A DNA stretch of 64,000 nucleotides from Pseudofrankia sp. DC12. Lineage in GTDB: Bacteria > Actinomycetota > Actinomycetes > Frankiales > Frankiaceae. Position numbers and translations under genes: made by a program. Shown one piece after another: positions 1-64,000 of the stretch. A model generated the notes under the pieces. It saw nothing but the letters and a program-made list of their open reading frames with translations, did not search any database and was not told where the DNA came from. Location: contig NZ_KQ031391.1 in the NCBI RefSeq assembly GCF_000966285.1, positions 5,332,430 through 5,396,429 on the forward strand, written 5' to 3'. Position 1 is the stretch's first letter. The number at the start of each line of letters is the position of its first letter.

Positions 1-851
1 TGATCACCAATACCCACGCCGTCGGTCCCTGCCACCGCGGCGTGATCGACTGGGTGGTCGCCAACCGGCCGGACCTGGCCCGCGGCTGGCTGCTCCCGGT
101 GGTCGCCGAGACCTGGGACGGGTATCTCAACGACATCAACGGCGCGCACGTCACCCCGGCCCACGCGATGGCCGCGATCGACGCGGCGGTCGGCGGGCCG
201 GTCCCCGAAGGCATCGTCGGCGGCGGCACCGGAATGATGTGCTACGGCTTCAAGGGCGGCAGCGGCACGGCGTCCCGGGTCGTGCCCTACGGCCCGGACA
301 CCTACACCGTGGCCGCCTTCGTCCAGGCCAACTTCGGCCGTCGCGACGAGCTGCGGATCGCCGGTGTTCCGGTAGGTCGCCTGCTCGCCGACGCCGACGC
401 CGACGCCGACGCACGCGGGTGGGACGGCGACTGGGCGGCGCCACCCGGCGCCGGCAGCTGCATCGCGGTCCTCGCGACCGACGCGCCGCTGCTGCCCGGC
501 CAGTGCACGTCGCTGGCCCGCCGCGCGCCGCTGGGGCTCGCCCGCACCGGGACCACCGGCTCGCACTTCTCCGGCGACCTCGTTCTCGCCTTCTCCACCG
601 CGAATCGCGGCGCCCTGACCAGCACCTTCCCGACGGCGGACCCGACCGCCGACGACTACGCGGCCCTGCGGTTCATCCCCTGGGGCCGGCTCGACGCCTT
701 CTACGAGGCGGCGGTGCAGGCCGTCGAGGAAGCGGTCGTCAACGTCCTGACCACCGCCACCTCGCTGACCGGCCGGGACGACCACCACGCCGAGGCACTG
801 CCGGTCGGTCGGGTCGAGGACCTGCTGTCCCGCCGGCTCGGGCGAGCCTAG
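1..851 (+). CDS. P1-family (DmpA/BapA-type) aminopeptidase, 5' partial
   Basis: The reading frame is open from the first complete codon at position 3, reading ITNTHAVGPCHRG, so the start lies outside the window. This is the C-terminal part of a DmpA-like L-aminopeptidase/D-esterase, an Ntn-type enzyme that cleaves itself into two subunits. The family block GGGTGMMCYGFKGG is present. The segment GAGSCIAVLATDAPLLP holds the expected self-cleavage site, with the nucleophile Ser encoded at 456-458, immediately before the beta subunit. A run of GCCGAC hexamers near 390-415 encodes an Asp-Ala tract just ahead of the cleavage site. The gene is convergent with the exporter gene downstream, 21 bp away. 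Substrate cannot be read from the sequence. Confidence 0.88.
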   Translation, partial: ITNTHAVGPCHRGVIDWVVANRPDLARGWLLPVVAETWDGYLNDINGAHVTPAHAMAAIDAAVGGPVPEGIVGGGTGMMCYGFKGGSGTASRVVPYGPDTYTVAAFVQANFGRRDELRIAGVPVGRLLADADADADARGWDGDWAAPPGAGSCIAVLATDAPLLPGQCTSLARRAPLGLARTGTTGSHFSGDLVLAFSTANRGALTSTFPTADPTADDYAALRFIPWGRLDAFYEAAVQAVEEAVVNVLTTATSLTGRDDHHAEALPVGRVEDLLSRRLGRA

Positions 852-872
852 GGCCGCGGCCGAGCCTGGTCG

Positions 873-1586
873 TCAGCCGAAGGCGAGGCGGGCGGCCACG
901 AACAGCATGGTGAGGCCGATCCCGAGGTCCAGGATGCGCCAGGTTCTGGGGCTGGAAAGGGCGGGCGACGCGAGGCGAGCGCCGTAGCCCAGACAGACGA
1001 ACCACAGGATGCTCGCGACACCCGCGCCGGCGGCGAACCACCAGCGCCCCGTCGGCCCCGACCGTCCGCCGACCGTGCCGAGCACCAGCACGGTGTCGAC
1101 GTAGACATGAGGATTGAGCCAGGTGAGGGCGGCGCAGCGCGCGGCGACAGCCGCCCGCGCCGATCCGACCGGGCCGGCCAGCTTGTGCCTGTCGGTCGCC
1201 ACCTGGAGGGTCGCCACCTGGCGGCCGGCGCCGACGGAGGCCCTGACACCTGGGTCGCGTTGGCCTTCCCGGTCTCCTCCCATCGACCGGACGGACGGGC
1301 GCGCGGCGCGGCGCAGCGAGCCGGCGGCGAACCACAGGATGAAGACGACGCCCAGCCAGCGGACGGCGACCAGCAGCGGCGCGGCGCGGGCCAGCAGGCC
1401 GGCGACGCCGCCGACCCCGGCCGTGATCAGGGCCAGGTCCGAGCCGGCGCAGATCACGACGACCGTCCCGACCCGGTGGCGGGCGAGCCCCTGCTGTAGG
1501 ACGTAGGCGTTCTGCGCCCCGATGGCGACGATTAGCGAGAACCCGGTCAGCAGACCGGTGGCGGCGGCGGCGAGCACGGCCGCCAC
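873..1586 (-). CDS. LysE/ArgO-family amino-acid exporter
   Basis: Predicted inner-membrane exporter of basic amino acids (lysine or arginine). The N-terminal GAQNAYVLQQGL and the central TWLNPHVYVDT motif are typical of LysE/ArgO, and hydrophobic segments run along the chain. At 237 aa it is longer than the usual ~200 aa. The excess is a hydrophilic stretch in the middle loop that contains a small internal duplication (VAT..VAT). It is transcribed divergently from a LysR-type regulator 61 bp away, the classic argO/argP (lysE/lysG) arrangement in which intracellular Lys/Arg switches on export. Start ATG at 1586 is the first in-frame start and matches the family N-terminus. Confidence 0.9.
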   Translation of the reverse strand: MAAVLAAAATGLLTGFSLIVAIGAQNAYVLQQGLARHRVGTVVVICAGSDLALITAGVGGVAGLLARAAPLLVAVRWLGVVFILWFAAGSLRRAARPSVRSMGGDREGQRDPGVRASVGAGRQVATLQVATDRHKLAGPVGSARAAVAARCAALTWLNPHVYVDTVLVLGTVGGRSGPTGRWWFAAGAGVASILWFVCLGYGARLASPALSSPRTWRILDLGIGLTMLFVAARLAFG

Positions 1587-1619
1587 GCTAGGCGGCGGAC
1601 TTCCTGAAGGCCAACGAAA

Positions 1620-1633
1620 GATTCTTCAGAATC
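1620..1633. promoter_or_regulatory. Candidate ArgP operator in the argO/argP divergent promoter
   Basis: A perfect inverted repeat GATTCT-TC-AGAATC sits in a short AT-rich patch between the two divergent genes, 14 bp before the regulator's start. LysR-type regulators bind dyads of this kind between themselves and their target gene. Assignment to this regulator rests on position only. Confidence 0.45.
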
Positions 1634-1647
1634 ATTAGCATCACTTC

Positions 1648-2628
1648 ATGGACCCGGAGCTGCCGCCCGCCCAGCTGGCCACGCTCGTCGCGATCGTCGA
1701 GCTGGGCAGCTTCGACGCGGCCGCCCGCCACCTGCACCTGACGCCGAGCGCCGTCAGCCAGCGGATCCGCGCGCTGGAGTCGGCCGCCGGGCAGGTTCTC
1801 GTGCGACGTTCACTGCCGTGCCGGCCCACCGCCGCCGGCGAGGCGCTGCTGCGGCTCGCGCGCCAGACCAGGTTGCTGCACGCCGAGGCCGTCGAGGCGC
1901 TTGGCGGCAGCCCGTCGGGCCGGGTCGAGCTGTCGGTGGCCGTGAACGCGGACTCGCTCGAGACCTGGTTCCGCGACGTCGTCGCCGAGATCGCGCGCTG
2001 GGACGACGTCGTGCTGCGACTGCACGTCGAGGACCAGGCGTTCTCCGCCGGCCTGCTGCGCGGCGGCGAGGCGCTCGCGGCGGTGACCAGCGACCCGGTC
2101 CCCGTCCAGGGCTGCCGGTGTGAGCCGCTCGGTACGTTGCGCTACCGCCCGGCCGCCACCCCGGAGCTCGCGGCCCGCTGGCGCGCGGACGGACCGCCCG
2201 ACGGTGCGGCGGTGCCGGCGACGGCGGACTACCGCTGGGACCGGATGCCTCTCCTCGTCTTCAACGAGAAGGACGGCCTGCAACACGAGCTGCTCCGGGA
2301 GCGAGGTGTCCTCACCACTCCGGCGGCGGCGCACCGGGTGCCGACCACGGCCGGCTTCCACGAAGCGGTCCGGGCCGGTCTCGGCTGGGGCATGCTGCCC
2401 GACGCGCAGCTGGACGGCGACCTCGCCGCCGGGCGGCTCGTGACCCTGACCGACACCCACGTCGACGTCGCCCTCTACTGGCAGCGCTGGCGCCTCGAAT
2501 CCCCGCTGCTCGACCGGCTGACCACCACGGTCACGGCGGCCGCGGGCCGGCACCTGCGCGCCACCCGGCCGGGCGGGCAGCCCGCGACTGTGTCGCAGGC
2601 CATGGGTAGAAACCCCGGCGGAGCCTGA
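1648..2628 (+). CDS. LysR-family regulator of the ArgP/LysG type
   Basis: A 326-aa LysR-type transcriptional regulator. The N-terminal winged helix-turn-helix (residues about 5-65) contains SFDAAARHLHLTPSAVSQ, very close to the ArgP/IciA consensus. It is followed by a periplasmic-binding-protein-like effector domain ending near residue 295 and a short Gly/Pro-rich tail. Divergent placement next to a LysE/ArgO exporter suggests it senses lysine and/or arginine and activates the exporter. ATG at 1648 is chosen because the HTH starts directly after it. ArgP is also known to influence other nitrogen and DNA-replication genes in some bacteria, which cannot be judged here. Confidence 0.88.
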   Translation: MDPELPPAQLATLVAIVELGSFDAAARHLHLTPSAVSQRIRALESAAGQVLVRRSLPCRPTAAGEALLRLARQTRLLHAEAVEALGGSPSGRVELSVAVNADSLETWFRDVVAEIARWDDVVLRLHVEDQAFSAGLLRGGEALAAVTSDPVPVQGCRCEPLGTLRYRPAATPELAARWRADGPPDGAAVPATADYRWDRMPLLVFNEKDGLQHELLRERGVLTTPAAAHRVPTTAGFHEAVRAGLGWGMLPDAQLDGDLAAGRLVTLTDTHVDVALYWQRWRLESPLLDRLTTTVTAAAGRHLRATRPGGQPATVSQAMGRNPGGA

Positions 2629-2693
2629 CGCCCCAGCCCAACCTAGGAAGAGGGCGGTGCGCGCCGCCGAGCCGTCCGAGCAGGAGCGACGTC

Positions 2694-3683
2694 ATGACCA
2701 CACCGGAGTACGCCCTGACCGAACTGGCGCGCGAGAGCCGGATGGGAGGCGCCGGGACCGAGGCGACCGACCGGGAGATCCGGCGGATCTCGCTGCGCGA
2801 CTTCGAACGCCGGCGCGAGGAGGTCACCGGCGAGCTGTGGTCGGCCGCGGCCGACATCGGGTTCTTCCAGCTCGTCGACCACGGAATCGACCTCGCCGAG
2901 GTCGAGCGGGCCTTCGGCGCGGCCGAGGCCCTGTTCGCCCTGCCGGACGAGGTGAAGGGCCAGTACGCGCTGCGGAAGGGCACCAACGCCGGCTGGGAGA
3001 AGCTCACCCAGATCCGCCCCTCGACCGGCACCCCGGACCAGAAGGAGTCCTACCAGGTCACCCGGCCGCGGATGGCCGGGCTGTGGCCTACCGACGCCGA
3101 GCTCGACGGCTTCGCCGCGACGATGCTCGGCTTCGAGCGGCGGTGCTGGGAGGTGGCGACGCTCGTGCTGTCCTGCTTCGCCGACCGGCTCGGCCTCCCG
3201 CGTGACTTCTTCACCGCCGCCCACGACCCGGCGGCGCCGACCTACCAGAGCACACTGCGCCTGCTGCACTACTTCCCGGTGCCGCCCGAGGCCCAGGCGA
3301 CGCCCGGGATCTGGCGGGCCGGTGCGCACACCGACTTCGACTGCCTCACCCTGCTGTTCCAGCGCGAGGGCGAGGGCGGGCTGCAGGTGATGCCGGGTGC
3401 GGAGGCGGACGGCGAGCGGTGGACCTCGGTCCCGGCCACGGCGGACGCGATCACCTGCAACATCGGCGACATGCTGATGCGCTGGAGCGACGACGCACTG
3501 CCCTCGACGTTCCACCGGGTCCGGCTGCCAGCGCCCGGTGAGTACGCGGGCCCGCGCTACTCGTTGGCGTTCTTCGCCCAGGCCAACACCGACGTCGTGA
3601 TCTCCAGCCCGGCCGGGCGCTATCCGGACATCACCGCGCGCGACTACCTTCTCCAGCGCATCCAGGCCAACTTCGGCAGCTGA
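2694..3683 (+). CDS. Isopenicillin-N-synthase-like Fe(II)/2-oxoglutarate-type oxygenase
   Basis: A 329-aa cytoplasmic non-haem iron oxygenase. The N-terminal DIOX_N region contains ELWSAAADIGFFQLVDHGI (residues about 47-65). The C-terminal jelly-roll core carries the iron triad H212-x-D214 (AHTDFDCLTLL) and H274 (STFHRVRLP), with the co-substrate motif R288-x-S290 (GPRYSLAFF). These features place it in the IPNS/2OG-Fe(II) superfamily. They do not tell isopenicillin N synthase itself from the many hydroxylases of purine, nucleoside or secondary metabolism. No NRPS or beta-lactam genes are nearby, so true penicillin synthesis is unlikely. An SD-like GGAGCGACGTC precedes ATG 2694. Confidence 0.85.
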   Translation: MTTPEYALTELARESRMGGAGTEATDREIRRISLRDFERRREEVTGELWSAAADIGFFQLVDHGIDLAEVERAFGAAEALFALPDEVKGQYALRKGTNAGWEKLTQIRPSTGTPDQKESYQVTRPRMAGLWPTDAELDGFAATMLGFERRCWEVATLVLSCFADRLGLPRDFFTAAHDPAAPTYQSTLRLLHYFPVPPEAQATPGIWRAGAHTDFDCLTLLFQREGEGGLQVMPGAEADGERWTSVPATADAITCNIGDMLMRWSDDALPSTFHRVRLPAPGEYAGPRYSLAFFAQANTDVVISSPAGRYPDITARDYLLQRIQANFGS

Positions 3684-3731
3684 GCTGGCCGGCGGGCCGC
3701 CCGTCCGTGAGCCGGGCCAGGAGGACGGCGG

Positions 3732-4505
3732 TCAGCGGCCGGGCCGCAGCGCCGTCAGCAGGTCCTGGTCGCCGAAGGCGGAGAGACCGGGGCCGTCGAA
3801 GCCGGTCCGGCCCCAGATCGCGAGCAGCGCCGGGCCGGCGGGTCCGCGCAGGCCCGCGTCCCCCTTCTCGTGCCCTTCGCTGACCTCGACCGAGTCACCG
3901 GCCAGCGCGACCATCCACTCGCCGTTCGGCGCCGGCGGCGCGGCGGCCTCGTCCATGACCGACGGCGGACCGGTGAACAGCGGGTCGGTGAGATGGACGT
4001 GCGCCGTGCCCTCGGCGTGTGAGGTGAGCCCGGCCGCGCGGGCCGCCGGCAGCAGGACCCGCAGCACCTCGTCGATGCCGTCCGCGGCCAGCGCCGGATC
4101 GAGCTCGGGCGCCGGCCCCACCGCGCTGGCCGCGTCCCAGGCGTGGATCTGCAGCTCGTGCGTCAGCCGGCGCGGCCAGAAACCGGCGACCTGCGGCGCG
4201 TTCGTGAAGTTCCAGGCGGGAGCGGCCGGGTCGACGGCCTGGAACGCCGCCAGGGTCGCGGCGAGTGAGGCCCGGTAGTGCGCGACCAGAGCCTCGTCCT
4301 GCGCCGGCGGACGCTCGGTGAACGCCGGCGGGTCGACCACCCCGCGTGGCAGGTGCGCCGCGGTCGAGGCGAGCAGCCGGGCGACGTGGCTGACCAGCCG
4401 GCGGTTGTCCCAGCCTGGGCAGGACGGCACGGGGGCGTCGAGGTTCCCGGCCGCGGCGGCGATGAGCGCCTCGGCCTGCGTCTGGAACATCGCGGGATAG
4501 TTCAT
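3732..4505 (-). CDS. Maleylpyruvate isomerase/DinB-like family protein
   Basis: A protein of 257 aa from the internal ATG at 4505. This start gives MNYPAMFQTQAEALIAAA, the normal family beginning; a GTG 39 bp upstream would add an uncharacteristic basic tail. The family motif VPSCPGWDNRRLVSHVARL holds a His expected to bind the divalent metal in the DinB-like four-helix bundle. A C-terminal SCP2-like part follows. Members are mycothiol- or glutathione-dependent isomerases or transferases, often of unknown substrate. Convergent with the oxygenase gene, 48 bp apart. Confidence 0.8.
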   Translation of the reverse strand: MNYPAMFQTQAEALIAAAAGNLDAPVPSCPGWDNRRLVSHVARLLASTAAHLPRGVVDPPAFTERPPAQDEALVAHYRASLAATLAAFQAVDPAAPAWNFTNAPQVAGFWPRRLTHELQIHAWDAASAVGPAPELDPALAADGIDEVLRVLLPAARAAGLTSHAEGTAHVHLTDPLFTGPPSVMDEAAAPPAPNGEWMVALAGDSVEVSEGHEKGDAGLRGPAGPALLAIWGRTGFDGPGLSAFGDQDLLTALRPGR

Positions 4506-4763
4506 GCCCCGGAGTCTCCCGGTTCGGCGGCCCGCACGCACCAACCCGTCCGCGCGACCGCCTGTTCGTAGCGTTCGTCCGGCTCGTCGCGGGTCGGGTC
4601 ACGCGGGGCGGGCGGTTCCCGTGCCGGAGGGTTGCCCGCGCCCGGGGCGGGGGACGGAGCCGGCACGGTCGTCGCGGACGTGACGTGCGGTCGAGGCGCC
4701 GGGCGCGGAGGTGGCCCGGCCGCTGGCACAGACCGCAAGCCTTCCAATGGAAGCCGAGGTCCC

Positions 4764-6548
4764 GTGAACCAGCCAAGGCGCAAGCAGGAAGGCGGCCCGA
4801 GCGGGCGCGGTGCGCGCGAGCGGCGCCGTCGTCGCCGGCCGGGCCGGCCGCAAGCGTGGGCCGCGGCGCTGGCGATCGCCGTCGCGGGCGCTGCCGGGCC
4901 GGTTCCGGCGGCCGGAGCGGCAGAGCCGTCGACCCGCGTCGGCCGGCTGTCGGCCTGGCGGGCGTGCGGTGACGGTGTGCAGTGCGCGACGCTCCCCGTC
5001 CCGCTCGACTACGCGCATCCGGCGGCGGGGACGATCAGCCTGGCGGTGGTGCGCCGGCCGGCGCACGAGCCCGCCCGCCGGATCGGCTCGCTCGTCTACC
5101 TGGAGGGCGGGCCGGGCGTTTCCGGCGTCCACTCGATCAAGACCTACCCGCAGCTGTTCGACTCGGCGGTCGGGGACCGGTTCGACATCGTCGGGTTCGA
5201 CCAGCGGGGCGTCGGCGCGAGCGCGCCGGTCCGCTGCCTGACCGACGCGCAGAAGGCCGCGGAGCTCACCGACGTCCTGGTCGGCGCGCCGTCGCGGCGG
5301 GTGGTCTCGGCCTCGGCCGGCGCTGCCCGGCCCCGGTCTGCGTCCGCCGGCGGTGCCGGGGCGGGCAGTGGCGCGGGCGGTGCCGGAGCGGGCGGCGCCG
5401 GAGCGGGCAGCGCCGCCGGCGGTGCCGGAGCGGGCATCGCCGAGCGGGTGAGCGGATCGGGCGGCGGCGCGGCCCCCGGAGGTACGGCAGCCGAAAGTGC
5501 GCCCGCCGGATTCGACCGGATGGCGGCGTCGGACCGCGCGGTCGCCGAGGGCTGCGAGCGCTGGAGCGGGAAGATGCTGCCCTATCTGTCGACGGCCGCG
5601 GCGGCCCGTGATGTGAACGTCCTGCGCGCCGCGCTCGGCGAGCGGCGGCTCACCGCGTACGGCGGCTCCTACGGGTCGGAGCTGGGCGCCACCTACGCCG
5701 CGCTGTTCCCGACCGACCTGCGTGCCCTGGTGCTCGACGCGGTGGTCGACCCGAGGATGTCGACCACCGACCCCTTCGCGGAGACCCTGCTGCAGGCCAA
5801 GGCGTTCGAGGCGGCGCTCGACGCCTTCCTCACCGCCTGCGCGCGCGACGCCACCTGCGCCTTCGGGGACGGCGACCCGGTCGGCCACTACGACCGGCTG
5901 GTCGCCCGGATCGCGAAACACCCGATCTACGCCCAGGGCAAGGACGTCGAGACCACCCGTCCGGTCGACAGCGGCGTGCTGACCTCGGCTGTCCTGCAGC
6001 TGCTGTACAGCCAGCAGCAGTGGCCGATCCTCGCGCTCGCGCTGAGGCTGGCCGACGAGGCGAACGACGGCTCCGTGCTGCTGTCGCTGGCCGACCAGCA
6101 GTCGGGCCGGCGGCCCGACGGCAGCTACGACAACTCGTTCGACGCCAACACGGCGATCAACTGCGCCGACCAGCACTACCCGACGGATCTCGCGGCCTAT
6201 CGCCGCTTCGCGGCGAAGCTGGCGGCTGAGGCGCCCCGGATCGGCTCGACGCTGGCCCTCGGCGGGCTGACCTGCGCCTTCTGGAAGGTCAGGGCGGCCT
6301 CCCGCTACACCGGTCCCTTCCTGGCCCAGGGCGCCCCGCCGATCCTGCTGGTCGGCACCACCGGCGACCCGGCGACGCCGTACGCGGAGGCGCGCTCACT
6401 CGCGGCCCAGTTGTCCAGCGGCGTGCTGCTGACGTGGCGTTCGTACACGCACGGTGCCTATGAAGGCCCGAGCACATGCGTCCACGACGCCGTTGACGAG
6501 TACCTGGTGAACCTCGTCGTTCCGAAGCCCGGGACGGTCTGCTCCTGA
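4764..6548 (+). CDS. Secreted S33 alpha/beta-hydrolase, tripeptidyl-aminopeptidase type
   Basis: A 594-aa exported peptidase of the SlpD/SlpE/TAP family. The GTG start at 4764 follows a GAGGT Shine-Dalgarno. It gives a strongly basic n-region and a hydrophobic stretch (WAAALAIAVAGAA) ending at an Ala-rich cleavage site, which is a plausible Sec signal. The hydrolase core has an HGGP-like YLEGGPGVSG oxyanion segment and the nucleophile elbow GGSYGS (Ser302). The C-terminal TAP-like domain has the acid GDPATP (Asp535) and the His in YTHGAY (His563). A Gly/Ala-rich low-complexity insert encoded by imperfect GC-rich repeats (about 5320-5480) interrupts the lid region. It probably releases short peptides from the N-terminus of extracellular proteins. 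Confidence 0.86.
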   Translation: MNQPRRKQEGGPSGRGARERRRRRRPGRPQAWAAALAIAVAGAAGPVPAAGAAEPSTRVGRLSAWRACGDGVQCATLPVPLDYAHPAAGTISLAVVRRPAHEPARRIGSLVYLEGGPGVSGVHSIKTYPQLFDSAVGDRFDIVGFDQRGVGASAPVRCLTDAQKAAELTDVLVGAPSRRVVSASAGAARPRSASAGGAGAGSGAGGAGAGGAGAGSAAGGAGAGIAERVSGSGGGAAPGGTAAESAPAGFDRMAASDRAVAEGCERWSGKMLPYLSTAAAARDVNVLRAALGERRLTAYGGSYGSELGATYAALFPTDLRALVLDAVVDPRMSTTDPFAETLLQAKAFEAALDAFLTACARDATCAFGDGDPVGHYDRLVARIAKHPIYAQGKDVETTRPVDSGVLTSAVLQLLYSQQQWPILALALRLADEANDGSVLLSLADQQSGRRPDGSYDNSFDANTAINCADQHYPTDLAAYRRFAAKLAAEAPRIGSTLALGGLTCAFWKVRAASRYTGPFLAQGAPPILLVGTTGDPATPYAEARSLAAQLSSGVLLTWRSYTHGAYEGPSTCVHDAVDEYLVNLVVPKPGTVCS

Positions 6549-6670
6549 GCTGGCGGTCGCTGGACGCCGCGGCACCGCTTGGCCATCGGGGCCGCGCCAA
6601 GTGGTGCCGGCGACGCGGGTGTGAGGCGAGCCGGGGCCGGCCCTGCGCCCCAGGGCGACCCGCTAGACTC

Positions 6671-6784
6671 GGCACCGAGTCGCGACTGGCGTGCTGGGGT
6701 GGAATCAACCACCGGGAAGCGACCGATCGGCGAGGCACCGTGCGCCTGGGTGCCGCCGAAGCGGCACCGGATTTCTGGTGCCGC
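6671..6784 (+). promoter_or_regulatory. ZTP (pfl-type) riboswitch with hairpin expression platform, upstream of glyA
   Basis: The 370-bp gap before glyA contains the hallmarks of the ZTP/ZMP riboswitch: CGCGACTGGCG (6681-6691), the GTGG..CCACC helix with GGGAAGCGA (6699-6722) and the pseudoknot segment GCGCCTGGGTG (6742-6752). ZTP riboswitches sense ZTP/ZMP, the alarmone of 10-formyl-THF shortage, and usually control folate and one-carbon genes such as glyA. Downstream lie three mutually complementary 8-mers: GGTGCCGC (6749-6756), GCGGCACC (6761-6768) and GGTGCCGC (6777-6784). The middle one can pair with either neighbour, giving two exclusive hairpins. No U-tract follows, so whether the switch acts on termination or on another step is open. 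The remaining ~130 bp to glyA carries its GGAGG ribosome site at 6907-6911. Confidence 0.82.
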
Positions 6785-6918
6785 CGGCCGGACGACCTGC
6801 CCACAGCGCGATCGTCCGCCGGTGGCCCACGTGAACGGGCACTCCGGCCAGGAACCGCTGGCGGACCCGGTCGTGTGGGCGCGGGCGGGCCGGGCAGCCA
6901 CTTCCTGGAGGTCTTCCC

Positions 6919-8181
6919 ATGCACCAGCCATCGATCCGCGACCTGGCCAGCGCCGACCCGGAGATCGCGAACCTGGTCGAGTCCGAGGCGCGCCGCCAGT
7001 ACGAGAAGATTCGCCTGATCGCTTCGGAGAACTACGTCTCGAACGCGGTTCTCGAGGCGAGCGGCACGGTCCTGACGAACAAGTACTCCGAGGGCTACGT
7101 CGGCAAGCGCTACTACGAGGGCCAGCAGTTCATCGACCCGATCGAGACGCTCGCGATCGACCGGGCCAAGGCGCTGTTCGGGGTGGAGCACGCCAACGTC
7201 CAGCCCTACTCGGGCTCGCCGGCGAACCTGGCCGTCTACCTGGCCTTCCTGCAGCCCGGCGACACCGTGATGGGCATGGCGCTGCCGATGGGCGGCCACC
7301 TCACCCACGGCTGGTCGGTCTCCGCCACCGGCAAGTGGTTCCGCAGCGTCAAGTACGGCGTCCGCCAGGACACCGGACGGGTCGACCTGGACGAGGTCCG
7401 CCAGGTAGCCCTCGCCGAGCGGCCGAAGGTCATCTTCTGCGGCGGCACCGCGATCCCGCGGACGATCGACTACCCGGCGTTCGCCGAGATCGCGGCCGAG
7501 GTCGACGCCGTGCTCGTCGCCGACATCGCGCACATCGCCGGCCTGATCGCCGGCGGCGCCCACCCGTCGCCGGTCGGGCACGCCCCGGTCATCTCGACCA
7601 CCACGCACAAGACGCTGCGCGGCCCGCGCGGCGCGATGCTGATGTCCGACGCCGCGCACGCCGCGCCGCTGGACAAGGCGGTCTTCCCTGGCCTGCAGGG
7701 TGGCCCGCACAACCACACCACGGCGGCGATCGCGGTCGCGCTGCGCGAGGCGGCGACCGCCGAGTTCAGCGCCTACGCCCACCAGATCGTCACGAACGCC
7801 GCGGCACTGGCCAGCGCGCTCGCCGAGCGGGGCTTCGACCTGGTGTCCGGCGGCACCGACAACCACCTGATCCTGCTCGACCTCACCAGCAAGGGCATCG
7901 GTGGCAAGCCGGCCGCCCAGGCGCTCGACCGGGCCGGCATCGAGCTGAACTACAACACCGTCCCGTACGACACCCGCAAGCCGTTCGACCCGTCCGGCCT
8001 GCGGCTGGGCACCGCCGCCGTCACCACCCGTGGCATGGGCCCGGAGCAGATGGTCCAGATCGCCGCGTGGATGGACCAGGCCGTCAAGGCCGCCGCCGAC
8101 GGCGACGAGGCCGTCCTGGCCCAGATCGCCGGCGAGGTCCGCGACCTCACCGCGAACTACCCGATGCCCGGCTGGGTCTGA
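6919..8181 (+). CDS. glyA: Serine hydroxymethyltransferase
   Basis: A 420-aa PLP enzyme that interconverts serine and glycine, loading the one-carbon unit onto tetrahydrofolate in the cytoplasm. Full family length. Diagnostic segments are IASENYVSNAVLEA, NVQPYSGSPANLAVY, the PLP-contacting D201-x-x-H204 (VADIAHIAGLI) and the Schiff-base lysine K231 in STTTHKTLRGPRG. ATG 6919 has a good GGAGG site 7 bases upstream. The upstream ZTP riboswitch implies that expression rises when 10-formyl-THF runs low. It stands alone, followed by a strong hairpin. Confidence 0.98.
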   Translation: MHQPSIRDLASADPEIANLVESEARRQYEKIRLIASENYVSNAVLEASGTVLTNKYSEGYVGKRYYEGQQFIDPIETLAIDRAKALFGVEHANVQPYSGSPANLAVYLAFLQPGDTVMGMALPMGGHLTHGWSVSATGKWFRSVKYGVRQDTGRVDLDEVRQVALAERPKVIFCGGTAIPRTIDYPAFAEIAAEVDAVLVADIAHIAGLIAGGAHPSPVGHAPVISTTTHKTLRGPRGAMLMSDAAHAAPLDKAVFPGLQGGPHNHTTAAIAVALREAATAEFSAYAHQIVTNAAALASALAERGFDLVSGGTDNHLILLDLTSKGIGGKPAAQALDRAGIELNYNTVPYDTRKPFDPSGLRLGTAAVTTRGMGPEQMVQIAAWMDQAVKAAADGDEAVLAQIAGEVRDLTANYPMPGWV

Positions 8182-8216
8182 GCCCGCAGGGGCTCCCGCT
8201 CCGTTCCCACCGATCC

Positions 8217-8240
8217 GGCCGCCGGGCTTGCCCGGCGGCC
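8217..8240. terminator. GC hairpin after glyA
   Basis: A perfect 10-bp stem, GGCCGCCGGG paired with CCCGGCGGCC around a CTTG loop, begins 36 bp after the glyA stop. It has no T-run, as is common for actinobacterial factor-independent terminators. Confidence 0.65.
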
Positions 8241-8280
8241 GGACTCGTCAACGGCCGTCGGCCGTACTAGCCGGCCCACG

Positions 8281-9054
8281 ATGCTGCTGCTCCACGGATT
8301 TCCCTCCTCGTCGTCGATGTACCGCAACCTGATCCCGCTGCTGGCGCCACACTTCCACGTGCTCGCTCCCGACTATCCGGGAAGCGGCAACAGCGAGTTC
8401 CCCACCGAGGACAAGTTCGTCCCCACGTTCGCCAACCTGGCCGACGTCATGGAGCAGTGGGTCGAAACACTCGGCCTGGACCGGTTCATCGTCTACATGC
8501 AGGACTTCGGCGGCCCGGTCGGCTTCCGCCTCGCGGTGAAGCATCCGGACTGGGTCGCCGGGCTGGTGGTCCAGAACGCCAACACCTTCCTCGAAGGGTT
8601 CCCACCCCAGCAGGTCGCCGCTGACGGCGACGGGGGCGAGGCTGGTCAGGGATCCACCGCCGACAAGACCGTCAACGTCGAGTTCGCGAAGTTCCTCTAC
8701 CAGACAGGGGTCCGCAACCCGGAGCTGGTGAGCCCCGACGCCTGGAACCTCGACGCCTACGCGCTCACGCACCCTGACTCCGTGCGGATCCAGCGGGCGC
8801 TGATCGCGGACTATCCCACCAACATCGCGCGATACCCGGACTGGCAGGCCTTCCTGCGGGAGCGCCAGCCCAGGACCCTGATCGTCTGGGGCAGGAACGA
8901 CCAGTTCTTCGTCCCGGCCGGGGCCGAAGCGATCCACCAGGCGGTCACCGAGTCGGAGTTGCGCTTCTTCGACACCAGTCACTTCGCCCTCGAAGAGGAT
9001 CTCGTCCCGATCGCCCAGGCCATCGTCGACTTCCACGGCACGCCCCCGGACTGA
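8281..9054 (+). CDS. Alpha/beta hydrolase of the haloalkane-dehalogenase/epoxide-hydrolase branch, short N-terminus
   Basis: A 257-aa cytoplasmic hydrolase. The nucleophile elbow is YMQDFGGPVG (Asp75, as in haloalkane dehalogenases and epoxide hydrolases) and the catalytic His234 lies in TSHFALEED. The protein begins abruptly at LLLHGFPSS, the oxyanion strand. Relatives usually carry some 25-30 residues (two beta strands) before it. The frame is open upstream back to the glyA stop, but contains no ATG, GTG or TTG and crosses the glyA terminator hairpin, so 8281 is the only possible start. No SD is visible. Either it is translated leaderless or the gene has lost its 5' end. The substrate is unknown. 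Confidence 0.72.
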   Translation: MLLLHGFPSSSSMYRNLIPLLAPHFHVLAPDYPGSGNSEFPTEDKFVPTFANLADVMEQWVETLGLDRFIVYMQDFGGPVGFRLAVKHPDWVAGLVVQNANTFLEGFPPQQVAADGDGGEAGQGSTADKTVNVEFAKFLYQTGVRNPELVSPDAWNLDAYALTHPDSVRIQRALIADYPTNIARYPDWQAFLRERQPRTLIVWGRNDQFFVPAGAEAIHQAVTESELRFFDTSHFALEEDLVPIAQAIVDFHGTPPD

Positions 9055-9125
9055 GGCCAGGCTTCCGGGTTCAGCCCGGCCACGGCCGCCTGCAGTTACT
9101 GATCAGGCCTCCCGCCTGGGCGAAC

Positions 9126-9164
9126 CTAGTGGAAGTACACTTACTGTAAGTGTAGTTCCACTAG
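9126..9164. promoter_or_regulatory. 39-bp near-perfect palindrome, probable operator of the downstream ATPase gene
   Basis: Two 19-nt arms (9126-9144 and 9146-9164) around a central T match at 18 of 19 positions. The outer half is CTAGTGGAA/TTCCACTAG and the inner half is ACACTTAC/GTAAGTGT. It is strikingly AT-rich for this DNA and ends 9 bp before the GTG start of the next gene, so it must overlap that gene's promoter or transcription start. A dimeric or tetrameric repressor site is the simplest reading; a cruciform or recombination site is an alternative. Confidence 0.6.
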
Positions 9165-9173
9165 GGCCGGCGG

Positions 9174-10652
9174 GTGGGTATGGAACGTCCTGCGGACATG
9201 TTCGACCGCGACGAGGAGTGGGCGGCGCTCGCGGCCTTCTGCGAGGACCCCGCTCCCGGCGCCATGCTCGGAGTCGTCACCGGGCGGCGCAGGCAGGGGA
9301 AGTCCTTCCTGCTCGAGGCCGCCTGCGAGCAGACCGGTGGGCTCTACCACCAGGCCCTGGAGGGAACCGGGGCGGAGTCGCTGCGGCTGTTCGGTGAGCG
9401 TTTCGCCGCCCACACCGGCGCCGCCGCACCGCTGGCGTTCAGTTCGTGGCCGGCCGCGATCGACGCCGTGCTCGGCCTGGGCCTCGGCGCGCCCACGACC
9501 GTCGTCATCGACGAGTTCCCGTATCTCATGAAGGCCGCTCCGGAGCTGCCGTCGGCGGTGCAGGCGGCGCTCGGTCCACGCCGGGCCGAGCGAACCGCCT
9601 CGCGAACCCGGCTGATCCTCTGCGGCTCGGCGCTGAGCGTCATGGGCAGGCTGTTGGCCGGGTCGGCGCCGCTGCGCGGCCGCGCGGCACTCGAACTCGT
9701 CGTTCCGTCGCTGGACTTCCGCCTGGCCCGGGAGTTCTGGGAGATAGAAGACCCGCTGCTCGCGGCGCGGCTGCACGCAGTCGTGGGCGGGACGCCGGCC
9801 TACCGGGACTTCGCGCGCCGGGACGCCCCGCGCGGTCTCGACGACTTCGACGCCTGGGTCGTCCGTACCGTCCTCAACCGCAACTCACCCTTGTTCCGCG
9901 AAGCCCGCTACCTGCTCGCTGAGGAGCCGGACCTGCGCGACCCAGGGCTGTACAGCTCGGTGCTGGCAGCCGTGGCCACCGGCGCGGTCACCCGGGGAGC
10001 GATCTCCAACGCCGTGGGCCGCGGCGCGGACGAGCTCGGCCACCCGCTGACGGTGCTGGCGGACGCCGGCTTCCTGGTCAAGGCGGACGACCTGCTGCGT
10101 GACCGGCGGCCCGTCTGGCGGATCGCGGAGCCGCTGATCGCCTTCTACCACGCCGTCGTGCGCCCCGTGTTCGGCCAGCTGGAGGCAAGGGGACAGGCGG
10201 CGCGGACCTGGTCCGGACGCCGGGCGACGTTCGCCTCCCAGGTCCTCGGCCCCAACTTCGAGGAGATCTGCCGGACCTGGACCTCGGCCTACGCATCCGC
10301 GGAGACACTCGGTACCGATGATCTCGGCGAGGTCGGACACGGCGCGGTCCACGACCACGAGCAGCGGGCGGCGATGCAGTTCGACGTGGTCGCCCTCGGG
10401 CCAGCCGATGGCCAGCGCCGCCGGCTGGTGGCCCTCGGCGAGGCGAAGTGGGGCATCCAGCTCGGACTTGAACACCTCGACCGACTTCGCCGGGGCACCC
10501 GCCTGGTCGAGCAGACCAACAACCTCGACGTGTCCAGCACGCGCTTGCTGCTGTTCTCCGCGGTTGGCTTCACTGACCAGCTGCGTGCCGGAGCCGCCAG
10601 TGACCGGAACGTCGTTCTGGTCGACCTGGGCCGCCTCTACGAGGGCGACTGA
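9174..10652 (+). CDS. Archaeal-type AAA ATPase with C-terminal DUF234/DEXX-box nuclease-like domain
   Basis: A 492-aa protein; an alternative ATG lies at 9180. An N-terminal ATPase_2-type domain has Walker A GRRRQGKS (37-44) and Walker B VVIDEFPYL (Asp113-Glu114). A winged-helix region follows around 270-330. The C-terminal DUF234 domain resembles a PD-(D/E)xK nuclease fold, with Asp404 (QFDVVALG) and Glu423-x-Lys425 (GEAKWG). Such STAND-like ATPases are common, poorly understood accessory genes, often in defence islands. Transcription likely starts within or next to the 39-bp palindrome, and no clear SD is present, so it may be leaderless. It is monocistronic; the next gene is convergent. 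Confidence 0.82.
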   Translation: MGMERPADMFDRDEEWAALAAFCEDPAPGAMLGVVTGRRRQGKSFLLEAACEQTGGLYHQALEGTGAESLRLFGERFAAHTGAAAPLAFSSWPAAIDAVLGLGLGAPTTVVIDEFPYLMKAAPELPSAVQAALGPRRAERTASRTRLILCGSALSVMGRLLAGSAPLRGRAALELVVPSLDFRLAREFWEIEDPLLAARLHAVVGGTPAYRDFARRDAPRGLDDFDAWVVRTVLNRNSPLFREARYLLAEEPDLRDPGLYSSVLAAVATGAVTRGAISNAVGRGADELGHPLTVLADAGFLVKADDLLRDRRPVWRIAEPLIAFYHAVVRPVFGQLEARGQAARTWSGRRATFASQVLGPNFEEICRTWTSAYASAETLGTDDLGEVGHGAVHDHEQRAAMQFDVVALGPADGQRRRLVALGEAKWGIQLGLEHLDRLRRGTRLVEQTNNLDVSSTRLLLFSAVGFTDQLRAGAASDRNVVLVDLGRLYEGD

Positions 10653-10749
10653 GCCTGCGGCCAATTGTTAGCCGATGCCGACTGGCTTCGGCGAGCCATC
10701 GGACGTTTCCCGATCCGGATTTTGCGCCGGTCCGCGGAAAGCCTGCCTG

Positions 10750-11166
10750 TCAGGACACGCCATGACTGGCCAGGATCTGCGTGAGGGCGGCGACGTCGGC
10801 GTGCCAGGAACGCAGCTCGGCCACGGTCGGCGACAGCTCGTAGGGGTGGTAGTGGCAGGCTCCGGACAGCACCGTCCAGAGATGGTCAGCCCTAGCCGGG
10901 ACCGCCGGATCCAGGCTGTCCAGGGAATTCAGGGAAAGTAGCTGCGCACGCATGGACACCGTCGCGACGCTGGCGTTCTCGCGGTGCCAGAGGGCGCGCA
11001 GCGCGGCCTCCAGTGCGAGGCGCAGCAGCCAGACGCAGGCCCGGGGCCACAGGCTCTCGGTTCCCCTCAGGCGCTCACGCAGCAGCCGGTCGGCGCTGGT
11101 CAGGTATTCGGCTGCCTCAAGGTCCGAGCCCGCGCCGGCGTTGGCCCAGCGGCCGGGCGCGCTCAC
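10750..11166 (-). CDS. Small all-helical partner of the zinc-hook ATPase, function unknown
   Basis: A protein of 138 aa from GTG 11166. This start is fixed by the GTGA overlap with the stop of the ATPase gene upstream, so the two are translationally coupled. The protein is predicted helical: ADRLLRERL, then WPRACVWLLRLALEAALRAL, then a conserved-looking SGACHYHPYELSPTVAEL block rich in His and Tyr. No named family is recognised. A HEPN-like bundle was considered, but the canonical R-x4-6-H motif is not clear. Strict coupling suggests a complex with the ATPase, as toxin, nuclease or regulatory subunit. Confidence 0.72.
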   Translation of the reverse strand: MSAPGRWANAGAGSDLEAAEYLTSADRLLRERLRGTESLWPRACVWLLRLALEAALRALWHRENASVATVSMRAQLLSLNSLDSLDPAVPARADHLWTVLSGACHYHPYELSPTVAELRSWHADVAALTQILASHGVS

Positions 11167-13676
11167 AGGGTCCTCAGCTTCTTGACGAGTTCCCGGGTGT
11201 CCCTGACCAGCTGCTTGCAGTCGCCGGTGTAACGCTCGTGGCCGGCATGCGCCAGCGTCATGAAGGTTTCGCCGGTCGCCGAATCCCATCGCCGCGTGAT
11301 CTCGATGCGAACCTGGGTCGTGGGCTTGTCCGCGTTGTTGCAGACGACGAGGGCGACCCGCCTCGCTGCTGTTCCCGCCTCCAGCAGTTCCTTCTCGACG
11401 CTGCGATGGTTCGCCCCGCCGGCGAGTCGGCGCCGGCGGTGAATGTCGTTGCAGACCGCGTCAAGGGCCGACTTGCAGTAACCCGGGACGAGACCGCGCT
11501 TCACACCGTCCGGGAGGTCGGGGGTCGCGGCGAGTGAACGGGCGTCCTCCAGGCAGCGCTTCGCGGGGTCGTCGACCGGCCGGACCGTGACGACGGAGCC
11601 CTCCCAGCGGACGACCTCCACCAGCCGCGCCGCGTCCTCGAAGCTCGCCAGCCGGCGGACCGCGTCGCCGAGCCGGTCGTCGTGGGTGAACACGACGACC
11701 TGGCGGGTCTTCGCCGTCTCCAGCAGGACCTGAGCCAGGCCGTCCACCTTGGACGGGTCCATGGCCTGCACCGGGTCGTCGATGACCAGGAACCGGAACG
11801 GGCTCTCGGGCGCGGTCGCCTGCGGCAGGAACAGGGTGAGCCCGAGCGTGTGCAGCTCGCCCTGGCTCATCACACCGAGGGCCTGGGTCTGCGTGCCGTC
11901 GACGGTGACGTCGACCTTCACCCGGCGGGAGGTGGACCGGCCTTCGAGCCGCAGCGGTCCGAGGTCGACGTTGCTCTCCTGCCGCAGCTTCGACCAGATC
12001 GCCGCGTGCTGGGCCCGGTAGGGCTCAAGCTTCTGGTCGCGCAGCCGCTCGATGACGGCGTGCAGCTTCTGGACCGCGAGATCAAGCTCCTTCGCGATGG
12101 GCTGGTGCGCACAGGCGGCCCGTGCGGCCCGCACCCAGGCGAGCACTCGCTCGGCCAGCGGGCTCCAGACCGCGTCCCGCGCCTCGACCCGGCCCTCGAC
12201 GGCGGCGCGCAACGCCGTCAAGGCTCCGGCGAGTGGCGGGTGGTACCGCTCGAACCCGTCGGCGAGCACGCCCGGGTCTCGTTCCGAGCGCAGCGGCAGC
12301 CATCGTTCCCAGGCGGTGAGCACCTCGGCCGCGAGTCGCCCCTCGTCATCGGACGATGAAGCGGCGGTACTCAGTACGGCTGGCGGTGCGACGACGAGCA
12401 TCCGCGCGGCGGCGAGAGCATCGGTGGCGCCGACGCGCGTCGCCTCGGCGTGCGCCGCGAGCGCCGTCAGCCGCTCCACCTCGGCGGTGGCGGTCACCCG
12501 CCACGCGGCATCCAGCGTGCCCGCGTGGCACAGCGGGCATGGGCCGTCACCATGGCGTTCCTGGTGTTCCAGCCCGGCGCGCAGCAGGCTCGCGAGCCGG
12601 CGGGCCTCGTCGGCCGGCGTTCCCGACAGTCCGGCGAGCCCTTGGGCCGCGGTGCGCAACCGGGCGACCTCGACGGCCACGACCTCCGCGGAGACGACGG
12701 CGAGCGCCAGCACCTCCCGGTCGAGGGCTACCTGCGGCGCGGGCTGGCCGGAGCAGGGCCATCCGCCTGAGCGGGCGATCGCCTCGGCGTCCTCAAGCTT
12801 CCAGCTCTTCCACATCTGGCTGCCGAGCGCGGCGGTGACCGCGAAGGCGCGTGGGTCGTCGCTTGCCGACAGTTCACGGAGCAGCGCGGCCCGTTCGTCA
12901 CGAACGGTCCTGAGCTCGCGCGTCAGCTCCTTGTTCGCGTTCACCAGGTGCTGCTCGGCTGCCGTCAGGTCCTCCAGGCCGAGCAGCCGGCTGATCCTGT
13001 CGAAGATCGAGCTGCTCCGGTCGGTGATCAGGCCGCTCAGCTCGGAGTAGGCGAGGAAGGGCCGCCACAGCTCCAACAACGGCTGCCAGCCCAAATCCGC
13101 GAGGGGGATCGGCAGCTTGCCGTCACCGTGGACCGTAGTCGTGCCGTCGTGAAGGCCAGCACCGGCCGGCCACTCGTGCACGACGGTCAGCGTGCCGGAG
13201 CCCTCAGCCGTCAGCTCCAACTGGACGCGCGTCGGCTCGGCTGTGTGGTGCAGGCTGCGCCAGCCGTCCGTCCAGAGCGCACCACGCTTCGCTCGGTCCG
13301 TCGCGCCGGTGAGCGCGAACTCGGCCGCCTCCGCGAAGCTCGACTTGCCCGAGCCGTTGCGGCCGAGCGCGACCGTGAGCCCTGGGCCGGGAACCAGCGG
13401 CAGCGTGGCCGTCGGCCCGACGCCACGGAAGCCCCGCACCGAGATCGACCTCAGGAAGACGGCCGGCACCTCGGCGTCCGTCTTCGTCCGGCCCGCCGGC
13501 CTGGCCGGCGTGTCTTTCTCCGCCGTCGTCGAGCCCGCGGAGCCGTTGATGACGGCGGCGAGCCGGTCGCTACCGGCGCAGGCGGCCAGCACCAGCTCGG
13601 TCACCCGGTCCGGCGCTTCTTCCCGCACCAGCTCCTCGCGCAGCTGCTCCCGCGCCGGCACATCCGTCTCGGTCAT
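11163..13676 (-). CDS. SMC/Rad50-like zinc-hook AAA ATPase (putative defence ATPase)
   Basis: An 837-aa protein from ATG 13676, which has a GGGGGG ribosome site; a TTG 12 bp upstream is less likely. After a ~75-residue N-terminal extension comes an ABC-type head: Walker A GRNGSGKSS (about 105-113), a coiled-coil arm with a CPLCH zinc hook (Cys380, Cys383), signature MSQGELHTLGL (from 603), Walker B FLVIDDP (about 630) and H-loop VVFTHDD (about 660). A further ~150-residue C-terminal domain (RGLVPGYCKSALDAVCNDIH onward) is unassigned. The architecture recalls RloC, Lamassu LmuB and related phage-defence ATPases, without the known effector domain. It is the first gene of a two-gene operon and is divergent from the type I restriction operon. 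Confidence 0.82.
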   Translation of the reverse strand: MTETDVPAREQLREELVREEAPDRVTELVLAACAGSDRLAAVINGSAGSTTAEKDTPARPAGRTKTDAEVPAVFLRSISVRGFRGVGPTATLPLVPGPGLTVALGRNGSGKSSFAEAAEFALTGATDRAKRGALWTDGWRSLHHTAEPTRVQLELTAEGSGTLTVVHEWPAGAGLHDGTTTVHGDGKLPIPLADLGWQPLLELWRPFLAYSELSGLITDRSSSIFDRISRLLGLEDLTAAEQHLVNANKELTRELRTVRDERAALLRELSASDDPRAFAVTAALGSQMWKSWKLEDAEAIARSGGWPCSGQPAPQVALDREVLALAVVSAEVVAVEVARLRTAAQGLAGLSGTPADEARRLASLLRAGLEHQERHGDGPCPLCHAGTLDAAWRVTATAEVERLTALAAHAEATRVGATDALAAARMLVVAPPAVLSTAASSSDDEGRLAAEVLTAWERWLPLRSERDPGVLADGFERYHPPLAGALTALRAAVEGRVEARDAVWSPLAERVLAWVRAARAACAHQPIAKELDLAVQKLHAVIERLRDQKLEPYRAQHAAIWSKLRQESNVDLGPLRLEGRSTSRRVKVDVTVDGTQTQALGVMSQGELHTLGLTLFLPQATAPESPFRFLVIDDPVQAMDPSKVDGLAQVLLETAKTRQVVVFTHDDRLGDAVRRLASFEDAARLVEVVRWEGSVVTVRPVDDPAKRCLEDARSLAATPDLPDGVKRGLVPGYCKSALDAVCNDIHRRRRLAGGANHRSVEKELLEAGTAARRVALVVCNNADKPTTQVRIEITRRWDSATGETFMTLAHAGHERYTGDCKQLVRDTRELVKKLRTL

Positions 13677-14301
13677 GGTTCCCCCCAAGGTTCCTCGGCG
13701 AGCGTCGCACAGAGAATTCGACTCCCTGCGCCGTTGTCTCTGTCATTTCTCGGCGGTGTCAGACCGTCGAGATCGGGCGATAGTGCGGCTCCATGGCCTC
13801 TCCTTGCTGGCAAGTGCCGCGCGATGTTCCGCAGCTCGGACGGACCTGTGGGTCGCTGCCCGCGGGTTCCCCGGCACCCCCCTGTAGCGCCGGGCCCCGC
13901 GGGCAGCCGCCGTCCCCTCCCCGTGTCGACCAGGCGACTGACTCAGGTGGAACCAAGCCGTCGCCCGACGGGCGGCGGCCGGAGGTCATGGGAATGAATG
14001 GCCGCGCCGGGGCAGAGCGAGGCCAGGATCCGGAGACGTCAAGGGACTCGTCTGAGAATGAGGAGACGGGTCCGCCCTCAGGCAGCTGCGCGCCGTGGTG
14101 AGGCTGCCCGGGACCTTCTAACTGGTCCGCCTCCGCGTCCGGATGGCGGCGCTGCTCGTGCAAGGCCTGTACTGAGCGCGGCACTGCCGCGACGGTCATG
14201 ACGTTAGGGGCGCTTCGCCACAGATGTCAACCGTGAACTGGTGTCGTGTGTACAGATGCTCGAAGCGTTTACACGCCTTGTCGTCGGGCGATCAAGCCGG
14301 T
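13677..14301. other. 625-bp divergent intergenic region between the ATPase pair and the restriction operon
   Basis: No convincing gene is present: the open frames here have mixed third-position composition and no ribosome sites. The region holds a long imperfect hairpin at 13855-13907 (listed separately). Close to the methylase-like gene there is a dyad GTGTA-N17-TACAC around 14248-14274, a possible operator. It presumably contains both divergent promoters. Confidence 0.55.
13855..13907. repeat. Long GC-rich inverted repeat
   Basis: The outer arms GCTGCCCGCGGG (13855-13866) and CCCGCGGGCAGC (13896-13907) are perfectly complementary. Inside them CCCGGC (13870-13875) can pair with GCCGGG (13889-13894). 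It could be an RNA hairpin in the ATPase or restriction leader, or a terminator/insulator between the divergent units. Confidence 0.5.
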
Positions 14302-16086
14302 ATGGTCGACCATGTGGACTTCGACGGGCAGGAGGAGCTGACGGCTGCCGCTGTGGCGCGTCGCGTCGGCGTAGGCCGCGCCGCCGTGTCGAACTGGCGT
14401 CGGCGCTACGACGACTTCCCGCAGCCCGTCGGCGGTGGTCCCAGCACTCCGACGTTCCGGTGGGCTGACGTCGCGACCTGGCTGGAGAATTCCGGTCGCG
14501 CGGAGCAGCTGGCCAAGGCCGGCCGTACCGAGACCGGCACCGAGGCCCTCGACGGTCCCACCGGGGGCTGGACCGTGCGGTCCGGGGTGGCCGAACAGGC
14601 CGTGACCAGCCGCGAGTCCGGCGACCTGCTCGCCCGGGTAGTCGTGTCGCTGCTGCCGGCCTCGGTGACGGCCGGCGTGGCCAGTGGCAACGGCCCCTTC
14701 CCGCCGTCAGACGATCTACCGGCCGTGCTGGACTCGGCCTGCGCGCAGGGCACCCTGCTGCTCGCGGTCGCGGACCGGTTCGACAACCGGGTCCGCCTGC
14801 TCGGCCAGGAGCTCGACGAGGGGCTCGCGCAGAGCGCCACGCTCAACCTGCGCGGCCACCCGCTCACCGGGCCTTACGACATCCGGCTCGGCGACTCGCT
14901 GCGCGGCAACCGGTTCACCGAACTGCTTGGCCGGGCGGCGGCGGTGGTGTGCGAGCCGCCGTTCGACCGCCCCGACTGGCCGGCCGACGAGCTCACCCTC
15001 GACCGGCGCTGGGAGTTCGGCATCCCCGCCCCCCGGGACGGCGAGTTGGCCTGGGTGCAGCACTGCTACGCCCACCTGCGCCCGCGCGGCATCGCGATCG
15101 TGGCCGTCTCGCCGCGGACCTGCGTCTCGCCGTCCGGGCAGGCGATCAGGGAGGCGATGGTCCGCTCAGGCGCGTTGCGCGCGGTGATCGCGTTGCCGCC
15201 GAAGATGAGCTCGTCCGGCGTCGACGCCTACCTCTGGGTGCTGCGCCGGCAGCACGGTGAGTCCGACGGCCATCCCATCGTCATGATCGACCTAAGCGCC
15301 GTCCCGGACATGGCCGAGGTGCCGCAGCAGTTCGCCGTCTGGCAGCGGCTGTATGAACTCGCAGCCGCGTCGCCCGTCGGCGCTGGCCGGCACCGGCCAG
15401 GCCCGTCGGTGGCCCGGTCGGTCTCTCGACTGAGGCTCCTCGACGGTGAGACGAACCTGCTGCCATCGAGATATGTGACCACCCGCGCGGAGCCGAGTGC
15501 TGACGACCTCGCTCGCCTCACCGGCCAGGTCGAGGCGCTCTACAGGCGGATCGGTTCGGGCCTCCCGCGGTATGGGGCTGCGGGCGGAGGCGCTGGGTTC
15601 TCCTTCGTAACCCTGGCCGAGCTGGAACGCGCCGGGGCGCTGACCATCCGCCAGCGAGGCACCGAGCCTCGGGCGGGCGATGTCCTCGTCTGGCCGCGTA
15701 CCCCGAGCGTTGTCGTCGCCTCCGGTGGCGAGAGCATCGCCGCGATGGCGAGCCACGTCATCGAACTGGACCCGGCCCGGCTCGACCCGGCGTTCGTGAC
15801 CATGTTCCTGCGGCCCGAGGTGGACGCCGTGCCGATTCACAAGGTGCTCGGGGTGCTCGGTCGCGAGGACCTGCGTCGCTGCCGGATTCCGCGGCTGGCG
15901 ATCGACGGGCAGCGCCGCTTTGGTGCCGAGTTCGGGCGGCTCTCCGAGCTGCGGGACACCCTGGCGACGCTCGCCAGACTGAGTGCCACCATGATCGACC
16001 ACACGCTGCACGGGCTGACGGCCGGGATTCTGACCCCCGACCGGCTGACCGCTCGACCCACGCCGACGCCAGAGGAGAACCTGTGA
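14302..16086 (+). CDS. HTH - degenerate N6-methylase - target-recognition hybrid protein, type I-like operon
   Basis: A 594-aa protein from ATG 14302. An upstream ATG at 14224 would add 26 residues without family character, so the start is uncertain. Three parts are visible. Residues ~10-65 are a DNA-binding HTH (ELTAAAVARRVGVGRAAVSN). The middle is an N-6 DNA methylase fold with weak catalytic motifs: motif I is DSACAQGTLL near 144 instead of DPACGTG, and motif IV is CEPPF at 217 instead of NPPF. The C-terminal third resembles one HsdS target-recognition half, with RAGDVLVWPRTP and then DLRRCRIPRLAIDGQRRFG leading into a helical spacer. Its stop overlaps the hsdM start (GTGA). It may be a specificity or regulatory subunit, or an altered methylase. 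Confidence 0.8.
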   Translation: MVDHVDFDGQEELTAAAVARRVGVGRAAVSNWRRRYDDFPQPVGGGPSTPTFRWADVATWLENSGRAEQLAKAGRTETGTEALDGPTGGWTVRSGVAEQAVTSRESGDLLARVVVSLLPASVTAGVASGNGPFPPSDDLPAVLDSACAQGTLLLAVADRFDNRVRLLGQELDEGLAQSATLNLRGHPLTGPYDIRLGDSLRGNRFTELLGRAAAVVCEPPFDRPDWPADELTLDRRWEFGIPAPRDGELAWVQHCYAHLRPRGIAIVAVSPRTCVSPSGQAIREAMVRSGALRAVIALPPKMSSSGVDAYLWVLRRQHGESDGHPIVMIDLSAVPDMAEVPQQFAVWQRLYELAAASPVGAGRHRPGPSVARSVSRLRLLDGETNLLPSRYVTTRAEPSADDLARLTGQVEALYRRIGSGLPRYGAAGGGAGFSFVTLAELERAGALTIRQRGTEPRAGDVLVWPRTPSVVVASGGESIAAMASHVIELDPARLDPAFVTMFLRPEVDAVPIHKVLGVLGREDLRRCRIPRLAIDGQRRFGAEFGRLSELRDTLATLARLSATMIDHTLHGLTAGILTPDRLTARPTPTPEENL

Positions 16087-18065
16087 CTTCCCCGGGGCCC
16101 AGCCATTCCAAGATGGCCGCCGACATCTGGGCGGTGGCCGATCTCCTGCGCGGCGACTACAAGAGGCACGAATACGGCGCGGTGATCCTTCCCTTCACGC
16201 TGATGCGGCGCCTCGACGCGGTCATGGCCGACACCCGCCAGGCAGTCCGGGACAAGGACGCGTCCCTGACCATGACGAACAAGCAGCGCCTGCTGGAGAT
16301 CGCGGCGGGCCGCCCGTTCTACAACGTCTCGAAGCAGGACTTCACCACGATCGCCTCGGACGCTACGAACCAGTCCGTGGTCGCCAAGAACCTCCGGGAC
16401 TATGTCCGCGGCTTCTCTCAGAACGTCCAGGACGTGTTGGACGCCTTCAACCTGGACAACCAGATCGCCAGGCTGGCCGGGTCGAGGCTGCTTTTCCAGG
16501 TCGTCGGCCGGTTCGCGGCCATGGACCTTGGCGGACTCTCCAGCCACGACATGGGCTACGTGTTCGAGCACCTGATCCGCAAGTTCGCGGAGGACTCGAA
16601 CGAGACCGCCGGTGAGCACTTCACGCCCCGCGAGGTCATCAAGCTGATGGTCAACCTGCTGGTGGCGCTGGACGCGGACGTCGTCGCCGGGCCCGGCCAG
16701 GTGATCAATATCCTCGACCCGGCCTGCGGGACCGGCGGCATGCTGACCGAGGCCGCGGACCACATCAGGGCGCTGAACCCCGAGGCGCAGGTCTACCTGT
16801 TCGGCCAGGAACTGAACCCCGAGTCGTGGGCGATCTGCCAGTCGGAGATGCTGCTGCGCGGCCAGCGTGGCGACGTCAAGCTCGGCAACTCGTTCAGCGA
16901 GGACCGGTTCCCGGGCCGCCGGTTCGACTACATGCTTGCCAACCCACCGTTCGGCGTCGAGTGGAAGAAGGTCAAGGACGACGTCGAGCAGGAGGCCGAA
17001 CTCGGGTTTGCCGGCCGGTTCGGCGCCGGCCTGCCGCGGATCAACGACGGGTCGTTCCTGTTCTTGGAACACATGATCTCGAAGATGGAGAAGGTCGAGG
17101 ACAAGGGAGCACGGCTCGCGATCGTCTTCAACGGCTCGCCGCTGTTCACCGGGGCGGCCGAGTCCGGCGAGTCGAGGATCCGCCAGTGGATCCTGGAGCG
17201 CGACTGGCTGGAGGGCATCGTCGCCCTGCCCGACCAGCTCTTCTACAACACCGGGATCTCCACCTACTTCTGGATCCTCTCGAACCGCAAGCCCGCCAAG
17301 CTCGCCGGCAAGGTGATCCTGCTCGACGCCCGCGACCAGTGGGAGAAGATGCCCAAGTCCCTCGGCGACAAGCGCAAGCAGATCTCCGACCCCCAGATCG
17401 AGCACGTCACCAAGCTGTACGTCCGGGCGCTGGAGGTCGCCGCCGACCCGGCGCATCCGGACCACGGCAAGGTGAAGATCTTCGGGACGCGCGACTTCGG
17501 CTACCACCGGATCACCGTCGAACGCCCGCTGAAGCAGCGCTTTGAAGTTACGGAGGACACGCTGCTCGCGTTGGCTGAAGCGAAGGCGCTGGCCAAGTGG
17601 GACGGCCGGGAGAAGCTGGCCGAGGCGCTGCACGACGCGATCGGCTCCGTCTGGTGGACGAAGAGCGAGGCGACGGCCGGTCTGATCGCCGCCGCTATGG
17701 CCGGGGGAGCGAGCCTTCCCGGCACCGCGGCTCACCTCAAGGCGTTCTGGGGCGTGGTCGCGGTCTCCGACCCCGAAGGGGAGGTCCAGCGCGACAAGGA
17801 CGGCAGCCCGTTGTCGGACCCGGACCTGCGCGACTTCGAGAACGTCCCCCTCGACGAGGACATCGAGACCTACTTCGCCCGGGAGGTCATTCCGCACGTC
17901 CCCGACGCCTGGATCGACCACGACAAGACCAAGGTCGGCTACGAGATCCCCTTCACCAGGCACTTTTACGTGTATACCCCGCCCAGACCCCTGGCCGAGA
18001 TCGACGCGGAATTGCGGGACCTCGAAACCCAGATTCAAAAGCTCCTTGGCGAGGTGACGGCGTGA
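16083..18065 (+). CDS. hsdM: Type I restriction-modification system, methyltransferase subunit
   Basis: A 660-aa N6-adenine DNA methyltransferase. The N-terminal HsdM helical domain (KMAADIWAVADLLRGDYK) precedes the catalytic domain with an intact SAM-binding motif DPACGTGGML (Asp212) and catalytic NPPFGVEW (Asn287). An extended C-terminal region follows (VIPHVPDAWIDHDKTKVGYE, typical of one HsdM clade). The GTG start overlaps the preceding stop, and its own stop overlaps hsdS in the same way. With HsdS it protects host DNA by methylating both strands of a bipartite site; with HsdR it forms the restriction complex. Confidence 0.95.
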   Translation: MTSPGPSHSKMAADIWAVADLLRGDYKRHEYGAVILPFTLMRRLDAVMADTRQAVRDKDASLTMTNKQRLLEIAAGRPFYNVSKQDFTTIASDATNQSVVAKNLRDYVRGFSQNVQDVLDAFNLDNQIARLAGSRLLFQVVGRFAAMDLGGLSSHDMGYVFEHLIRKFAEDSNETAGEHFTPREVIKLMVNLLVALDADVVAGPGQVINILDPACGTGGMLTEAADHIRALNPEAQVYLFGQELNPESWAICQSEMLLRGQRGDVKLGNSFSEDRFPGRRFDYMLANPPFGVEWKKVKDDVEQEAELGFAGRFGAGLPRINDGSFLFLEHMISKMEKVEDKGARLAIVFNGSPLFTGAAESGESRIRQWILERDWLEGIVALPDQLFYNTGISTYFWILSNRKPAKLAGKVILLDARDQWEKMPKSLGDKRKQISDPQIEHVTKLYVRALEVAADPAHPDHGKVKIFGTRDFGYHRITVERPLKQRFEVTEDTLLALAEAKALAKWDGREKLAEALHDAIGSVWWTKSEATAGLIAAAMAGGASLPGTAAHLKAFWGVVAVSDPEGEVQRDKDGSPLSDPDLRDFENVPLDEDIETYFAREVIPHVPDAWIDHDKTKVGYEIPFTRHFYVYTPPRPLAEIDAELRDLETQIQKLLGEVTA

Positions 18066-19312
18066 GGACGCGCCTGCGTCACGTCGCCCAGGTAAACCCG
18101 CCAAGCCCGCGGTTCGACCGTCTCGCGGACGACGCCGAGGTGACGTTTCTGCCGATGGAGAACGTCTGGCCAGGTGCTCGTCTGGACCTCAGTCAGGTCC
18201 GACAGCGATCGGCGGTCTCCACGGGCTACACCCGGTTTCAGTCAGGTGATGTGGTCGTCCCCAAGATCACTCCGACCTTTGAGGCGAGTCGGTCAATCCT
18301 GATCCCGGACATTCCCAGCCAAGTAGGCACCGGAACGACCGAGCTGCACGTGGTTCGGCCTGGCCCGGAAGTGGATGCCCGATACCTTCTATACACCTTC
18401 CATTCCTACGACTTCCTCAAATTCGGTGCGGCCGAGATGTATGGTGTCGCCGGACAGAAGCGTGTCCCTGATGATCTGATTCGCAACTGGGTGGTCGATC
18501 TTCCGTCACTCGACGAGCAGCGCCGCATCGCCGACTTCCTCGACGCCGAGATCGCCCAGATTGATCGACTTGTTCAGTCTAGAACACGGCAAAGTGAGTT
18601 GCTCGGCGAACTGGAAATCGTCTTGATCGACGACGCGTTTGCCGGCCTCGGAGCGGCACCCGTGACACGGCTCGGCTACCTTGCCGCAGTACAGACGGGG
18701 GTGACCGTCGACAGTGGCCGCCAAATCGACGGGGACACCGTGACCTTGCCCTACCTTCGCGTGGCCAATGTTCAGGTTGGATATGTCGACCTGGAAGAAG
18801 TCGTCGAGATCACAGTCCCTCGTCGAACGGCAGCAACCTCGCTGCTCCGCGACGGCGACGTCCTGATGACCGAGGGCGGGGACCTCGACAAACTGGGCCG
18901 GGGAACCGTCTGGCGCGCACAGATTCCCGAATGCTTGCACCAGAATCACGTCTTTGCGGTGCGACCGGATCTTAGAGTGCTCTATCCCGACTACCTCGCA
19001 GTCCTCACTCGCGCGTCCGCAGCGCGGAGTTATTTCGAGAGCACTGGAAACAAGACAACGAACCTGGCATCGACCAGTAGCAGCAAGATCCGGGACTTCC
19101 GTATTCCCCTACCCGGTATTCCGGAACAGCGGAAGCTCGTCGACGATGTTGTGAGCAAAATCGAAGTCGTACGTCACCTCGACAGCAGGCTCTCGGACCA
19201 GCTCGGGCTTCTTTCCGAGCGCAGGCAGGGCTTGATCACGGCCGCCGTGACCGGGCAGATCGATCCGACGACTGCGCGAGGGCTCGGGTCAACAGATGGG
19301 GCTGCCGCATGA
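18062..19312 (+). CDS. hsdS: Type I restriction-modification system, specificity subunit
   Basis: A protein of 416 aa from GTG 18062, whose GTGA overlap with hsdM fixes the start. There are two target-recognition domains, each followed by a helical spacer: TRD1 to about residue 150, then LPSLDEQRRIADFLDAEIAQ; TRD2 about 195-350, then PLPGIPEQRKLVDDVVSKIE. The two spacers are the expected repeats that set the distance between the half-sites. Base composition falls and codon choice relaxes relative to neighbours, as is usual for TRDs exchanged between strains. The target sequence cannot be predicted by eye. Confidence 0.93.
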   Translation: MRTRLRHVAQVNPPSPRFDRLADDAEVTFLPMENVWPGARLDLSQVRQRSAVSTGYTRFQSGDVVVPKITPTFEASRSILIPDIPSQVGTGTTELHVVRPGPEVDARYLLYTFHSYDFLKFGAAEMYGVAGQKRVPDDLIRNWVVDLPSLDEQRRIADFLDAEIAQIDRLVQSRTRQSELLGELEIVLIDDAFAGLGAAPVTRLGYLAAVQTGVTVDSGRQIDGDTVTLPYLRVANVQVGYVDLEEVVEITVPRRTAATSLLRDGDVLMTEGGDLDKLGRGTVWRAQIPECLHQNHVFAVRPDLRVLYPDYLAVLTRASAARSYFESTGNKTTNLASTSSSKIRDFRIPLPGIPEQRKLVDDVVSKIEVVRHLDSRLSDQLGLLSERRQGLITAAVTGQIDPTTARGLGSTDGAAA

Positions 19313-22300
19313 CGCCAGGGGAGCACACCGAGCGCGCATTTGAGGACCGGGTGAAGGAGGAACTACTCCACCGAGGATGGGAGCGTGGCCAACCAACGGT
19401 CGGATTCGACGCCGGGTTGGGGCTCGACACTGCCGATCTGCTCCGGTTCATCGGGGCCACGCAGCAGAAGAGCTGGGATCGCCTTGTCGAACTCTACGGC
19501 GACAAGGTGGTGGCGCATCGACAGTTCTCGCAGCGGGTGGCGTCCGAGATCGACGCCCGTGGGGTGCTGGACGTGCTGCGGCAGGGGGTGCGGGACCGGG
19601 GGGTCCAGATCGACCTGGCGTACTTCCGGCCTGGGCACACGCTCGCCGTCGATGCGCTCAAGGAGTACGAGGCCAACGTCCTGACGGTCGCCCGGCAGCT
19701 GCGTTTCAGTGCGAAGAATCCGCAGGAGTCGGTGGATCTGGCGTTCTTCGTCAACGGTCTGCCGGTGGCGTCCGTCGAGCTGAAGAACGGGATGACTGGG
19801 AAGTCCGCTGAGGACGCGATTACCCAGTACCGGAAACGGGATCCGGCGGAGCTGTTTTTCGCGAAGCGTGCCCTGGTGCACTTCGCCGTCGACCCCGACC
19901 GGGCGTTCGTCGCGACGCGGCTGAAGGGCGCGAATACCCGGTTCCTGCCGTTCAACGTCGGCTCGAACGGCCCGGGGGAGTCGGGTGCGGCCGGCAACCC
20001 GCAGGCGCCGGAGGGCTCGTACCGCGTCGCGTACCTGTGGGAGCAGGTCTGGAGCCGGCATAACTGGCTGGAGATGCTGCAGCGGTTCGTGCACGTCGAG
20101 GTGCCCGCGACGAAGGGCACGAAGGTCAGTGTCCACGACCTGCCACGGATCTTCCCTCGCTACCACCAGTGGCACGCCGTCCAGAAGATGGTTGGCCACG
20201 CCCGGGAGAATGGCGCCGGCCAGAACTATCTGGTCCAGCACTCTGCCGGCTCGGGCAAGTCGAACACGATCGCCTGGCTCGCGCACCGCCTGTCGACCCT
20301 GTTCGACGAGAAGAACCAGAAGGTGTTCGACAAGGTCGTCGTCATCACCGACCGCGTCGTGCTCGACCGGCAGCTGCAGGACACGATCTACCAGTTCGAC
20401 CACACGCCGGGCGTCGTCAAGAAGATCGACGAGGACTCGGCCCAGCTCGCTGCCGCCCTGGCCGACGCGACGTCGCAGATCATCATCTCGACGCTGGAGA
20501 AGTACCCGTTCATCCTCGACAAGGTCGCCGGCCTGGGTCTGCGCGCCAAGCGCTATGCCGTGATCATCGACGAGGCGCACACCTCGCAGACCGGTGAGCA
20601 GGCGGCGAAGCTCAAGCAGGCGATCGGCGTGCGGTCGGACCGCGAGCCCGACGAGGACGAAGCGACCTATCAGACTCGGGTCCGCGGCAAGCAGCCCAAC
20701 CTGTCCTACTTTGCCTTCACCGCGACCCCGACGTCGGCGACCTTGAAGCTGTTCGGCACTCTCGACCCGGCGCGGCCCGGCCCGGCCGGCGAACCGCTGC
20801 TCGCGCCCTTCCACGTGTACTCGATGCAGCAGGCGATCGACGAGGGCTACATCCTCGACGTGCTGGAGAACTACCTGACCTACGAGGCGATGTGGCGCCT
20901 GAGCAGCGCAGCGGTCGAGCAGCAGGACTCGGAGCTCTCCAACCCGGAGGTCGAGAAGAAGAAGGCGCGGCGCAAGCTCGTCCAGCTGGTCGAAGCGCAT
21001 CCAGCGTCGGCGGCGCAGAAGGCGAAGCTGATCGTCGAGGACTTCCAGAAGAACATCACCGGCCGGCTGGGAGGCCGGGCGAAAGCTATGGTCGTCACCG
21101 ACGGCCGTCAGCAGGCCCTCAACCTCTACCAGGCGATCCGCCGGTATGTCGACGACGCTGGCCTCACGAACTGCCGCCCGCTGGTCGCGTTCTCCGGGAA
21201 GCTCACTGACGAGGAAAGCAAACTCGAGTTCACCGAGTCGAAGATCAATGGGTTTCCGGAAGGGCAGCTGCCCAAGAAGTTCGCCTACACGAAGGCCGAC
21301 GACCCGGACGCGGCGGCGCGCAACCAGGACGAGTACCGGATTCTCGTCGTCGCGGACAAGTACCAGACCGGCTTCGACCAGCCGCTGCTGTGCGCCATGT
21401 ACGTCGACAAGCCGCTGACCGGCGTGGCCGCGGTCCAGACGCTGTCGCGGCTGAACCGGACGCACCCGCTCAAGAGCCAGGACGACGTCCGGATCGTCGA
21501 CTTCGTCAACGACGCCGAGGACATCGCGGTGTCGTTCAAGCCCTGGTTCAACACCTCGCTCAGCGAGCAGGCCGACGCGAACCTGCTCTACGCGAAGCAG
21601 ACCGAGGTCATGGGCTATCAGATCCTGGACGTCTCCGAAATGGAGGCGTTCATGCGAGTGCTCTCGGCGGCCGGACCGGACCGGATGCCCGGCGCGGCCG
21701 AGCGCAAGCTGCACGCCGAGTTGCACCGGCTCCTCGACCCGGCGATCGACCGGTTCAACGCGCTGGAGACGCCTGCGGAGCGGGAGGAGTTCCGCGACGC
21801 GCTGCAGAAGTACTGCCGGGCCTACAGCCTGCTCGCGCAGATCCTCGACTGGGGCGACGCCACGCTGGAGCGGCTCTACCAGTACGGCCGGATCCTGCTC
21901 CGGCGCCTGCCCGGCCGGGCAGCGGCGGCCGTCGACATCGGTGACGCGGACCTGACCCACTACCGGCTGGAATTCACTGGCCATCACGACGTGTCGCTCG
22001 CGGCGTCCGGCGACCAGGTCGTCCGCGGCCACGCGGCCGACGGCGGCGGCTACGTGGAGCCGGAGATGGCACGGCTCGCCGACGTCATCAACAACCTGAA
22101 CGACCGCTTCGGCCTTGACCTGGGCACGTCCGACCAGATCCTGCTCTTCCAGCAGGTCGCCGGCCTGGTCGAGGACACCCGGATGCAGCAGGTCGCGCTG
22201 ATGAACGACGAGGCGCGCTTCGGCCAGGTCGCCGACGACCGCCTCGACGACATCGTCGCCGTCAATGCCGAGCGGAACAACGAGTTCATGAAGCTCTACT

Positions 22301-22431
22301 TCGACAATGCCGAGTTCCAGCAGGCCTTCAAGGAGGCCGCCCGCACCCGTGCCTACCGGATCATCACCGACCCAGCCCGTGACGAGGCCCTCGCCCGCCT
22401 GCGCACCGAAATGCTCCGCGAGACGACCTGA
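19309..22431 (+). CDS. hsdR: Type I restriction-modification system, restriction (translocase/nuclease) subunit
   Basis: A 1040-aa full-length HsdR. The N-terminal PD-(D/E)xK nuclease domain has VDLAFFVNGLPVASVELKN (catalytic E-x-K near 158). The SF2 helicase/translocase has Walker A SAGSGKSNT (near 313), DEAH box VIIDEAH (near 422), motif III FAFTATPT and motif VI QTLSRLNR. The C-terminal helical domain contacts HsdM. ATG 19309 overlaps the hsdS stop as ATGA, so all four genes from 14302 are translationally coupled. The motifs are intact, so restriction activity is expected. Confidence 0.96.
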   Translation: MTPGEHTERAFEDRVKEELLHRGWERGQPTVGFDAGLGLDTADLLRFIGATQQKSWDRLVELYGDKVVAHRQFSQRVASEIDARGVLDVLRQGVRDRGVQIDLAYFRPGHTLAVDALKEYEANVLTVARQLRFSAKNPQESVDLAFFVNGLPVASVELKNGMTGKSAEDAITQYRKRDPAELFFAKRALVHFAVDPDRAFVATRLKGANTRFLPFNVGSNGPGESGAAGNPQAPEGSYRVAYLWEQVWSRHNWLEMLQRFVHVEVPATKGTKVSVHDLPRIFPRYHQWHAVQKMVGHARENGAGQNYLVQHSAGSGKSNTIAWLAHRLSTLFDEKNQKVFDKVVVITDRVVLDRQLQDTIYQFDHTPGVVKKIDEDSAQLAAALADATSQIIISTLEKYPFILDKVAGLGLRAKRYAVIIDEAHTSQTGEQAAKLKQAIGVRSDREPDEDEATYQTRVRGKQPNLSYFAFTATPTSATLKLFGTLDPARPGPAGEPLLAPFHVYSMQQAIDEGYILDVLENYLTYEAMWRLSSAAVEQQDSELSNPEVEKKKARRKLVQLVEAHPASAAQKAKLIVEDFQKNITGRLGGRAKAMVVTDGRQQALNLYQAIRRYVDDAGLTNCRPLVAFSGKLTDEESKLEFTESKINGFPEGQLPKKFAYTKADDPDAAARNQDEYRILVVADKYQTGFDQPLLCAMYVDKPLTGVAAVQTLSRLNRTHPLKSQDDVRIVDFVNDAEDIAVSFKPWFNTSLSEQADANLLYAKQTEVMGYQILDVSEMEAFMRVLSAAGPDRMPGAAERKLHAELHRLLDPAIDRFNALETPAEREEFRDALQKYCRAYSLLAQILDWGDATLERLYQYGRILLRRLPGRAAAAVDIGDADLTHYRLEFTGHHDVSLAASGDQVVRGHAADGGGYVEPEMARLADVINNLNDRFGLDLGTSDQILLFQQVAGLVEDTRMQQVALMNDEARFGQVADDRLDDIVAVNAERNNEFMKLYFDNAEFQQAFKEAARTRAYRIITDPARDEALARLRTEMLRETT

Positions 22432-22480
22432 CGGACACCGTCCAGCAGCACCGACAGAATCCGGTGCATCAGGCTGATTG

Positions 22481-23009
22481 TCAGCGATCGGTGAGGACGT
22501 CCTCGATGACCAGACGTGCGCGCGGGGGTACGTCTTCGTCGGGGAAGATGCCTGCGCAGAGCGTGAGGATCTCATCGGTCGTGGTGAGACCGAGGTGCTT
22601 GACCAACAGCCGGATGTCGTCGGCGTCACGGCGACGGGCGGCGAGAACCTTCATGGCGAGCAGATGTTCGGGCGAGGCAGCGGATACCCGAAGGCCGGGA
22701 TGGTCGAAGATCCTACGTGCGCCGGGTCGCCTCCCCGGCGACATAGGTACTTGCCTGCTCCTTGAGCCACCAGTGGGGGAGGCCGAGCTCGTCGGCGACC
22801 CCTCGGGCTTCGTCGATCACGATGCCATGTGGGTGGAAGACGGCGTCGATGTCACGGGTGGATCGCCGGGCGTCATGGGCGAGAGCCATCGCCGCGCCGC
22901 CGAAGACATAGAGGTCGGCCACGACGCCGCGGCGGGCGAGGCGTTCGCCGAGGCGGCGAAAGGCATCCTCGATCGCCGCCCGATCAAGAAGCGGATCGGA
23001 GTCGATCAC
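22481..23009 (-). pseudogene. Frameshifted DUF6036/AbiEii-like nucleotidyltransferase
   Basis: The 5' part (23009 to about 22720) encodes a nucleotidyltransferase fold with LYVFGGAAMALAHDARRSTRDIDAVF, the G-G/A plus D-x-D signature of the MNT/AbiEii superfamily. That frame stops at 22713. The family's C-terminal half (FDHPGLRVSAASPEHLLAMK, then DADDIRLLVKHLGL) continues in another frame from about 22744 to 22481. A single-base indel between about 22715 and 22745 explains this. The ATG overlaps the stop of the preceding gene as ATGA, as in a toxin-antitoxin operon. It may be a true pseudogene, a sequencing error, or two separately translated pieces, since the second frame has its own ATG. Confidence 0.75.
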
Positions 23010-23392
23010 GCGACCTGGAGTTCCTCGGGCGCGACAAATACGCCCCGCCGACGGAAGGCCGCAGGTGCGTGCACAAAGGCGTCGACCCGGGCGGCAGGTG
23101 TGTTGAACGGAAACCAGAACTGGTGCAGAGACCGCTGGTCTGCCCAGTCGGGCGCTCCCTGATCATCACGGGCCGCGAGGTGCTCGGCCAGCGCCGCAAG
23201 GAAAACATCCCACCGGGTGTCACCAGAGGGTGCGGGTTCCTCCGCGAGCAGCGTCTGGCGAGCCTCGGCAGGCTCCCAGCGGTAGTCCTCCAGGAACTCG
23301 GCGACCAAGCGCCAACGCCGGCTGTCGTCGGCTGTGGCCAGTAGCCGGCCGAGGCGGGCCAGGCTCAGTGGCTGGTAGGGCTGGGTCTCCAC
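23006..23392 (-). CDS. Small helical protein, first gene of a nucleotidyltransferase TA-like pair
   Basis: A protein of 128 aa from GTG 23392, preceded by GAGGTA; a longer frame starting at 23455 adds a basic tail with poor codon use. The protein begins with a helical YQPLSLARLGRLLATADDSRRW segment and continues WEPAEARQTLLAEEPAP, and then HQFWFPFNTPAARVDAFV. Its stop overlaps the nucleotidyltransferase start. No family is recognised beyond the observation that small partner proteins accompany DUF6036/AbiEii enzymes and can act as antitoxins. The enzyme's partner role is inferred from coupling alone. Confidence 0.65.
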   Translation of the reverse strand: METQPYQPLSLARLGRLLATADDSRRWRLVAEFLEDYRWEPAEARQTLLAEEPAPSGDTRWDVFLAALAEHLAARDDQGAPDWADQRSLHQFWFPFNTPAARVDAFVHAPAAFRRRGVFVAPEELQVA

Positions 23393-23575
23393 AGCGTCAA
23401 CGTTACCTCTGCGTCGAGTGACCGTCCCTGGTCGGTGATCGACGCCGTGACTCACCAGCCTCGAAGGGCACCTGGGGCGGCGTTCTTCACGATGTCCCTT
23501 CCCATGCAGGACAACTCATGGCAAGTTCGGCGCGGTGGGGCCGACAGCGGCTGCGACACCTCGGCAGGGTGAGGC

Positions 23576-25315
23576 GTGACTGACCCGTACACGACGAACA
23601 GCGCGGGCTCGACCGACGAGCGGACTCGGCTCGCCGGCCGGTACCGCATAGACGGCCTGCTTGGCCGCGGCGGTATGAGCGAGGTCTTCTACGGCTACGA
23701 CGAGCGGCTCGACCGCCCCGTCGCCATCAAGCTGCTCAGGCCACCCGGTGACCCGCCCGGCCGGCCGGGCAGCCCGGAACGCGCGGTGTTCGACGAGCAG
23801 CAGGGAATCAGCCAGAAGCGGTTTCTCCGGGAGATCCGGACAACCGCCAGCCTGGAGCATCCAGGCATCCCGGCTGTCTTCGACACCGGCGTCGACACGT
23901 TCCCGGACGGCAGGCGCCGGGTGTGGCTCGTCATGCAGCTGCTGCGCGGGTCCACTGTCGAGACGCTCATCGACAGCACCGACTATGAGGACGCGCCGCT
24001 CGGTATTTCCCATGCCGCGGGTATCGCCGCCCAGGTCGCGGCGGTGCTGGCCAGCGTTCACGCCGTCGATGTCGTCCACCGGGACATCAAGCCGGCGAAC
24101 CTCGTTCTCGTGCCCGGCGGCTTCGTGAAGGTTCTCGACTTCGGCATCGCCATCCTGCGCGGCGCCGACGCTCCGCCGCGGCTGACGCAAGTCGATCACA
24201 CGGTCGGCACCCCGGACTACATGTCGCCCGAGCAGCACCTCGGCAGCGTCATCACCGCGGCGTCGGACATCTACTCGCTCGGCTGCCTGCTGTTCGGTCT
24301 GCTCACCGGTGACCGGGTCTTCTACGTCACCGGAAGCGGTGAGTCGCTGCGCTCCCTGCACGTGCAGGCGGCACCGCCGCCGGTCACCGCGCTGCGGCCC
24401 GAGGTGCCCGCGCCGCTCGCCGCGCTCGTCGGCGCCATGCTCGCCAAGGACTTCCGCGATCGGCCCACGGCGGAGGCCGTATACCAGGTCCTTGCGCCCT
24501 GGGCGTCCGGTCAGCCGGCCGACCGCGAAGCGAGCAACGAACTCGACAGCGCCACCGCTGACGACCTCGATCCCACCCGACCGTTCCGGAGCCCACTACT
24601 GATCGCGGCCGGCAGCTTCGCCTCGCCTTCCAGCGGTGTGGGCGTCGCACCGCGTCGATTGAATGCGGGCCAACCAGCTGACCTGGCGTGGCGCGACGCC
24701 GACCGCCCGTTCGGCTTCCCCACAGGTGGGAACGCCCCGGCGATCGTTGCCACGCGCCTGTCAGACGACGAGGTCGACGCGGACCTCGTTCAGGTCGAGT
24801 CGCTCGTCGATGCCGACCGCCCGGCAGAGGCCATCGACCTGCTCGGGGCGGCAGTCGCGCGCGGCGCCCGGGATCCTGCCCGCGGGCTCGAACTGCGTCG
24901 GGTCCTCGCCGAGACGCTTTATCTCGCGGAGAAGTTCACTCGGGCCGCCGCCCTCAACGACACCGTTCGCGCCGAGTGCCTGCACTACGGCCTTGATCCC
25001 AGTCATCAGTGGGTGCTCGGCTGCGCGTACTACGCCGGACTCGCCTACGCCCGGACCGGCGAGCCAGCGAAGGCCCTCAACCGACTAGGCGCCTACCTCG
25101 ACAATGCCGACACCGCGAAGGAAGATCCGCTGCGCCTCCTGCAGGCTCGCCGCACTGCCGCCTTCATGCTCGCCGCCACCGGCCAGACCAAGGCGGCGCT
25201 CGCCGCCTTTACCGATCTTCGTCACACCCTGGCCACCGTGCACGGCTCCGCCGCAACCGCCGAGCTGCAGAACCTCGACAAGATCATCAGGCGCCTCGGG
25301 TCGGCCACAGGATGA
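23576..25315 (+). CDS. Soluble Hanks-type Ser/Thr protein kinase with C-terminal TPR-like domain
   Basis: A 579-aa protein from GTG 23576, preceded by AGGGTGAGGC. The kinase domain (about 23-300) is complete: glycine loop GRGGMSEV (30-37), VAIK Lys52, HRDIKPAN with catalytic Asp170, DFG 188-190, and a GTPDYMSPEQ activation/APE region. The linker (300-410) is low-complexity. Residues ~420-579 form helical repeats (EAIDLLGAAVARGARDPA, then YAGLAYARTGEPAKALNRL) resembling tetratricopeptides. There is no transmembrane segment and no PASTA domain, so it is not a cell-wall PknB. It sits between a restriction operon and TA-like genes, which allows a role in phage sensing; that is inference. Confidence 0.88.
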   Translation: MTDPYTTNSAGSTDERTRLAGRYRIDGLLGRGGMSEVFYGYDERLDRPVAIKLLRPPGDPPGRPGSPERAVFDEQQGISQKRFLREIRTTASLEHPGIPAVFDTGVDTFPDGRRRVWLVMQLLRGSTVETLIDSTDYEDAPLGISHAAGIAAQVAAVLASVHAVDVVHRDIKPANLVLVPGGFVKVLDFGIAILRGADAPPRLTQVDHTVGTPDYMSPEQHLGSVITAASDIYSLGCLLFGLLTGDRVFYVTGSGESLRSLHVQAAPPPVTALRPEVPAPLAALVGAMLAKDFRDRPTAEAVYQVLAPWASGQPADREASNELDSATADDLDPTRPFRSPLLIAAGSFASPSSGVGVAPRRLNAGQPADLAWRDADRPFGFPTGGNAPAIVATRLSDDEVDADLVQVESLVDADRPAEAIDLLGAAVARGARDPARGLELRRVLAETLYLAEKFTRAAALNDTVRAECLHYGLDPSHQWVLGCAYYAGLAYARTGEPAKALNRLGAYLDNADTAKEDPLRLLQARRTAAFMLAATGQTKAALAAFTDLRHTLATVHGSAATAELQNLDKIIRRLGSATG

Positions 25316-25406
25316 ACGACCCAGTCCCGCCCCACCCTGCGGCCGACCGCTCTGAGCGCGCGGGCGTCTAGGCGAAGGGTGGGTCGCCACGACAAGAAGG
25401 TCGTGA

Positions 25407-25549
25407 TTACTGGTCGAGAAACTTGGCGGCCTCGGCTGGGTCCATGATGTTGGACCAGGTCTGTTCTTCGGGGGCCACTGCCCGCTGGAGCATGCGTAGT
25501 CGAGATCCTCTCGCAGGCAGCGCAGCGTGGGGCGGGCCCGTCCGGCCAC
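25407..25549 (-). pseudogene. Frameshifted small ORF downstream of the RHH gene, possible broken toxin
   Basis: A GTG at 25549, two bases after the RHH gene's stop, opens MAGRARPTLRCLREDLDYA. That frame then runs on without family character, across the opposite-strand kinase end. In the neighbouring frame MLQRAVAPEEQTWSNIMDPAEAAKFLDQ-type coding (starting at 25493) ends at 25407 and looks like a natural C-terminus. One indel near 25494-25500 would join them into a ~47-residue protein. The tight spacing behind an RHH gene is typical of type II toxin-antitoxin cassettes, but the piece is too short to name. Confidence 0.4.
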
Positions 25550-25551
25550 CG

Positions 25552-25827
25552 TCAGCCGTCCTCTTCGACGCCGCCGACGGCGTCGAGTTCAGCACGGGTC
25601 ATCCCTGCGAGCAGTGCTATCCGCGACGCGCGGCTACCGTCGAGCTCGGTCAGCAGCTCGCGCATCCCGGACTGCATCTCCTCGCGGCGGGCGTCCAGGT
25701 AGAAGGCGACCGCCGCCTCGACGAGATCCTTCTTGCTCATGTGCAGGTAGTGCGCCCCGCTGGTGATCAGTTTGTCCCCTTCCGGGGAGATCTTGACCGT
25801 AACCTGGCGGGGCGTCGGCTCGATCAT
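25552..25827 (-). CDS. Ribbon-helix-helix-like antitoxin/regulator
   Basis: A 91-aa protein. The first ~50 residues (RQVTVKISPEGDKLITSGA, then HMSKKDLVEAAVAFYLDARR) look like an RHH (CopG/Arc-like) DNA-binding domain. A short acidic C-terminal tail (LAGMTRAELDAVGGVEEDG) could wrap a toxin. The gene directly after it is damaged, so the pair may be an orphaned antitoxin with its toxin inactivated. Confidence 0.6.
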   Translation of the reverse strand: MIEPTPRQVTVKISPEGDKLITSGAHYLHMSKKDLVEAAVAFYLDARREEMQSGMRELLTELDGSRASRIALLAGMTRAELDAVGGVEEDG

Positions 25828-26299
25828 CGCCGGTCCGCTCCTTCCATGCGAACGCTGGGCTCGCGGGTGCCTCTAGTACCTCCCAGGTACCCCATCAGAG
25901 GCTAACCCCGAGCGCGACCGAGCATCGGCTCCGCGGGCTAGTCCGCCAGACCGGCAGGGCATCCGGTCTTCGCCGGCCCGCGGAGAGTCTGTAGCGATCT
26001 CGGGGCTCCCGGCCAGCGCGGCGCCCGGGTGGAGTTGCTGTTCGGCCACAGCGGTGCGGAGGCGTGACGTGATCGCTACTCGGCCGGCTGAGCCGGGACG
26101 TCCCGGGGCCGCGGTCCGGCGGCTCCGGTGCTCTCGCGGGACCTTGATCGGGGTTTTGGCCCTGTGGTGGTCGTGACGAGGCTGTTTCCACGACCACCCC
26201 GGGGCCGAAACGGCGATCATGCTCGGCAGGCTGGCCCGGTAGGCGGGCCCCGGCGATCATGACAGGCAGGTGGGCCCAGGCAGGCGGCGCGGCGGGCGG
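25828..26299. other. 472-bp intergenic region with no gene
   Basis: No frame here has a ribosome site or a protein-like composition. The right half contains a large inverted repeat (26158-26206, listed separately) and two copies of CGGCGATCATG at about 26211 and 26252. The gap separates the accessory island from the LuxC/LuxE-like operon and may hold a recombination scar or the terminator of the reductase operon. Confidence 0.5.
26158..26206. repeat. 18-bp inverted repeat downstream of the LuxC-like gene
   Basis: The left arm 26158-26175 (GGCCCTGTGGTGGTCGTG) and right arm 26189-26206 are complementary at 15 of 18 positions around a 13-nt loop, with GTGGTCGTG/CACGACCAC perfect. It is preceded by TTTT and followed by GAAA. 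It may be the terminator of the leftward operon or one copy of a palindromic dispersed element. Confidence 0.5.
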
Positions 26300-27676
26300 T
26301 CAGGGGCGGGCTACGGCCTTGGTGCGCATGAGGAACTCGCCGAGGTAGGCGTCGTGCGGGACGTCGGGGCGCATCCAGTAGGTCGGGGTGTCCCCGAGGT
26401 AGACGTTGCTGATCGTCGGGTCGTCCACCAGGCGGTCGACCAGCTCGGCGTCGTCGGTGAGCGCGGTGAGCACCAGGCTTTCCCGCAGGGGCCCGACCCC
26501 GTCGGCCGCCGACCAGGGGGCCACCCAGACGCACGGGAAGCCCAGCTCGATGCCGGTTTGCGGGGAATCGGAGCGGTCGACCTGGAAGACGGCCGGCCGC
26601 AGGGCGGCGCCACCGTCGGGCAGCGGGTCGACGATCCCGTCACCGCCGAGGCGTGGGGTGGCGTCGCCCGCGTGGTCGAGCAGGTACTTCTCGATGGCCC
26701 GGGCCTGGGCTATCGGCTGGATGGGCAGCACCGCCCGCTCGTCCGTCGAGGGCAGGGTCGGCAGCGCGCCGAGTCGTTCGGCGAGGGCCTCGGCCAGGGG
26801 CGTCGGGTCGCCGTCGACGAAGACAGCGGTCGCGTTCACGCACGCCGTGCCACCCCCGGCGGCGACCGAGTCGGCGATCATGTCGAGGTGGGGGCGCCAG
26901 TCGCCGCCCGAGACGAGGATCTTCGAACGGCCCGGGCCCTGCGGCAGGACCGAGCTGTCGGCGGCGTACTTGCGGACGACGTCGTCACCGCCGTAGGCCA
27001 TCGAGAGGTCGGCCTCACGCAGGATGTCGTCGGCCACGGCGTGGTCGGTCGGCAGCAGCACCACCTGGTCGGCGCCGAAGCCCGCGTCGCGCAGCGCGCT
27101 GACCAGGCGGAACGGGGTCAACGGCTCGCGGCGCGATGGCCGGACCGCGACCCGGTACCCGAGAGCCAGCGCCTCCGGCCACAGCGCGTGCACGCCGGGG
27201 TGGTTGCCGGCGGCGTGCACCCCGAACACGTCGCCGCGCCGGGTCCAGACGGCCCGCCCGTACCTGGTCGCCGGATCCCGCCAGCTCTCGACGGCGGCGG
27301 TCGGCCGGGCGCAGTCGGCATCCGGGCCGGCTCCGGCGAGGCTGCGCGCGATCTGTTTCGCGGCCTCGCGCACGACGGCGATCGGCATCCCGCAGATCCG
27401 GCTGACCAGCCGCGCGTAGTCCTCGGTCGCGAGCCCGGCCGGGGTTCCCCGCTCGAACGCCTCGGCCGCGCGGGTGAGCGCAGCCAGCCGCTCCTCGTAC
27501 GGCATCGTCGTCGCCCGTCGCAGGGCGGCCATGGCCCGGTGGACGAACACCCTCGGCACCAGGCTCAGCTCGGCGACCGGCGTCCCGGCCACGTCGTTGA
27601 TCGCCAGTGGCTCCCTGGACCGGAAGGGCCCGTTTGGCCCGAGCGCGTCCAGCTGGAACAGCCCGGCGGCGGGCAT
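26300..27676 (-). CDS. LuxC-like acyl-CoA/acyl-protein reductase (aldehyde-forming)
   Basis: A 458-aa NAD(P)H-dependent reductase of the LuxC family. The start at ATG 27676 (MPAAGLFQLDALGPNG) is set by a TGATG junction with the preceding gene. Features are a nucleotide-binding region around VFGVHAAGNHPGVHALWPEA and the active-site cysteine Cys279 in GGGTACVNATAVFV, where the acyl thioester would form before reduction to an aldehyde. In luminous bacteria LuxC works with LuxE and LuxD; here it is paired with a LuxE-like synthetase and no luciferase genes. It probably reduces a carboxylic acid to an aldehyde within a small pathway. Confidence 0.8.
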   Translation of the reverse strand: MPAAGLFQLDALGPNGPFRSREPLAINDVAGTPVAELSLVPRVFVHRAMAALRRATTMPYEERLAALTRAAEAFERGTPAGLATEDYARLVSRICGMPIAVVREAAKQIARSLAGAGPDADCARPTAAVESWRDPATRYGRAVWTRRGDVFGVHAAGNHPGVHALWPEALALGYRVAVRPSRREPLTPFRLVSALRDAGFGADQVVLLPTDHAVADDILREADLSMAYGGDDVVRKYAADSSVLPQGPGRSKILVSGGDWRPHLDMIADSVAAGGGTACVNATAVFVDGDPTPLAEALAERLGALPTLPSTDERAVLPIQPIAQARAIEKYLLDHAGDATPRLGGDGIVDPLPDGGAALRPAVFQVDRSDSPQTGIELGFPCVWVAPWSAADGVGPLRESLVLTALTDDAELVDRLVDDPTISNVYLGDTPTYWMRPDVPHDAYLGEFLMRTKAVARP

Positions 27677-28803
27677 CAGTACACCCCCTCGATGACGGTC
27701 CCGCCGCCGAACTCCTGCAGCGGCGCGACGTCGGCGACCGAGTCGCCGATCTGGATGGACCCCGGCACGGGCTCGACGCGGGTGGCCTCGTCGCGCTCCA
27801 GGTTGTTCGGCAGCAACGCGGACCGGCTGACGTGGCTCATCACTACCTGTCCGCGGGCGCCGTACTCGACCGGCCGGCCGGTTTCCGGGTCGATCACCGA
27901 GAAGGTGATGTAGGGCGTCGGCGGGTCGAACACACACCGGTCCTGCGCCGTGATCCCGAGGCGCTCGACCGCGGCGCCGAGGATCATCGTGCTGCCGTAG
28001 CGGCCGTAGAGCGCGACGTCGGGGAAGATCTCGGTCATGTACAGGTAGCGGCTGTCGGCGTCGAGGTGCGCGCCGCCCCATTCGATGATCCGCACCTTGG
28101 CGTTGACGAGATCCACCAGCTCCTCGCGGCGGGCCAGGCGCTCCAGCAGCGGCGGCGTGATGACCATGACCCGGATGTCCTGCGTCGTGAGCACGTGCCG
28201 GGCCTGGTCGATGAGGTGCTCGGCGTAGCGGTCGGCCTCGTCGGCCCGGCCCTCGGCGATGGAGCGCTTCACCCAGCGGGGGTCGAGGTCAATGGTGAAC
28301 CTCATCCTTCCGACCCGGCGGACGGCCCGTTCGAGGAAGGCGCCGAACATGTGCGGGCCACTCGGTGTGACCGCCAGCCAGTCGACGCCGGTGGGATAGG
28401 AACGAGCGGTCATGTCGGCCGTGAGGTAGTCGTTCAGCCAGTTCATCCAGTCGTCGAGGAAGACCACGCGCTTGGGCGCTCCGGTGGTCCCGCCGCTGTC
28501 GTAAACCCCGGTGATCCCCGGGTCCGGGCCGTAGCCGCGGGGGATGAGGTCATGGGCTGGGATCTCGCGCAGCAGGTCCACCAGGTTGGGGAACTTCGCC
28601 AGATCGGCGATGGTGTGCACGTCGCGTCGCGGGTCGAAGCCCAGCTGGTCGGCCACCCGCACCCAGAACGGCGAGCCGGTGGCCGGGTCGAAGTGCCAGC
28701 GCATCGCGGCCTCGATGAACTCGGCCTCCGGCACCGGTTCGCCCGGCCGGTGGTCGAGCACCGGCTCGGGCAGGCGCACGTCCAGATCGGTGAGCCCAGA
28801 CAT
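27676..28803 (-). CDS. LuxE-like acyl-protein synthetase (AMP-forming)
   Basis: A protein of 375 aa from ATG 28803. It is an adenylate-forming enzyme of the short LuxE/phenylacetate-CoA-ligase-like type. It has the ATP-binding P-loop YDSGGTTGAPKRVVF (about 101-115), the adenylation motif ALYGRYGSTMILG near 260 and a compact C-terminal lid. It would activate a carboxylic acid with ATP and pass the acyl group to the cysteine of the adjacent LuxC-like reductase. Its stop overlaps the reductase start (TGATG). Its own start overlaps the stop of a 7-codon mini-ORF that carries the strong ribosome site, so translation is probably coupled. The acid substrate is unknown. Confidence 0.78.
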   Translation of the reverse strand: MSGLTDLDVRLPEPVLDHRPGEPVPEAEFIEAAMRWHFDPATGSPFWVRVADQLGFDPRRDVHTIADLAKFPNLVDLLREIPAHDLIPRGYGPDPGITGVYDSGGTTGAPKRVVFLDDWMNWLNDYLTADMTARSYPTGVDWLAVTPSGPHMFGAFLERAVRRVGRMRFTIDLDPRWVKRSIAEGRADEADRYAEHLIDQARHVLTTQDIRVMVITPPLLERLARREELVDLVNAKVRIIEWGGAHLDADSRYLYMTEIFPDVALYGRYGSTMILGAAVERLGITAQDRCVFDPPTPYITFSVIDPETGRPVEYGARGQVVMSHVSRSALLPNNLERDEATRVEPVPGSIQIGDSVADVAPLQEFGGGTVIEGVY

Positions 28804-28826
28804 CACTTGTCGCCCCCGTTCGTCAT
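28803..28826 (-). CDS. Seven-codon leader mini-ORF ahead of the LuxE-like gene
   Basis: ATG 28826 follows a strong AGGAGG (28835-28840) at 8-nt spacing, and encodes MTNGGDK. Its TGA overlaps the ATG of the LuxE-like gene (TGATG). The LuxE-like gene has no ribosome site of its own, so ribosomes finishing the mini-ORF would restart on it. It could be a translational coupler or a regulatory leader. A free peptide product is not excluded. Confidence 0.5.
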   Translation of the reverse strand: MTNGGDK

Positions 28827-28893
28827 GTCCACGTCCTCCTGGTCGGTCGAATCCGTGGTCCGGCCCGGTATCGCCCTGGACTGGTGGTCGTGT

Positions 28894-30315
28894 TCAGCCG
28901 AGGCCCAGCCAGCCGTGAAGTGAGCCGCGCCGGCGCCGGCCCGCCGGCCGGTCCGTGGGTGACGGGACCGGGCCGGCTGGCACCTCCGCGACCAGCAGGG
29001 CGACGTCGTCCTGCAGAGCGGAGCCGGTCCAGTGCTGGACCGCGTCCACCAGCCGCGTGAGGCCCTCGTCGAGCGAGCCGGTCCGGCCGAGTGCGCGCTC
29101 GACGGCGGGCAGCAGTGGGAAGAACGCGCGGGTCCGGGGCTCACGCGCCTCAGCGATCCCGTCGGTGTAGAGGAGCAGACGGTCGCCGGGACGGACCGGC
29201 ACCGTGAGCGTGCTCGAGGAGCGTGCGCCCAGTCCGAGGGGCGGCTGGCGCTGCGGCGGGGCGAGGAGCCGGGCGCGGCCGTCGCGGAGCAGCACCGGGT
29301 CGGGATGGCCCGCGCTGACGAGGGTGAGCCGGTCCGGGCCGAACTGGGCGACGATGCCGGTCACGAAGTCGTCCAGCCCAGCCACCGAGGCGACCTCGGC
29401 GTCGAGGTCCGGGACGATGGCGCAGACGTCGGTTCGCCTGCGGGCGACCACCCGGAAACAGCCGAGCACCCGGCTGGCGAGCCGGACCGCGTCGAGACCC
29501 TTGCCGCGGGTGTCACCGAGCAGCAGGCGGGTTCCCCAGGGGCTGTCGATCATCTCGTACAGGTCGCCGCCGACCGACGCTTCGGTCGCGGCGCTCTCGT
29601 AGCGGACGGCGAGGCGTAGGCCGGCGGCGGAGGTCGCCGGCAGGTCCGAGAGAATCGCGCGCTGCGCCGTGTTGGCGACCTGGGTGATGTTCGCGAGCTT
29701 CGTCTCGCGACCCGTGTTGTAGCGGCTGGCGAGGACCGCCATCACACCGCCGACGAGGATTCCGGCCAGGCGGGCGGTCAGCGCCGGCAACCCGCCGTGC
29801 GCCGGGTCCCACAGGTGCTCCCACCAGATCGAGAAACCACCCGCGGCGAGCGCGAGGCCGGCGAAGATCGAGGTCATCCGGGGGCCGGCGAGGTTCGCAG
29901 CCACCATCGGGACCAGCACGGTGTATCCGATGTATGTCCACGTCCGGTTGCTCAGTTCAACGCCCATCACGGCGGCGAGTGTCAGCAGCGGGAGCACGAT
30001 CGCCCGCCACGGCGGCCAGGCGGATGGCCGGGACTCGGCCGTCGGCGCGGCAGCCCGCCTGGTCACGGTGGGCCGGGCGGGCATGGTGGGCCGGGCGGGC
30101 ATGGTGGGCCGGGCGGGCACGGCGGCGCGGGTGCCGCCGTGCCGGGTGGTCTTCGGCGGTGCTGTCGTCCCGGGCCGCAGGCGGCGGGCAACGGCGGCGG
30201 CCAGCGGGTCCGGCGGATGCGCCGGCCAGGCGGACCCGTGAGGTGCGGGGGCGTGGCGCGCCGCGGCTGGCGATCGTCCGCCCTGCCCGTGATGGGCCGA
30301 GGGACTCTCACGCAT
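28894..30315 (-). CDS. Membrane-anchored SpoIIE/RsbU-type PP2C serine phosphatase
   Basis: A 473-aa protein. The N-terminal ~100 residues are disordered and include a triple RPTMPA-type repeat encoded by 18-bp tandem repeats. Four or so hydrophobic segments follow (about 105-195: AIVLPLLTLAAVMGVEL, then YIGYTVLVPMVAANLAG). The C-terminal phosphatase domain has the metal-binding acidic motifs SVGGDLYEM, LLGDTRGKGLDA and LQDDVALLV. Enzymes of this type dephosphorylate anti-anti-sigma factors to activate alternative sigma factors. The input signal would be membrane-derived. It is adjacent to, but separately oriented from, the ABC exporter. Confidence 0.87.
   Translation of the reverse strand: MRESPSAHHGQGGRSPAAARHAPAPHGSAWPAHPPDPLAAAVARRLRPGTTAPPKTTRHGGTRAAVPARPTMPARPTMPARPTVTRRAAAPTAESRPSAWPPWRAIVLPLLTLAAVMGVELSNRTWTYIGYTVLVPMVAANLAGPRMTSIFAGLALAAGGFSIWWEHLWDPAHGGLPALTARLAGILVGGVMAVLASRYNTGRETKLANITQVANTAQRAILSDLPATSAAGLRLAVRYESAATEASVGGDLYEMIDSPWGTRLLLGDTRGKGLDAVRLASRVLGCFRVVARRRTDVCAIVPDLDAEVASVAGLDDFVTGIVAQFGPDRLTLVSAGHPDPVLLRDGRARLLAPPQRQPPLGLGARSSSTLTVPVRPGDRLLLYTDGIAEAREPRTRAFFPLLPAVERALGRTGSLDEGLTRLVDAVQHWTGSALQDDVALLVAEVPAGPVPSPTDRPAGRRRRGSLHGWLGLG
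30067..30120. repeat. 18-bp tandem repeat, 3 copies, in the SpoIIE gene
   Basis: Three head-to-tail copies of GGTGGGCCGGGCGGGCAT (the last with a final C) encode the Pro/Ala/Arg-rich repeat in the phosphatase's disordered N-terminus. The length is a multiple of 3, so copy-number changes keep the frame. Confidence 0.8.
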
Positions 30316-30608
30316 ACCCTCGCCCCTACCCGACTCGCGATCCTGGTAACCGAACGTAGCCAGTCGTCCGGGTGTGGTCGCGACCTGCGGGAATGAGATC
30401 CGCGCCCGCTACGCGGGACGGCGACGGATCGCCGAGCGTCGGCCGTGCGCGAACGCCGCGTGTCCGGCATCCGTGGCAAGGCAGGATGGGCCGGCAGGGT
30501 CCGAGCCACGGCCGGCGTCCTTCCAGCTGGGACGGGCGGGCCACGTCGCCCGGCCCCGACCGTCGGATGGCCGGCCGGTCGGGGCTGGCGATCCGCTGAG
30601 GGGGATGG

Positions 30609-33023
30609 ATGCCGGGACCGCGGCGCCGCCGTGGCAGGGGCGTACCCGAACCTGACGACTCCGCGCTGCCGAGCGGGCTGACCGGGCCGGTCGACATTCC
30701 GGACCCGCCGCCGCCGCCACGGCTGCCGCGGCGGGAACGCTTCCGCCAGGGTGTGCGCAGTGCCGTGGCGACGGCCGCCGGGCTGCCCCGGGTGCTGCGC
30801 CTGTGCTGGCAGGCCAGCCCGTGGGCGACGGTCCTGCTCGCCGTACTGACCGTCGTGGTCGGCCTCTTCCCCGCGCTGACGGCGTCGACGGCCCGGCTGC
30901 TCGTCGACGCCGTGGTGCACGCGGTCGAGATCCGTGCGTCGCACCGGCCCGACCGGGCGACCCTGGTGCTGCCCCTGCCGGGCAGCCCGCACGTGGCGAC
31001 GACGTCCAGCACCCACGTCGTCTTCTGGCTGGCCGTCACCCAGTTCGTCGTCTACACGGTCAGCGAGGTGCTGACGGCGGCGCGGTCGATCGTGCAGCGC
31101 GTCCTGTCCGACCGGCTGTCGCTGACCGTCTCGACCATGGTCGTCGCCAAGGCCAGCCAGCTGGAGCTCAGCTTCTTCGAGCAGTCCGAGTCCTACGACC
31201 TGCTGCAGCGGGCCGCCGACCAGGGCACCAGGCCGTTCAACACGCTGACGACGTTCTTCGGGCTGCTACAGACGCTGGTGACCTTCGCCAGCATGATCGG
31301 ACTGTTGATCGGCCTGAACCCGTGGCTTGGCCTCATCGTGCTGGTCGCCCCGATCCCTGCGTTCATCGTCGACACCCGCTATGGCCGGTGGACCTATGCC
31401 CGCAGCCGGTGGACCTCGCCGGTCAACCGGCGAATCGTGTATCTCCAGCGGTTGCTGACCACGGACAACGACGCCAAGGAAATCAAGATCTTCAACCTTG
31501 GCCCGTACCTGGTCGAGCGGTTCCGGCTGCTGTCCGCGAACTACAACCAGCGGCTGCGGGAGCTGTCCATCCGGCGTCAGCTCGCCGAGCTGGGCTGGAG
31601 CCTGCTCAGTGAGATCGCTCGCTCCGGCAGCTACCTGTACGTCGCCCTGCAGGCCGCCGCCGGCGCCCTGACCCTCGGTGACCTCACGCTGTACGGCACG
31701 GCGGCCTCCAGCGTGCAGGGCGGGGTCTCGAGCATGCTCAGCTCGCTGACCCAGATGTACGAGAACAACCTCTACGTCGACGACCTCTACCGCCTGCTGG
31801 CGGCACCGACCGAGACCGAGCTCCAGGCGGCAAGGGCTGCGGCTCGGGCCGAACTCGCGACGGCCGGGCCGGTGGCGCCGGGATCGACGCCCCCGCCACG
31901 GCAATCGCCCGAGGACGCGCTTTCGACGGCTGACGAGGGGTCCACTGGTGGGTCGTCTCCGGCGGAGCCGTCTCCGGCGGAGCCGGTTCCAACGGGATCG
32001 GCTCTGGCGGGACCAGTCACCGCGGGCACGGCTGTCGGCTCGTTGGACGGCCGGCCGAAGCGGCCACGCGGATCGGCGGCCGCGCTCACGAAGCCAGGTC
32101 CGTGGACGGCCGGAGGCCCACCGCCCGAGCCGGTTCCGCGGTCCATCGTCGCCGCGTTCGCCCCGACGCCGCTGCCCGTCCCGTTGCGCGGCGACGTCGT
32201 GTTCGACCACGTCTCGTTCCACTACCCCGGCACCGACCGCAACGCCCTGGTCGACGTCACCTTCGAGGTCGCGGCGGGGGAGACGATCGCGATCGTCGGA
32301 CGTAACGGAGCGGGCAAGTCGACGCTGATCAAGCTGCTGTGCCGGCTCTACTCGCCGGACGAGGGCCGGATTCTCATCGACGGCGTCGACATCGCCGACG
32401 TGGATGCGGACGTGCTCCGCTCGCAGTTCGGCGCGGTCTTCCAGGACCATGTGTCGTTCCAGGCGAGCGCCGCGGAGAACATCGGACTGGGCCAGCTCGA
32501 CGAGCTCGAGGACCGGCCCCGCGTGGAGGGGGCGGGTGTCGCGGGCGGCGCGGACGAGTTCATCCGGGATCTCGCCCACGGCTACGACACGGCTCTGGGC
32601 CGCTGGTTCGGCAACGGCGTGAACCTGTCCGGCGGCCAGTGGCAGAAGGTCGCCCTTTCTCGTGGCTTCATGCGCGAGGCCCGCATCCTGGTGCTCGACG
32701 AGCCGAGCGCGGCGCTCGACGCCCGCGCCGAGCACGACCTGTTCGCGCGGCTGCGCGCGCTCGCGACCAACCGCACGGCCTTCTACATCTCGCACCGGTT
32801 CTCCACGGTCCGCCAGGCCGACCGGATCATCTTCCTGGAAGGCGGAGGCATCACCGAGTCCGGAACCCACCAGGAGCTGATGGCCCGGGGCGGCCAGTAC
32901 GCCGAGCTCTTCACCCTCCAGGCCGCCGCCTACACCGACGACGGGGTCCCCGAGCGGCCAGCCCAGTCTCACCGTCCAGGTACGAGGGCGGGATCACCCC
33001 CGGATCCTCGGCCCAGCGGTTGA
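30609..33023 (+). CDS. ABC-type exporter, fused membrane and ATPase domains
   Basis: An 804-aa half-transporter expected to dimerise. The membrane domain spans about 65-400, with hydrophobic helices such as ATVLLAVLTVVVGLFPAL and TFASMIGLLIGLNPWLG. The ATPase has Walker A GRNGAGKST, the signature NLSGGQWQK, Walker B ILVLDEPSAALD and the H-loop YISHR. Unusually, a ~120-residue Pro/Ala/Ser/Gly-rich disordered linker (encoded about 31830-32180) separates the membrane and ATPase domains. The substrate is unknown; this exporter type carries lipids, peptides or drugs. ATG 30609 lies after GAGGGG. The gene is divergent from the phosphatase, with 293 bp between them. Confidence 0.9.
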   Translation: MPGPRRRRGRGVPEPDDSALPSGLTGPVDIPDPPPPPRLPRRERFRQGVRSAVATAAGLPRVLRLCWQASPWATVLLAVLTVVVGLFPALTASTARLLVDAVVHAVEIRASHRPDRATLVLPLPGSPHVATTSSTHVVFWLAVTQFVVYTVSEVLTAARSIVQRVLSDRLSLTVSTMVVAKASQLELSFFEQSESYDLLQRAADQGTRPFNTLTTFFGLLQTLVTFASMIGLLIGLNPWLGLIVLVAPIPAFIVDTRYGRWTYARSRWTSPVNRRIVYLQRLLTTDNDAKEIKIFNLGPYLVERFRLLSANYNQRLRELSIRRQLAELGWSLLSEIARSGSYLYVALQAAAGALTLGDLTLYGTAASSVQGGVSSMLSSLTQMYENNLYVDDLYRLLAAPTETELQAARAAARAELATAGPVAPGSTPPPRQSPEDALSTADEGSTGGSSPAEPSPAEPVPTGSALAGPVTAGTAVGSLDGRPKRPRGSAAALTKPGPWTAGGPPPEPVPRSIVAAFAPTPLPVPLRGDVVFDHVSFHYPGTDRNALVDVTFEVAAGETIAIVGRNGAGKSTLIKLLCRLYSPDEGRILIDGVDIADVDADVLRSQFGAVFQDHVSFQASAAENIGLGQLDELEDRPRVEGAGVAGGADEFIRDLAHGYDTALGRWFGNGVNLSGGQWQKVALSRGFMREARILVLDEPSAALDARAEHDLFARLRALATNRTAFYISHRFSTVRQADRIIFLEGGGITESGTHQELMARGGQYAELFTLQAAAYTDDGVPERPAQSHRPGTRAGSPPDPRPSG

Positions 33024-33080
33024 CGGCGGTCAGGCAGCACCCACGACACCGCTCGGGTATTGGTTTGATTTCGACCCAAT

Positions 33081-33096
33081 GGGCTCGATCAAGCCC
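33081..33096. terminator. Short hairpin after the ABC exporter gene
   Basis: GGGCT-cgatca-AGCCC, 58 bp past the stop and without a T-run. It is a weak candidate for the exporter's terminator; it also lies within the upstream region of the DUF262 operon. Confidence 0.35.
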
Positions 33097-33259
33097 GTAG
33101 CCCGGTTGTAATGGCCGCGTCCCGCCGAACTCCTCTGACGCCCCTGGCGCTGCGGGAGCGGCCTACGTCGCAACCGGTTCGAAGCGGGGTAGAATCAGCA
33201 GTCCACTCGATCCCGAAAACGCTGACCGTCTCAGGAACAGGCACCGAGGAGCGCGCGCC

Positions 33260-34858
33260 ATGACAACCCAGGCTCTTCTCGATGGCTCGGGATCCGAGAG
33301 GTTCAGTATCCCCGCTCTGGTCCAGCTCGTGCGGCAGGGTTCCGTTCGCGTCCCCGTGTACCAGCGGGACTTCGTCTGGGATGCGGGCGATGTTCGCGAC
33401 CTCTTTGACAGCATCTATCGGGGCTTCCCGGTAGGAACTCTGCTCTTCTGGCGGCACAGCGCCCCGGCTGGTGCCGCCTCACTCGGTCCGATTGCGATGA
33501 ACGTCGAAGCGGATGAACACGCGTACTGGGTTGTCGACGGTCAGCAGCGTATTATCTCGCTGGTTGGCTCCCTTGCGTCGGAATTTGAGGATATCGACGA
33601 GCGTTTTGAGGTATATTTCGATCTTGCGAGCCAGCGCTTCGTCAACCTCCGAAAGGGGGTCCGTCCACCGCGTGCTGTTCCGGTCCGAGAGGCTCTTGAG
33701 ACGAAGTCGCTGCTCGCTTGGCTGCGGCAGCATGCCGATGACCTGGAAGTGGCTGACTACGATCTCGCGGATCGTCTCGGCGGGGCGATCCGCGATTACA
33801 GGATTCCTGCCTACGTCGTTACTGGCGACGACCAGGAACTGCTACGCAAGGTTTTCGATCGAGTCAACACCGCTGGTAGACCAATGAGCCGGGCGCAGGT
33901 GTTCCATGCGCTCTTCGCTGGTGAGACCAAGATGGGGAGCCCCGCCAGCGTCGTCGCCGCCCTGCGCACGATGAAGTTTGGTGAGCTAGGCGAAGACCGG
34001 GTCGTGCAGAGCCTGCTCGGAATCCGCGGGGGCAACATTCAGCGAGACCTCCACGACGAGTTCGGTGCCGATGAGAACGTGGCAAGCTGGTACGACCAGA
34101 CTGAACAGGCCCTTGCCAAAGCGATCAGCTTCCTCCGGGCCGAGGGAGTGGACCACCTGCTGCTGGTCCCTCACACATTGCCGATACCGGTGCTCGCCAC
34201 GTTCTTCCACCTCCATCCCGATCCGCAGCCGTGGACGCTCCGGCTGCTGGCGCGCTGGCTCTGGCGTGGCTGGGTACACGACTTCGGGCAGGGCGGCGGA
34301 CAGACTCCGATCCTTCGCCGCGCCATTAATTCCATCAACCCGCAGAAACTGGCTGGCCAGGTACCCGACGAGTACTCCGCGGCCAGGTCACTTCTCGGCT
34401 GCTCCACGGATGGCCCGGCGCCGGACCTGCCGTTGAACAATTTCAACCCGAACCACGCCCGCAGCAGGCTTGTGATGCTGGCGTTGGCATCGCTACACCC
34501 GAGGACAAGCGATGGCATCCTTGTCGACCTGGCCGAAGAAGTGGAAGCACATGGTTCCGGTGCGATCACGCCGATCGTCCGTGGCTACCGCTCCCGCGCC
34601 GCAGCCCGAGCTTTCTGGCCCAGTGGCTCGGCGCGTATGGCCCTGACCAGCGATCCGAGGGTACTCGCCAGCCATGCGATCGATGAGGCGGCCATCACTG
34701 CTCTTCGCGCCGGCCAGGTCGAACGATTTGTCGTCCGGCGCGAAGAGCTGATCAAAAATATTCTGAGTGGTTTCCTGGACAGCAGAATCGAGCCGGGAGG
34801 CCTCGTCCGACCGCCGCTCGCAGACCTCATCGCGACTGGGATTACGGAGGAGGTCTAA
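33260..34858 (+). CDS. DUF262 (GmrSD-like N-terminal, ParB-fold) protein coupled to a HipA kinase
   Basis: A 532-aa protein from ATG 33260. The N-terminal DUF262 domain carries the two family motifs, VPVYQRDFVWD (31-41) and VVDGQQRIISL (91-101). The DGQQR motif of this ParB-like NTPase/nuclease fold drives nucleotide hydrolysis in GmrS and SspE. The C-terminal ~350 residues are helical. The DUF1524 HNH nuclease found in full GmrSD is not visible, so it may be an NTPase/sensor rather than a nuclease. Codon use is clearly less GC-rich than in flanking genes, consistent with transfer. A TAGAAT -10-like box lies at 33190-33195. The stop and the start of the next gene touch, so it is the first gene of a two-gene operon. 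Confidence 0.85.
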   Translation: MTTQALLDGSGSERFSIPALVQLVRQGSVRVPVYQRDFVWDAGDVRDLFDSIYRGFPVGTLLFWRHSAPAGAASLGPIAMNVEADEHAYWVVDGQQRIISLVGSLASEFEDIDERFEVYFDLASQRFVNLRKGVRPPRAVPVREALETKSLLAWLRQHADDLEVADYDLADRLGGAIRDYRIPAYVVTGDDQELLRKVFDRVNTAGRPMSRAQVFHALFAGETKMGSPASVVAALRTMKFGELGEDRVVQSLLGIRGGNIQRDLHDEFGADENVASWYDQTEQALAKAISFLRAEGVDHLLLVPHTLPIPVLATFFHLHPDPQPWTLRLLARWLWRGWVHDFGQGGGQTPILRRAINSINPQKLAGQVPDEYSAARSLLGCSTDGPAPDLPLNNFNPNHARSRLVMLALASLHPRTSDGILVDLAEEVEAHGSGAITPIVRGYRSRAAARAFWPSGSARMALTSDPRVLASHAIDEAAITALRAGQVERFVVRREELIKNILSGFLDSRIEPGGLVRPPLADLIATGITEEV

Positions 34859-36115
34859 GTGTCTGCCGACTCCGTACTGCTCATCCAGCTCCAAGCTGTC
34901 ACAGGTGACTGGGTCGACGTGGGTTATCTTCGCAGCACTCGCGACCAGACGAACTGGTTTGAGTTTCTCGAGTCCTATTGGAACCTGCAGGACAGGCCGG
35001 TGCTGGGTCAGGTCTTCGAGGAACACGGCCGATCCTGGACCCCGAGTGCCCGCGTCGCGCTTCCGCACTGGTTCTCTCATCTTCTTTCTGAGGGCATGCT
35101 TCGACGGGCGGTAGCGGAAGCCGCGCACGTGAACACCCACCGAGAGTTCGAGCTGCTCAGACGCCTTGGCGCCGCAGATCTGCCTGGAGCAGTCCGGGCT
35201 GTCTCGACGACGGTGCTTCGCGATGACTCTGTGTCGCCCAGCCATCCGGCGGAGAATGATTCGGCGGAGTATGTCGACCCGCTGCTCAAGTTCAGCCTGG
35301 CGGGTGTGCAGCTGAAGTTCTCGGTCTATGGCGATGAACGCGGCCTGACGGTTCCCGCGCGTGGGCGGGCAGGTAATGTAATCCTGAAGTTCCCCGACGG
35401 GCGCCCGGGTTTTTCCGGTGTGCCTCAGGCCGAGCTGGGGAGCCTTGAGCTGGCACGCGCGGCTGAGATCGAGGCGCCAAAGGCTTTTCTCGTGGCGCCG
35501 TCCGCGGTGGGAGGACTCGAAGACTGGGCGAAGCGTACCTCTGAATCGGCGCTTGCCGTGCCGCGTTTCGACCGAGGGCTCGCGGACAAGCGTGTGCATA
35601 TGGAGGAGATCGCGCAGGTCATGGATATTCCTACAGCCAGGGAGTCCGCCAAGTACCGTCGCGCGAACTTCGAGACGATCGCTGTGATCGTTGAGGCGCT
35701 GACCGGCACGGCCAACGTCGGTGATGTCATCGACAGGATCGTTCTCAATGTTCTTGTTGGAAACGGGGACGCTCATCTGAAGAACTGGGCGGTGTTGTAC
35801 CCGGACGGGCGCCGACCCGTTCTGAGCCCTGTCTACGATGTGGTTCCGACTGTCCTCTACATGCCCAACGACGACCTTGGCCTGAATCTTGGCGGCTCGA
35901 AGAAGTTCAGTGACATCACGGCCGGCAGCTTCGACCGCATCGGGAGCCGCACACAATTCGGCGTCACGGAAAGCCGGCGGCGGGTTGCCGACGCTGTGAG
36001 CAGGGTGCTCGACAACTGGTCGGTGCTACGGGACCATCTGGCGGCAGAGGACCTGCGTCGCCTCACTGATCGGCAAGCTACGCTCGCTCTCCTCGGGCAC
36101 TCCCGACCGGTGTAG
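34859..36115 (+). CDS. HipA-like Ser/Thr kinase without HipB
   Basis: A protein of 418 aa from GTG 34859, which directly abuts the DUF262 stop, with GGAGGAGG inside the upstream gene. The HipA fold is complete: FSLAGVQLKFS (145-155), which is the Ser-containing P-loop where HipA autophosphorylates; the ATP lysine Lys177 (NVILKFP); HMEEIAQVMDIP (248-259); and the catalytic core VGNGDAHLKNW with Asp304 and Asn309 and metal Asp327 (SPVYDVVPT). Classical hipA follows a small HTH antitoxin gene, hipB; none exists here, and its place is taken by the DUF262 gene. E. coli HipA phosphorylates GltX and induces dormancy. The target here is unknown. Confidence 0.9.
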   Translation: MSADSVLLIQLQAVTGDWVDVGYLRSTRDQTNWFEFLESYWNLQDRPVLGQVFEEHGRSWTPSARVALPHWFSHLLSEGMLRRAVAEAAHVNTHREFELLRRLGAADLPGAVRAVSTTVLRDDSVSPSHPAENDSAEYVDPLLKFSLAGVQLKFSVYGDERGLTVPARGRAGNVILKFPDGRPGFSGVPQAELGSLELARAAEIEAPKAFLVAPSAVGGLEDWAKRTSESALAVPRFDRGLADKRVHMEEIAQVMDIPTARESAKYRRANFETIAVIVEALTGTANVGDVIDRIVLNVLVGNGDAHLKNWAVLYPDGRRPVLSPVYDVVPTVLYMPNDDLGLNLGGSKKFSDITAGSFDRIGSRTQFGVTESRRRVADAVSRVLDNWSVLRDHLAAEDLRRLTDRQATLALLGHSRPV

Positions 36116-36233
36116 GCCGATCGCCTGGCTTACGATTTCCAGATGCTCGAAGCCGGTGGTCTCCCTCGGCCGCCGAGTGGGACACGGACCGACGAACCGC
36201 TCTGTGCGGAACGGACGTCATCAGCAGTCGTCG

Positions 36234-36266
36234 CCCTGGGCTGCCGCGGCATGCGGCGGCCCAGGG
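36234..36266. terminator. Bidirectional terminator between the HipA-like gene and ettA
   Basis: 14-nt arms (36234-36247 and 36253-36266) pair at 13 of 14 positions around a GGCAT loop, with CCCTGGGC/GCCCAGGG at the base. It lies between two convergent genes and serves both. Confidence 0.75.
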
Positions 36267-36281
36267 CCACGTTGGCGTGGT

Positions 36282-37964
<1,683 letters not shown>

Positions 37965-38048
37965 GGGCCAACCCTATTGGTAGCCCGGCCGGAGCTGGCG
38001 AGGCGGTGATCGAGCCCTACCGAGGAGACCCGGCGCCCCGGCGGCGGG

Positions 38049-38390
38049 TTACGGTGCGGTGGCCGCGCCGAGGCTCCCGGCCGCCGGGGCGCCAGCCAGG
38101 ATGGAGGCGAGCAGGCCGGGGAAGCGGGAGTCGAGGTCCGCGCAGCGCAGCCGCGAGTACTTGGAGGTGCCCTCCGCGCGGGTCGCGATGATGCCCGCCT
38201 CCCGCAGCGCGCGCAGGTGGTGGCTGAGGGTCGACTTGCCGATCCGCCCGTCCAGGAGCGCCCCGCACGCCAGCTCGTCGCACTGGGCCAGCTCCACCAC
38301 GATGGCCAGCCGCGTCGGTTCGCCCAGCGCGCCCAGCACCGTCACCAGGTCGAGGTCCTCGGCTGCCGGGCCCGGCAGCATGGCCGTCAC
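38049..38390 (-). CDS. ArsR-family transcriptional regulator
   Basis: A protein of 113 aa from GTG 38390, five bases after GGAGG; GTG 38396 and ATG 38381 are alternatives. The winged HTH is clear: LGALGEPTRLAIVVELA, then CGALLDGRIGKSTLSHHL and LREAGIIATRAEGTSKY. The metal-binding ELxVCD-type box is only partly suggested by CDELACG, so metal sensing is uncertain. It is divergent from a 14-TM efflux pump, with a perfect 26-bp palindrome in the pump's promoter. The likely role is a repressor of the pump that releases on ligand binding. Confidence 0.85.
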   Translation of the reverse strand: MTAMLPGPAAEDLDLVTVLGALGEPTRLAIVVELAQCDELACGALLDGRIGKSTLSHHLRALREAGIIATRAEGTSKYSRLRCADLDSRFPGLLASILAGAPAAGSLGAATAP

Positions 38391-38507
38391 GCCCACCTCC
38401 CGCGCACTCAGGTGCCGTCCGCCGTTGGGATCTCACCCAACCACAACGGACAACTTTCCGAGGCTCGTCGGCCTTCCCGGGAATGCCTGGGGGCGCGGGC
38501 GCCTTCG

Positions 38508-38533
38508 CTTAGTTCGACAGATCTCGAACTAAG
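38508..38533. promoter_or_regulatory. 26-bp perfect palindromic operator before the MFS pump gene
   Basis: CTTAGTTCGA-cagatc-TCGAACTAAG: perfect 10-bp arms around a 6-bp centre that itself contains most of AGATCT. It ends 15 bp before ATG 38549, just ahead of the AGGAG ribosome site, and is AT-rich for this genome. An ArsR-type dimer binds dyads of this size; the divergent ArsR gene is the obvious candidate. Confidence 0.7.
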
Positions 38534-38548
38534 AGCCTGAGGAGCCTC

Positions 38549-40270
38549 ATGGTCTCCACCAGAGTCGACGAGCCGGCGGCCGCCGTGACGTCCGTGTCCG
38601 GACCGGCGCCGATGCCCGCCACGACGCTGTCGCCCTCGACCACGCTGTCGCCCTCGACCACGCTGTCGCCCTCGACCACAACCAGCGCGCCACCCGCCCA
38701 GCTTCCCGTGCCGGCGGGCCAGGCCGAGCCGGACCCCCGCCGGTGGCGGGTGCTGCCCGCGATCCTCGTCGCGACCTTCATGTCCCTGTTCGACATCTTC
38801 GTGGTGAATGTGGCGGCCCCCAGCATCGGCGCGGACCTGAAGGCGTCGAACGCCGGCCTGGAGCTGATCGTCGCCGGCTACTCCTTCGCCTACGCCGCTG
38901 GCCTGATCACCGGCGGCCGCCTGGGCGACCGGTCCGGCCGGCGCCGGATGTTCCTGGCCGGGATGGCCCTGTTCACCGTCGCGTCGGCGGTCTGTGGGTT
39001 CGCCCCGAGCGAGACCGCGCTGATCGTCGGCCGGCTGGCCCAGGGCGCCGGCGCGGCGGCGATGGTGCCGCAGGCGCTGGCCATCATCAACGTGATCTTC
39101 CCGCCGGCCGAGCGGGCCCGCGCGTTCGCGTTCTTCGGCGTCACCGTCGGCCTCGGCGCCGTGTCGGGCCAGGTCATCGGCGGTCTGCTGGTCGACCTGG
39201 ACGTCTTCGGGCTCGGCTGGCGGCCCATCTTCCTGGTGAACGTGCCGATCGGGATCGTCGCGATGGCCGTGGTGTGGCGGATGCTCGCCGAGTCGAAGTC
39301 CGCCAGGCCCGAGCCGCTCGACCTGCCCGGGCTCGCGGCGCTCGCGGCCGGCCTCGGGCTGGTGCTCGTCCCGCTGACGCTCGGCCGGGACGAGGGCTGG
39401 CCGCTGTGGATCTGGCTGACGCTCGCCGCGGGCGCCGTCGTGCTGGCCGCCTTCGCCCGCTGGGAGGTCCGGCTCGCCCGGACCGGCGGCTACCCGATCG
39501 TCCCGCCGGCGGTGCTGCGGTCCCGCCGGACCATCGCCGGGCTGCTGGTCAGCTTCGGGTTCTTCACGTTCTTCGGCAGCTTCCTGCTGGCGGCGACGAT
39601 CTTCCTGCAGGACGGGCAGCACCGCTCGCCGCTGAACGCGGGCCTCGTGTTCGGCCCGCTGGGAGTCGCCTTCGCGCTGTCGTCCATGGCCGCGCGTGGC
39701 CTGGTGGCCAAGTACGGCCCGCGGACGCTGACCGCCGGTGCCGCGATCAGCTTCGTCGGCCTGGCCGTGCTGCTGGCGCTGGTCCTCGCCGAGGGAACCG
39801 GCGTCCCGACAGCCGAGCTGATGCCGCCGCTGCTGGCCATGGGCGTCGGCAACGGACTGATCATCCCGGCGCTGGTCGCGGCGGTCCTCGCCGGGGCGCC
39901 CGCGGACGTGAGCGGGGCGGTCAGTGGGCTGCTCACGACGACGCAGCAGGCGTCGGCGGCACTCGGCGTGGCCGGGGTCGGCACCGTGTTCTTCGGGGTG
40001 GCGGCTCGTCACGGGCTGGCGGACGGCTTCGTCGCGTCGATCGTGATCGGTCTGGCCGCCGTCGCCATCGCCGGTGCCGGAACGCTCCTGCTGCCACGCG
40101 GCGACGCTGGACCCGTTGCCGTCGCGGTGAGCCCGGTCCGGGCCGCCGCCCGCGGCGACGACCTCGACGAGATCAGGGAGGTGCCCGCCCTGGCGGGTGT
40201 GCCGGCCGGCTGGGCGGTGGCCGTGCCGGTGCAGGTCAGCGGTGGCCCGGAGCTGTCGGCGAGTCTCTAG
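38549..40270 (+). CDS. MFS multidrug efflux transporter, DHA2 (14-TM) type
   Basis: A 573-aa inner-membrane proton-coupled exporter of the EmrB/QacA class. MFS motif A GGRLGDRSGRRRMF lies between TM2 and TM3; a motif-C-like VGLGAVSGQVIGGLL and about 14 hydrophobic segments follow. The ~65-residue cytoplasmic N-terminus is unusual: it contains TTLSPS repeats encoded by an 18-bp tandem array. ATG 38549 has AGGAG at 38539-38543. Its expression is probably repressed by the divergent ArsR protein through the 26-bp palindrome. Confidence 0.92.
   Translation: MVSTRVDEPAAAVTSVSGPAPMPATTLSPSTTLSPSTTLSPSTTTSAPPAQLPVPAGQAEPDPRRWRVLPAILVATFMSLFDIFVVNVAAPSIGADLKASNAGLELIVAGYSFAYAAGLITGGRLGDRSGRRRMFLAGMALFTVASAVCGFAPSETALIVGRLAQGAGAAAMVPQALAIINVIFPPAERARAFAFFGVTVGLGAVSGQVIGGLLVDLDVFGLGWRPIFLVNVPIGIVAMAVVWRMLAESKSARPEPLDLPGLAALAAGLGLVLVPLTLGRDEGWPLWIWLTLAAGAVVLAAFARWEVRLARTGGYPIVPPAVLRSRRTIAGLLVSFGFFTFFGSFLLAATIFLQDGQHRSPLNAGLVFGPLGVAFALSSMAARGLVAKYGPRTLTAGAAISFVGLAVLLALVLAEGTGVPTAELMPPLLAMGVGNGLIIPALVAAVLAGAPADVSGAVSGLLTTTQQASAALGVAGVGTVFFGVAARHGLADGFVASIVIGLAAVAIAGAGTLLLPRGDAGPVAVAVSPVRAAARGDDLDEIREVPALAGVPAGWAVAVPVQVSGGPELSASL
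38624..38677. repeat. 18-bp tandem repeat, 3 copies, in the MFS gene
   Basis: Three exact copies of ACGCTGTCGCCCTCGACC encode the Thr/Leu/Ser/Pro repeat of the transporter's N-terminal tail. The unit length keeps the reading frame. Confidence 0.85.
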
Positions 40271-40330
40271 CCACGCGGTACGGCGGGGCGTGGCGGCGAA
40301 GGTGGCCGTCCCGTCCCGCCGCGTGTCGGC

Positions 40331-40418
40331 TCAGGGCCGGTTCTGCCCGCGGTGTCAGGGCCGGTTCTGCCCGCGGTGTCAGGGCCGGTTCTGCCCGCGG
40401 TGTCAGGGCCGGTTCTGC
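40331..40418. repeat. 24-bp tandem repeat overlapping the 3' end of glbO
   Basis: Copies start at 40331, 40355, 40379 and 40403; the first three are full length and the fourth breaks off after TCAGGGCCGGTTCTGC, which is the glbO stop and last codons. The array therefore looks as if it arose by duplicating the end of the glbO coding sequence plus a short tail. There are no spacers, so it is not a CRISPR array. Confidence 0.85.
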
Positions 40419-40840
40419 ATGGAATGGGCGGCGTAGACGAGGTAGTCCCACAGCGTCGCCCCCTGCTCGGGCGGCAGCTCGAGGGAGTCGACGGCGGCGC
40501 GCATCTGGGCGATCCAGGCGTCGCGCTCCGCCGGGCCGATCGCGAACGGGACATGCCGCATCCGCAGCCGGGGGTGGCCGCGCGTCTCGTGGTAGGTCGC
40601 CGGACCACCCCAGTACTGGATCAGGAACAGCCGCAGCCGCTCCTCGGCCGGGCCGAGGTCCTCCTCCGGGTAGAGCGGCCGCAGGACGGGGTCGGCGGCG
40701 ACACCCTCGTAGAACCGGGCCACCAGGCGGCGGAAGGTCTCCTCGCCGCCGACGGTCTCGAAGAACGTCTCCGTCGGCGGCGCCGAGAACGACGGGATCG
40801 GCCGCGGTGGGGTCGGCTGTGCGGGCGACGGCTGGTTCAC
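40403..40840 (-). CDS. glbO: Group II truncated haemoglobin
   Basis: A protein of 145 aa from GTG 40840. The stretch RGHPRLRMRHVPFAIG holds the proximal haem ligand (His96), and RDAW with Trp109 is the conserved TrpG8 of group II globins. TFFETVGGEETFRRLVARF and FLIQYWGGP match the helical core, and LVYAAHSMQNRP the C-terminus. The close match to mycobacterial GlbO suggests roles in oxygen or nitric-oxide chemistry or membrane-associated respiration. The N-terminal ~20 residues are Pro-rich, and the start could be slightly downstream. Confidence 0.92.
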   Translation of the reverse strand: MNQPSPAQPTPPRPIPSFSAPPTETFFETVGGEETFRRLVARFYEGVAADPVLRPLYPEEDLGPAEERLRLFLIQYWGGPATYHETRGHPRLRMRHVPFAIGPAERDAWIAQMRAAVDSLELPPEQGATLWDYLVYAAHSMQNRP

Positions 40841-40957
40841 GCCTCCATTCTGCCCACCGCATGGTGGCCTCCCGGGCCGGATCGGCCTCAGGCGAGTCCG
40901 CGGCGACAGCGGCCTCACCGGTCGCGACCGCAAGCTGGCTCGGGCCGGTGCGGACGA

Positions 40958-42820
40958 TCAGCGCCGGGTGGCCCCTGTCCGCGGGCCGTTGCCGCGCACA
41001 ACCCAGGCGGCGGTGTCGGGCGGCAGCACCAGGGTCTGGCCGTCGTGCTCGACCGGGCCGCTGGCCAGCATGACGCGGCCGGGCATCGCGAGCGTCGCTC
41101 CGGATCCGGCGGCGAGTACGCAGGTCAGCAGCCCGGCCTCGGTCGGGCGTCGCGTCGAGGTGAGAGCCAGGCGCGCCCGGGGGCCGGTCCCGCTGGCCGC
41201 GCCACCGTCCAGCGGCGTGCGCGGCAGCCGCCCACCGGGGGCCAGGGCGATCCGGTCGAAGGCGAGCACTCCGGCGGGCACGCCGGCGCGCCACCGCGTC
41301 ATGCGCGAGCCGAGGTCGGTGACCCGCAGGTGGGAGTGCCGGAAGGCCAGCGCGGCCTGGACGAGCCGCCAGGTGGAGCGCGGGTCGGCGCGCTGCGCGG
41401 CCACGGTCAGCGCGGCCCACTCGCCCGGCTGCGGCAGCCAGGGCGCGACCCCGTCGGGCGCGAAGCCGAACGGCGGCTCGGTGCCAGACCAGGGAATCGG
41501 CACGCGGCAGCCGTCGCGGCCGGGCGACGTGTGCCCGGATCGCTCCCAGACCGGGTCCTGGCGGGCCGCCGGCGCCACGTCGACCTGTGGCAGGCCCAGT
41601 TCGTCGCCCTGGTAGAGGAACACCACGCCCGGCAGCGCCAGCATGGTGAGCAGGGCGGCTCTGGCCCGGCGAAGCCCGGCCTCGCCGCCCCCGTAGCGGC
41701 TGGCCGGGCGGACGACGTCATGGTTGGCCAGTACCCAGGTCGGCTGCGTCCCGGCGGCGCCGGTGGCGGTGAACCCGTCGACGATGGCCCGGCGCCAGGC
41801 GGCCGCGGACCACTCGACGGACAGCAGCGAGAACGAGAACGTCAGGTGCAGCTCGTCCGGGCGGACGTAGCGGGACAGCCGCTCCGGGTCCTCGACCCAG
41901 GTCTCCCCGACGAGAATGCGCTCCTGGCGGTCGCGCCTGCGGTAGCCCTCGACCAGCCTGCGCCAGGAGCGGTAGACGTCGTGGACGCCGTCCTGGTCCC
42001 AGCTGTGCGGCTCCAGCTTCTCCCGGAAGCCGGTCTCCGGGGTGGCCGGTGGGCCCGGCGGGTTGTCGCGCAGCGCGTCGTCCTTCACCAGGCCGTGGGA
42101 GACGTCGATCCGGAAGCCGTCGACACCCCGGTCCAGCCAGAACCGCAGCGTGGCCTCGTGGTCGGCGCGCACCGCCGGGTCCGACCAGTTCCAGTCCGGC
42201 TGCTCGGGCGCGAACAGGTGCAGGTACCAGTCGTCGGGCCTGGTCCCATCCGCGTCGGCAGGGGAGTCCTCCGAGGCGATCGGCGGGCCGGCGGAGGAGC
42301 TTGGCGCGGTCTGCTCGGGGAACCGGCGGGCCTCGCGCAGGCGGGTCCAGGCCGAGCCGCCGAAGACGGAGATCCAGTTGTTGGGCGGAGCGCCACCGCC
42401 CTCACCTCGGCCGGGCCGGATCAGGTACCGGTGGCGTGCCGCGGCGCCCGGCGCCGCGGCGAGCGCCGCCTGAAAGGCCGGATGGGCGTCGCTGGAGTGG
42501 TTCGGGACCAGGTCGACCAGGACGGCCACGCCCAGCCGGTGCGCCGCGGCCAGCAGGGCGTCGAACGCGGCCAGGTCGCCGAACAGCGGGTCGACGTCCC
42601 GGTGGTCGGCGACGTCGTAGCCGTGGTCGGCCATCGGCGAGCGGTAGAACGGGGTGAGCCACAGGCCGTTGACGCCGAGATCGGCAAGCTCGGGCAGCCG
42701 GGCCCGGACGCCGTCGAGGTCGCCCACCCCGTCACCGTCCGCGTCCGCGAAGCTGCGGACATAGACCTCGTAGAAGACCGCGTCGCGCCACCAGCCGCTG
42801 GTCAGGGCCACACCCGCCAT
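40958..42820 (-). CDS. GH13 alpha-glucosidase/oligo-glucosidase
   Basis: A 620-aa cytoplasmic glycoside hydrolase of family 13. The TIM-barrel motifs are all present: DLVPNHSSDAHPAF, GFRIDVSHG (nucleophile Asp near 234), VGETWVEDPE (acid/base Glu near 304) and VLANHDVVRPASRYG (Asp near 366). The loop pattern (WYLHLFAPEQPDWNW) matches alpha-1,4/1,6-glucosidases and trehalose-6-phosphate or sucrose hydrolases rather than extracellular amylases, and there is no signal peptide. A low-complexity insert lies around residues 160-195. It likely works with MalQ, encoded 8 kb away, in glycogen/maltodextrin use. Confidence 0.9.
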   Translation of the reverse strand: MAGVALTSGWWRDAVFYEVYVRSFADADGDGVGDLDGVRARLPELADLGVNGLWLTPFYRSPMADHGYDVADHRDVDPLFGDLAAFDALLAAAHRLGVAVLVDLVPNHSSDAHPAFQAALAAAPGAAARHRYLIRPGRGEGGGAPPNNWISVFGGSAWTRLREARRFPEQTAPSSSAGPPIASEDSPADADGTRPDDWYLHLFAPEQPDWNWSDPAVRADHEATLRFWLDRGVDGFRIDVSHGLVKDDALRDNPPGPPATPETGFREKLEPHSWDQDGVHDVYRSWRRLVEGYRRRDRQERILVGETWVEDPERLSRYVRPDELHLTFSFSLLSVEWSAAAWRRAIVDGFTATGAAGTQPTWVLANHDVVRPASRYGGGEAGLRRARAALLTMLALPGVVFLYQGDELGLPQVDVAPAARQDPVWERSGHTSPGRDGCRVPIPWSGTEPPFGFAPDGVAPWLPQPGEWAALTVAAQRADPRSTWRLVQAALAFRHSHLRVTDLGSRMTRWRAGVPAGVLAFDRIALAPGGRLPRTPLDGGAASGTGPRARLALTSTRRPTEAGLLTCVLAAGSGATLAMPGRVMLASGPVEHDGQTLVLPPDTAAWVVRGNGPRTGATRR

Positions 42821-42931
42821 TCAATCGGCCGCGGGCCAGCCTGTCCGCGAGTCCGTCTCCTCCGCCGGTACAGGCGTTCGGCGCCAATCGACGCGGTCTA
42901 GCCAGGTGACGGTGTCGGCTTGTAGTGGGCC

Positions 42932-45661
42932 GTGGTCGATGCGTTCGACAGGCGGGTGTTGGTGTGGCTGAACTACACTTCCCGGGTGGATGATGTGACT
43001 GCTAGTAATCAGTCCCATCCGAGGAGCCCCCTTCGAGAGGATCGCGGGATCCCGGCGGTGGGGGCGACGACGGGCGCCACCCAGAGCAGCGAGCGGCCGA
43101 GCGCCACGCGGGGGGCCGTCCCGGCGGGTCCGCCGTCCGTGGTCGGCTGTCTGGCGCCGTGGCGGTCCGTGCCCGGAGACCGTCGGGCCGGCGCCCGCCC
43201 GTTCCGGCGGCCGAACCGCGCGAGCGGCACGGAGCTGGCCGTGGGCAGGGCCGATCCCGAGGCGACCGCGACCGGCCGACGTGCCGCCACCGGCCCGGTG
43301 CGCTCGGGCACCCGAGCTGGCGAGGCCGGGCGGTCGGAGGCGACCGGCGGCCAGGGCACGACCGGCGGCTCGAGCGGTACGCCGGACAGCCCGGCGCCGG
43401 CGAGGGTCGGCGCGGCCTGGGCCGGCGCGCTGGGGCTCGGCGCCGGCGTCGTGCGGGGCGCGCTGCGCCCGGTCCGCCGGGCCCGGCGCCGGCACGCCGA
43501 TGAACGGGCCGCGCTGGAGGGCCTGACCTTCCTGTCGGAGGCGAGCCTCCAGCTTGGCGGCTCGCTGGAGCCCTACAAGATCATCGAGATGACGGTCGCG
43601 CTGGCCAGGCGGCTGGGCGACGGCGTCATGCTCTGGCTGCGCTCACCCGAGGGCGACATGATCGACCTCGCCGCCGTCGACCACGTCGACCCGGCCGCGG
43701 CCGCCTACATGCGAGCCCTCACCGCGACCCGCCCGGCGCGGATCACCGACGACTACAGCCCGGGCGTCGTCGTGCGCACCGGGGAGCGGATGTGGATCGA
43801 CGACCTGACCGCGGAGCTGCGGCGCCCGCTGTTCCCGGATCCGGTCGAGTACGCCCGGTTCCGCCGGCTCGGCTGGGGCCACTCGATCACCGTGCCGATG
43901 GTCTACGGCGAGCGGGTCACCGGCGCGCTCACGATCAGCCGGCGCCCCGGTGCCCCGCCCTGTAACCACGTCGAGGCGACGATCGCCGAGGACCTGGCCC
44001 GGCGGGCCGGCCTCGCGCTGGCCAACGCCCAGGTGTTCCGCGAGTCCCAGGACGCCGGCCGGGCCCTGCAGCGTTCGATGCTGCCCGCCAACCCACCCGC
44101 TCTCGACGGCGCGGACGTGGCGATGGAGTACCGGCCGGGAACCGCGGGCACCGAGGTCGGCGGCGACTTCTACGACGTGATCGAGCTGCCTGGCGGCAGG
44201 GCCGGCCTCGCGATCGGGGACGTCATGGGCCGGGGGCTGCGCGCCGCCGCGGTGATGGGCCAGCTGCGCGCGGCGCTGCGGGCCTACGCGCTGGAGGAAT
44301 GGCCGCCGGCGGAGCTGCTGGCCCGGCTGGACCTGGTGGTCTCCTCGCTGCCCGGCCTCGAGCTTGCGACCTGCCTGTACGGCGTCTACGAGCCGGCCGT
44401 CCCGTCGCTGGGGGCCGCAGGCTCCCAGGACGACCACCTGGGCACCGGCGGGCCCGCCGACCGCCCGGCCCGGGTGCTGCTCGCCGGCGCGGGTCATCCG
44501 GCGCCGCTGCTGGTCTGCCCGGCCAGCGAGCCGCGGTACGTCGAGCTGGACCCGGGCCTGCCCCTCGGCGTCGGCGACGGCACCCGGTTCGCCGAGACGA
44601 CCGTGGACCTGCCGCCGGGCTCCAGCCTCGTCTTCTTCACCGACGGGCTGGTCGAGTCCCGCCACCAGTCGATCTCCGAGGGGCTGGACCTGCTGTGCAC
44701 CCGGGTCGGCGAGCATCTGGGCCGGCGCCGGGCCGCGGAGCGACGCAGCCTGGAGACCGCGTCGCGTCGCCGGCACCCGTCCGGCGCGGACCTGCGCCCG
44801 CCTGCGCCCTCGGCCGACGGGCCGGGAAACGGCCCGGCATCGGCGGCCGCGGCGACCCCGGCTGGGGACGCGGAGGGGACCGCGCTCACGCCAGGGGACC
44901 AGCCGCCGCTCGACCGCCGGGCCGGCGGGCCGGGGGAGTGGGCCGGCACCGAGCGGCGCGCCGGCACCGAACGCCGCGCCTCCCGGGACCGCCGGGCGCC
45001 CGGGCCCGGCCGCCCGCCCGGTGGCATCGAGCGCCGCCGCGGCAACGACCGGCGGCGGCACAGCCGAGGCGGGTTCTCGGTCCGCAGCTGGTCGGGCCCG
45101 GACACCGTCGACCTCGACGACACCCGCTGGTCGGAGAACGCGGCCCGCGCGCTGCTGGAGCTCAGCCTGCTCGCCGCCGACCTGCCGGAGGACACCGACG
45201 ACGACACGGCACTGCTGGTGCTGACGATCCAGTCGGCCGGCCCGCCGCTGCTGGAGCTGGCGCTGCCGCCCGTCGCCGCGTCCGCCGGGCAGGCCCGCGC
45301 GGCCGTCCGCGCGGCCGTGGAGCAGCAGGACCTCGGCCGGGCGGACGACGCGGCGCTGCTGGTCAGCGAGATCTGCACGAACGCGATCAAGCACGCCCGC
45401 AGTGAGCTGACCGTGCGCCTCTGGGCCGAGTCGTCCCGGCTGCGGATCAGCGTCGAGGACCGGGAGGGTGCCACCCTGCCGAAACCCGGCCGGGCGGCCA
45501 AGGGCGACCCCGAGGCGGAGTCGGGCTGGGGCCTGCTCCTGGTCGAGGCCCTCGCCGACGCCTGGGGCGTCCAGACCACCTCGGACGGCAAACGCGTCTG
45601 GTTCGACCTGGACCTGCTCCGCCAGACCCCACTCGAAGCCGACGCCGCCCCGTCGCCCTAA
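42932..45661 (+). CDS. GAF - SpoIIE phosphatase - HATPase regulatory protein
   Basis: 909 aa if started at GTG 42932; the start is uncertain because the first ~180 residues are low-complexity and the ribosome site is unclear. A GAF-like sensor (about 190-370: GDGVMLWLRSPEGDMIDLA) is followed by a PP2C/SpoIIE phosphatase (about 390-560: EVGGDFYDVIEL, IGDVMGRGLRAAAVM, FFTDGLVESR). Its final metal motif (DTDDDTALLVL) lies after a ~150-residue disordered insert with TERRA-type repeats. The C-terminal RsbW-like HATPase domain (about 780-900) has LLVSEICTNAIKHA. Such proteins adjust partner-switching sigma-factor networks, combining phosphatase and kinase activities. Confidence 0.86.
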   Translation: MVDAFDRRVLVWLNYTSRVDDVTASNQSHPRSPLREDRGIPAVGATTGATQSSERPSATRGAVPAGPPSVVGCLAPWRSVPGDRRAGARPFRRPNRASGTELAVGRADPEATATGRRAATGPVRSGTRAGEAGRSEATGGQGTTGGSSGTPDSPAPARVGAAWAGALGLGAGVVRGALRPVRRARRRHADERAALEGLTFLSEASLQLGGSLEPYKIIEMTVALARRLGDGVMLWLRSPEGDMIDLAAVDHVDPAAAAYMRALTATRPARITDDYSPGVVVRTGERMWIDDLTAELRRPLFPDPVEYARFRRLGWGHSITVPMVYGERVTGALTISRRPGAPPCNHVEATIAEDLARRAGLALANAQVFRESQDAGRALQRSMLPANPPALDGADVAMEYRPGTAGTEVGGDFYDVIELPGGRAGLAIGDVMGRGLRAAAVMGQLRAALRAYALEEWPPAELLARLDLVVSSLPGLELATCLYGVYEPAVPSLGAAGSQDDHLGTGGPADRPARVLLAGAGHPAPLLVCPASEPRYVELDPGLPLGVGDGTRFAETTVDLPPGSSLVFFTDGLVESRHQSISEGLDLLCTRVGEHLGRRRAAERRSLETASRRRHPSGADLRPPAPSADGPGNGPASAAAATPAGDAEGTALTPGDQPPLDRRAGGPGEWAGTERRAGTERRASRDRRAPGPGRPPGGIERRRGNDRRRHSRGGFSVRSWSGPDTVDLDDTRWSENAARALLELSLLAADLPEDTDDDTALLVLTIQSAGPPLLELALPPVAASAGQARAAVRAAVEQQDLGRADDAALLVSEICTNAIKHARSELTVRLWAESSRLRISVEDREGATLPKPGRAAKGDPEAESGWGLLLVEALADAWGVQTTSDGKRVWFDLDLLRQTPLEADAAPSP

Positions 45662-45784
45662 GCCGACGCACCCCAGGCCGGCGGAGCCGCCGACGAGACG
45701 CACCCCAGATATCCGGCGGAGCCGCGGCGAGACGCACCCCAGGTCCTGGCCTGGGGGAGCCGCCGAGCGAAACGCGACCGAGGA

Positions 45785-45910
45785 CCCGACCCTGGGCAGA
45801 CGCCCGCCTCGGCACTTGTCCCCAGCCCCGAACCACGCTGGGGAGGGCGTTCAGCGCCCGGACCAGGCGGATCGGCCAGAGGCGCGAAGCGCCGTCTCTG
45901 GCCGATCGCC
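45785..45910 (+). repeat. Structured dispersed element, copy 1
   Basis: It begins CCCGACCCTGG and contains three consecutive hairpins. Hairpin 1 is CCCCAGC (45820-45826) with GCTGGGG (45837-45843) and loop CCCGAACCAC. Hairpin 2 is GGGCG/CGCCC around TTCAG (45845-45859). Hairpin 3 is ATCGGCCAGAG with CTCTGGCCGAT (45871-45906), enclosing GGCGC-gaa-GCGCC. It aligns with copy 2 at 46847-46967. The two differ at a paired position of hairpin 1 in a compensatory way, which points to selection on structure. It lies between two convergent genes. Confidence 0.75.
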
Positions 45911-45913
45911 GCC

Positions 45914-46429
45914 TTAGGCGGACGCGGCCTCGCCGAGGTCGGTGTTGAGGTACTGCGACCAGCGGGGATCCATCCGACGGCTCCCCAGAATGCGCCAGGC
46001 GGCTCCGCTCGGCGCGCGCGGCGCCGTGCGGAGCCGCCAGCCGAGATCAGCGACGGCGCGGTCCGCTTTTGTATGGTTGCAGCGGCCGCAGGCCGCCACG
46101 ACGTTCTCCCATACGTGCGGGCCCCCTCGGGACCGTGGGATCACATGGTCGAGCGACGTCGCCGGGGCGCCGCAGTACACGCATCGGTGGTGGTCGCGGG
46201 CGAGCACGCCCTTGCGGGTCAGCGGCACCTGTGAGCGGTACGGCACCCGCACGAACCGAGCTAACCGCACGACGACGGGGACTTCGACGGACGAGGCGGC
46301 GGAGTGCAGCACCTGCCCGCCGGCCTCGACCATCACCGCCTTGTCCGTCAGGACAAGTATCAGTGCCCGACGTTGGGACACCACGCACAGAGGCTCGTAC
46401 GTGGCATTGAGAACCAGCGCCTCTGCCAC
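45914..46429 (-). CDS. HNH endonuclease
   Basis: A 171-aa protein with an N-terminal LNATYEPLCVVSQRRALIL segment, shared by a common actinobacterial HNH family, and a C-terminal HNH module. The module has zinc-type C83-x-x-C86 (CVYCG), catalytic D94-H95 (SLDHVIPRSRGG), N109 (WENVVAAC) and C114-x-x-C117 (CGRCN). It probably nicks or cleaves DNA; its cellular role is unknown. It is bracketed by two same-orientation copies of a structured repeat, the first ending 4 bp from its stop codon. Confidence 0.9.
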   Translation of the reverse strand: MAEALVLNATYEPLCVVSQRRALILVLTDKAVMVEAGGQVLHSAASSVEVPVVVRLARFVRVPYRSQVPLTRKGVLARDHHRCVYCGAPATSLDHVIPRSRGGPHVWENVVAACGRCNHTKADRAVADLGWRLRTAPRAPSGAAWRILGSRRMDPRWSQYLNTDLGEAASA

Positions 46430-46846
46430 GCGCCGACCTCCTCAGCCGAGTCGAGGCGGGCGCCCTCGGGAGCCCGTTCTAACCAGCGTCTCCGGTGACA
46501 ATGGATAGTCAAGCGTGTTCCGGCGCCGAACGCGAGCGTGTTTGCATGGTCATCTGCCGAGTGAAAGTGGCGATGGGCATATCTGGCCGTCTTTGTGACC
46601 ACTGTATGTCCGTGGGATCACAGAGGTGTCGCGTTGCGTCGATTGGCTGCGACGGCCCGTCGCCAGCCTGACGGACCCGGGACGATCCGCATCCCGACCG
46701 GCCGGACCCGTTCGGACCCCCCTATAGGGTGGCTGGCAAGAGGCTTGAGAGCGGCGCCGGGGGCCCGAGCAAGGAGCGACCGCCTCGCGCCGAGGCAGCC
46801 TGCGGCGGCTCCTGTGACTGGCGGCCGGGTGCCACGCAACCCTGAT
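46430..46846. other. Non-coding region upstream of the HNH gene
   Basis: No supportable gene. It must contain the HNH promoter (leftward), where the sequence around 46500-46620 is AT-richer than its surroundings. A perfect palindrome CCCTATAGGG lies near 46719-46729. The right end runs into repeat copy 2. Confidence 0.5.
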
Positions 46847-46967
46847 CCCGACCCTGGACAAGCGGATGGCAGCACGTCTCCGCCAACCCCGAACCACGTT
46901 GGGGAGGGCGCTCAGCGCCCGAGCCAGGCGGGCGGCCCGCGGGCGCTCCGCGCCCGTTCGGGCCGCC
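46847..46967 (+). repeat. Structured dispersed element, copy 2
   Basis: Same order of parts as copy 1: CCCGACCCTGG, then hairpin 1 with CCAAC (46883-46887)/GTTGG (46898-46902) around the identical loop CCCGAACCAC. Hairpin 2 is GGGCGC-tca-GCGCCC (46906-46920). Hairpin 3 has unrelated sequence but the same form: GGCGGCCCG (46931-46939) with CGGGCCGCC (46959-46967), enclosing GGGCGC-tcc-GCGCCC. It ends 12 bp before the ribosome site of the mechanosensitive channel gene, so it lies in that gene's leader. Confidence 0.75.
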
Positions 46968-46994
46968 CACCACGCAGATGGAGGACCCAAGGCC

Positions 46995-48329
46995 GTGTCC
47001 CTGCCGCTGATCGTCGCCGCTGCCAGCGCGACGCCGTCCGGCCTCGCGACGCCGTCGAGGCCCGCGGCGTCGTTGCCGTCCGGCGCGACGCCGACCGTCT
47101 CACCGAGCTCGGGCAGCCTGCCCGACGTGACGCTGGCGAGCGTCAAGGGCGCGCTGATGGACGCCTGCGGCAACACGCCCGGGTTCCTGTGCCGGACGGT
47201 CTACGACTCCACCCACAGCAACTACCTCGCGTCCAGCGCCGAGGTCTTCTTCGGGACCCCGCTGACGATCATGCTGATCCTGCTGGTCGCCGCCGTGATC
47301 CGGGCGTTGATGCACCGGGTGATCGGGCGGACGACGCGGCGGCTCGCCAACCACGGGGGGCTGCTGCGGGGCAACTTCCTCGGCGCGTTCGGGGACACCG
47401 CCGTCCTGCTGGAACGGCGCCGCCAGCGGGCCGAGACGGTCGGGTCGCTGCTGCGCAGCGTCGTGTCGATCGTGGTGTTCGGGATCGCGTTCATCCTGGT
47501 ACTGGGCGAGCTGGGCATCAATCTGGCGCCGATCGTCGCCAGCGCCGGCGTCCTTGGAATCGCCGTCGGATTCGGCGCGCAGAATCTGGTCAAGGATTTT
47601 CTTTCGGGAATCTTCATGTTGCTGGAGGACCAGTACGGCGTCGGCGATGTGGTCGACGTCGGGGCGGTCTCCGGCACGGTCGAGGCGGTCACCTTCCGGA
47701 TGACGCGGCTGCGCGACGTCGAGGGAACCGTCTGGTACGTCCGCAACGGCGAGATCACCCGGATCGGCAACAAGAGCCAGCAGTGGGCCCGCACCGTGCT
47801 GGACGTCCCGCTGGACTACGACACCGACGTCGTTCGGGCGAAGGAGGTCCTGCTCGAGACGGCGCAGTCGATGTGGCGCGACGACCACTGGGCCGCGGTG
47901 ATCATCGCGGAGCCGGAGGTCTGGGGCATCGAGGCGATGACGGCCGACGGCTACGACCTCAGGGTCGTGATCAAGACCTTGCCGCTGAAGCAGTGGGATG
48001 TCGCCCGCGAGCTGCGTCAACGGGTCAGGCTGGCCCTCGGCGACGCGGGGATCACCCTGGGCGCGGTGCAGCACAGCGTCGTCGTGGTCAATGACGACGA
48101 TGACGAGGCCGGCGACGACGAGGACGACGGCTCCAGCCAGCTCGGTGGCGACACCCCGCCGCGGATCGACCCGCCCGCCCAGCCCGGCCCGCTGGGCTCC
48201 GGTCCCAGCGGCGGCCACGGCGGCCGGTCCGCTGCCAGGGCGGGCGCCAGCGGTTCAGGCGCCGCAGGCGCTTCCGAGGGCGAGCCAGGTGCGGCGGGCG
48301 CCGGCTCGGCATCCGGCGGCGGCGCCTGA
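46995..48329 (+). CDS. MscS-family small-conductance mechanosensitive channel
   Basis: A protein of 444 aa from GTG 46995, with GGAGG at 46980-46984. A hydrophobic N-terminus and two or three membrane helices (TPLTIMLILLVAAVIRALM, VSIVVFGIAFILVLGEL) precede the pore-lining TM3 (APIVASAGVLGIAVGFGAQN). The beta domain LVKDFLSGIFMLLEDQYGVGD is the MscS fingerprint. The C-terminal ~80 residues are acidic and then Gly/Ala/Ser-rich. It releases solutes on hypo-osmotic shock. Its leader contains repeat copy 2. Confidence 0.93.
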   Translation: MSLPLIVAAASATPSGLATPSRPAASLPSGATPTVSPSSGSLPDVTLASVKGALMDACGNTPGFLCRTVYDSTHSNYLASSAEVFFGTPLTIMLILLVAAVIRALMHRVIGRTTRRLANHGGLLRGNFLGAFGDTAVLLERRRQRAETVGSLLRSVVSIVVFGIAFILVLGELGINLAPIVASAGVLGIAVGFGAQNLVKDFLSGIFMLLEDQYGVGDVVDVGAVSGTVEAVTFRMTRLRDVEGTVWYVRNGEITRIGNKSQQWARTVLDVPLDYDTDVVRAKEVLLETAQSMWRDDHWAAVIIAEPEVWGIEAMTADGYDLRVVIKTLPLKQWDVARELRQRVRLALGDAGITLGAVQHSVVVVNDDDDEAGDDEDDGSSQLGGDTPPRIDPPAQPGPLGSGPSGGHGGRSAARAGASGSGAAGASEGEPGAAGAGSASGGGA

Positions 48330-48413
48330 AGACATCCTGAACGGGGCCGCAGATGTCCCTGAGCGTTGGCCCGGACCACCCGGGTGGGCCCCGGGCACAG
48401 GCAGACTGGGCAC

Positions 48414-49157
48414 GTGCGGGTACTGGTGGTAGATGACGACGCGGCGGTACGGCAGTCGCTGGAGCGGTCGCTGCGGTTCGAAGGGTACGAGGTGGCCACC
48501 GCCGCCGACGGCCTGGCGGCGCTCGAGCTGATCTCCAGGGAGCGCCCTGACATCGCCGTGCTCGACGTGATGATGCCCCGGATGGACGGCCTGGAGGCCT
48601 GCCGGCAGCTGCGGGCCCGGGGGGACGACCTGCCCGTGCTCATGCTCACCGCCCGGGACGGGCTGGCCGACCGGGTCTCCGGCCTCGATGTCGGCGCCGA
48701 CGACTACCTGGTGAAGCCGTTCGCGCTGGAGGAGCTGTTCGCCCGGCTGCGCGCCCTCTCCCGCCGGTCGGCACTGGCCGCCCGGGCCGGCGCCGGCCGC
48801 GGCGGGGCGGCCGTGAGCGGGGGCCCGGCACCGCTGAGCTACGGCGGCGTGGTCCTCGACCAGAGCAGCCGCCAGGTGGCCCGCGACGGGCGCGAGCTGA
48901 CGTTGACCAAGACCGAGTACGAGCTGCTCGAGCTGTTCCTGACCCACCCGAGGCAGGTGCTGTCCCGCTCCATGATCATGGAGCGGGTGTGGGGCTACGA
49001 CTTCGGCCCGTCGTCGAACTCGCTCGAGGTGTTCGTGAGCTACCTGCGCCGCAAGCTGGAGGCCGGCGGCGAGGCGCGCCTGCTGCACACCGTCCGCGGC
49101 GTCGGCTACGTCCTGCGGGAGCAGGCCGCGTCGCCACCCCGTGAGCCGTCGCCGTGA
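48414..49157 (+). CDS. mprA: OmpR/PhoB-family response regulator (MprA-like)
   Basis: A protein of 247 aa from GTG 48414 ([15 protein letters not shown]). The receiver domain has the acidic pair Asp8-Asp9, the phospho-acceptor Asp51 ([13 protein letters not shown]) and the switch Lys in YLVKPFAL. The C-terminal winged helix includes [13 protein letters not shown] and [20 protein letters not shown], characteristic of the MprA/TcrA branch. The stop overlaps the kinase gene start (GTGA), so the pair is an operon. It is expected to respond to envelope stress, as in mycobacteria; the symbol is by similarity. Confidence 0.85.
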
Positions 49158-50953
49158 CCGACCCGGTCGTGGTTCTCGGCGAGGCCCGGGCGCCGTCCGG
49201 GACTCCCGGAGCCGGCGGCGCCGGGCCTGGCAACCCCGGATCCGGCGAGACCACGCCTGGTGGCGCCGGTTCCGGCGCGGGCGGGACGGCGCGGTCCCGG
49301 CCGGCCGGCCGCCGGCGCCAGCGCTGGTTCTCCCGGCTGGCCCTGCGCAACCGGATGGCGGTCCTCGTCGGGATCGCGGTGACCTGCGGCATGGCCGTCG
49401 TCGCCGGCGTCGCCCTCGGCGCCACGAACATCGTCCTGCGCAACGCCATCGACACCCAGCTCAGCAACCAGGCGCTACTCGCCGCGCACAGCATCCGGCT
49501 CGGCCCCGACGCCCCGGGCGGCACCATCCACCTGGTCGGCTCCAGCTTCGGCCTGCCGCTGCAGGTGATCCAGGACGACGGCTCGATCGTCCCGCCGCAG
49601 TATCGCCAGTCCGGCTACGTCCAGCTTCCGGTCGACTCCGAGGACATCGCGTTCGCCCGCGACCAGCTGGGCGGGATCCGGCTGCGCACCGTCACCGTGG
49701 GGGGCACGGAGTACCGCGTCGCCACGGCGTCCCAGCCGATCTCCACCCTGGAGCAGATCCGCGAGCTGGGCATCGGGTCGCTCCAGGACCCGCCGCCGCC
49801 GTTGAACCTGGCGGTGCAGCTGGCCCGGCCGATGTCGGACGTCCAGCAGACCCTGCGCGAGCTCGGCCTGGTGATGCTGGTGGTCGGCCTGCTCGGGGTG
49901 GCCGGGTCGATGCTCGCCGGCATGTTCGTGGCCCGCGCGGCACTGAAACCGGTGGACGAGGCGGCCGCCGCCGCCGAGCACGTGGCCCGCACCCAGGACC
50001 TCTCGGCGCTGATCCCGGTGAACGGCACCGACGAGGTGGCCCGCCTCGCGGAGAGCCTGAACAGCATGCTGCGGGCGCTGGAGGCGTCCAAGGAACGGCA
50101 ACGCCAGCTCATCGACGACGCGAGCCACGAGCTGCGCACACCGCTGACCAGCCTGCGGACCAACATCGAGCTGTTGATCCGTTCGGAGGCGAACCCGACC
50201 AGGGCACTTCCCGCCGCCGACCGGACGGCGCTGCTCAGCGACGTCGACGGGCAGATGCGTGAGCTGACCGGGCTGGTGAGCGAGCTGGTGGAGCTCGCCC
50301 GTGACGAGGCACCGGTCGAGGAGGTGGAGCGGCTCGACCTGGCCGAGGTCGTCGCCGCGGCCGCGGCCCGAGCGCGCCGGCGGGCGACCACGAAGGGCAT
50401 CGTGATCGACGTGACGTCGGCGCCGTCCTGGGTCGACGGCCGGCCCAGCATGCTGGAGCGGGCGGTCACCAACCTGCTGGACAACGCGGTGAAGTTCTCG
50501 CCGGCGGACTCGACCGTGCGGGTGCACACCGCGAGCGGCGAGGTCATCGTCAGCGATGAGGGCCCCGGGATCGCCCTTGCCGACCAGCCGCACGTCTTCG
50601 AGCGGTTCTACCGGTCCATGGACGCCCGCAGCCTGCCTGGCTCGGGCCTGGGGCTCGCCATCGTCGCCGACGCCGTGCGCACGCATGGCGGCGCCGTGAC
50701 GGCGGGCACGGCTCCCGGTGGCGGCGCCCGGATGCGGATGTGGCTGCCGCTGGCGCCCGGCCCGCCGCTGGAGCTGCCACCCGGGCCACCGGCTGCCGGC
50801 GGTTCGGGGGCGCCCGGTGGCCCGGCGGCGTCGGGGCCAGTGGCCGGGCCGGTCGCCTCAGGCCCAGCCCACGACGCGGCGGCCCACGGCGAGCCGGAGG
50901 CCGCCGGGCCGTCCGCGTGGGCCGACACCGGTGGGCGGGCCGGGCCCAGGTGA
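49154..50953 (+). CDS. mprB: Sensor histidine kinase (MprB-like)
   Basis: A 599-aa membrane kinase. A Gly/Pro-rich cytoplasmic N-tail leads to TM1 ([20 protein letters not shown]), an extracytoplasmic sensor (about 100-235), TM2 ([18 protein letters not shown]) and HAMP. The dimerisation helix has the phospho-acceptor His325 in [14 protein letters not shown]. The ATPase has N box [11 protein letters not shown]1 DEGPGI, F box FERFYR and G2 GSGLGLAIV. The last ~70 residues are Pro/Ala/Gly-rich. It partners with the regulator encoded immediately upstream. Confidence 0.87.
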
Positions 50954-50987
50954 GGCCGCCGGGTCGGCGGGCGGCAGGATTTGGGGG

Positions 50988-53381
50988 ATGACCCCCGACG
51001 AACGCCAGCCTGCCGTGCCCCCAGCCGACCGGGCCGACCCGGCCGCCATCGCCCCGGACGGCCCCGGCTCGCGGCAGGCGGCCACCGCGACAGGCCAGGC
51101 CGAGCCGTTCGGTGACGGCGGTGCGGCGCTGGCGCGGCTCGCCGCGGCGTACGGCGTCACGACCGGCTACCTCGACGCCCGGGACCAGCCGGTCGCCGTC
51201 CCGGTCGACGCCGTACGCCGGGTGCTGGAGCTGATGGGCGTCGACACGGCCGATCCGGTCGCGGCGCTGGCGGCCGCGCAGGCGGCGCCGTGGCGGCGGC
51301 TGGCGCCGCCGAGCGTCGTCGTGAAGGCCTCGGCCCCGGCCGCCGTCACGCTGCGGCTGCCGGCCGGGCTCGATCCTGAGGCCGTCCGCTGCGAGCTGGC
51401 GCTGGCCGACGGCAGGGTCCTCGCGGTCGCCGTCGGCCCCGAGCAGGAGCGACGGGAGCTCGACGGAGCCCAGCTCGTCGCCCGGCCCGCGCGGCTTCCC
51501 GGCGGGCTGCCGCTCGGGGACCACTTCCTGCGCGTGCGCGCCGGCGGTCTGGAGGCGACGACGCAGGTCGTCGCCGTCCCCGACCGGGTGCCCGAGCCGG
51601 CTCACGACGCCGCTGGACCAGGCCGGGCCGGTGCCGGCTCGCCCGCCGTCGCCGCGTCGACGCCTGGCGACGACAGCCGTCGGGGCGACCGGATGTGGGG
51701 CTGGATGGTCCAGCTGTATGCCCTGCGCTCGGCCGGCTCCTGGGGGATGGGCGACTACGCCGACCTCGCGACGCTCGCGGCCTGGTCCGGCTCGGCCGCC
51801 GGGGGGCGCGCCGACGTGCTGCTCGTCAACCCGCTGCACGCCGCGGCACCGACGCTGCCGGTCCAGCCGTCGCCCTACTACCCGGCGAGCCGGCGGTTCC
51901 TCTCGCCGCTCTACCTGCGCCCAGAGGACACCCCCGAGTACTCCGCCGCCGGCCCGGCGACCCGCGCGGCCGTCGACGCCCATGCCGCCGCCGCGCGCAA
52001 GGCCCACCTCGCCACCGGTGGACCTGGGGGCGGCGCCGACGAGTTCGGCGAGCTGATCGACCGGGACAGCGTCTGGGCAGCCAAGCTCGCGGCCCTTGAG
52101 GTGCTGTTCGCCCGGTCGCCGCAGCCGGCGGACGCGGCGGGTGCGGCCGGGGACGAGGTGGCCGAGTTCGCGCTCTGGTGCGCGCTCGCCGAGCGGCACG
52201 GCCCCGACTGGCGGGTCTGGCCGGCCGCGTTGCGCGACCGTGAGCCGGGTGCCCTCGCCGCCGCGCGCGCCGAGTTGGCCGACCGCGTCGCGTTCCACCG
52301 CTGGCTGCAGGCCCGGGCCGAGCAGCAGGTGGCCGCGGCCCAGGCGGCCGCCCGGGCCGCCGGGATGCGGGTCGGCATCATCCACGACCTGGCCGTCGGC
52401 GTCGACCCCGCCGGCGCGGACACCTGGGCGGACCGGGACGCGTACGCCGTCGGGGTGAGCATCGGCGCTCCACCGGACCTGTTCAACCAGCAGGGCCAGG
52501 ACTGGGGGCTGCCACCGTGGCGGCCGGACCGGCTCGCCGAGACGGGCTACGCGCCGCTGCGCCGCATGATCGCCGCGGTGCTGGGCCGCGGCGGCGGGCT
52601 GCGGGTGGACCACATCCTCGGCCTGTTCCGGCTGTGGTGGATTCCGGGGGGCGCCGGCGCCGCGAACGGCACGTATGTCCGCTACGACGCCGAGGCGATG
52701 CTGGGTGTGCTCGCGTTGGAGGCGGCGAAGGCCGGCGCTCTGATCGTTGGCGAGGACCTCGGCACGGTGGAGCCGACGGTCGCCACGACGCTGGCCGACC
52801 TCGGCGTCCTCGGCTCCTCCGTGCTGTGGTTCGAGAACGACGCCGACGGTGTCCCGGTGCCGCCGGCCGCGTGGCGGGCTCGGACGATGGCCAGCGTCAC
52901 GACCCACGACCTGCCGACCGCCGCGGGATTCCTGCTGGGCGAGCACATCCGTGCCCGCGCCGAGCGTGGGCTGCTGGCCCGGCCGGTCGCGCGGGAGACG
53001 GCCGAGTGGCGCGCGAGCAGGGCCGGCCTGCTCGCCCACCTGCGGGCCCACGGGCTGCTCGGGCCGGCGGCGGGGCCGGAGACCGCGGACGAGCTGGCAC
53101 CCGAGGTGGTCCGGGCGGCCGCGCTCGGGATGCACCGCCTGCTGGTCGCCACCCCGGCGCGGATCATCCTGGCCGCGCCGGGCGACGCCGTCGGCGACCG
53201 CCACCAGCCGAACCTGCCGAGCACGGTGGACAGCTACCCGAACTGGCGCCTCCCGGTCCGGGACGCCGACGGGCGCCAGGTGACCCTGGAGGAGCTCATG
53301 GCCGACGAGCGCGTCGCCCGCCTCGTCGCCGTCCTCGCCGAGGCGGGCGGGCGGCCTGGCGGGCCCGCCGCCAACCCCTGA
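50988..53381 (+). CDS. malQ: 4-alpha-glucanotransferase (amylomaltase)
   Basis: A protein of 797 aa from ATG 50988; the frame is open upstream but overlaps the kinase gene. It is a GH77 enzyme transferring glucan chains between maltodextrins. The N-terminal actinobacterial MalQ extension (about 40-210) precedes the barrel. Motifs are MVQLYALRSAGSWGMGDYADL, LLVNPLHA, GVSIGAPPDLFNQQGQDWGLPPW, nucleophile Asp541 (LRVDHILGLFRLWW), acid/base Glu589 (VGEDLGTVEP) and TTHDLPT. It is probably part of glycogen/maltodextrin turnover with the GH13 glucosidase. It follows the two-component genes by 34 bp. Confidence 0.95.
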   Translation: MTPDERQPAVPPADRADPAAIAPDGPGSRQAATATGQAEPFGDGGAALARLAAAYGVTTGYLDARDQPVAVPVDAVRRVLELMGVDTADPVAALAAAQAAPWRRLAPPSVVVKASAPAAVTLRLPAGLDPEAVRCELALADGRVLAVAVGPEQERRELDGAQLVARPARLPGGLPLGDHFLRVRAGGLEATTQVVAVPDRVPEPAHDAAGPGRAGAGSPAVAASTPGDDSRRGDRMWGWMVQLYALRSAGSWGMGDYADLATLAAWSGSAAGGRADVLLVNPLHAAAPTLPVQPSPYYPASRRFLSPLYLRPEDTPEYSAAGPATRAAVDAHAAAARKAHLATGGPGGGADEFGELIDRDSVWAAKLAALEVLFARSPQPADAAGAAGDEVAEFALWCALAERHGPDWRVWPAALRDREPGALAAARAELADRVAFHRWLQARAEQQVAAAQAAARAAGMRVGIIHDLAVGVDPAGADTWADRDAYAVGVSIGAPPDLFNQQGQDWGLPPWRPDRLAETGYAPLRRMIAAVLGRGGGLRVDHILGLFRLWWIPGGAGAANGTYVRYDAEAMLGVLALEAAKAGALIVGEDLGTVEPTVATTLADLGVLGSSVLWFENDADGVPVPPAAWRARTMASVTTHDLPTAAGFLLGEHIRARAERGLLARPVARETAEWRASRAGLLAHLRAHGLLGPAAGPETADELAPEVVRAAALGMHRLLVATPARIILAAPGDAVGDRHQPNLPSTVDSYPNWRLPVRDADGRQVTLEELMADERVARLVAVLAEAGGRPGGPAANP

Positions 53382-53518
53382 CCGACGACCCGGCTGGCCG
53401 GGCGGACCGGCCTGGAGGGCGCGGCTCCGGGGCCGCGAAGACGCCTGCGTGCCGGCGCGGCCGAGCGGCACGGGCCGGTATCCAGTCCTGTGCACCACAT
53501 GGGTAACCGTGGTGTCTC

Positions 53519-54067
53519 GTGGTCAGGCCGATGCCGGTAGTCTTCGAAACCGTGACTCGCCGTCCTGCGTCAATCGGGGCCATGAACGGGCCCGTGTCAA
53601 TCGGGGCCATGAACGGGCCCGTGTCAATCGGGGCCATGAACGGGCCCGTGTCAATCGGGGCCATGAACGGGCCCGTGTCAGCTGTTGCCAGGACCAGGCC
53701 CGTGCGCCGTGGCGCTCGTCGGGCCGCGACGCTGGCCGTGCTGACCGCCCTCGCCGTGCCGCTCTTCTCCGCCGCGGCCCTCGCGGACACGGGGCAGATC
53801 GGGACGAAGTACAACCCGGACCCGCTGTCGCCGCTGGACACCTGGCTGATCTACGGCGGCACCATCGTCGGTGGCTTCCTCCTCGCGCTGATCCTCACCG
53901 CGCTGTCGGGCCGCAAGAGCTCCGAGCGCTACCGCCCGGGGCAGCCGTGGCAGCACGACTCGATCTGGCTCGGCGGCGAGTCCGCGGAGCAGGACGCGGC
54001 TGACTCGTCGAAGGAGACCGCCGGCACGGCGACACCGGGTTCCGGTGGAGCCAGTGGCAAGTGGTGA
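53519..54067 (+). CDS. Small exported/membrane protein with N-terminal tandem repeats
   Basis: 182 aa if started at GTG 53519; the start is uncertain. The first part contains four SIGAMNGPV repeats from a 27-bp tandem array, each with its own in-frame ATG. A basic segment and hydrophobic stretch (ATLAVLTALAVPLFSAAALADTG) then look like a signal sequence with an Ala-x-Ala site, so the native start may be just before it. A single TM helix (WLIYGGTIVGGFLLALILTAL) and a hydrophilic tail with YRPGQPWQHDSIWLGG follow. Small proteins of this kind occur next to DUF5130 genes in actinobacteria. Function unknown. Confidence 0.7.
   Translation: MVRPMPVVFETVTRRPASIGAMNGPVSIGAMNGPVSIGAMNGPVSIGAMNGPVSAVARTRPVRRGARRAATLAVLTALAVPLFSAAALADTGQIGTKYNPDPLSPLDTWLIYGGTIVGGFLLALILTALSGRKSSERYRPGQPWQHDSIWLGGESAEQDAADSSKETAGTATPGSGGASGKW
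53570..53677. repeat. 27-bp tandem repeat, 4 copies, at the start of the small membrane protein gene
   Basis: Four head-to-tail copies begin at 53570, 53597, 53624 and 53651. Each encodes SIGAMNGPV and contains an in-frame ATG with GGGGCC upstream. Copy-number change would alter the number of potential starts without changing frame. Confidence 0.88.
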
Positions 54068-54584
54068 GGCGTTCCGCCAGGACCAGCTCGACCGGCTGAA
54101 CCGGGCCAGGCTGCTCGCCGAGCAGCAGACCGGTATCCGCTTTCACGTCCGCGTCGGCGCGGTCTCCGGCGACCCGGAGGCCGCGGCCGCGCGGATTCTC
54201 ACCGAGGTTGCCGGTGGCCATCAGTCAGGTGACCACGTCCTCGTTCTCGTTTCGCCGGGGCAGCGGTTCGTCCGGGTCGTGACGACCCCGACCGCCCGCC
54301 GGCGGATCTCCGACGCCGCGGCCTCGTTCGCGACGCTGTCGATGACATCCAGCTTCGCCGTCGGTGATCTCGTCGGTGGTCTGGTCAGCGGCCTGCGCCA
54401 GCTCGCGGACGCCGCGGGCCGGCCGGGCCGTCCGCCGAGCCGGCGTGACACCTCCGGCGAGGCCGTTCGTCCCGCCGAGGAGTCGACCGGTGCGGGCCTG
54501 GCCCCACAGAGCGCCGCTGGTCCGGTGGCGCCCGCCGCGGGGACCGCGCGCCTGGGCCGGGCCACCCCGATCAGCGCTGTCTGA
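54045..54584 (+). CDS. DUF5130 (TPM-like) protein
   Basis: 179 aa, overlapping the end of the previous gene by 23 bp, so the two are probably co-translated. The core (DQLDRLNRARLLAEQQTGIR, then VRVVTTPTARRRISDAAASF and FAVGDLVGGLVSGLRQL) matches the DUF5130 family, which resembles TPM-domain proteins. The C-terminal ~50 residues are low-complexity. The function is not established. The final codons lie within an 18-bp tandem repeat. Confidence 0.8.
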   Translation: MEPVASGEAFRQDQLDRLNRARLLAEQQTGIRFHVRVGAVSGDPEAAAARILTEVAGGHQSGDHVLVLVSPGQRFVRVVTTPTARRRISDAAASFATLSMTSSFAVGDLVGGLVSGLRQLADAAGRPGRPPSRRDTSGEAVRPAEESTGAGLAPQSAAGPVAPAAGTARLGRATPISAV

Positions 54585-54647
54585 CTCAGGCGCGCTGTCT
54601 GCTTCAGGCGCGCTGTCTGCTTCAGGCACGCTGTCTCCTTGAGGCGT
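54576..54647. repeat. 18-bp tandem repeat, 4 copies, joining the DUF5130 stop to an MFS remnant
   Basis: Copies at 54576, 54594, 54612 and 54630 follow GCTGTCTGCTTCAGGCGC with a few substitutions. The first copy contains the DUF5130 stop codon and the last leads into the transporter remnant. The array marks the likely junction of a deletion or duplication. Confidence 0.8.
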
Positions 54648-55276
54648 GCCTGCTGCTGTTCAGCGTGGCGTTCGCGGCGATGCTGCTGTCGATCGTGACG
54701 TACCTGGACGCCGTCTGGGGCTGGTCGCCGCTGCTGGAGGGGCTCGCCCTCGCGCCTGGGCCGGCGATGGTGCCGCCGGTGGCGCTGGCACTGACCGGCC
54801 GGCTGGTCGGCCGGTTCGGCGCCGGCCCGGTCGCGGCCGTCGGCACGCTGGCCTTCGCCGCCGGCCCGGTGTGGTGGGCGTCGCGGATCGGACTGGCCCA
54901 CGACTACGCGACCGTCATGCTCCCCGGTCTGGTGGTCGTCGGGATCGGGGTCGGGCTGGCGCTGCCGACCCTGACCTCCGCGGCGACGTCCGTGCTGCCG
55001 GCGGACCGGTTCGCGACGGGCAGCGCGGTGGTGAACATGGCCCGCCAGATCGGCAGCGTCCTCGGCGTCGCCATCCTGATCGCCGTCATCGGCTCGCCGT
55101 CACTGCGGACGGTCGTCGGCGTCTTCCACGCGGGCTGGTGGCTCTGCGCCGCGGCGTCGCTCGCGGCCACCGTTGTCGCCGCCTGTGGCTGGTGCCTCGC
55201 CGGCTGGCCGCCTGATCGACGACCTGACGGAGCGCGCGAACGGCGGATGGTGGTCGCGGTTGGAGCCGCGAGGTAG
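54630..55276 (+). pseudogene. C-terminal remnant of an MFS (DHA2-type) transporter
   Basis: Only the last ~200 residues of a 14-TM drug transporter remain. Hydrophobic helices (AAMLLSIVTYLDAVWGWSP, LVVVGIGVGLALPTL) and the late-MFS motif FATGSAVVNMARQIGSVLGVAIL are recognisable. There is no start region, no N-terminal half and no MFS motif A. It begins at the edge of a tandem-repeat array. A GTG at 54665 could give a 203-aa product, but a functional carrier is not expected. Confidence 0.75.
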
Positions 55277-55409
55277 GCGGCGGTCGCCAGGCTCCGGCGG
55301 ACGTACGGGCGCCAGGCGTTCGGCGCGGCTTCCAACGGCAGAGGCCGGGCCGGGCCGTGGCGACTCGCCACAGCCGGCCCGGCCCCACGGTCGCGGCCGG
55401 TGGCCGCCG

Positions 55410-57968
55410 TCAGCCGGCGGCCTGGCCGGCCGTGGCGTCCTTCGCCCGGGCGGCGAGCGCCCGGACCAGGCCGTCACGGCCCTCGGTCAGCGCGCGGCGC
55501 AGTGGCGGCGCCGGGTCCTCGTTCGCCAGGTAGGCGTCCACCTTGTCCAGCGTCGAGGTCTCGATCACCCCGTCCGGGAAGAGCATCTGGGTGATCGTCT
55601 GGGCGGTGTCGAAGCTGCGGGTCTTCCAGATCTCCGCCACCTCGGCGAAGTACCGGTCGACGTACGGCCGGGTCAGCTCGCGCTGGCTCGCCACCCAGAA
55701 GCCGCCCATCGTGGCGACCGCCAGGTGGTTGGAGAGCGCGTCGGACTCCATCACGGCCGCCCAGGCGGCGGCCTTGGCCTCGGCGGTCGGCCGGGCGCTG
55801 CGCGCCGTGGCCGCCCGCTTCTCGCCGGCGGCGGTGGCGTCCCGGGCCAGCTCGGCGTCGATCTCGGTGTCGCCGTAGACGCCGCGGGCGACGAGCTGGG
55901 TGAGCAGCGTCCAGCGCAGCTCGGTGTCCAGCGCCAGCCCCTCGATGACGTCGCGGCCCTCGAAGATCGCCTTGATCTTCTCGACCTGGTCGGCCTCCTC
56001 GGCCTGGGCGAAGGTGGTGGCGAACACCAGCTGCAGGTCGCTGCCGGGCGCCGCCGCCCGCATCAGCGCCTCGGCCCGCTCGGTGAGCGCGCGCAGTGCG
56101 GCCGACCGGTTCGCCGGGTCGCCGTAGCTGTCCAGGGTCAGCGCGGCGCGGGCGAGCAGCGTCTGCACCACGCCGATGTCGTCCTCGGCGTCGACGCCGG
56201 AGAGCACGAGCTGGACGTAGTCGCGGGCCGCGAGCTCCGCGTCCCGGGTCATGTCCCACGCGGCCGCCCAGCACAGCGTGCGGGGCAGCGACGCCCGGAC
56301 CCTGCCGATGCCGGAGATCAGCGTGGCCAGCGACCGGTCGTCCAGCCGGATCTTGGCGAACGACAGGTCGTCGTCGTTGACCAGCAGCAGCTCGGGCCGG
56401 CGCGCCCCGACCAGCTTGGTGACCTCGGTCAGTGCGCCGACGACGTCGAGCTCGACCCGCTCCCGGCGGACCAGGTCGCCCTTGGCGTCCCGGTCGTAGA
56501 GGCCGATCGCGATCCGGTGCGGCCGCAGGGTCTGGGAGGCCGTCGGCGGGTGCGCGGCCGGCTCCTGCACCACGTCGAACGCGGTGAACAGCCCGGAGGA
56601 GTCGGTCTCGAACCGCGGCCGCAGCGTGTTGACGCCCGTCGTCTCCAGCCAGTCCTTCGACCAGCCGGTGAGCTCACGGCCGCTCGCCTTCTCCAGCTCG
56701 TCGAGCAGGTCGCGCAGCGTCGTGTTGCCGTACTCGTAGGCGCGGAAGTAGGTGCGCAGGCCGGAGAGGAACTCCTCCTGGCCGACCCAGCTCACCAGTT
56801 GCTTGAGCACTGAAGCGCCCTTGGCGTAGGTGATGCCGTCGAAGTTGGTGCGCACCGCGTCCATGTCGACGGCGTCCGCGACGATCGGGTGCGTCGAGGA
56901 CAGCTGGTCCTGCCGGTACGCCCAGCCCTTCTCGGCGTTGGCGAAGGTCGTCCAGCCGTTGGTGAACCGGGTCGAGGTGACCTGCGCGAGCACCGAGACG
57001 TAGGTCGCGAACGACTCGTTCAGCCACAGGTCGTCCCACCAGCGCATGGTGACCAGGTCGCCGAACCACATGTGCGCCATCTCGTGCAGGATCGTCTCGG
57101 CCCGGCGCTCCCGGCGGGCCTCGGTCACCTTGGCCCGGAAGACGTAGTCCTCCAGGTACGTGACGCAGCCGGCGTTCTCCATCGCCCCGGCGTTGAACTC
57201 GGGCACGAACAGCTGGTCGTACTTGCCGAACGGGTACCGGTAGTCGAACACCCTGTGGTAGAAGTCGAAGCCCTGCTTGGTGATCTCGAACAGCTCGGCC
57301 GGGTCGAGGAACTCGGCGAGCGAGCCGCGGCAGTACAGCCCGAGGTCGATCCCGTCGTGGGAGTCGCGGACCTCGTGGTACGGGCCGGCGACAAGCGCGG
57401 TGATGTAGGTCGACATCACCGGGGTCGGCAGGAACCGGGTGACCCGCACGCCGATCGCCGCGTCCGCGACCGCGGCGACCGCGCTGTTCGAGATGACCTT
57501 CCAGTCCGCCGGGGCGGTGACGCTCAGAGTGAAGGTCGCCTTGAGGTCGGGCTGGTCGAAGCAGGCGTACATCCGGTGCGCGTCATACGTCTCGAACTGG
57601 GTGTAGAGGTACACCGCCTCGTCGACCGGGTCGACGAACCGGTGCAGGCCCTCGCCGGTGCGGGAGTACGCGCAGTCGGCGAGCACCGTGAGCCGGTTCG
57701 CCTCCGCCACGGTCGGCAGCGTGATCCGGTCGCCGTCGAACACCTCCGCCGGGTCGAGCACGACGCCGTTGAGCGCGATCTCGCGCACCGTCGGCGCGGC
57801 GAGCTCGATGAAGGTCGTCGCGCCCGGCTCGGTCGCGGTGAACGTGACGGTGGTCGTCGAGAGGAAGGTCTCGTGACCGGTCGTCAGGTCGAGCTCGACG
57901 TCGTAGGAGGAGACGTTTAGCAGGCGGGCGCGTTCGCGCGCCTCGTCGCGGGTGAGGTTGTTCGGCAC
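55410..57968 (-). CDS. pepN: Aminopeptidase N (M1 metallopeptidase)
   Basis: An 852-aa cytoplasmic zinc aminopeptidase of the actinobacterial ~850-aa M1 clade. The exopeptidase motif is GAMENAGC (261-268); the zinc site is HEMAHMWFGD (His295, Glu296, His299) with the third ligand Glu318 (LWLNESFATY). The substrate-entrance segment ACFDQPDLKATF lies at 135-146, and the C-terminal ERAP1-like helical domain is complete. It trims N-terminal residues from peptides. Gene order pepN, Rv2466c-like, rpiB resembles the mycobacterial Rv2467-Rv2466c-Rv2465c block, here loosened by an inserted membrane-protein gene. Confidence 0.97.
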   Translation of the reverse strand: MPNNLTRDEARERARLLNVSSYDVELDLTTGHETFLSTTTVTFTATEPGATTFIELAAPTVREIALNGVVLDPAEVFDGDRITLPTVAEANRLTVLADCAYSRTGEGLHRFVDPVDEAVYLYTQFETYDAHRMYACFDQPDLKATFTLSVTAPADWKVISNSAVAAVADAAIGVRVTRFLPTPVMSTYITALVAGPYHEVRDSHDGIDLGLYCRGSLAEFLDPAELFEITKQGFDFYHRVFDYRYPFGKYDQLFVPEFNAGAMENAGCVTYLEDYVFRAKVTEARRERRAETILHEMAHMWFGDLVTMRWWDDLWLNESFATYVSVLAQVTSTRFTNGWTTFANAEKGWAYRQDQLSSTHPIVADAVDMDAVRTNFDGITYAKGASVLKQLVSWVGQEEFLSGLRTYFRAYEYGNTTLRDLLDELEKASGRELTGWSKDWLETTGVNTLRPRFETDSSGLFTAFDVVQEPAAHPPTASQTLRPHRIAIGLYDRDAKGDLVRRERVELDVVGALTEVTKLVGARRPELLLVNDDDLSFAKIRLDDRSLATLISGIGRVRASLPRTLCWAAAWDMTRDAELAARDYVQLVLSGVDAEDDIGVVQTLLARAALTLDSYGDPANRSAALRALTERAEALMRAAAPGSDLQLVFATTFAQAEEADQVEKIKAIFEGRDVIEGLALDTELRWTLLTQLVARGVYGDTEIDAELARDATAAGEKRAATARSARPTAEAKAAAWAAVMESDALSNHLAVATMGGFWVASQRELTRPYVDRYFAEVAEIWKTRSFDTAQTITQMLFPDGVIETSTLDKVDAYLANEDPAPPLRRALTEGRDGLVRALAARAKDATAGQAAG

Positions 57969-58462
57969 TCGGATCCTCTCGGGACTCAGACCACCCTCGC
58001 GAGACAGCCGCGGTGTCCGGCGCGGCCGCCAGGGCGCCGCGGGACCGGACGGCGGTGCGCCGCGGGACTGGACGGCGGTCCGTCACGGCCGCGCGGCTGC
58101 TGCCGCGACGGAAGAACCACTTCCGCCAGTCTTCCACGCTGCGTGGGCGATCGGGCCGCGCGCGCGTTCCCGGGCCGTTGCGAACGCGAAAACGCGCCGG
58201 GTCGGCCGGGGCGCGCCGGACTGTCGGGCACCTGTCGTGTCCTCCCGCCGGCAGAGGTGACCAACTCGCGTAGTCTCGGGGCCGCGTGTCCGGCTGGCCG
58301 GTCACGTCGTCGGCGTACCCCGCGATACCCCGCGATGAGGCCCGGCCGCCCAGCGCGTTGGATACTCGGCGAATTGGGTACAGACCCGGCCGGATGTGAC
58401 GTCTAGAAGAGTCTGATCGCGATGCCTGGGCGAGCGGCCCGGAGGCTGAGGGAGGGCGCCTG
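57969..58462. other. 494-bp divergent intergenic region, no gene seen
   Basis: It contains a 23-bp direct tandem duplication (58034-58056 and 58057-58079, one mismatch) and a short TACCCCGCGA doublet near 58316-58335. Open frames have inconsistent composition. It presumably holds the promoters of pepN and of the AI-2E family gene. Confidence 0.55.
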
Positions 58463-59851
58463 GTGAGACGGGTCACGCGCGGGGGGACCGCCGGCGCGTC
58501 GGCGCCGGACGCCCCGGAGGCCGGCGCGGGCGCGGCGGACGTCCCGTCGCACAGCAGCGGGCGGACGAAGGCACGCCACGACGGCCCGGGCAGCCCGCCG
58601 CGACGCATCGCCCGGCTGGCCGAGCGAGGGGCGGCCAGGCTCGCCGCCGCGAGGGAGGCCGAGGCCGCCGCCGCGACGGCACCCCCGCCCAGCGAGCCGG
58701 TGAAGCCGCGGACGGCGGAGCGGCCTGCCGCGGTGATCGCGGCCTCGCCGCACGAGCGGGCCGAGCGGGCGGTCCCAGTCGCGTTACGGGTCAGTGCCGG
58801 CTGGTCGTGGCGGCTGCTGGTCGTGGGCGCGGCCATCTACGTCGTGGTGATCGCGATCGGCCGGATCAGGTCCATCGTGATCCCGGTCGTCGCCGGGCTG
58901 CTGATCAGCGCCTTGATCGTGCCGATCGCGCACCGCCTGCAGCGGGTCGGCGTGCCCCGGCTCGCGTCGGCCTTCATCGCGTTGTTTACCTTCTTCATCG
59001 TCCTGGGCGGCATCGCCGTCGGCGTGGGCTTCAATGCGGCCAGCGAGCTGCCGACCGTCATCGACCAGGTCAACAACGGCATCACCCAGGTCAGGAACTA
59101 CCTGACGACCGGACCGCTCCACCTTTCCCAGAAGCAGATCACGGACCTGATCGACAGCGTCCAGCACTCGCTCACCGCGAACCGGGGCAAGGTCGTGTCG
59201 GGAGTGATCACGACGGCCTCGGTGCTGGTCGAGGTGCTCGCGAGCCTCCTGGTGACGGTGTTCGCGACCTTCTTCTTCATCTACGACGGCGCCGGCATCT
59301 GGAACTGGATCGTGACCAGGTTCCCGCCGGCCGCGGAGGAGCGGGTCCGGGGCGCCGGCCGGGTGGCCTGGGCGACGCTGACCGGCTACATCCGGGGCAC
59401 CGTGCTCATCGCGTTCACCGACGCGCTCGGCATCTCGATCGGTCTGGTCGTCGTCGGGACACCGCTGGTGGCACCGCTGGCGCTGGTGACCTTCTTCGGC
59501 GGTTTCATCCCGATCGTCGGCGCGACGGTGGCGGGCACCGCGGCCGTGCTGGTCACGCTGGTCGCCAAGGGGCTCATCCCGGCGATCATCGTGCTGTGCG
59601 TGGTTCTCGTCGTGCAGCAGTTCGAGGGGCATGTCATGCACCCGATGGTGATGCGCCGCGCGGTGAACCTGCACCCGCTGGCGATCGTGATCTCGCTGTC
59701 GGCCGGTGCCGTGCTCGCCGGCATCCCGGGCGCGATCGCCGCCGTGCCGACCGTCGCGGTGATCAACAGGGTGGCCAGTTATCTCGCCGCCAGCGGGAAG
59801 GCGCCGCCCGAGCCGGAGGTTGACCCGGTCGGGGCGCCCGACGCGGTCTAG
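58463..59851 (+). CDS. AI-2E family (PerM/YdiK-type) membrane protein
   Basis: A 462-aa integral membrane protein. A ~110-residue Ala/Arg/Glu-rich cytoplasmic N-tail precedes about eight TM helices typical of the family (VVVIAIGRIRSIVIPVVAGLL, LVTVFATFFFIYDG, FFGGFIPIVGATVAGTAAV, VQQFEGHVMHPMVM). The GGFIPIVG and NxxHPLAIV-like (VNLHPLAIVISL) segments are family signatures. Members are proposed small-molecule exporters or, in some bacteria, Na+/H+ antiporters; autoinducer-2 transport is not general. The start (GTG 58463) is supported by GAGGG upstream. Confidence 0.88.
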   Translation: MRRVTRGGTAGASAPDAPEAGAGAADVPSHSSGRTKARHDGPGSPPRRIARLAERGAARLAAAREAEAAAATAPPPSEPVKPRTAERPAAVIAASPHERAERAVPVALRVSAGWSWRLLVVGAAIYVVVIAIGRIRSIVIPVVAGLLISALIVPIAHRLQRVGVPRLASAFIALFTFFIVLGGIAVGVGFNAASELPTVIDQVNNGITQVRNYLTTGPLHLSQKQITDLIDSVQHSLTANRGKVVSGVITTASVLVEVLASLLVTVFATFFFIYDGAGIWNWIVTRFPPAAEERVRGAGRVAWATLTGYIRGTVLIAFTDALGISIGLVVVGTPLVAPLALVTFFGGFIPIVGATVAGTAAVLVTLVAKGLIPAIIVLCVVLVVQQFEGHVMHPMVMRRAVNLHPLAIVISLSAGAVLAGIPGAIAAVPTVAVINRVASYLAASGKAPPEPEVDPVGAPDAV

Positions 59852-59958
59852 CGTCCGGGACACGGGACCGACGGTCGCGCGGCCCGCTCGGGCCTCCCCG
59901 CGGTGTCGGGGCGGTTGCCTCGCGCCTTCCTGCGCGGGCCGGGCGAACGGAGAGACAA

Positions 59959-60657
59959 GTGACTGTGTCAGCTGCCAGGACCGGGCCGGAGCCAGCCGCC
60001 GAGAGCGGGACGACCGCCGCGGCGGTACCGGTGGTCGCGGACTTCTGGTTCGACCCGAGCTGTCCGTGGGCGTTCCTGACCTCCCGGTGGATGCTGGAGG
60101 TCCAGAAGGTCCGCGCCGTCGAGGTCCGCTGGCACGTGATGAGCCTCGCGGTGCTCAACAGCGGCCGGGATGACATCCCTGAGCAGTACAAGGCGATGAT
60201 CCCGAAGATGTGGGGCCCGGTCCGGGTCGCTGTCGCGGCGGCCGCCGCGCACGGCGACGAGGTGCTCGGCCCGCTCTACACCGTGCTCGGGCGCCGCCGG
60301 CACATCGACAAGGCCGAGTGGAGCCGAGATGTCCTCGAGGCGGCGCTGGCCGAGGTCGGCCTTCCGACCGAGCTCGCGGCCGCGGCCGAGTCCACCGAGT
60401 TCGACGACGCCGTGCGCGCGAGCCACGCCGACGGCATCGGCCGCGTCGGGATGGACGTGGGCACTCCGGTGATCGCCGTCGGCGAGACCGCGCTGTTCGG
60501 CCCGGTGATCACGCCGGCGCCGACCGGTGAGGCCGCGGGCAAGCTCTGGGACGGTTTCCTGCTCGTCGTCCAGACGCCCGGTTTCTACGAGCTCAAGCGC
60601 AGCCGCGACGTCGGTCCGTCCTTCGACAACCTGGCGCTCGCCCCGAACGGGCGCTGA
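59959..60657 (+). CDS. DsbA-fold mycothiol-dependent reductase, Rv2466c family
   Basis: A protein of 232 aa from GTG 59959, with GGAGAG upstream. The thioredoxin-like/DsbA fold carries the active-site region ADFWFDPSCPWAFLTSRW (Cys35). Later segments WHVMSLAVLNSGRDDIPEQY and VGTPVIAVGETALFGPV closely follow mycobacterial Rv2466c, a mycothiol-dependent nitroreductase. Rv2466c has CPWC, whereas here the second position is Ala38, so only one active-site cysteine remains. A monothiol mechanism using mycothiol is then expected. Part of the pepN-rpiB block. Confidence 0.9.
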   Translation: MTVSAARTGPEPAAESGTTAAAVPVVADFWFDPSCPWAFLTSRWMLEVQKVRAVEVRWHVMSLAVLNSGRDDIPEQYKAMIPKMWGPVRVAVAAAAAHGDEVLGPLYTVLGRRRHIDKAEWSRDVLEAALAEVGLPTELAAAAESTEFDDAVRASHADGIGRVGMDVGTPVIAVGETALFGPVITPAPTGEAAGKLWDGFLLVVQTPGFYELKRSRDVGPSFDNLALAPNGR

Positions 60658-60681
60658 GCGCCCGCGGGGCGCTCTGCCTCG

Positions 60682-60771
60682 GGGTTCCTGCCGGATCGAC
60701 GGCAGGGTTCCTGCCGGATCGACGGCAGGGTTCCTGCCGGATCGACGGCAGGGTTCCTGCCGGATCGACGG
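60682..60771. repeat. 23-bp tandem repeat, 4 copies, forming an array of hairpins
   Basis: Copies begin at 60682, 60705, 60728 and 60751. Each holds CCTGCCG-gatcga-CGGCAGG (the last is truncated), so three identical 7-bp stems can form in a row. The array follows the reductase stop by ~25 bp, in a 308-bp gap without genes. It may serve as a composite terminator. There are no spacers, so it is not CRISPR. Confidence 0.85.
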
Positions 60772-60965
60772 AGTCGATCTGGGAGGTCGGCGATCTGGGA
60801 GGTCCGGGCCGCTGGGGCGCCCTCCCAACGCGAAATCGGGGTGGCGCTGGAAGACGGCACTGTGCCCGTTCCAGGGCCGGCACCTTACGCGATCTCCGCT
60901 TTCTGGTGCGACGCGGTGGGGACGCGCTGCGCGTTCTGGCGGCGGGGCGGGCATGATGACTCGTC

Positions 60966-61460
60966 GTGCGCGTCCATCTCGGTTCTGACCACGCCGGCTA
61001 TCACCTGAAGGCCGCCCTCGTCGAGCGGCTGGCCGAGCTCGGCCACACTCCGGTCGACCACGGCCCCATCGACTACGACCCCGACGATGACTACCCGCCG
61101 TTCGTCATGGCGGCCGCGGCCGCCGTCGCAGCCGAGCCGGGCAGCCTCGGCATCGTCATCGGCGGCTCCGGCAACGGCGAGGCCATCGCGGCCAACAAGG
61201 TTGACGGTGTCCGGGCCGCGCTGGCCTGGAGCGAGGAGACCGCCCGCCTCGGCCGCCAGCACAACGACGCGAACGTGCTCAGCCTTGGCGCCCGGATGCA
61301 CGAGGTGTCCGAGGCGATCGGCTTCGCGCAGGTGTTCCTGGACACGCCGTTCTCCGACGAGTCCAGGCACACCCGCCGGCTGCGGATGCTGACCGGCTAC
61401 GAGCGGACCGGCGAGCTGCCGCCGGTGCCGGTCGGCGCGCCCGCTCCGCCGGCCGTCTGA
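60966..61460 (+). CDS. rpiB: Ribose-5-phosphate isomerase B
   Basis: A protein of 164 aa from GTG 60966. GSDHAGYHLK at the N-terminus and IVIGGSGNGEAIAANKVDGVRAA form the active site. As in mycobacterial RpiB, the catalytic base is Glu72 in GNGE rather than the cysteine of E. coli RpiB. RLGRQHNDANVLSLGAR supplies phosphate-binding and ring-opening residues. It interconverts ribose-5-phosphate and ribulose-5-phosphate in the pentose phosphate pathway. Confidence 0.96.
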   Translation: MRVHLGSDHAGYHLKAALVERLAELGHTPVDHGPIDYDPDDDYPPFVMAAAAAVAAEPGSLGIVIGGSGNGEAIAANKVDGVRAALAWSEETARLGRQHNDANVLSLGARMHEVSEAIGFAQVFLDTPFSDESRHTRRLRMLTGYERTGELPPVPVGAPAPPAV

Positions 61461-61476
61461 GCAGCCGGGCTGACGT

Positions 61477-61986
61477 TCAGGCCCGGCCCTGGCCCGTCTC
61501 GTCGGCTGGGCCGGGCGGCGGCGCGGGCAGTGGCGCGCGCTTCCACATGGCCGGGGCCCGCCGGCCGGGCGGCCGGGCCGCCCTGGCCCGGTCCGCGGCG
61601 ATCCGTTCGGCTATCAGGCGGTCGGCCTCGGCCAGGTCGTCGGCGTCGGGGCGGGCGACGTCGCGCGCCCGCATCGCGGAGCTGAGGCTGATCTTGCTGC
61701 GCCCGCCGTCGACCAGGCCGCGCAGCGCGCCGTCGCCGGTCTCCGCGGACCGGGGCCACCGGGTGGCGGCTGGTCGGGCCGGCCCCCCCTGTCCGCTGGT
61801 GTCGTCGCCGGGCCTGTCACGGGCGGGTCGTGGCGGCGCCCGGCCCGCCGTGCCCTCAGGGCTCGCTGGGCTCTCGGGCGGCTGGCCGGGCCCGGTCACG
61901 CCGTCGGGCCCGTGCTGCCCGAGACCGGTCACGGTCGTCGCCTCCCTCCCAACGGGTGCCGGTCGCCGGCACCTCGGTGATCGCAT
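61477..61986 (-). CDS. Small hypothetical protein, likely conserved C-terminal half
   Basis: Up to 169 aa; the start is uncertain, with GTG 61932 an alternative. The N-terminal half is Gly/Pro/Arg low-complexity. The second half (GALRGLVDGGRSKISLSSAM, then RARDVARPDADDLAEADRLI) is helical with an acidic, protein-like composition and strong third-position GC bias. It is convergent with rpiB, 16 bp apart. No family is recognised. A membrane anchor or signal peptide is absent. Confidence 0.55.
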   Translation of the reverse strand: MRSPRCRRPAPVGREATTVTGLGQHGPDGVTGPGQPPESPASPEGTAGRAPPRPARDRPGDDTSGQGGPARPAATRWPRSAETGDGALRGLVDGGRSKISLSSAMRARDVARPDADDLAEADRLIAERIAADRARAARPPGRRAPAMWKRAPLPAPPPGPADETGQGRA

Positions 61987-62265
61987 TGTCCACCGGGCCG
62001 CCTACCCGGCAACGCGGTTCCTCCTTCGTACTCGACACTCCGCGCGTCTCCGCCGCTGACAGTGACGAAAGGTTACAGATCAACAGTCTCGCAACACAGG
62101 TGCGTTCGATGGACCTTCGGTCGAGCGTCATGGCGCCGACGGGTACCCTGCCATGCAGCCCGCTATGCCGAGCTAGTGATGTTTCAGGGTTGTTCGGCTG
62201 GTTGATCCCGCTTTGCTGACGGCTGAGCGGGCGTTGCGAATCTCTTGCGATGCTGGGGGTGAGGC

Positions 62266-63168
62266 GTGCGGAGGGTTCCCGTCAGCGTTGTGGTTCCGGC
62301 CTTCAACGAGGCGCGCCGGCTTCCATTCTCGCTCCCGGCCCTGGTCGCCGCGTTGCGCGAGTTCCCGGGCGCCGAGGTGATCGTCGTCGATGACGGCAGC
62401 GCGGACGACACGGCGGGGATCGCGACCAGGCTGCTGCGCGACCTGCCGGCCGGCCAGGTGATCCGGCTTCCCTGGAACAGCGGGAAGGGCACGGCCATCC
62501 GGGCCGGCGTGGCCGCCGCGACGGGTGAGGCGATCGTGTTCACCGACGCCGACCTGGCCTCGGACGTCAACGACCTGCCGTTGCTGCTGGCCGCCCTGTC
62601 GGACGCCGAGGTCGCGATCGGGTCGCGGCGCGTCGGCGCGGGCGCCTCCCGCCCCTACATCCGCCAGCTGGGCAGCTGGGCGTTCAACCACCTGACCCGG
62701 TCGTTCACCGCCATCGACCTGGCGGACACCCAGTGCGGCTTCAAGGCCTTCCGGCGCGCCGAGGCCAAGCTGTTGTTCAGCCTGTCACGGGCCAGCGGCT
62801 TCGGCTTCGACGTCGAGGTGCTGGCCATGGCCACGGCGATGGGGTATCGGATCGTCGAGGTGCCGGTGCGCTGGTCGGAGGAGCCGGGTGGCACGTTCAG
62901 CGTCATCCGGCACACGCCGTCCATGATCGTGGACCTGGCTCGGGCGCGGCGGTACCTCCATCAGGCTGGCCGACCGGTGACGCTGGGCGCGGGCCAGCCG
63001 GACGGCACGAGGTCCGGTGCCGCCCGGCGCTCGGATGACGCGGCTGGTGCCGACGTCATCCCGCTTGACCGGGGCCATCCGCAGCCGGCACCGACCAGCT
63101 CGGGCAGCCCACTCAGGTCCTCCGCGGCCGAGGACGCCGCGCACGCCCGCCCGTCCAGCTCGGCCTGA
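62266..63168 (+). CDS. GT2 glycosyltransferase, dolichyl/polyprenyl-phosphate glycosyltransferase type
   Basis: A protein of 300 aa from GTG 62266, with a GGGGGTGAGG ribosome site. GT-A fold: VSVVVPAFNEARRLP, then the nucleotide-binding VDDGS (Asp42-Asp43) and metal DAD 94-96 (FTDADLAS), then DTQCGFKAFRR and EVLAMATAMGYRIVEVPVRW. These match ALG5/DPM-like enzymes that charge a polyprenyl phosphate with glucose or mannose. It has no membrane helices, so it acts at the inner face of the membrane. The C-terminal ~65 residues are disordered. The 279-bp upstream gap has no gene and is AT-richer near its right end, as expected of a promoter. Confidence 0.88.
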   Translation: MRRVPVSVVVPAFNEARRLPFSLPALVAALREFPGAEVIVVDDGSADDTAGIATRLLRDLPAGQVIRLPWNSGKGTAIRAGVAAATGEAIVFTDADLASDVNDLPLLLAALSDAEVAIGSRRVGAGASRPYIRQLGSWAFNHLTRSFTAIDLADTQCGFKAFRRAEAKLLFSLSRASGFGFDVEVLAMATAMGYRIVEVPVRWSEEPGGTFSVIRHTPSMIVDLARARRYLHQAGRPVTLGAGQPDGTRSGAARRSDDAAGADVIPLDRGHPQPAPTSSGSPLRSSAAEDAAHARPSSSA

Positions 63169-63189
63169 GCCGCGTTCAGGCCCGAGCCG

Positions 63190-63224
63190 GGCTCAGGACC
63201 GAACCCGGGCTTCGGTCCTGAGCC
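63190..63224. terminator. Bidirectional terminator between two convergent glycosyltransferase genes
   Basis: A perfect 14-bp stem: GGCTCAGGACCGAA (63190-63203) and TTCGGTCCTGAGCC (63211-63224) around loop CCCGGGC. The AA/TT ends and the convergent position support termination in both directions. Confidence 0.8.
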
Positions 63225-63267
63225 AGCGCGCTCGGCCTGAGTCCGCGCGTCCGCGTCGGCGTCCGCG

Positions 63268-64000
63268 TCAGCGCGTGTCGCGGCCGGCCCGCGTGGTTGG
63301 TGATGTTGGGACCACCGGCCGGGCGGCGAGGCCCGGGCTGTCCGTTGCCCAGGCGCGTCCGGTGCCGACGAGCAGGTCCGCTCCGCTGGCCGGCCGCATC
63401 CGCGCCGTGCTCGCCGCGATGCCGAGCCGCGCGAGCGCGGTCCGGGCGGCCGCCTGTGACGCGCCGTAGAGCAGCGCGACGGCGCCAGGCTCGTCGGTGC
63501 CCGGCTCGGGCGCACCGCCGGGCTCGAACCGGCCAGGTTCGGCTCCGGCAGCCTGGAGGGCGCCGGCGGTGACCGGCCTGGTCCGGTACAGCAGGTCGGT
63601 GCCGCGCAGCGGGGGCGGCGGGTCGTCGGGGGCGAGCGGGAACCAGACCCGGGTGACGGCGTCGTCGAGCCGGCGGCGGTCGCGCCGGCCCGCCCTGGTC
63701 AGCTCGCCGGCCAGGACCGTCGCGAGCAGGGCCGCGCTCGTTTCCCAGGTGAACCCGCCCGCCCAGTGGCTGGCCGCCGCCCGCCACGCCCCCGCGCGGG
63801 CGGGGTCGCTCAGCTCGGTCAGGGCCGCGTCGACGACGGCGCCGAACTGGTCGGGGGAGTCCACGAGCCAGCCGGTCTCGCCGTCCCGGACGGCGTCGCG
63901 CAGCCCGGGAACCCGGAACGCGACCGCGGGCACCCCCAGCGCCCCCGCCTCCAGCACGGACAGGCCCCAGCCCTCGCCGTGCGACGGGTTGACGGTCAGC
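63268..64000 (-). CDS. GT4/GT1-type glycosyltransferase, 5' partial
   Basis: The frame is open to the window edge, so only the C-terminal ~240 residues are seen. The donor-binding segment NPSHGEGWGLSVLEAGALG, with its two glutamates, followed by VPAVAFRVPGLRDAVRDGETGWLV, is the GT4 signature for nucleotide-sugar binding in the GT-B fold. The tail beyond ~residue 120 of the visible part is longer and less conserved than usual, ending in a low-complexity stretch. It probably works on a lipid-linked or secondary-metabolite glycan near the GT2 enzyme. Confidence 0.88.
   Translation of the reverse strand, partial: LTVNPSHGEGWGLSVLEAGALGVPAVAFRVPGLRDAVRDGETGWLVDSPDQFGAVVDAALTELSDPARAGAWRAAASHWAGGFTWETSAALLATVLAGELTRAGRRDRRRLDDAVTRVWFPLAPDDPPPPLRGTDLLYRTRPVTAGALQAAGAEPGRFEPGGAPEPGTDEPGAVALLYGASQAAARTALARLGIAASTARMRPASGADLLVGTGRAWATDSPGLAARPVVPTSPTTRAGRDTR

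What the first reader, a model, noticed from the sequence alone, without database searches (positions are those of the whole stretch)
33260..36115. DUF262 protein translationally coupled to an orphan HipA kinase
The hipA-like gene (all catalytic residues intact: Lys177, Asp304, Asn309, Asp327) begins at the base after the stop of a DUF262 gene, in the slot normally occupied by the hipB antitoxin gene; no HTH antitoxin is present. DUF262 (DGQQR motif) is known from GmrSD and SspE, which are NTP-driven anti-phage proteins. A defence unit is plausible in which DUF262 senses phage or modified DNA and controls, or is phosphorylated by, a dormancy kinase. Both genes are less GC-rich than neighbours, which suggests recent acquisition.
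Basis: partly seen in the sequence, partly recalled or inferred. Interest (0 to 1): 0.75.

Follow-up and report, generated by a model that had tools for sequence, protein, structure and literature searches.

The report
Nuclease-dead DUF262 sensor paired with HipA
Two neighbouring genes in this Frankia-type soil bacterium form a widespread, apparently undescribed two-gene module in which a relative of DNA-modification-sensing restriction enzymes has lost its DNA-cutting site and is always encoded next to a growth-arresting kinase (HipA), most likely to restrain it and release it on infection or another trigger.

Summary
A 532-aa DUF262 gene (33260-34858) is followed, at the base after its TAA stop, by a complete hipA (34859-36115) with all catalytic residues. 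No HipB is present. The pair is not local to this strain: a hipA-first scan of GTDB genomes and a separate DUF262-first survey both recover it, in six phyla. In the DUF262-first survey every complete member of this clade lay beside hipA unless the contig ended. HipA-linked DUF262 proteins form one clade, sister to the DUF262 subunit of the candidate defence system PDC-M55. They keep the NTP-binding DGQQR motif (56/58) but have lost the HNH catalytic His (1/58, against 18/22 of stand-alone relatives). They also carry a C-terminal tail motif (48/58) absent from all 37 other DUF262 proteins compared. DUF262 fills the slot that the HTH antitoxin HipB holds in related hipA operons. In the genus the pair sits at a variable site that is empty, or carries other cargo including a VapBC-like pair, in relatives. 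Flanking genes show no defence-gene enrichment. Best reading: a HipA toxin system whose regulator is a nuclease-dead type IV restriction-like sensor. A defence role is plausible but untested. New variant of a known kind.

The parts
33260..34858 (+). DUF262 (GmrSD_N-type) gene, 532 aa, HNH-dead; proposed sensor/antitoxin
   Evidence: Pfam GmrSD_N 3.2e-25; PADLOC PDC-M55C full length 182.7 bits; AF2 model pLDDT 88.8, BrxU 7p9k Z 15.4 over 456 residues
33320..33916 (+). GmrSD_N / DUF262 ParB-Srx-like NTPase domain (aa 21-219)
33536..33550 (+). DGQQR nucleotide motif (aa 93-97)
   Evidence: DGQQR in 56 of 58 HipA-linked homologues
34565..34585 (+). position of the HNH (DHIYP) motif of BrxU, here ITPIVRG: catalytic His absent
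   Evidence: L-INS-i alignment; hhalign to BrxU places the motif nearer aa 410-414, also without D-H
34808..34855 (+). C-terminal tail RPPLADLIATGITEEV (aa 517-532), motif specific to HipA-linked DUF262; candidate HipA docking peptide
   Evidence: 48/58 HipA-linked against 0/37 others
34859..36115 (+). hipA-family Ser/Thr kinase gene, 418 aa, GTG start at the base after the DUF262 stop
   Evidence: Pfam HipA_C 3.1e-38, Couple_hipA 7.6e-12; fold Z 34.6 to E. coli HipA 3tpb
35294..35296 (+). Ser146 in the Gly-rich loop (SLAG), aligned with the autophosphorylation-site region of HipT
   Evidence: invariant in 47 HipAs
35387..35389 (+). Lys177, ATP-binding lysine
   Evidence: invariant
35768..35839 (+). 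Asp304, Asn309 and Asp327 catalytic residues
   Evidence: invariant
32943..36275 (.). variable segment holding the pair, between a conserved ABC transporter gene (30609-33023) and a conserved ABC-F gene (36282-37964, minus)
   Evidence: 61-bp junction in G190 (L167); other cargo in G340, G100, G111; same pair in G317

Best explanation
This is a two-gene HipA-type toxin module whose regulator is not HipB but a nuclease-dead, type IV restriction-like DUF262 protein. Shown: the two genes are near-obligate neighbours over six phyla; DUF262 keeps its NTP site and overall BrxU-like architecture but lacks the HNH catalytic His; HipA keeps every kinase residue; DUF262 stands where HTH antitoxins stand in related hipA operons. 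Inferred: DUF262 binds HipA, probably through its conserved C-terminal tail, and keeps it inactive. A trigger read by the DUF262 NTPase (invading or modified DNA, or a change in nucleotides) changes its conformation or oligomeric state and frees HipA. HipA then phosphorylates a translation factor, by analogy an aminoacyl-tRNA synthetase, and arrests growth, which would abort phage infection. In effect the sensor half of a GmrSD/BrxU-like enzyme is kept and its cutting half is replaced by a kinase toxin.
For: Recurrence: DUF262 directly upstream of hipA in nearly all HipA relatives down to about 35% identity, and hipA beside every complete member of this DUF262 clade in an independent DUF262-first survey of 546 genomes. 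Gene spacing is overlapping or within 10 bp in 61 of 73 loci. One DUF262 clade (support 100), sister to PDC-M55C. Catalytic-His column: His in 1/58 HipA-linked, 4/14 M55-linked, 18/22 stand-alone. Tail motif 48/58 against 0/37. HTH antitoxin in the same slot in related hipA operons. Distances of the two proteins correlate, r 0.85 over 50 pairs. AF2 of the read-through DUF262-HipA chain gives pTM 0.73, above DUF262 alone at 0.65. hipA is interrupted with DUF262 intact in 5 loci, the reverse in 1. Precedent: a HipA kinase with a non-HipB partner (DS-6/HipAD) defends E. coli and needs the kinase residue (PMC13092281).
Against: No enrichment of defence genes around the pair: 145 flanking genes look like 145 control genes. 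No copy next to hipA in phage records or viral contigs. No test of binding, toxicity or phage protection exists. The 5:1 asymmetry of broken genes is not statistically firm. The tail motif was defined after seeing the sequences. The loss of HNH is probably a single event shared by a clade, so counts are not independent. The fused AF2 model carries an artificial one-residue link and no interface score was available.
Confidence: 0.6

Rival explanations
1. A plain toxin-antitoxin or maintenance module: DUF262 is a proteinaceous antitoxin that replaced HipB and does not sense phage; the module persists by addiction or persister control.
For: DUF262 sits in the hipB slot; hipA breaks more often than DUF262; ordinary housekeeping neighbours, no defence-gene enrichment; a sister genome holds a VapBC-like TA pair at the same site; copies on large plasmids.
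Against: A 530-aa NTPase with an almost invariant DGQQR site is a costly simple antitoxin; conservation of the NTP site argues for an active switch; sister DUF262 proteins belong to a candidate defence system.
Confidence: 0.27
2. DUF262 is the effector and HipA its regulator: HipA phosphorylates DUF262 to switch a nuclease on or off.
For: DUF262 retains a BrxU-like full-length fold; HipA kinases phosphorylate proteins (established).
Against: The HNH catalytic His is lost in 57 of 58 HipA-linked proteins while it is kept in 18 of 22 stand-alone relatives; no other nuclease motif was recognised by Pfam.
Confidence: 0.07
3. DUF262 only represses transcription of the operon, like the DNA-binding role of HipB, and a separate unlinked factor controls HipA.
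For: The DUF262 N-domain is ParB-like (Z about 5 to ParB, Noc and KorB), and hipB normally autoregulates.
Against: No HTH domain; no obvious shared operator was seen by eye in 13 upstream regions; the HipA-specific tail suggests protein contact.
Confidence: 0.05
4. Chance neighbourhood of two unrelated genes.
For: None found.
Against: Recurrence across phyla, monophyly and correlated divergence.
Confidence: 0.01

Closest known systems
HipBA type II toxin-antitoxin modules
   Same: HipA-fold kinase with N-subdomain and all catalytic residues (Z 34.6 to E. coli HipA), regulator gene upstream and overlapping or adjacent
   Different: no HipB HTH protein; the regulator is a 530-aa DUF262 NTPase
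BrxU / GmrSD / SspE type IV restriction enzymes (DUF262-DUF1524)
   Same: DUF262 domain with DGQQR and LFDS motifs; full-length fold match to BrxU (Z 15.4)
   Different: HNH (DHIYP) catalytic motif absent; partnered with a kinase
PDC-M55 (PADLOC candidate: AAA_15 ATPase M55A, M55B, DUF262 M55C)
   Same: sister DUF262 clade, also largely without the HNH His
   Different: partners are an ATPase and M55B, not HipA; different C-terminal tail (often EIDTE)
HipAD (DS-6): HipA kinase plus DUF3037/DUF1829 protein, PMC13092281
   Same: two-gene, HipA kinase with a non-HipB partner, validated phage defence
   Different: partner family unrelated by Pfam to DUF262
ptuXYZ, PMC11980606
   Same: DUF262 protein without DUF1524 serving a separate toxin
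   Different: toxin is a PIN-BECR RNase, with a PtuA-like ATPase
Hip kinase families of Gerdes et al. 2021, PMC8262856
   Same: HipA homologues with unusual partners (HipS-HIRAN, resolvase-like, Stl-like)
   Different: no DUF262 partner is mentioned in the main text

Membership tests
HipA kinase family | HipA_C and HipA N-subdomain with Lys, Asp, Asn, Asp catalytic set and Gly-loop Ser | tested here: met
   Pfam and invariant residues; fold Z 34.6, rmsd 2.6, 354 residues
HipBA module | HipB HTH antitoxin encoded next to hipA | tested here: not met
   DUF262 in that position; no HTH ORF nearby
HipBA module | partner neutralises HipA and autoregulates the operon | not testable with these tools
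   needs an experiment
GmrSD-family type IV restriction enzyme | DUF262 domain with DGQQR and RLFDS-type motifs | tested here: met
   Pfam GmrSD_N 53/53 members; DGQQR 56/58; the window protein has DLFDS
GmrSD-family type IV restriction enzyme | DUF1524 HNH nuclease motif (DHIYP) | tested here: not met
   no GmrSD_C Pfam hit; His in 1/58
PDC-M55 | M55C DUF262 subunit | tested here: inconclusive
   full-length hit at 182.7 bits, but true M55C of L134 scores 417 and the tree places HipA-linked proteins in a sister clade
PDC-M55 | adjacent M55A ATPase and M55B | tested here: not met
   absent beside the pair in the window and in HipA-linked loci of the DUF262-first survey
HipAD | DUF3037/DUF1829 partner | tested here: not met
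   partner matches only GmrSD_N above the Pfam cut-off
HipAD | kinase-dependent phage protection | not testable with these tools
   needs an experiment

The most novel reading that the evidence does not exclude
A distinct class of anti-phage system: a nuclease-dead type IV restriction-like NTPase that reads modified or invading DNA and, instead of cutting it, releases a docked HipA kinase to shut down translation; the same DUF262 scaffold is fitted with different effectors by swapping its C-terminal docking tail (HipA in one clade, ATPase plus M55B in its sister).
Probability: 0.35. Interest if true: 0.85.

Novelty: new variant of a known kind. Interest (0 to 1): 0.62.

Why it matters
It adds a large, unlisted type of HipA partner, and shows a type IV restriction-like sensor uncoupled from DNA cutting and wired to a protein kinase toxin. 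If confirmed it would show how one NTP-driven sensor scaffold is re-used with different killing parts, and it would make testable what DUF262 proteins actually sense, because sensing could be read out by kinase release instead of DNA cleavage.

Tried and rejected
Defence-island context: 145 flanking genes of 40 pair loci against 145 control genes, PADLOC and Pfam; no enrichment, apart from single cases such as Wadjet JetC and JetD genes. Phage carriage: no HipA relative in phage records; 52 DUF262 relatives in viral contigs, none with HipA nearby. A hidden nuclease in the C-terminal half: none by Pfam. First placement of the HNH motif by hhalign near Pro414 was replaced by the L-INS-i alignment, which lines up the HHFFPR/YRIFPR stretch; both show no catalytic D-H. 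Literature: HipA with DUF262, GmrSD, COG1479 or type IV restriction gives no paper describing the pair; subscription papers, preprints and supplements could not be searched.

Full report
Observation. The window (5332430-5396429 of a 6.88-Mb single-contig genome) holds a DUF262 gene at 33260-34858 and, starting at the next base, a hipA-family gene at 34859-36115. The domains are GmrSD_N (E 3.2e-25), HipA_C (3.1e-38) and Couple_hipA (7.6e-12). The HipA part of the model superposes on E. coli HipA with Z 34.6, rmsd 2.6 over 354 residues. No HTH gene is present at the pair. The genome's only other HipA (L002) has an ordinary HTH partner.

The pair is a recurrent module. A scan of GTDB genomes with the HipA protein kept the 80 best loci. 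A DUF262 homologue is directly upstream in nearly all of them, in Actinomycetota, Pseudomonadota, Myxococcota, Acidobacteriota, Cyanobacteriota and Thermomicrobiota. The exceptions are contig ends (L062, where no DUF262 remains, and L034, L044, L055, where only its 3' end does) and three loci with a HipB-like HTH gene instead (L083, L090, L099). Genes overlap, abut or lie within 10 bp in 61 of 73 loci. Within 394 Actinomycetes genomes, 17 carry a close HipA and every locus that is not at a contig edge has DUF262 upstream. In 299 Pseudomonadota genomes close HipAs are mostly HTH-linked. A survey from the DUF262 side (247 plus 299 genomes) recovers hipA beside every complete member of this DUF262 clade; the one apparent exception (L180) is a protein cut short in the match and lies in G152, whose hipA is at the end of another contig.

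What the DUF262 protein is. An AlphaFold2 model from 53 homologues has mean pLDDT 88.8. Its best structural match is BrxU, a type IV restriction enzyme (Z 15.4, 456 residues aligned, rmsd 13.7, which I read as the two halves being placed differently), then the C-terminal part of SspE (Z 9.9) and DndI. So the C-terminal half probably descends from the BrxU/SspE nuclease half, although Pfam does not recognise DUF1524 there. I aligned 58 HipA-linked, 14 PDC-M55-linked and 22 stand-alone DUF262 proteins. The catalytic His of the HNH motif (His475 of BrxU, DHIYP, PMC8565348) is present in 18 of 22 stand-alone proteins, 4 of 14 M55-linked and 1 of 58 HipA-linked (Fisher p 3.7e-13, stand-alone against HipA-linked; not corrected for relatedness, and the loss may be a single event). 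DGQQR is intact in 56 of 58. In the tree HipA-linked proteins are one clade (support 100), PDC-M55-linked proteins are its sister (97), and the two together exclude the stand-alone proteins (98).

A partner-specific tail. HipA-linked DUF262 proteins end in a short motif, roughly (E/D)x(R/T)P(P/S)(L/I)xx(L/F) followed by acidic residues. A post-hoc expression finds it in 48 of 58, and in none of 14 M55-linked or 23 stand-alone proteins (one of the 23, L180, is cut short by its contig). Several M55-linked proteins end instead in EIDTE or similar. I infer, without proof, that the tails dock the respective partners. The fused model leaves the tail largely unplaced (low pLDDT), which the artificial linkage may cause.

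HipA side. In the HipA tree DUF262-linked and HTH-linked kinases are neighbouring groups. The label changes 5 times in all and at least twice on well-supported branches (L043 was mis-trimmed there and should be ignored). This means partner replacement between HipB and DUF262 in the same operon position. Plasmid records show both forms in related proteobacteria. Distances of the two proteins correlate (r 0.85, 50 pairs, none of 2000 permutations as high), as expected if they travel together. AlphaFold2 on the read-through chain (TAA read as Gln) gave pTM 0.73; by my own rough estimate about 0.5 would be expected if the two proteins were placed independently, so this hints at contact but is not an interface score. 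hipA is interrupted with DUF262 intact in five loci (L031, L040, L076, L096, L177) and the reverse in one (L073). The direction is that of a toxin and its antitoxin, but the numbers are small.

Genomic site. Between the same ABC transporter and ABC-F genes, relatives in the genus have a 61-bp junction (G190, L167), a MazE-like plus PIN pair with an AAA_33 kinase-like gene (G340, L165), remnants of the same cargo (G100, L164), an amidase gene (G111, L166), or the DUF262-hipA pair (G317, L169). The pair in G317 is 70.6% identical in DNA to the window's, against about 73-92% for flanking blocks. It is the sister copy in both trees although G317 is not the nearest relative by flanks. An old insertion with later loss or replacement, or exchange within the genus, explains this better than recent acquisition. 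GC is low in both carriers (62-63%).

Context. Flanking genes of 40 pair loci are mostly ordinary metabolic and housekeeping genes and show no excess of defence or mobile families over control regions. The pair occurs on Azospirillum plasmids, one conjugative with a recombinase gene near it. It was not found in phages or viral contigs.

Reading. What is shown is a conserved pair: an active-looking HipA kinase and a nuclease-dead DUF262 NTPase in the antitoxin position. What is inferred is that DUF262 restrains HipA and releases it on a trigger. Defence is supported by kinship (PDC-M55, BrxU, SspE) and by the precedent of HipAD, where a HipA kinase with a non-HipB partner protects E. coli and needs its kinase residue (PMC13092281). 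It is weakened by the absence of defence neighbours. Literature held here does not describe the pair: Gerdes et al. 2021 list HipB, HipS, HIRAN, resolvase-like and Stl-like partners and do not mention DUF262 in the main text. The DUF262 protein of ptuXYZ, also without DUF1524, is paired with an ATPase and an RNase. I therefore call it a new variant of a known kind.

Noticed in passing
L165:2901-4256 (genome G340): At the site that holds the pair in the window, a sister genome carries a MazE-like antitoxin gene, a PIN-domain toxin gene and an AAA_33/zeta-like kinase gene; G100 holds remnants of the same cargo. The site looks like a toxin-antitoxin cargo hotspot between an ABC transporter and an ABC-F gene.
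   Followed up: partly
L043:7959-10241: A Myxococcota HipA linked to DUF262 has a C-terminal extension of about 370 residues without any Pfam match.
   Followed up: partly
L134:1666-5665 (Paracoccus yeei plasmid): A complete PDC-M55 locus (AAA_15 ATPase, M55B, DUF262); M55-linked DUF262 proteins often end in EIDTE, a tail different from the HipA-linked one, and several lack the HNH His.
   Followed up: partly
L073:6243-7965: The only locus with an interrupted DUF262 gene (frame change) beside an intact hipA (Verticiella); may be a sequencing error or a working split gene.
   Followed up: no
L184, L188, L195, L197, L204, L205, L210 and others: Stand-alone DUF262 relatives keep an HHFFP-type HNH motif, so a group of probable single-gene type IV restriction enzymes lies just outside the HipA/M55 clades.
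   Followed up: partly
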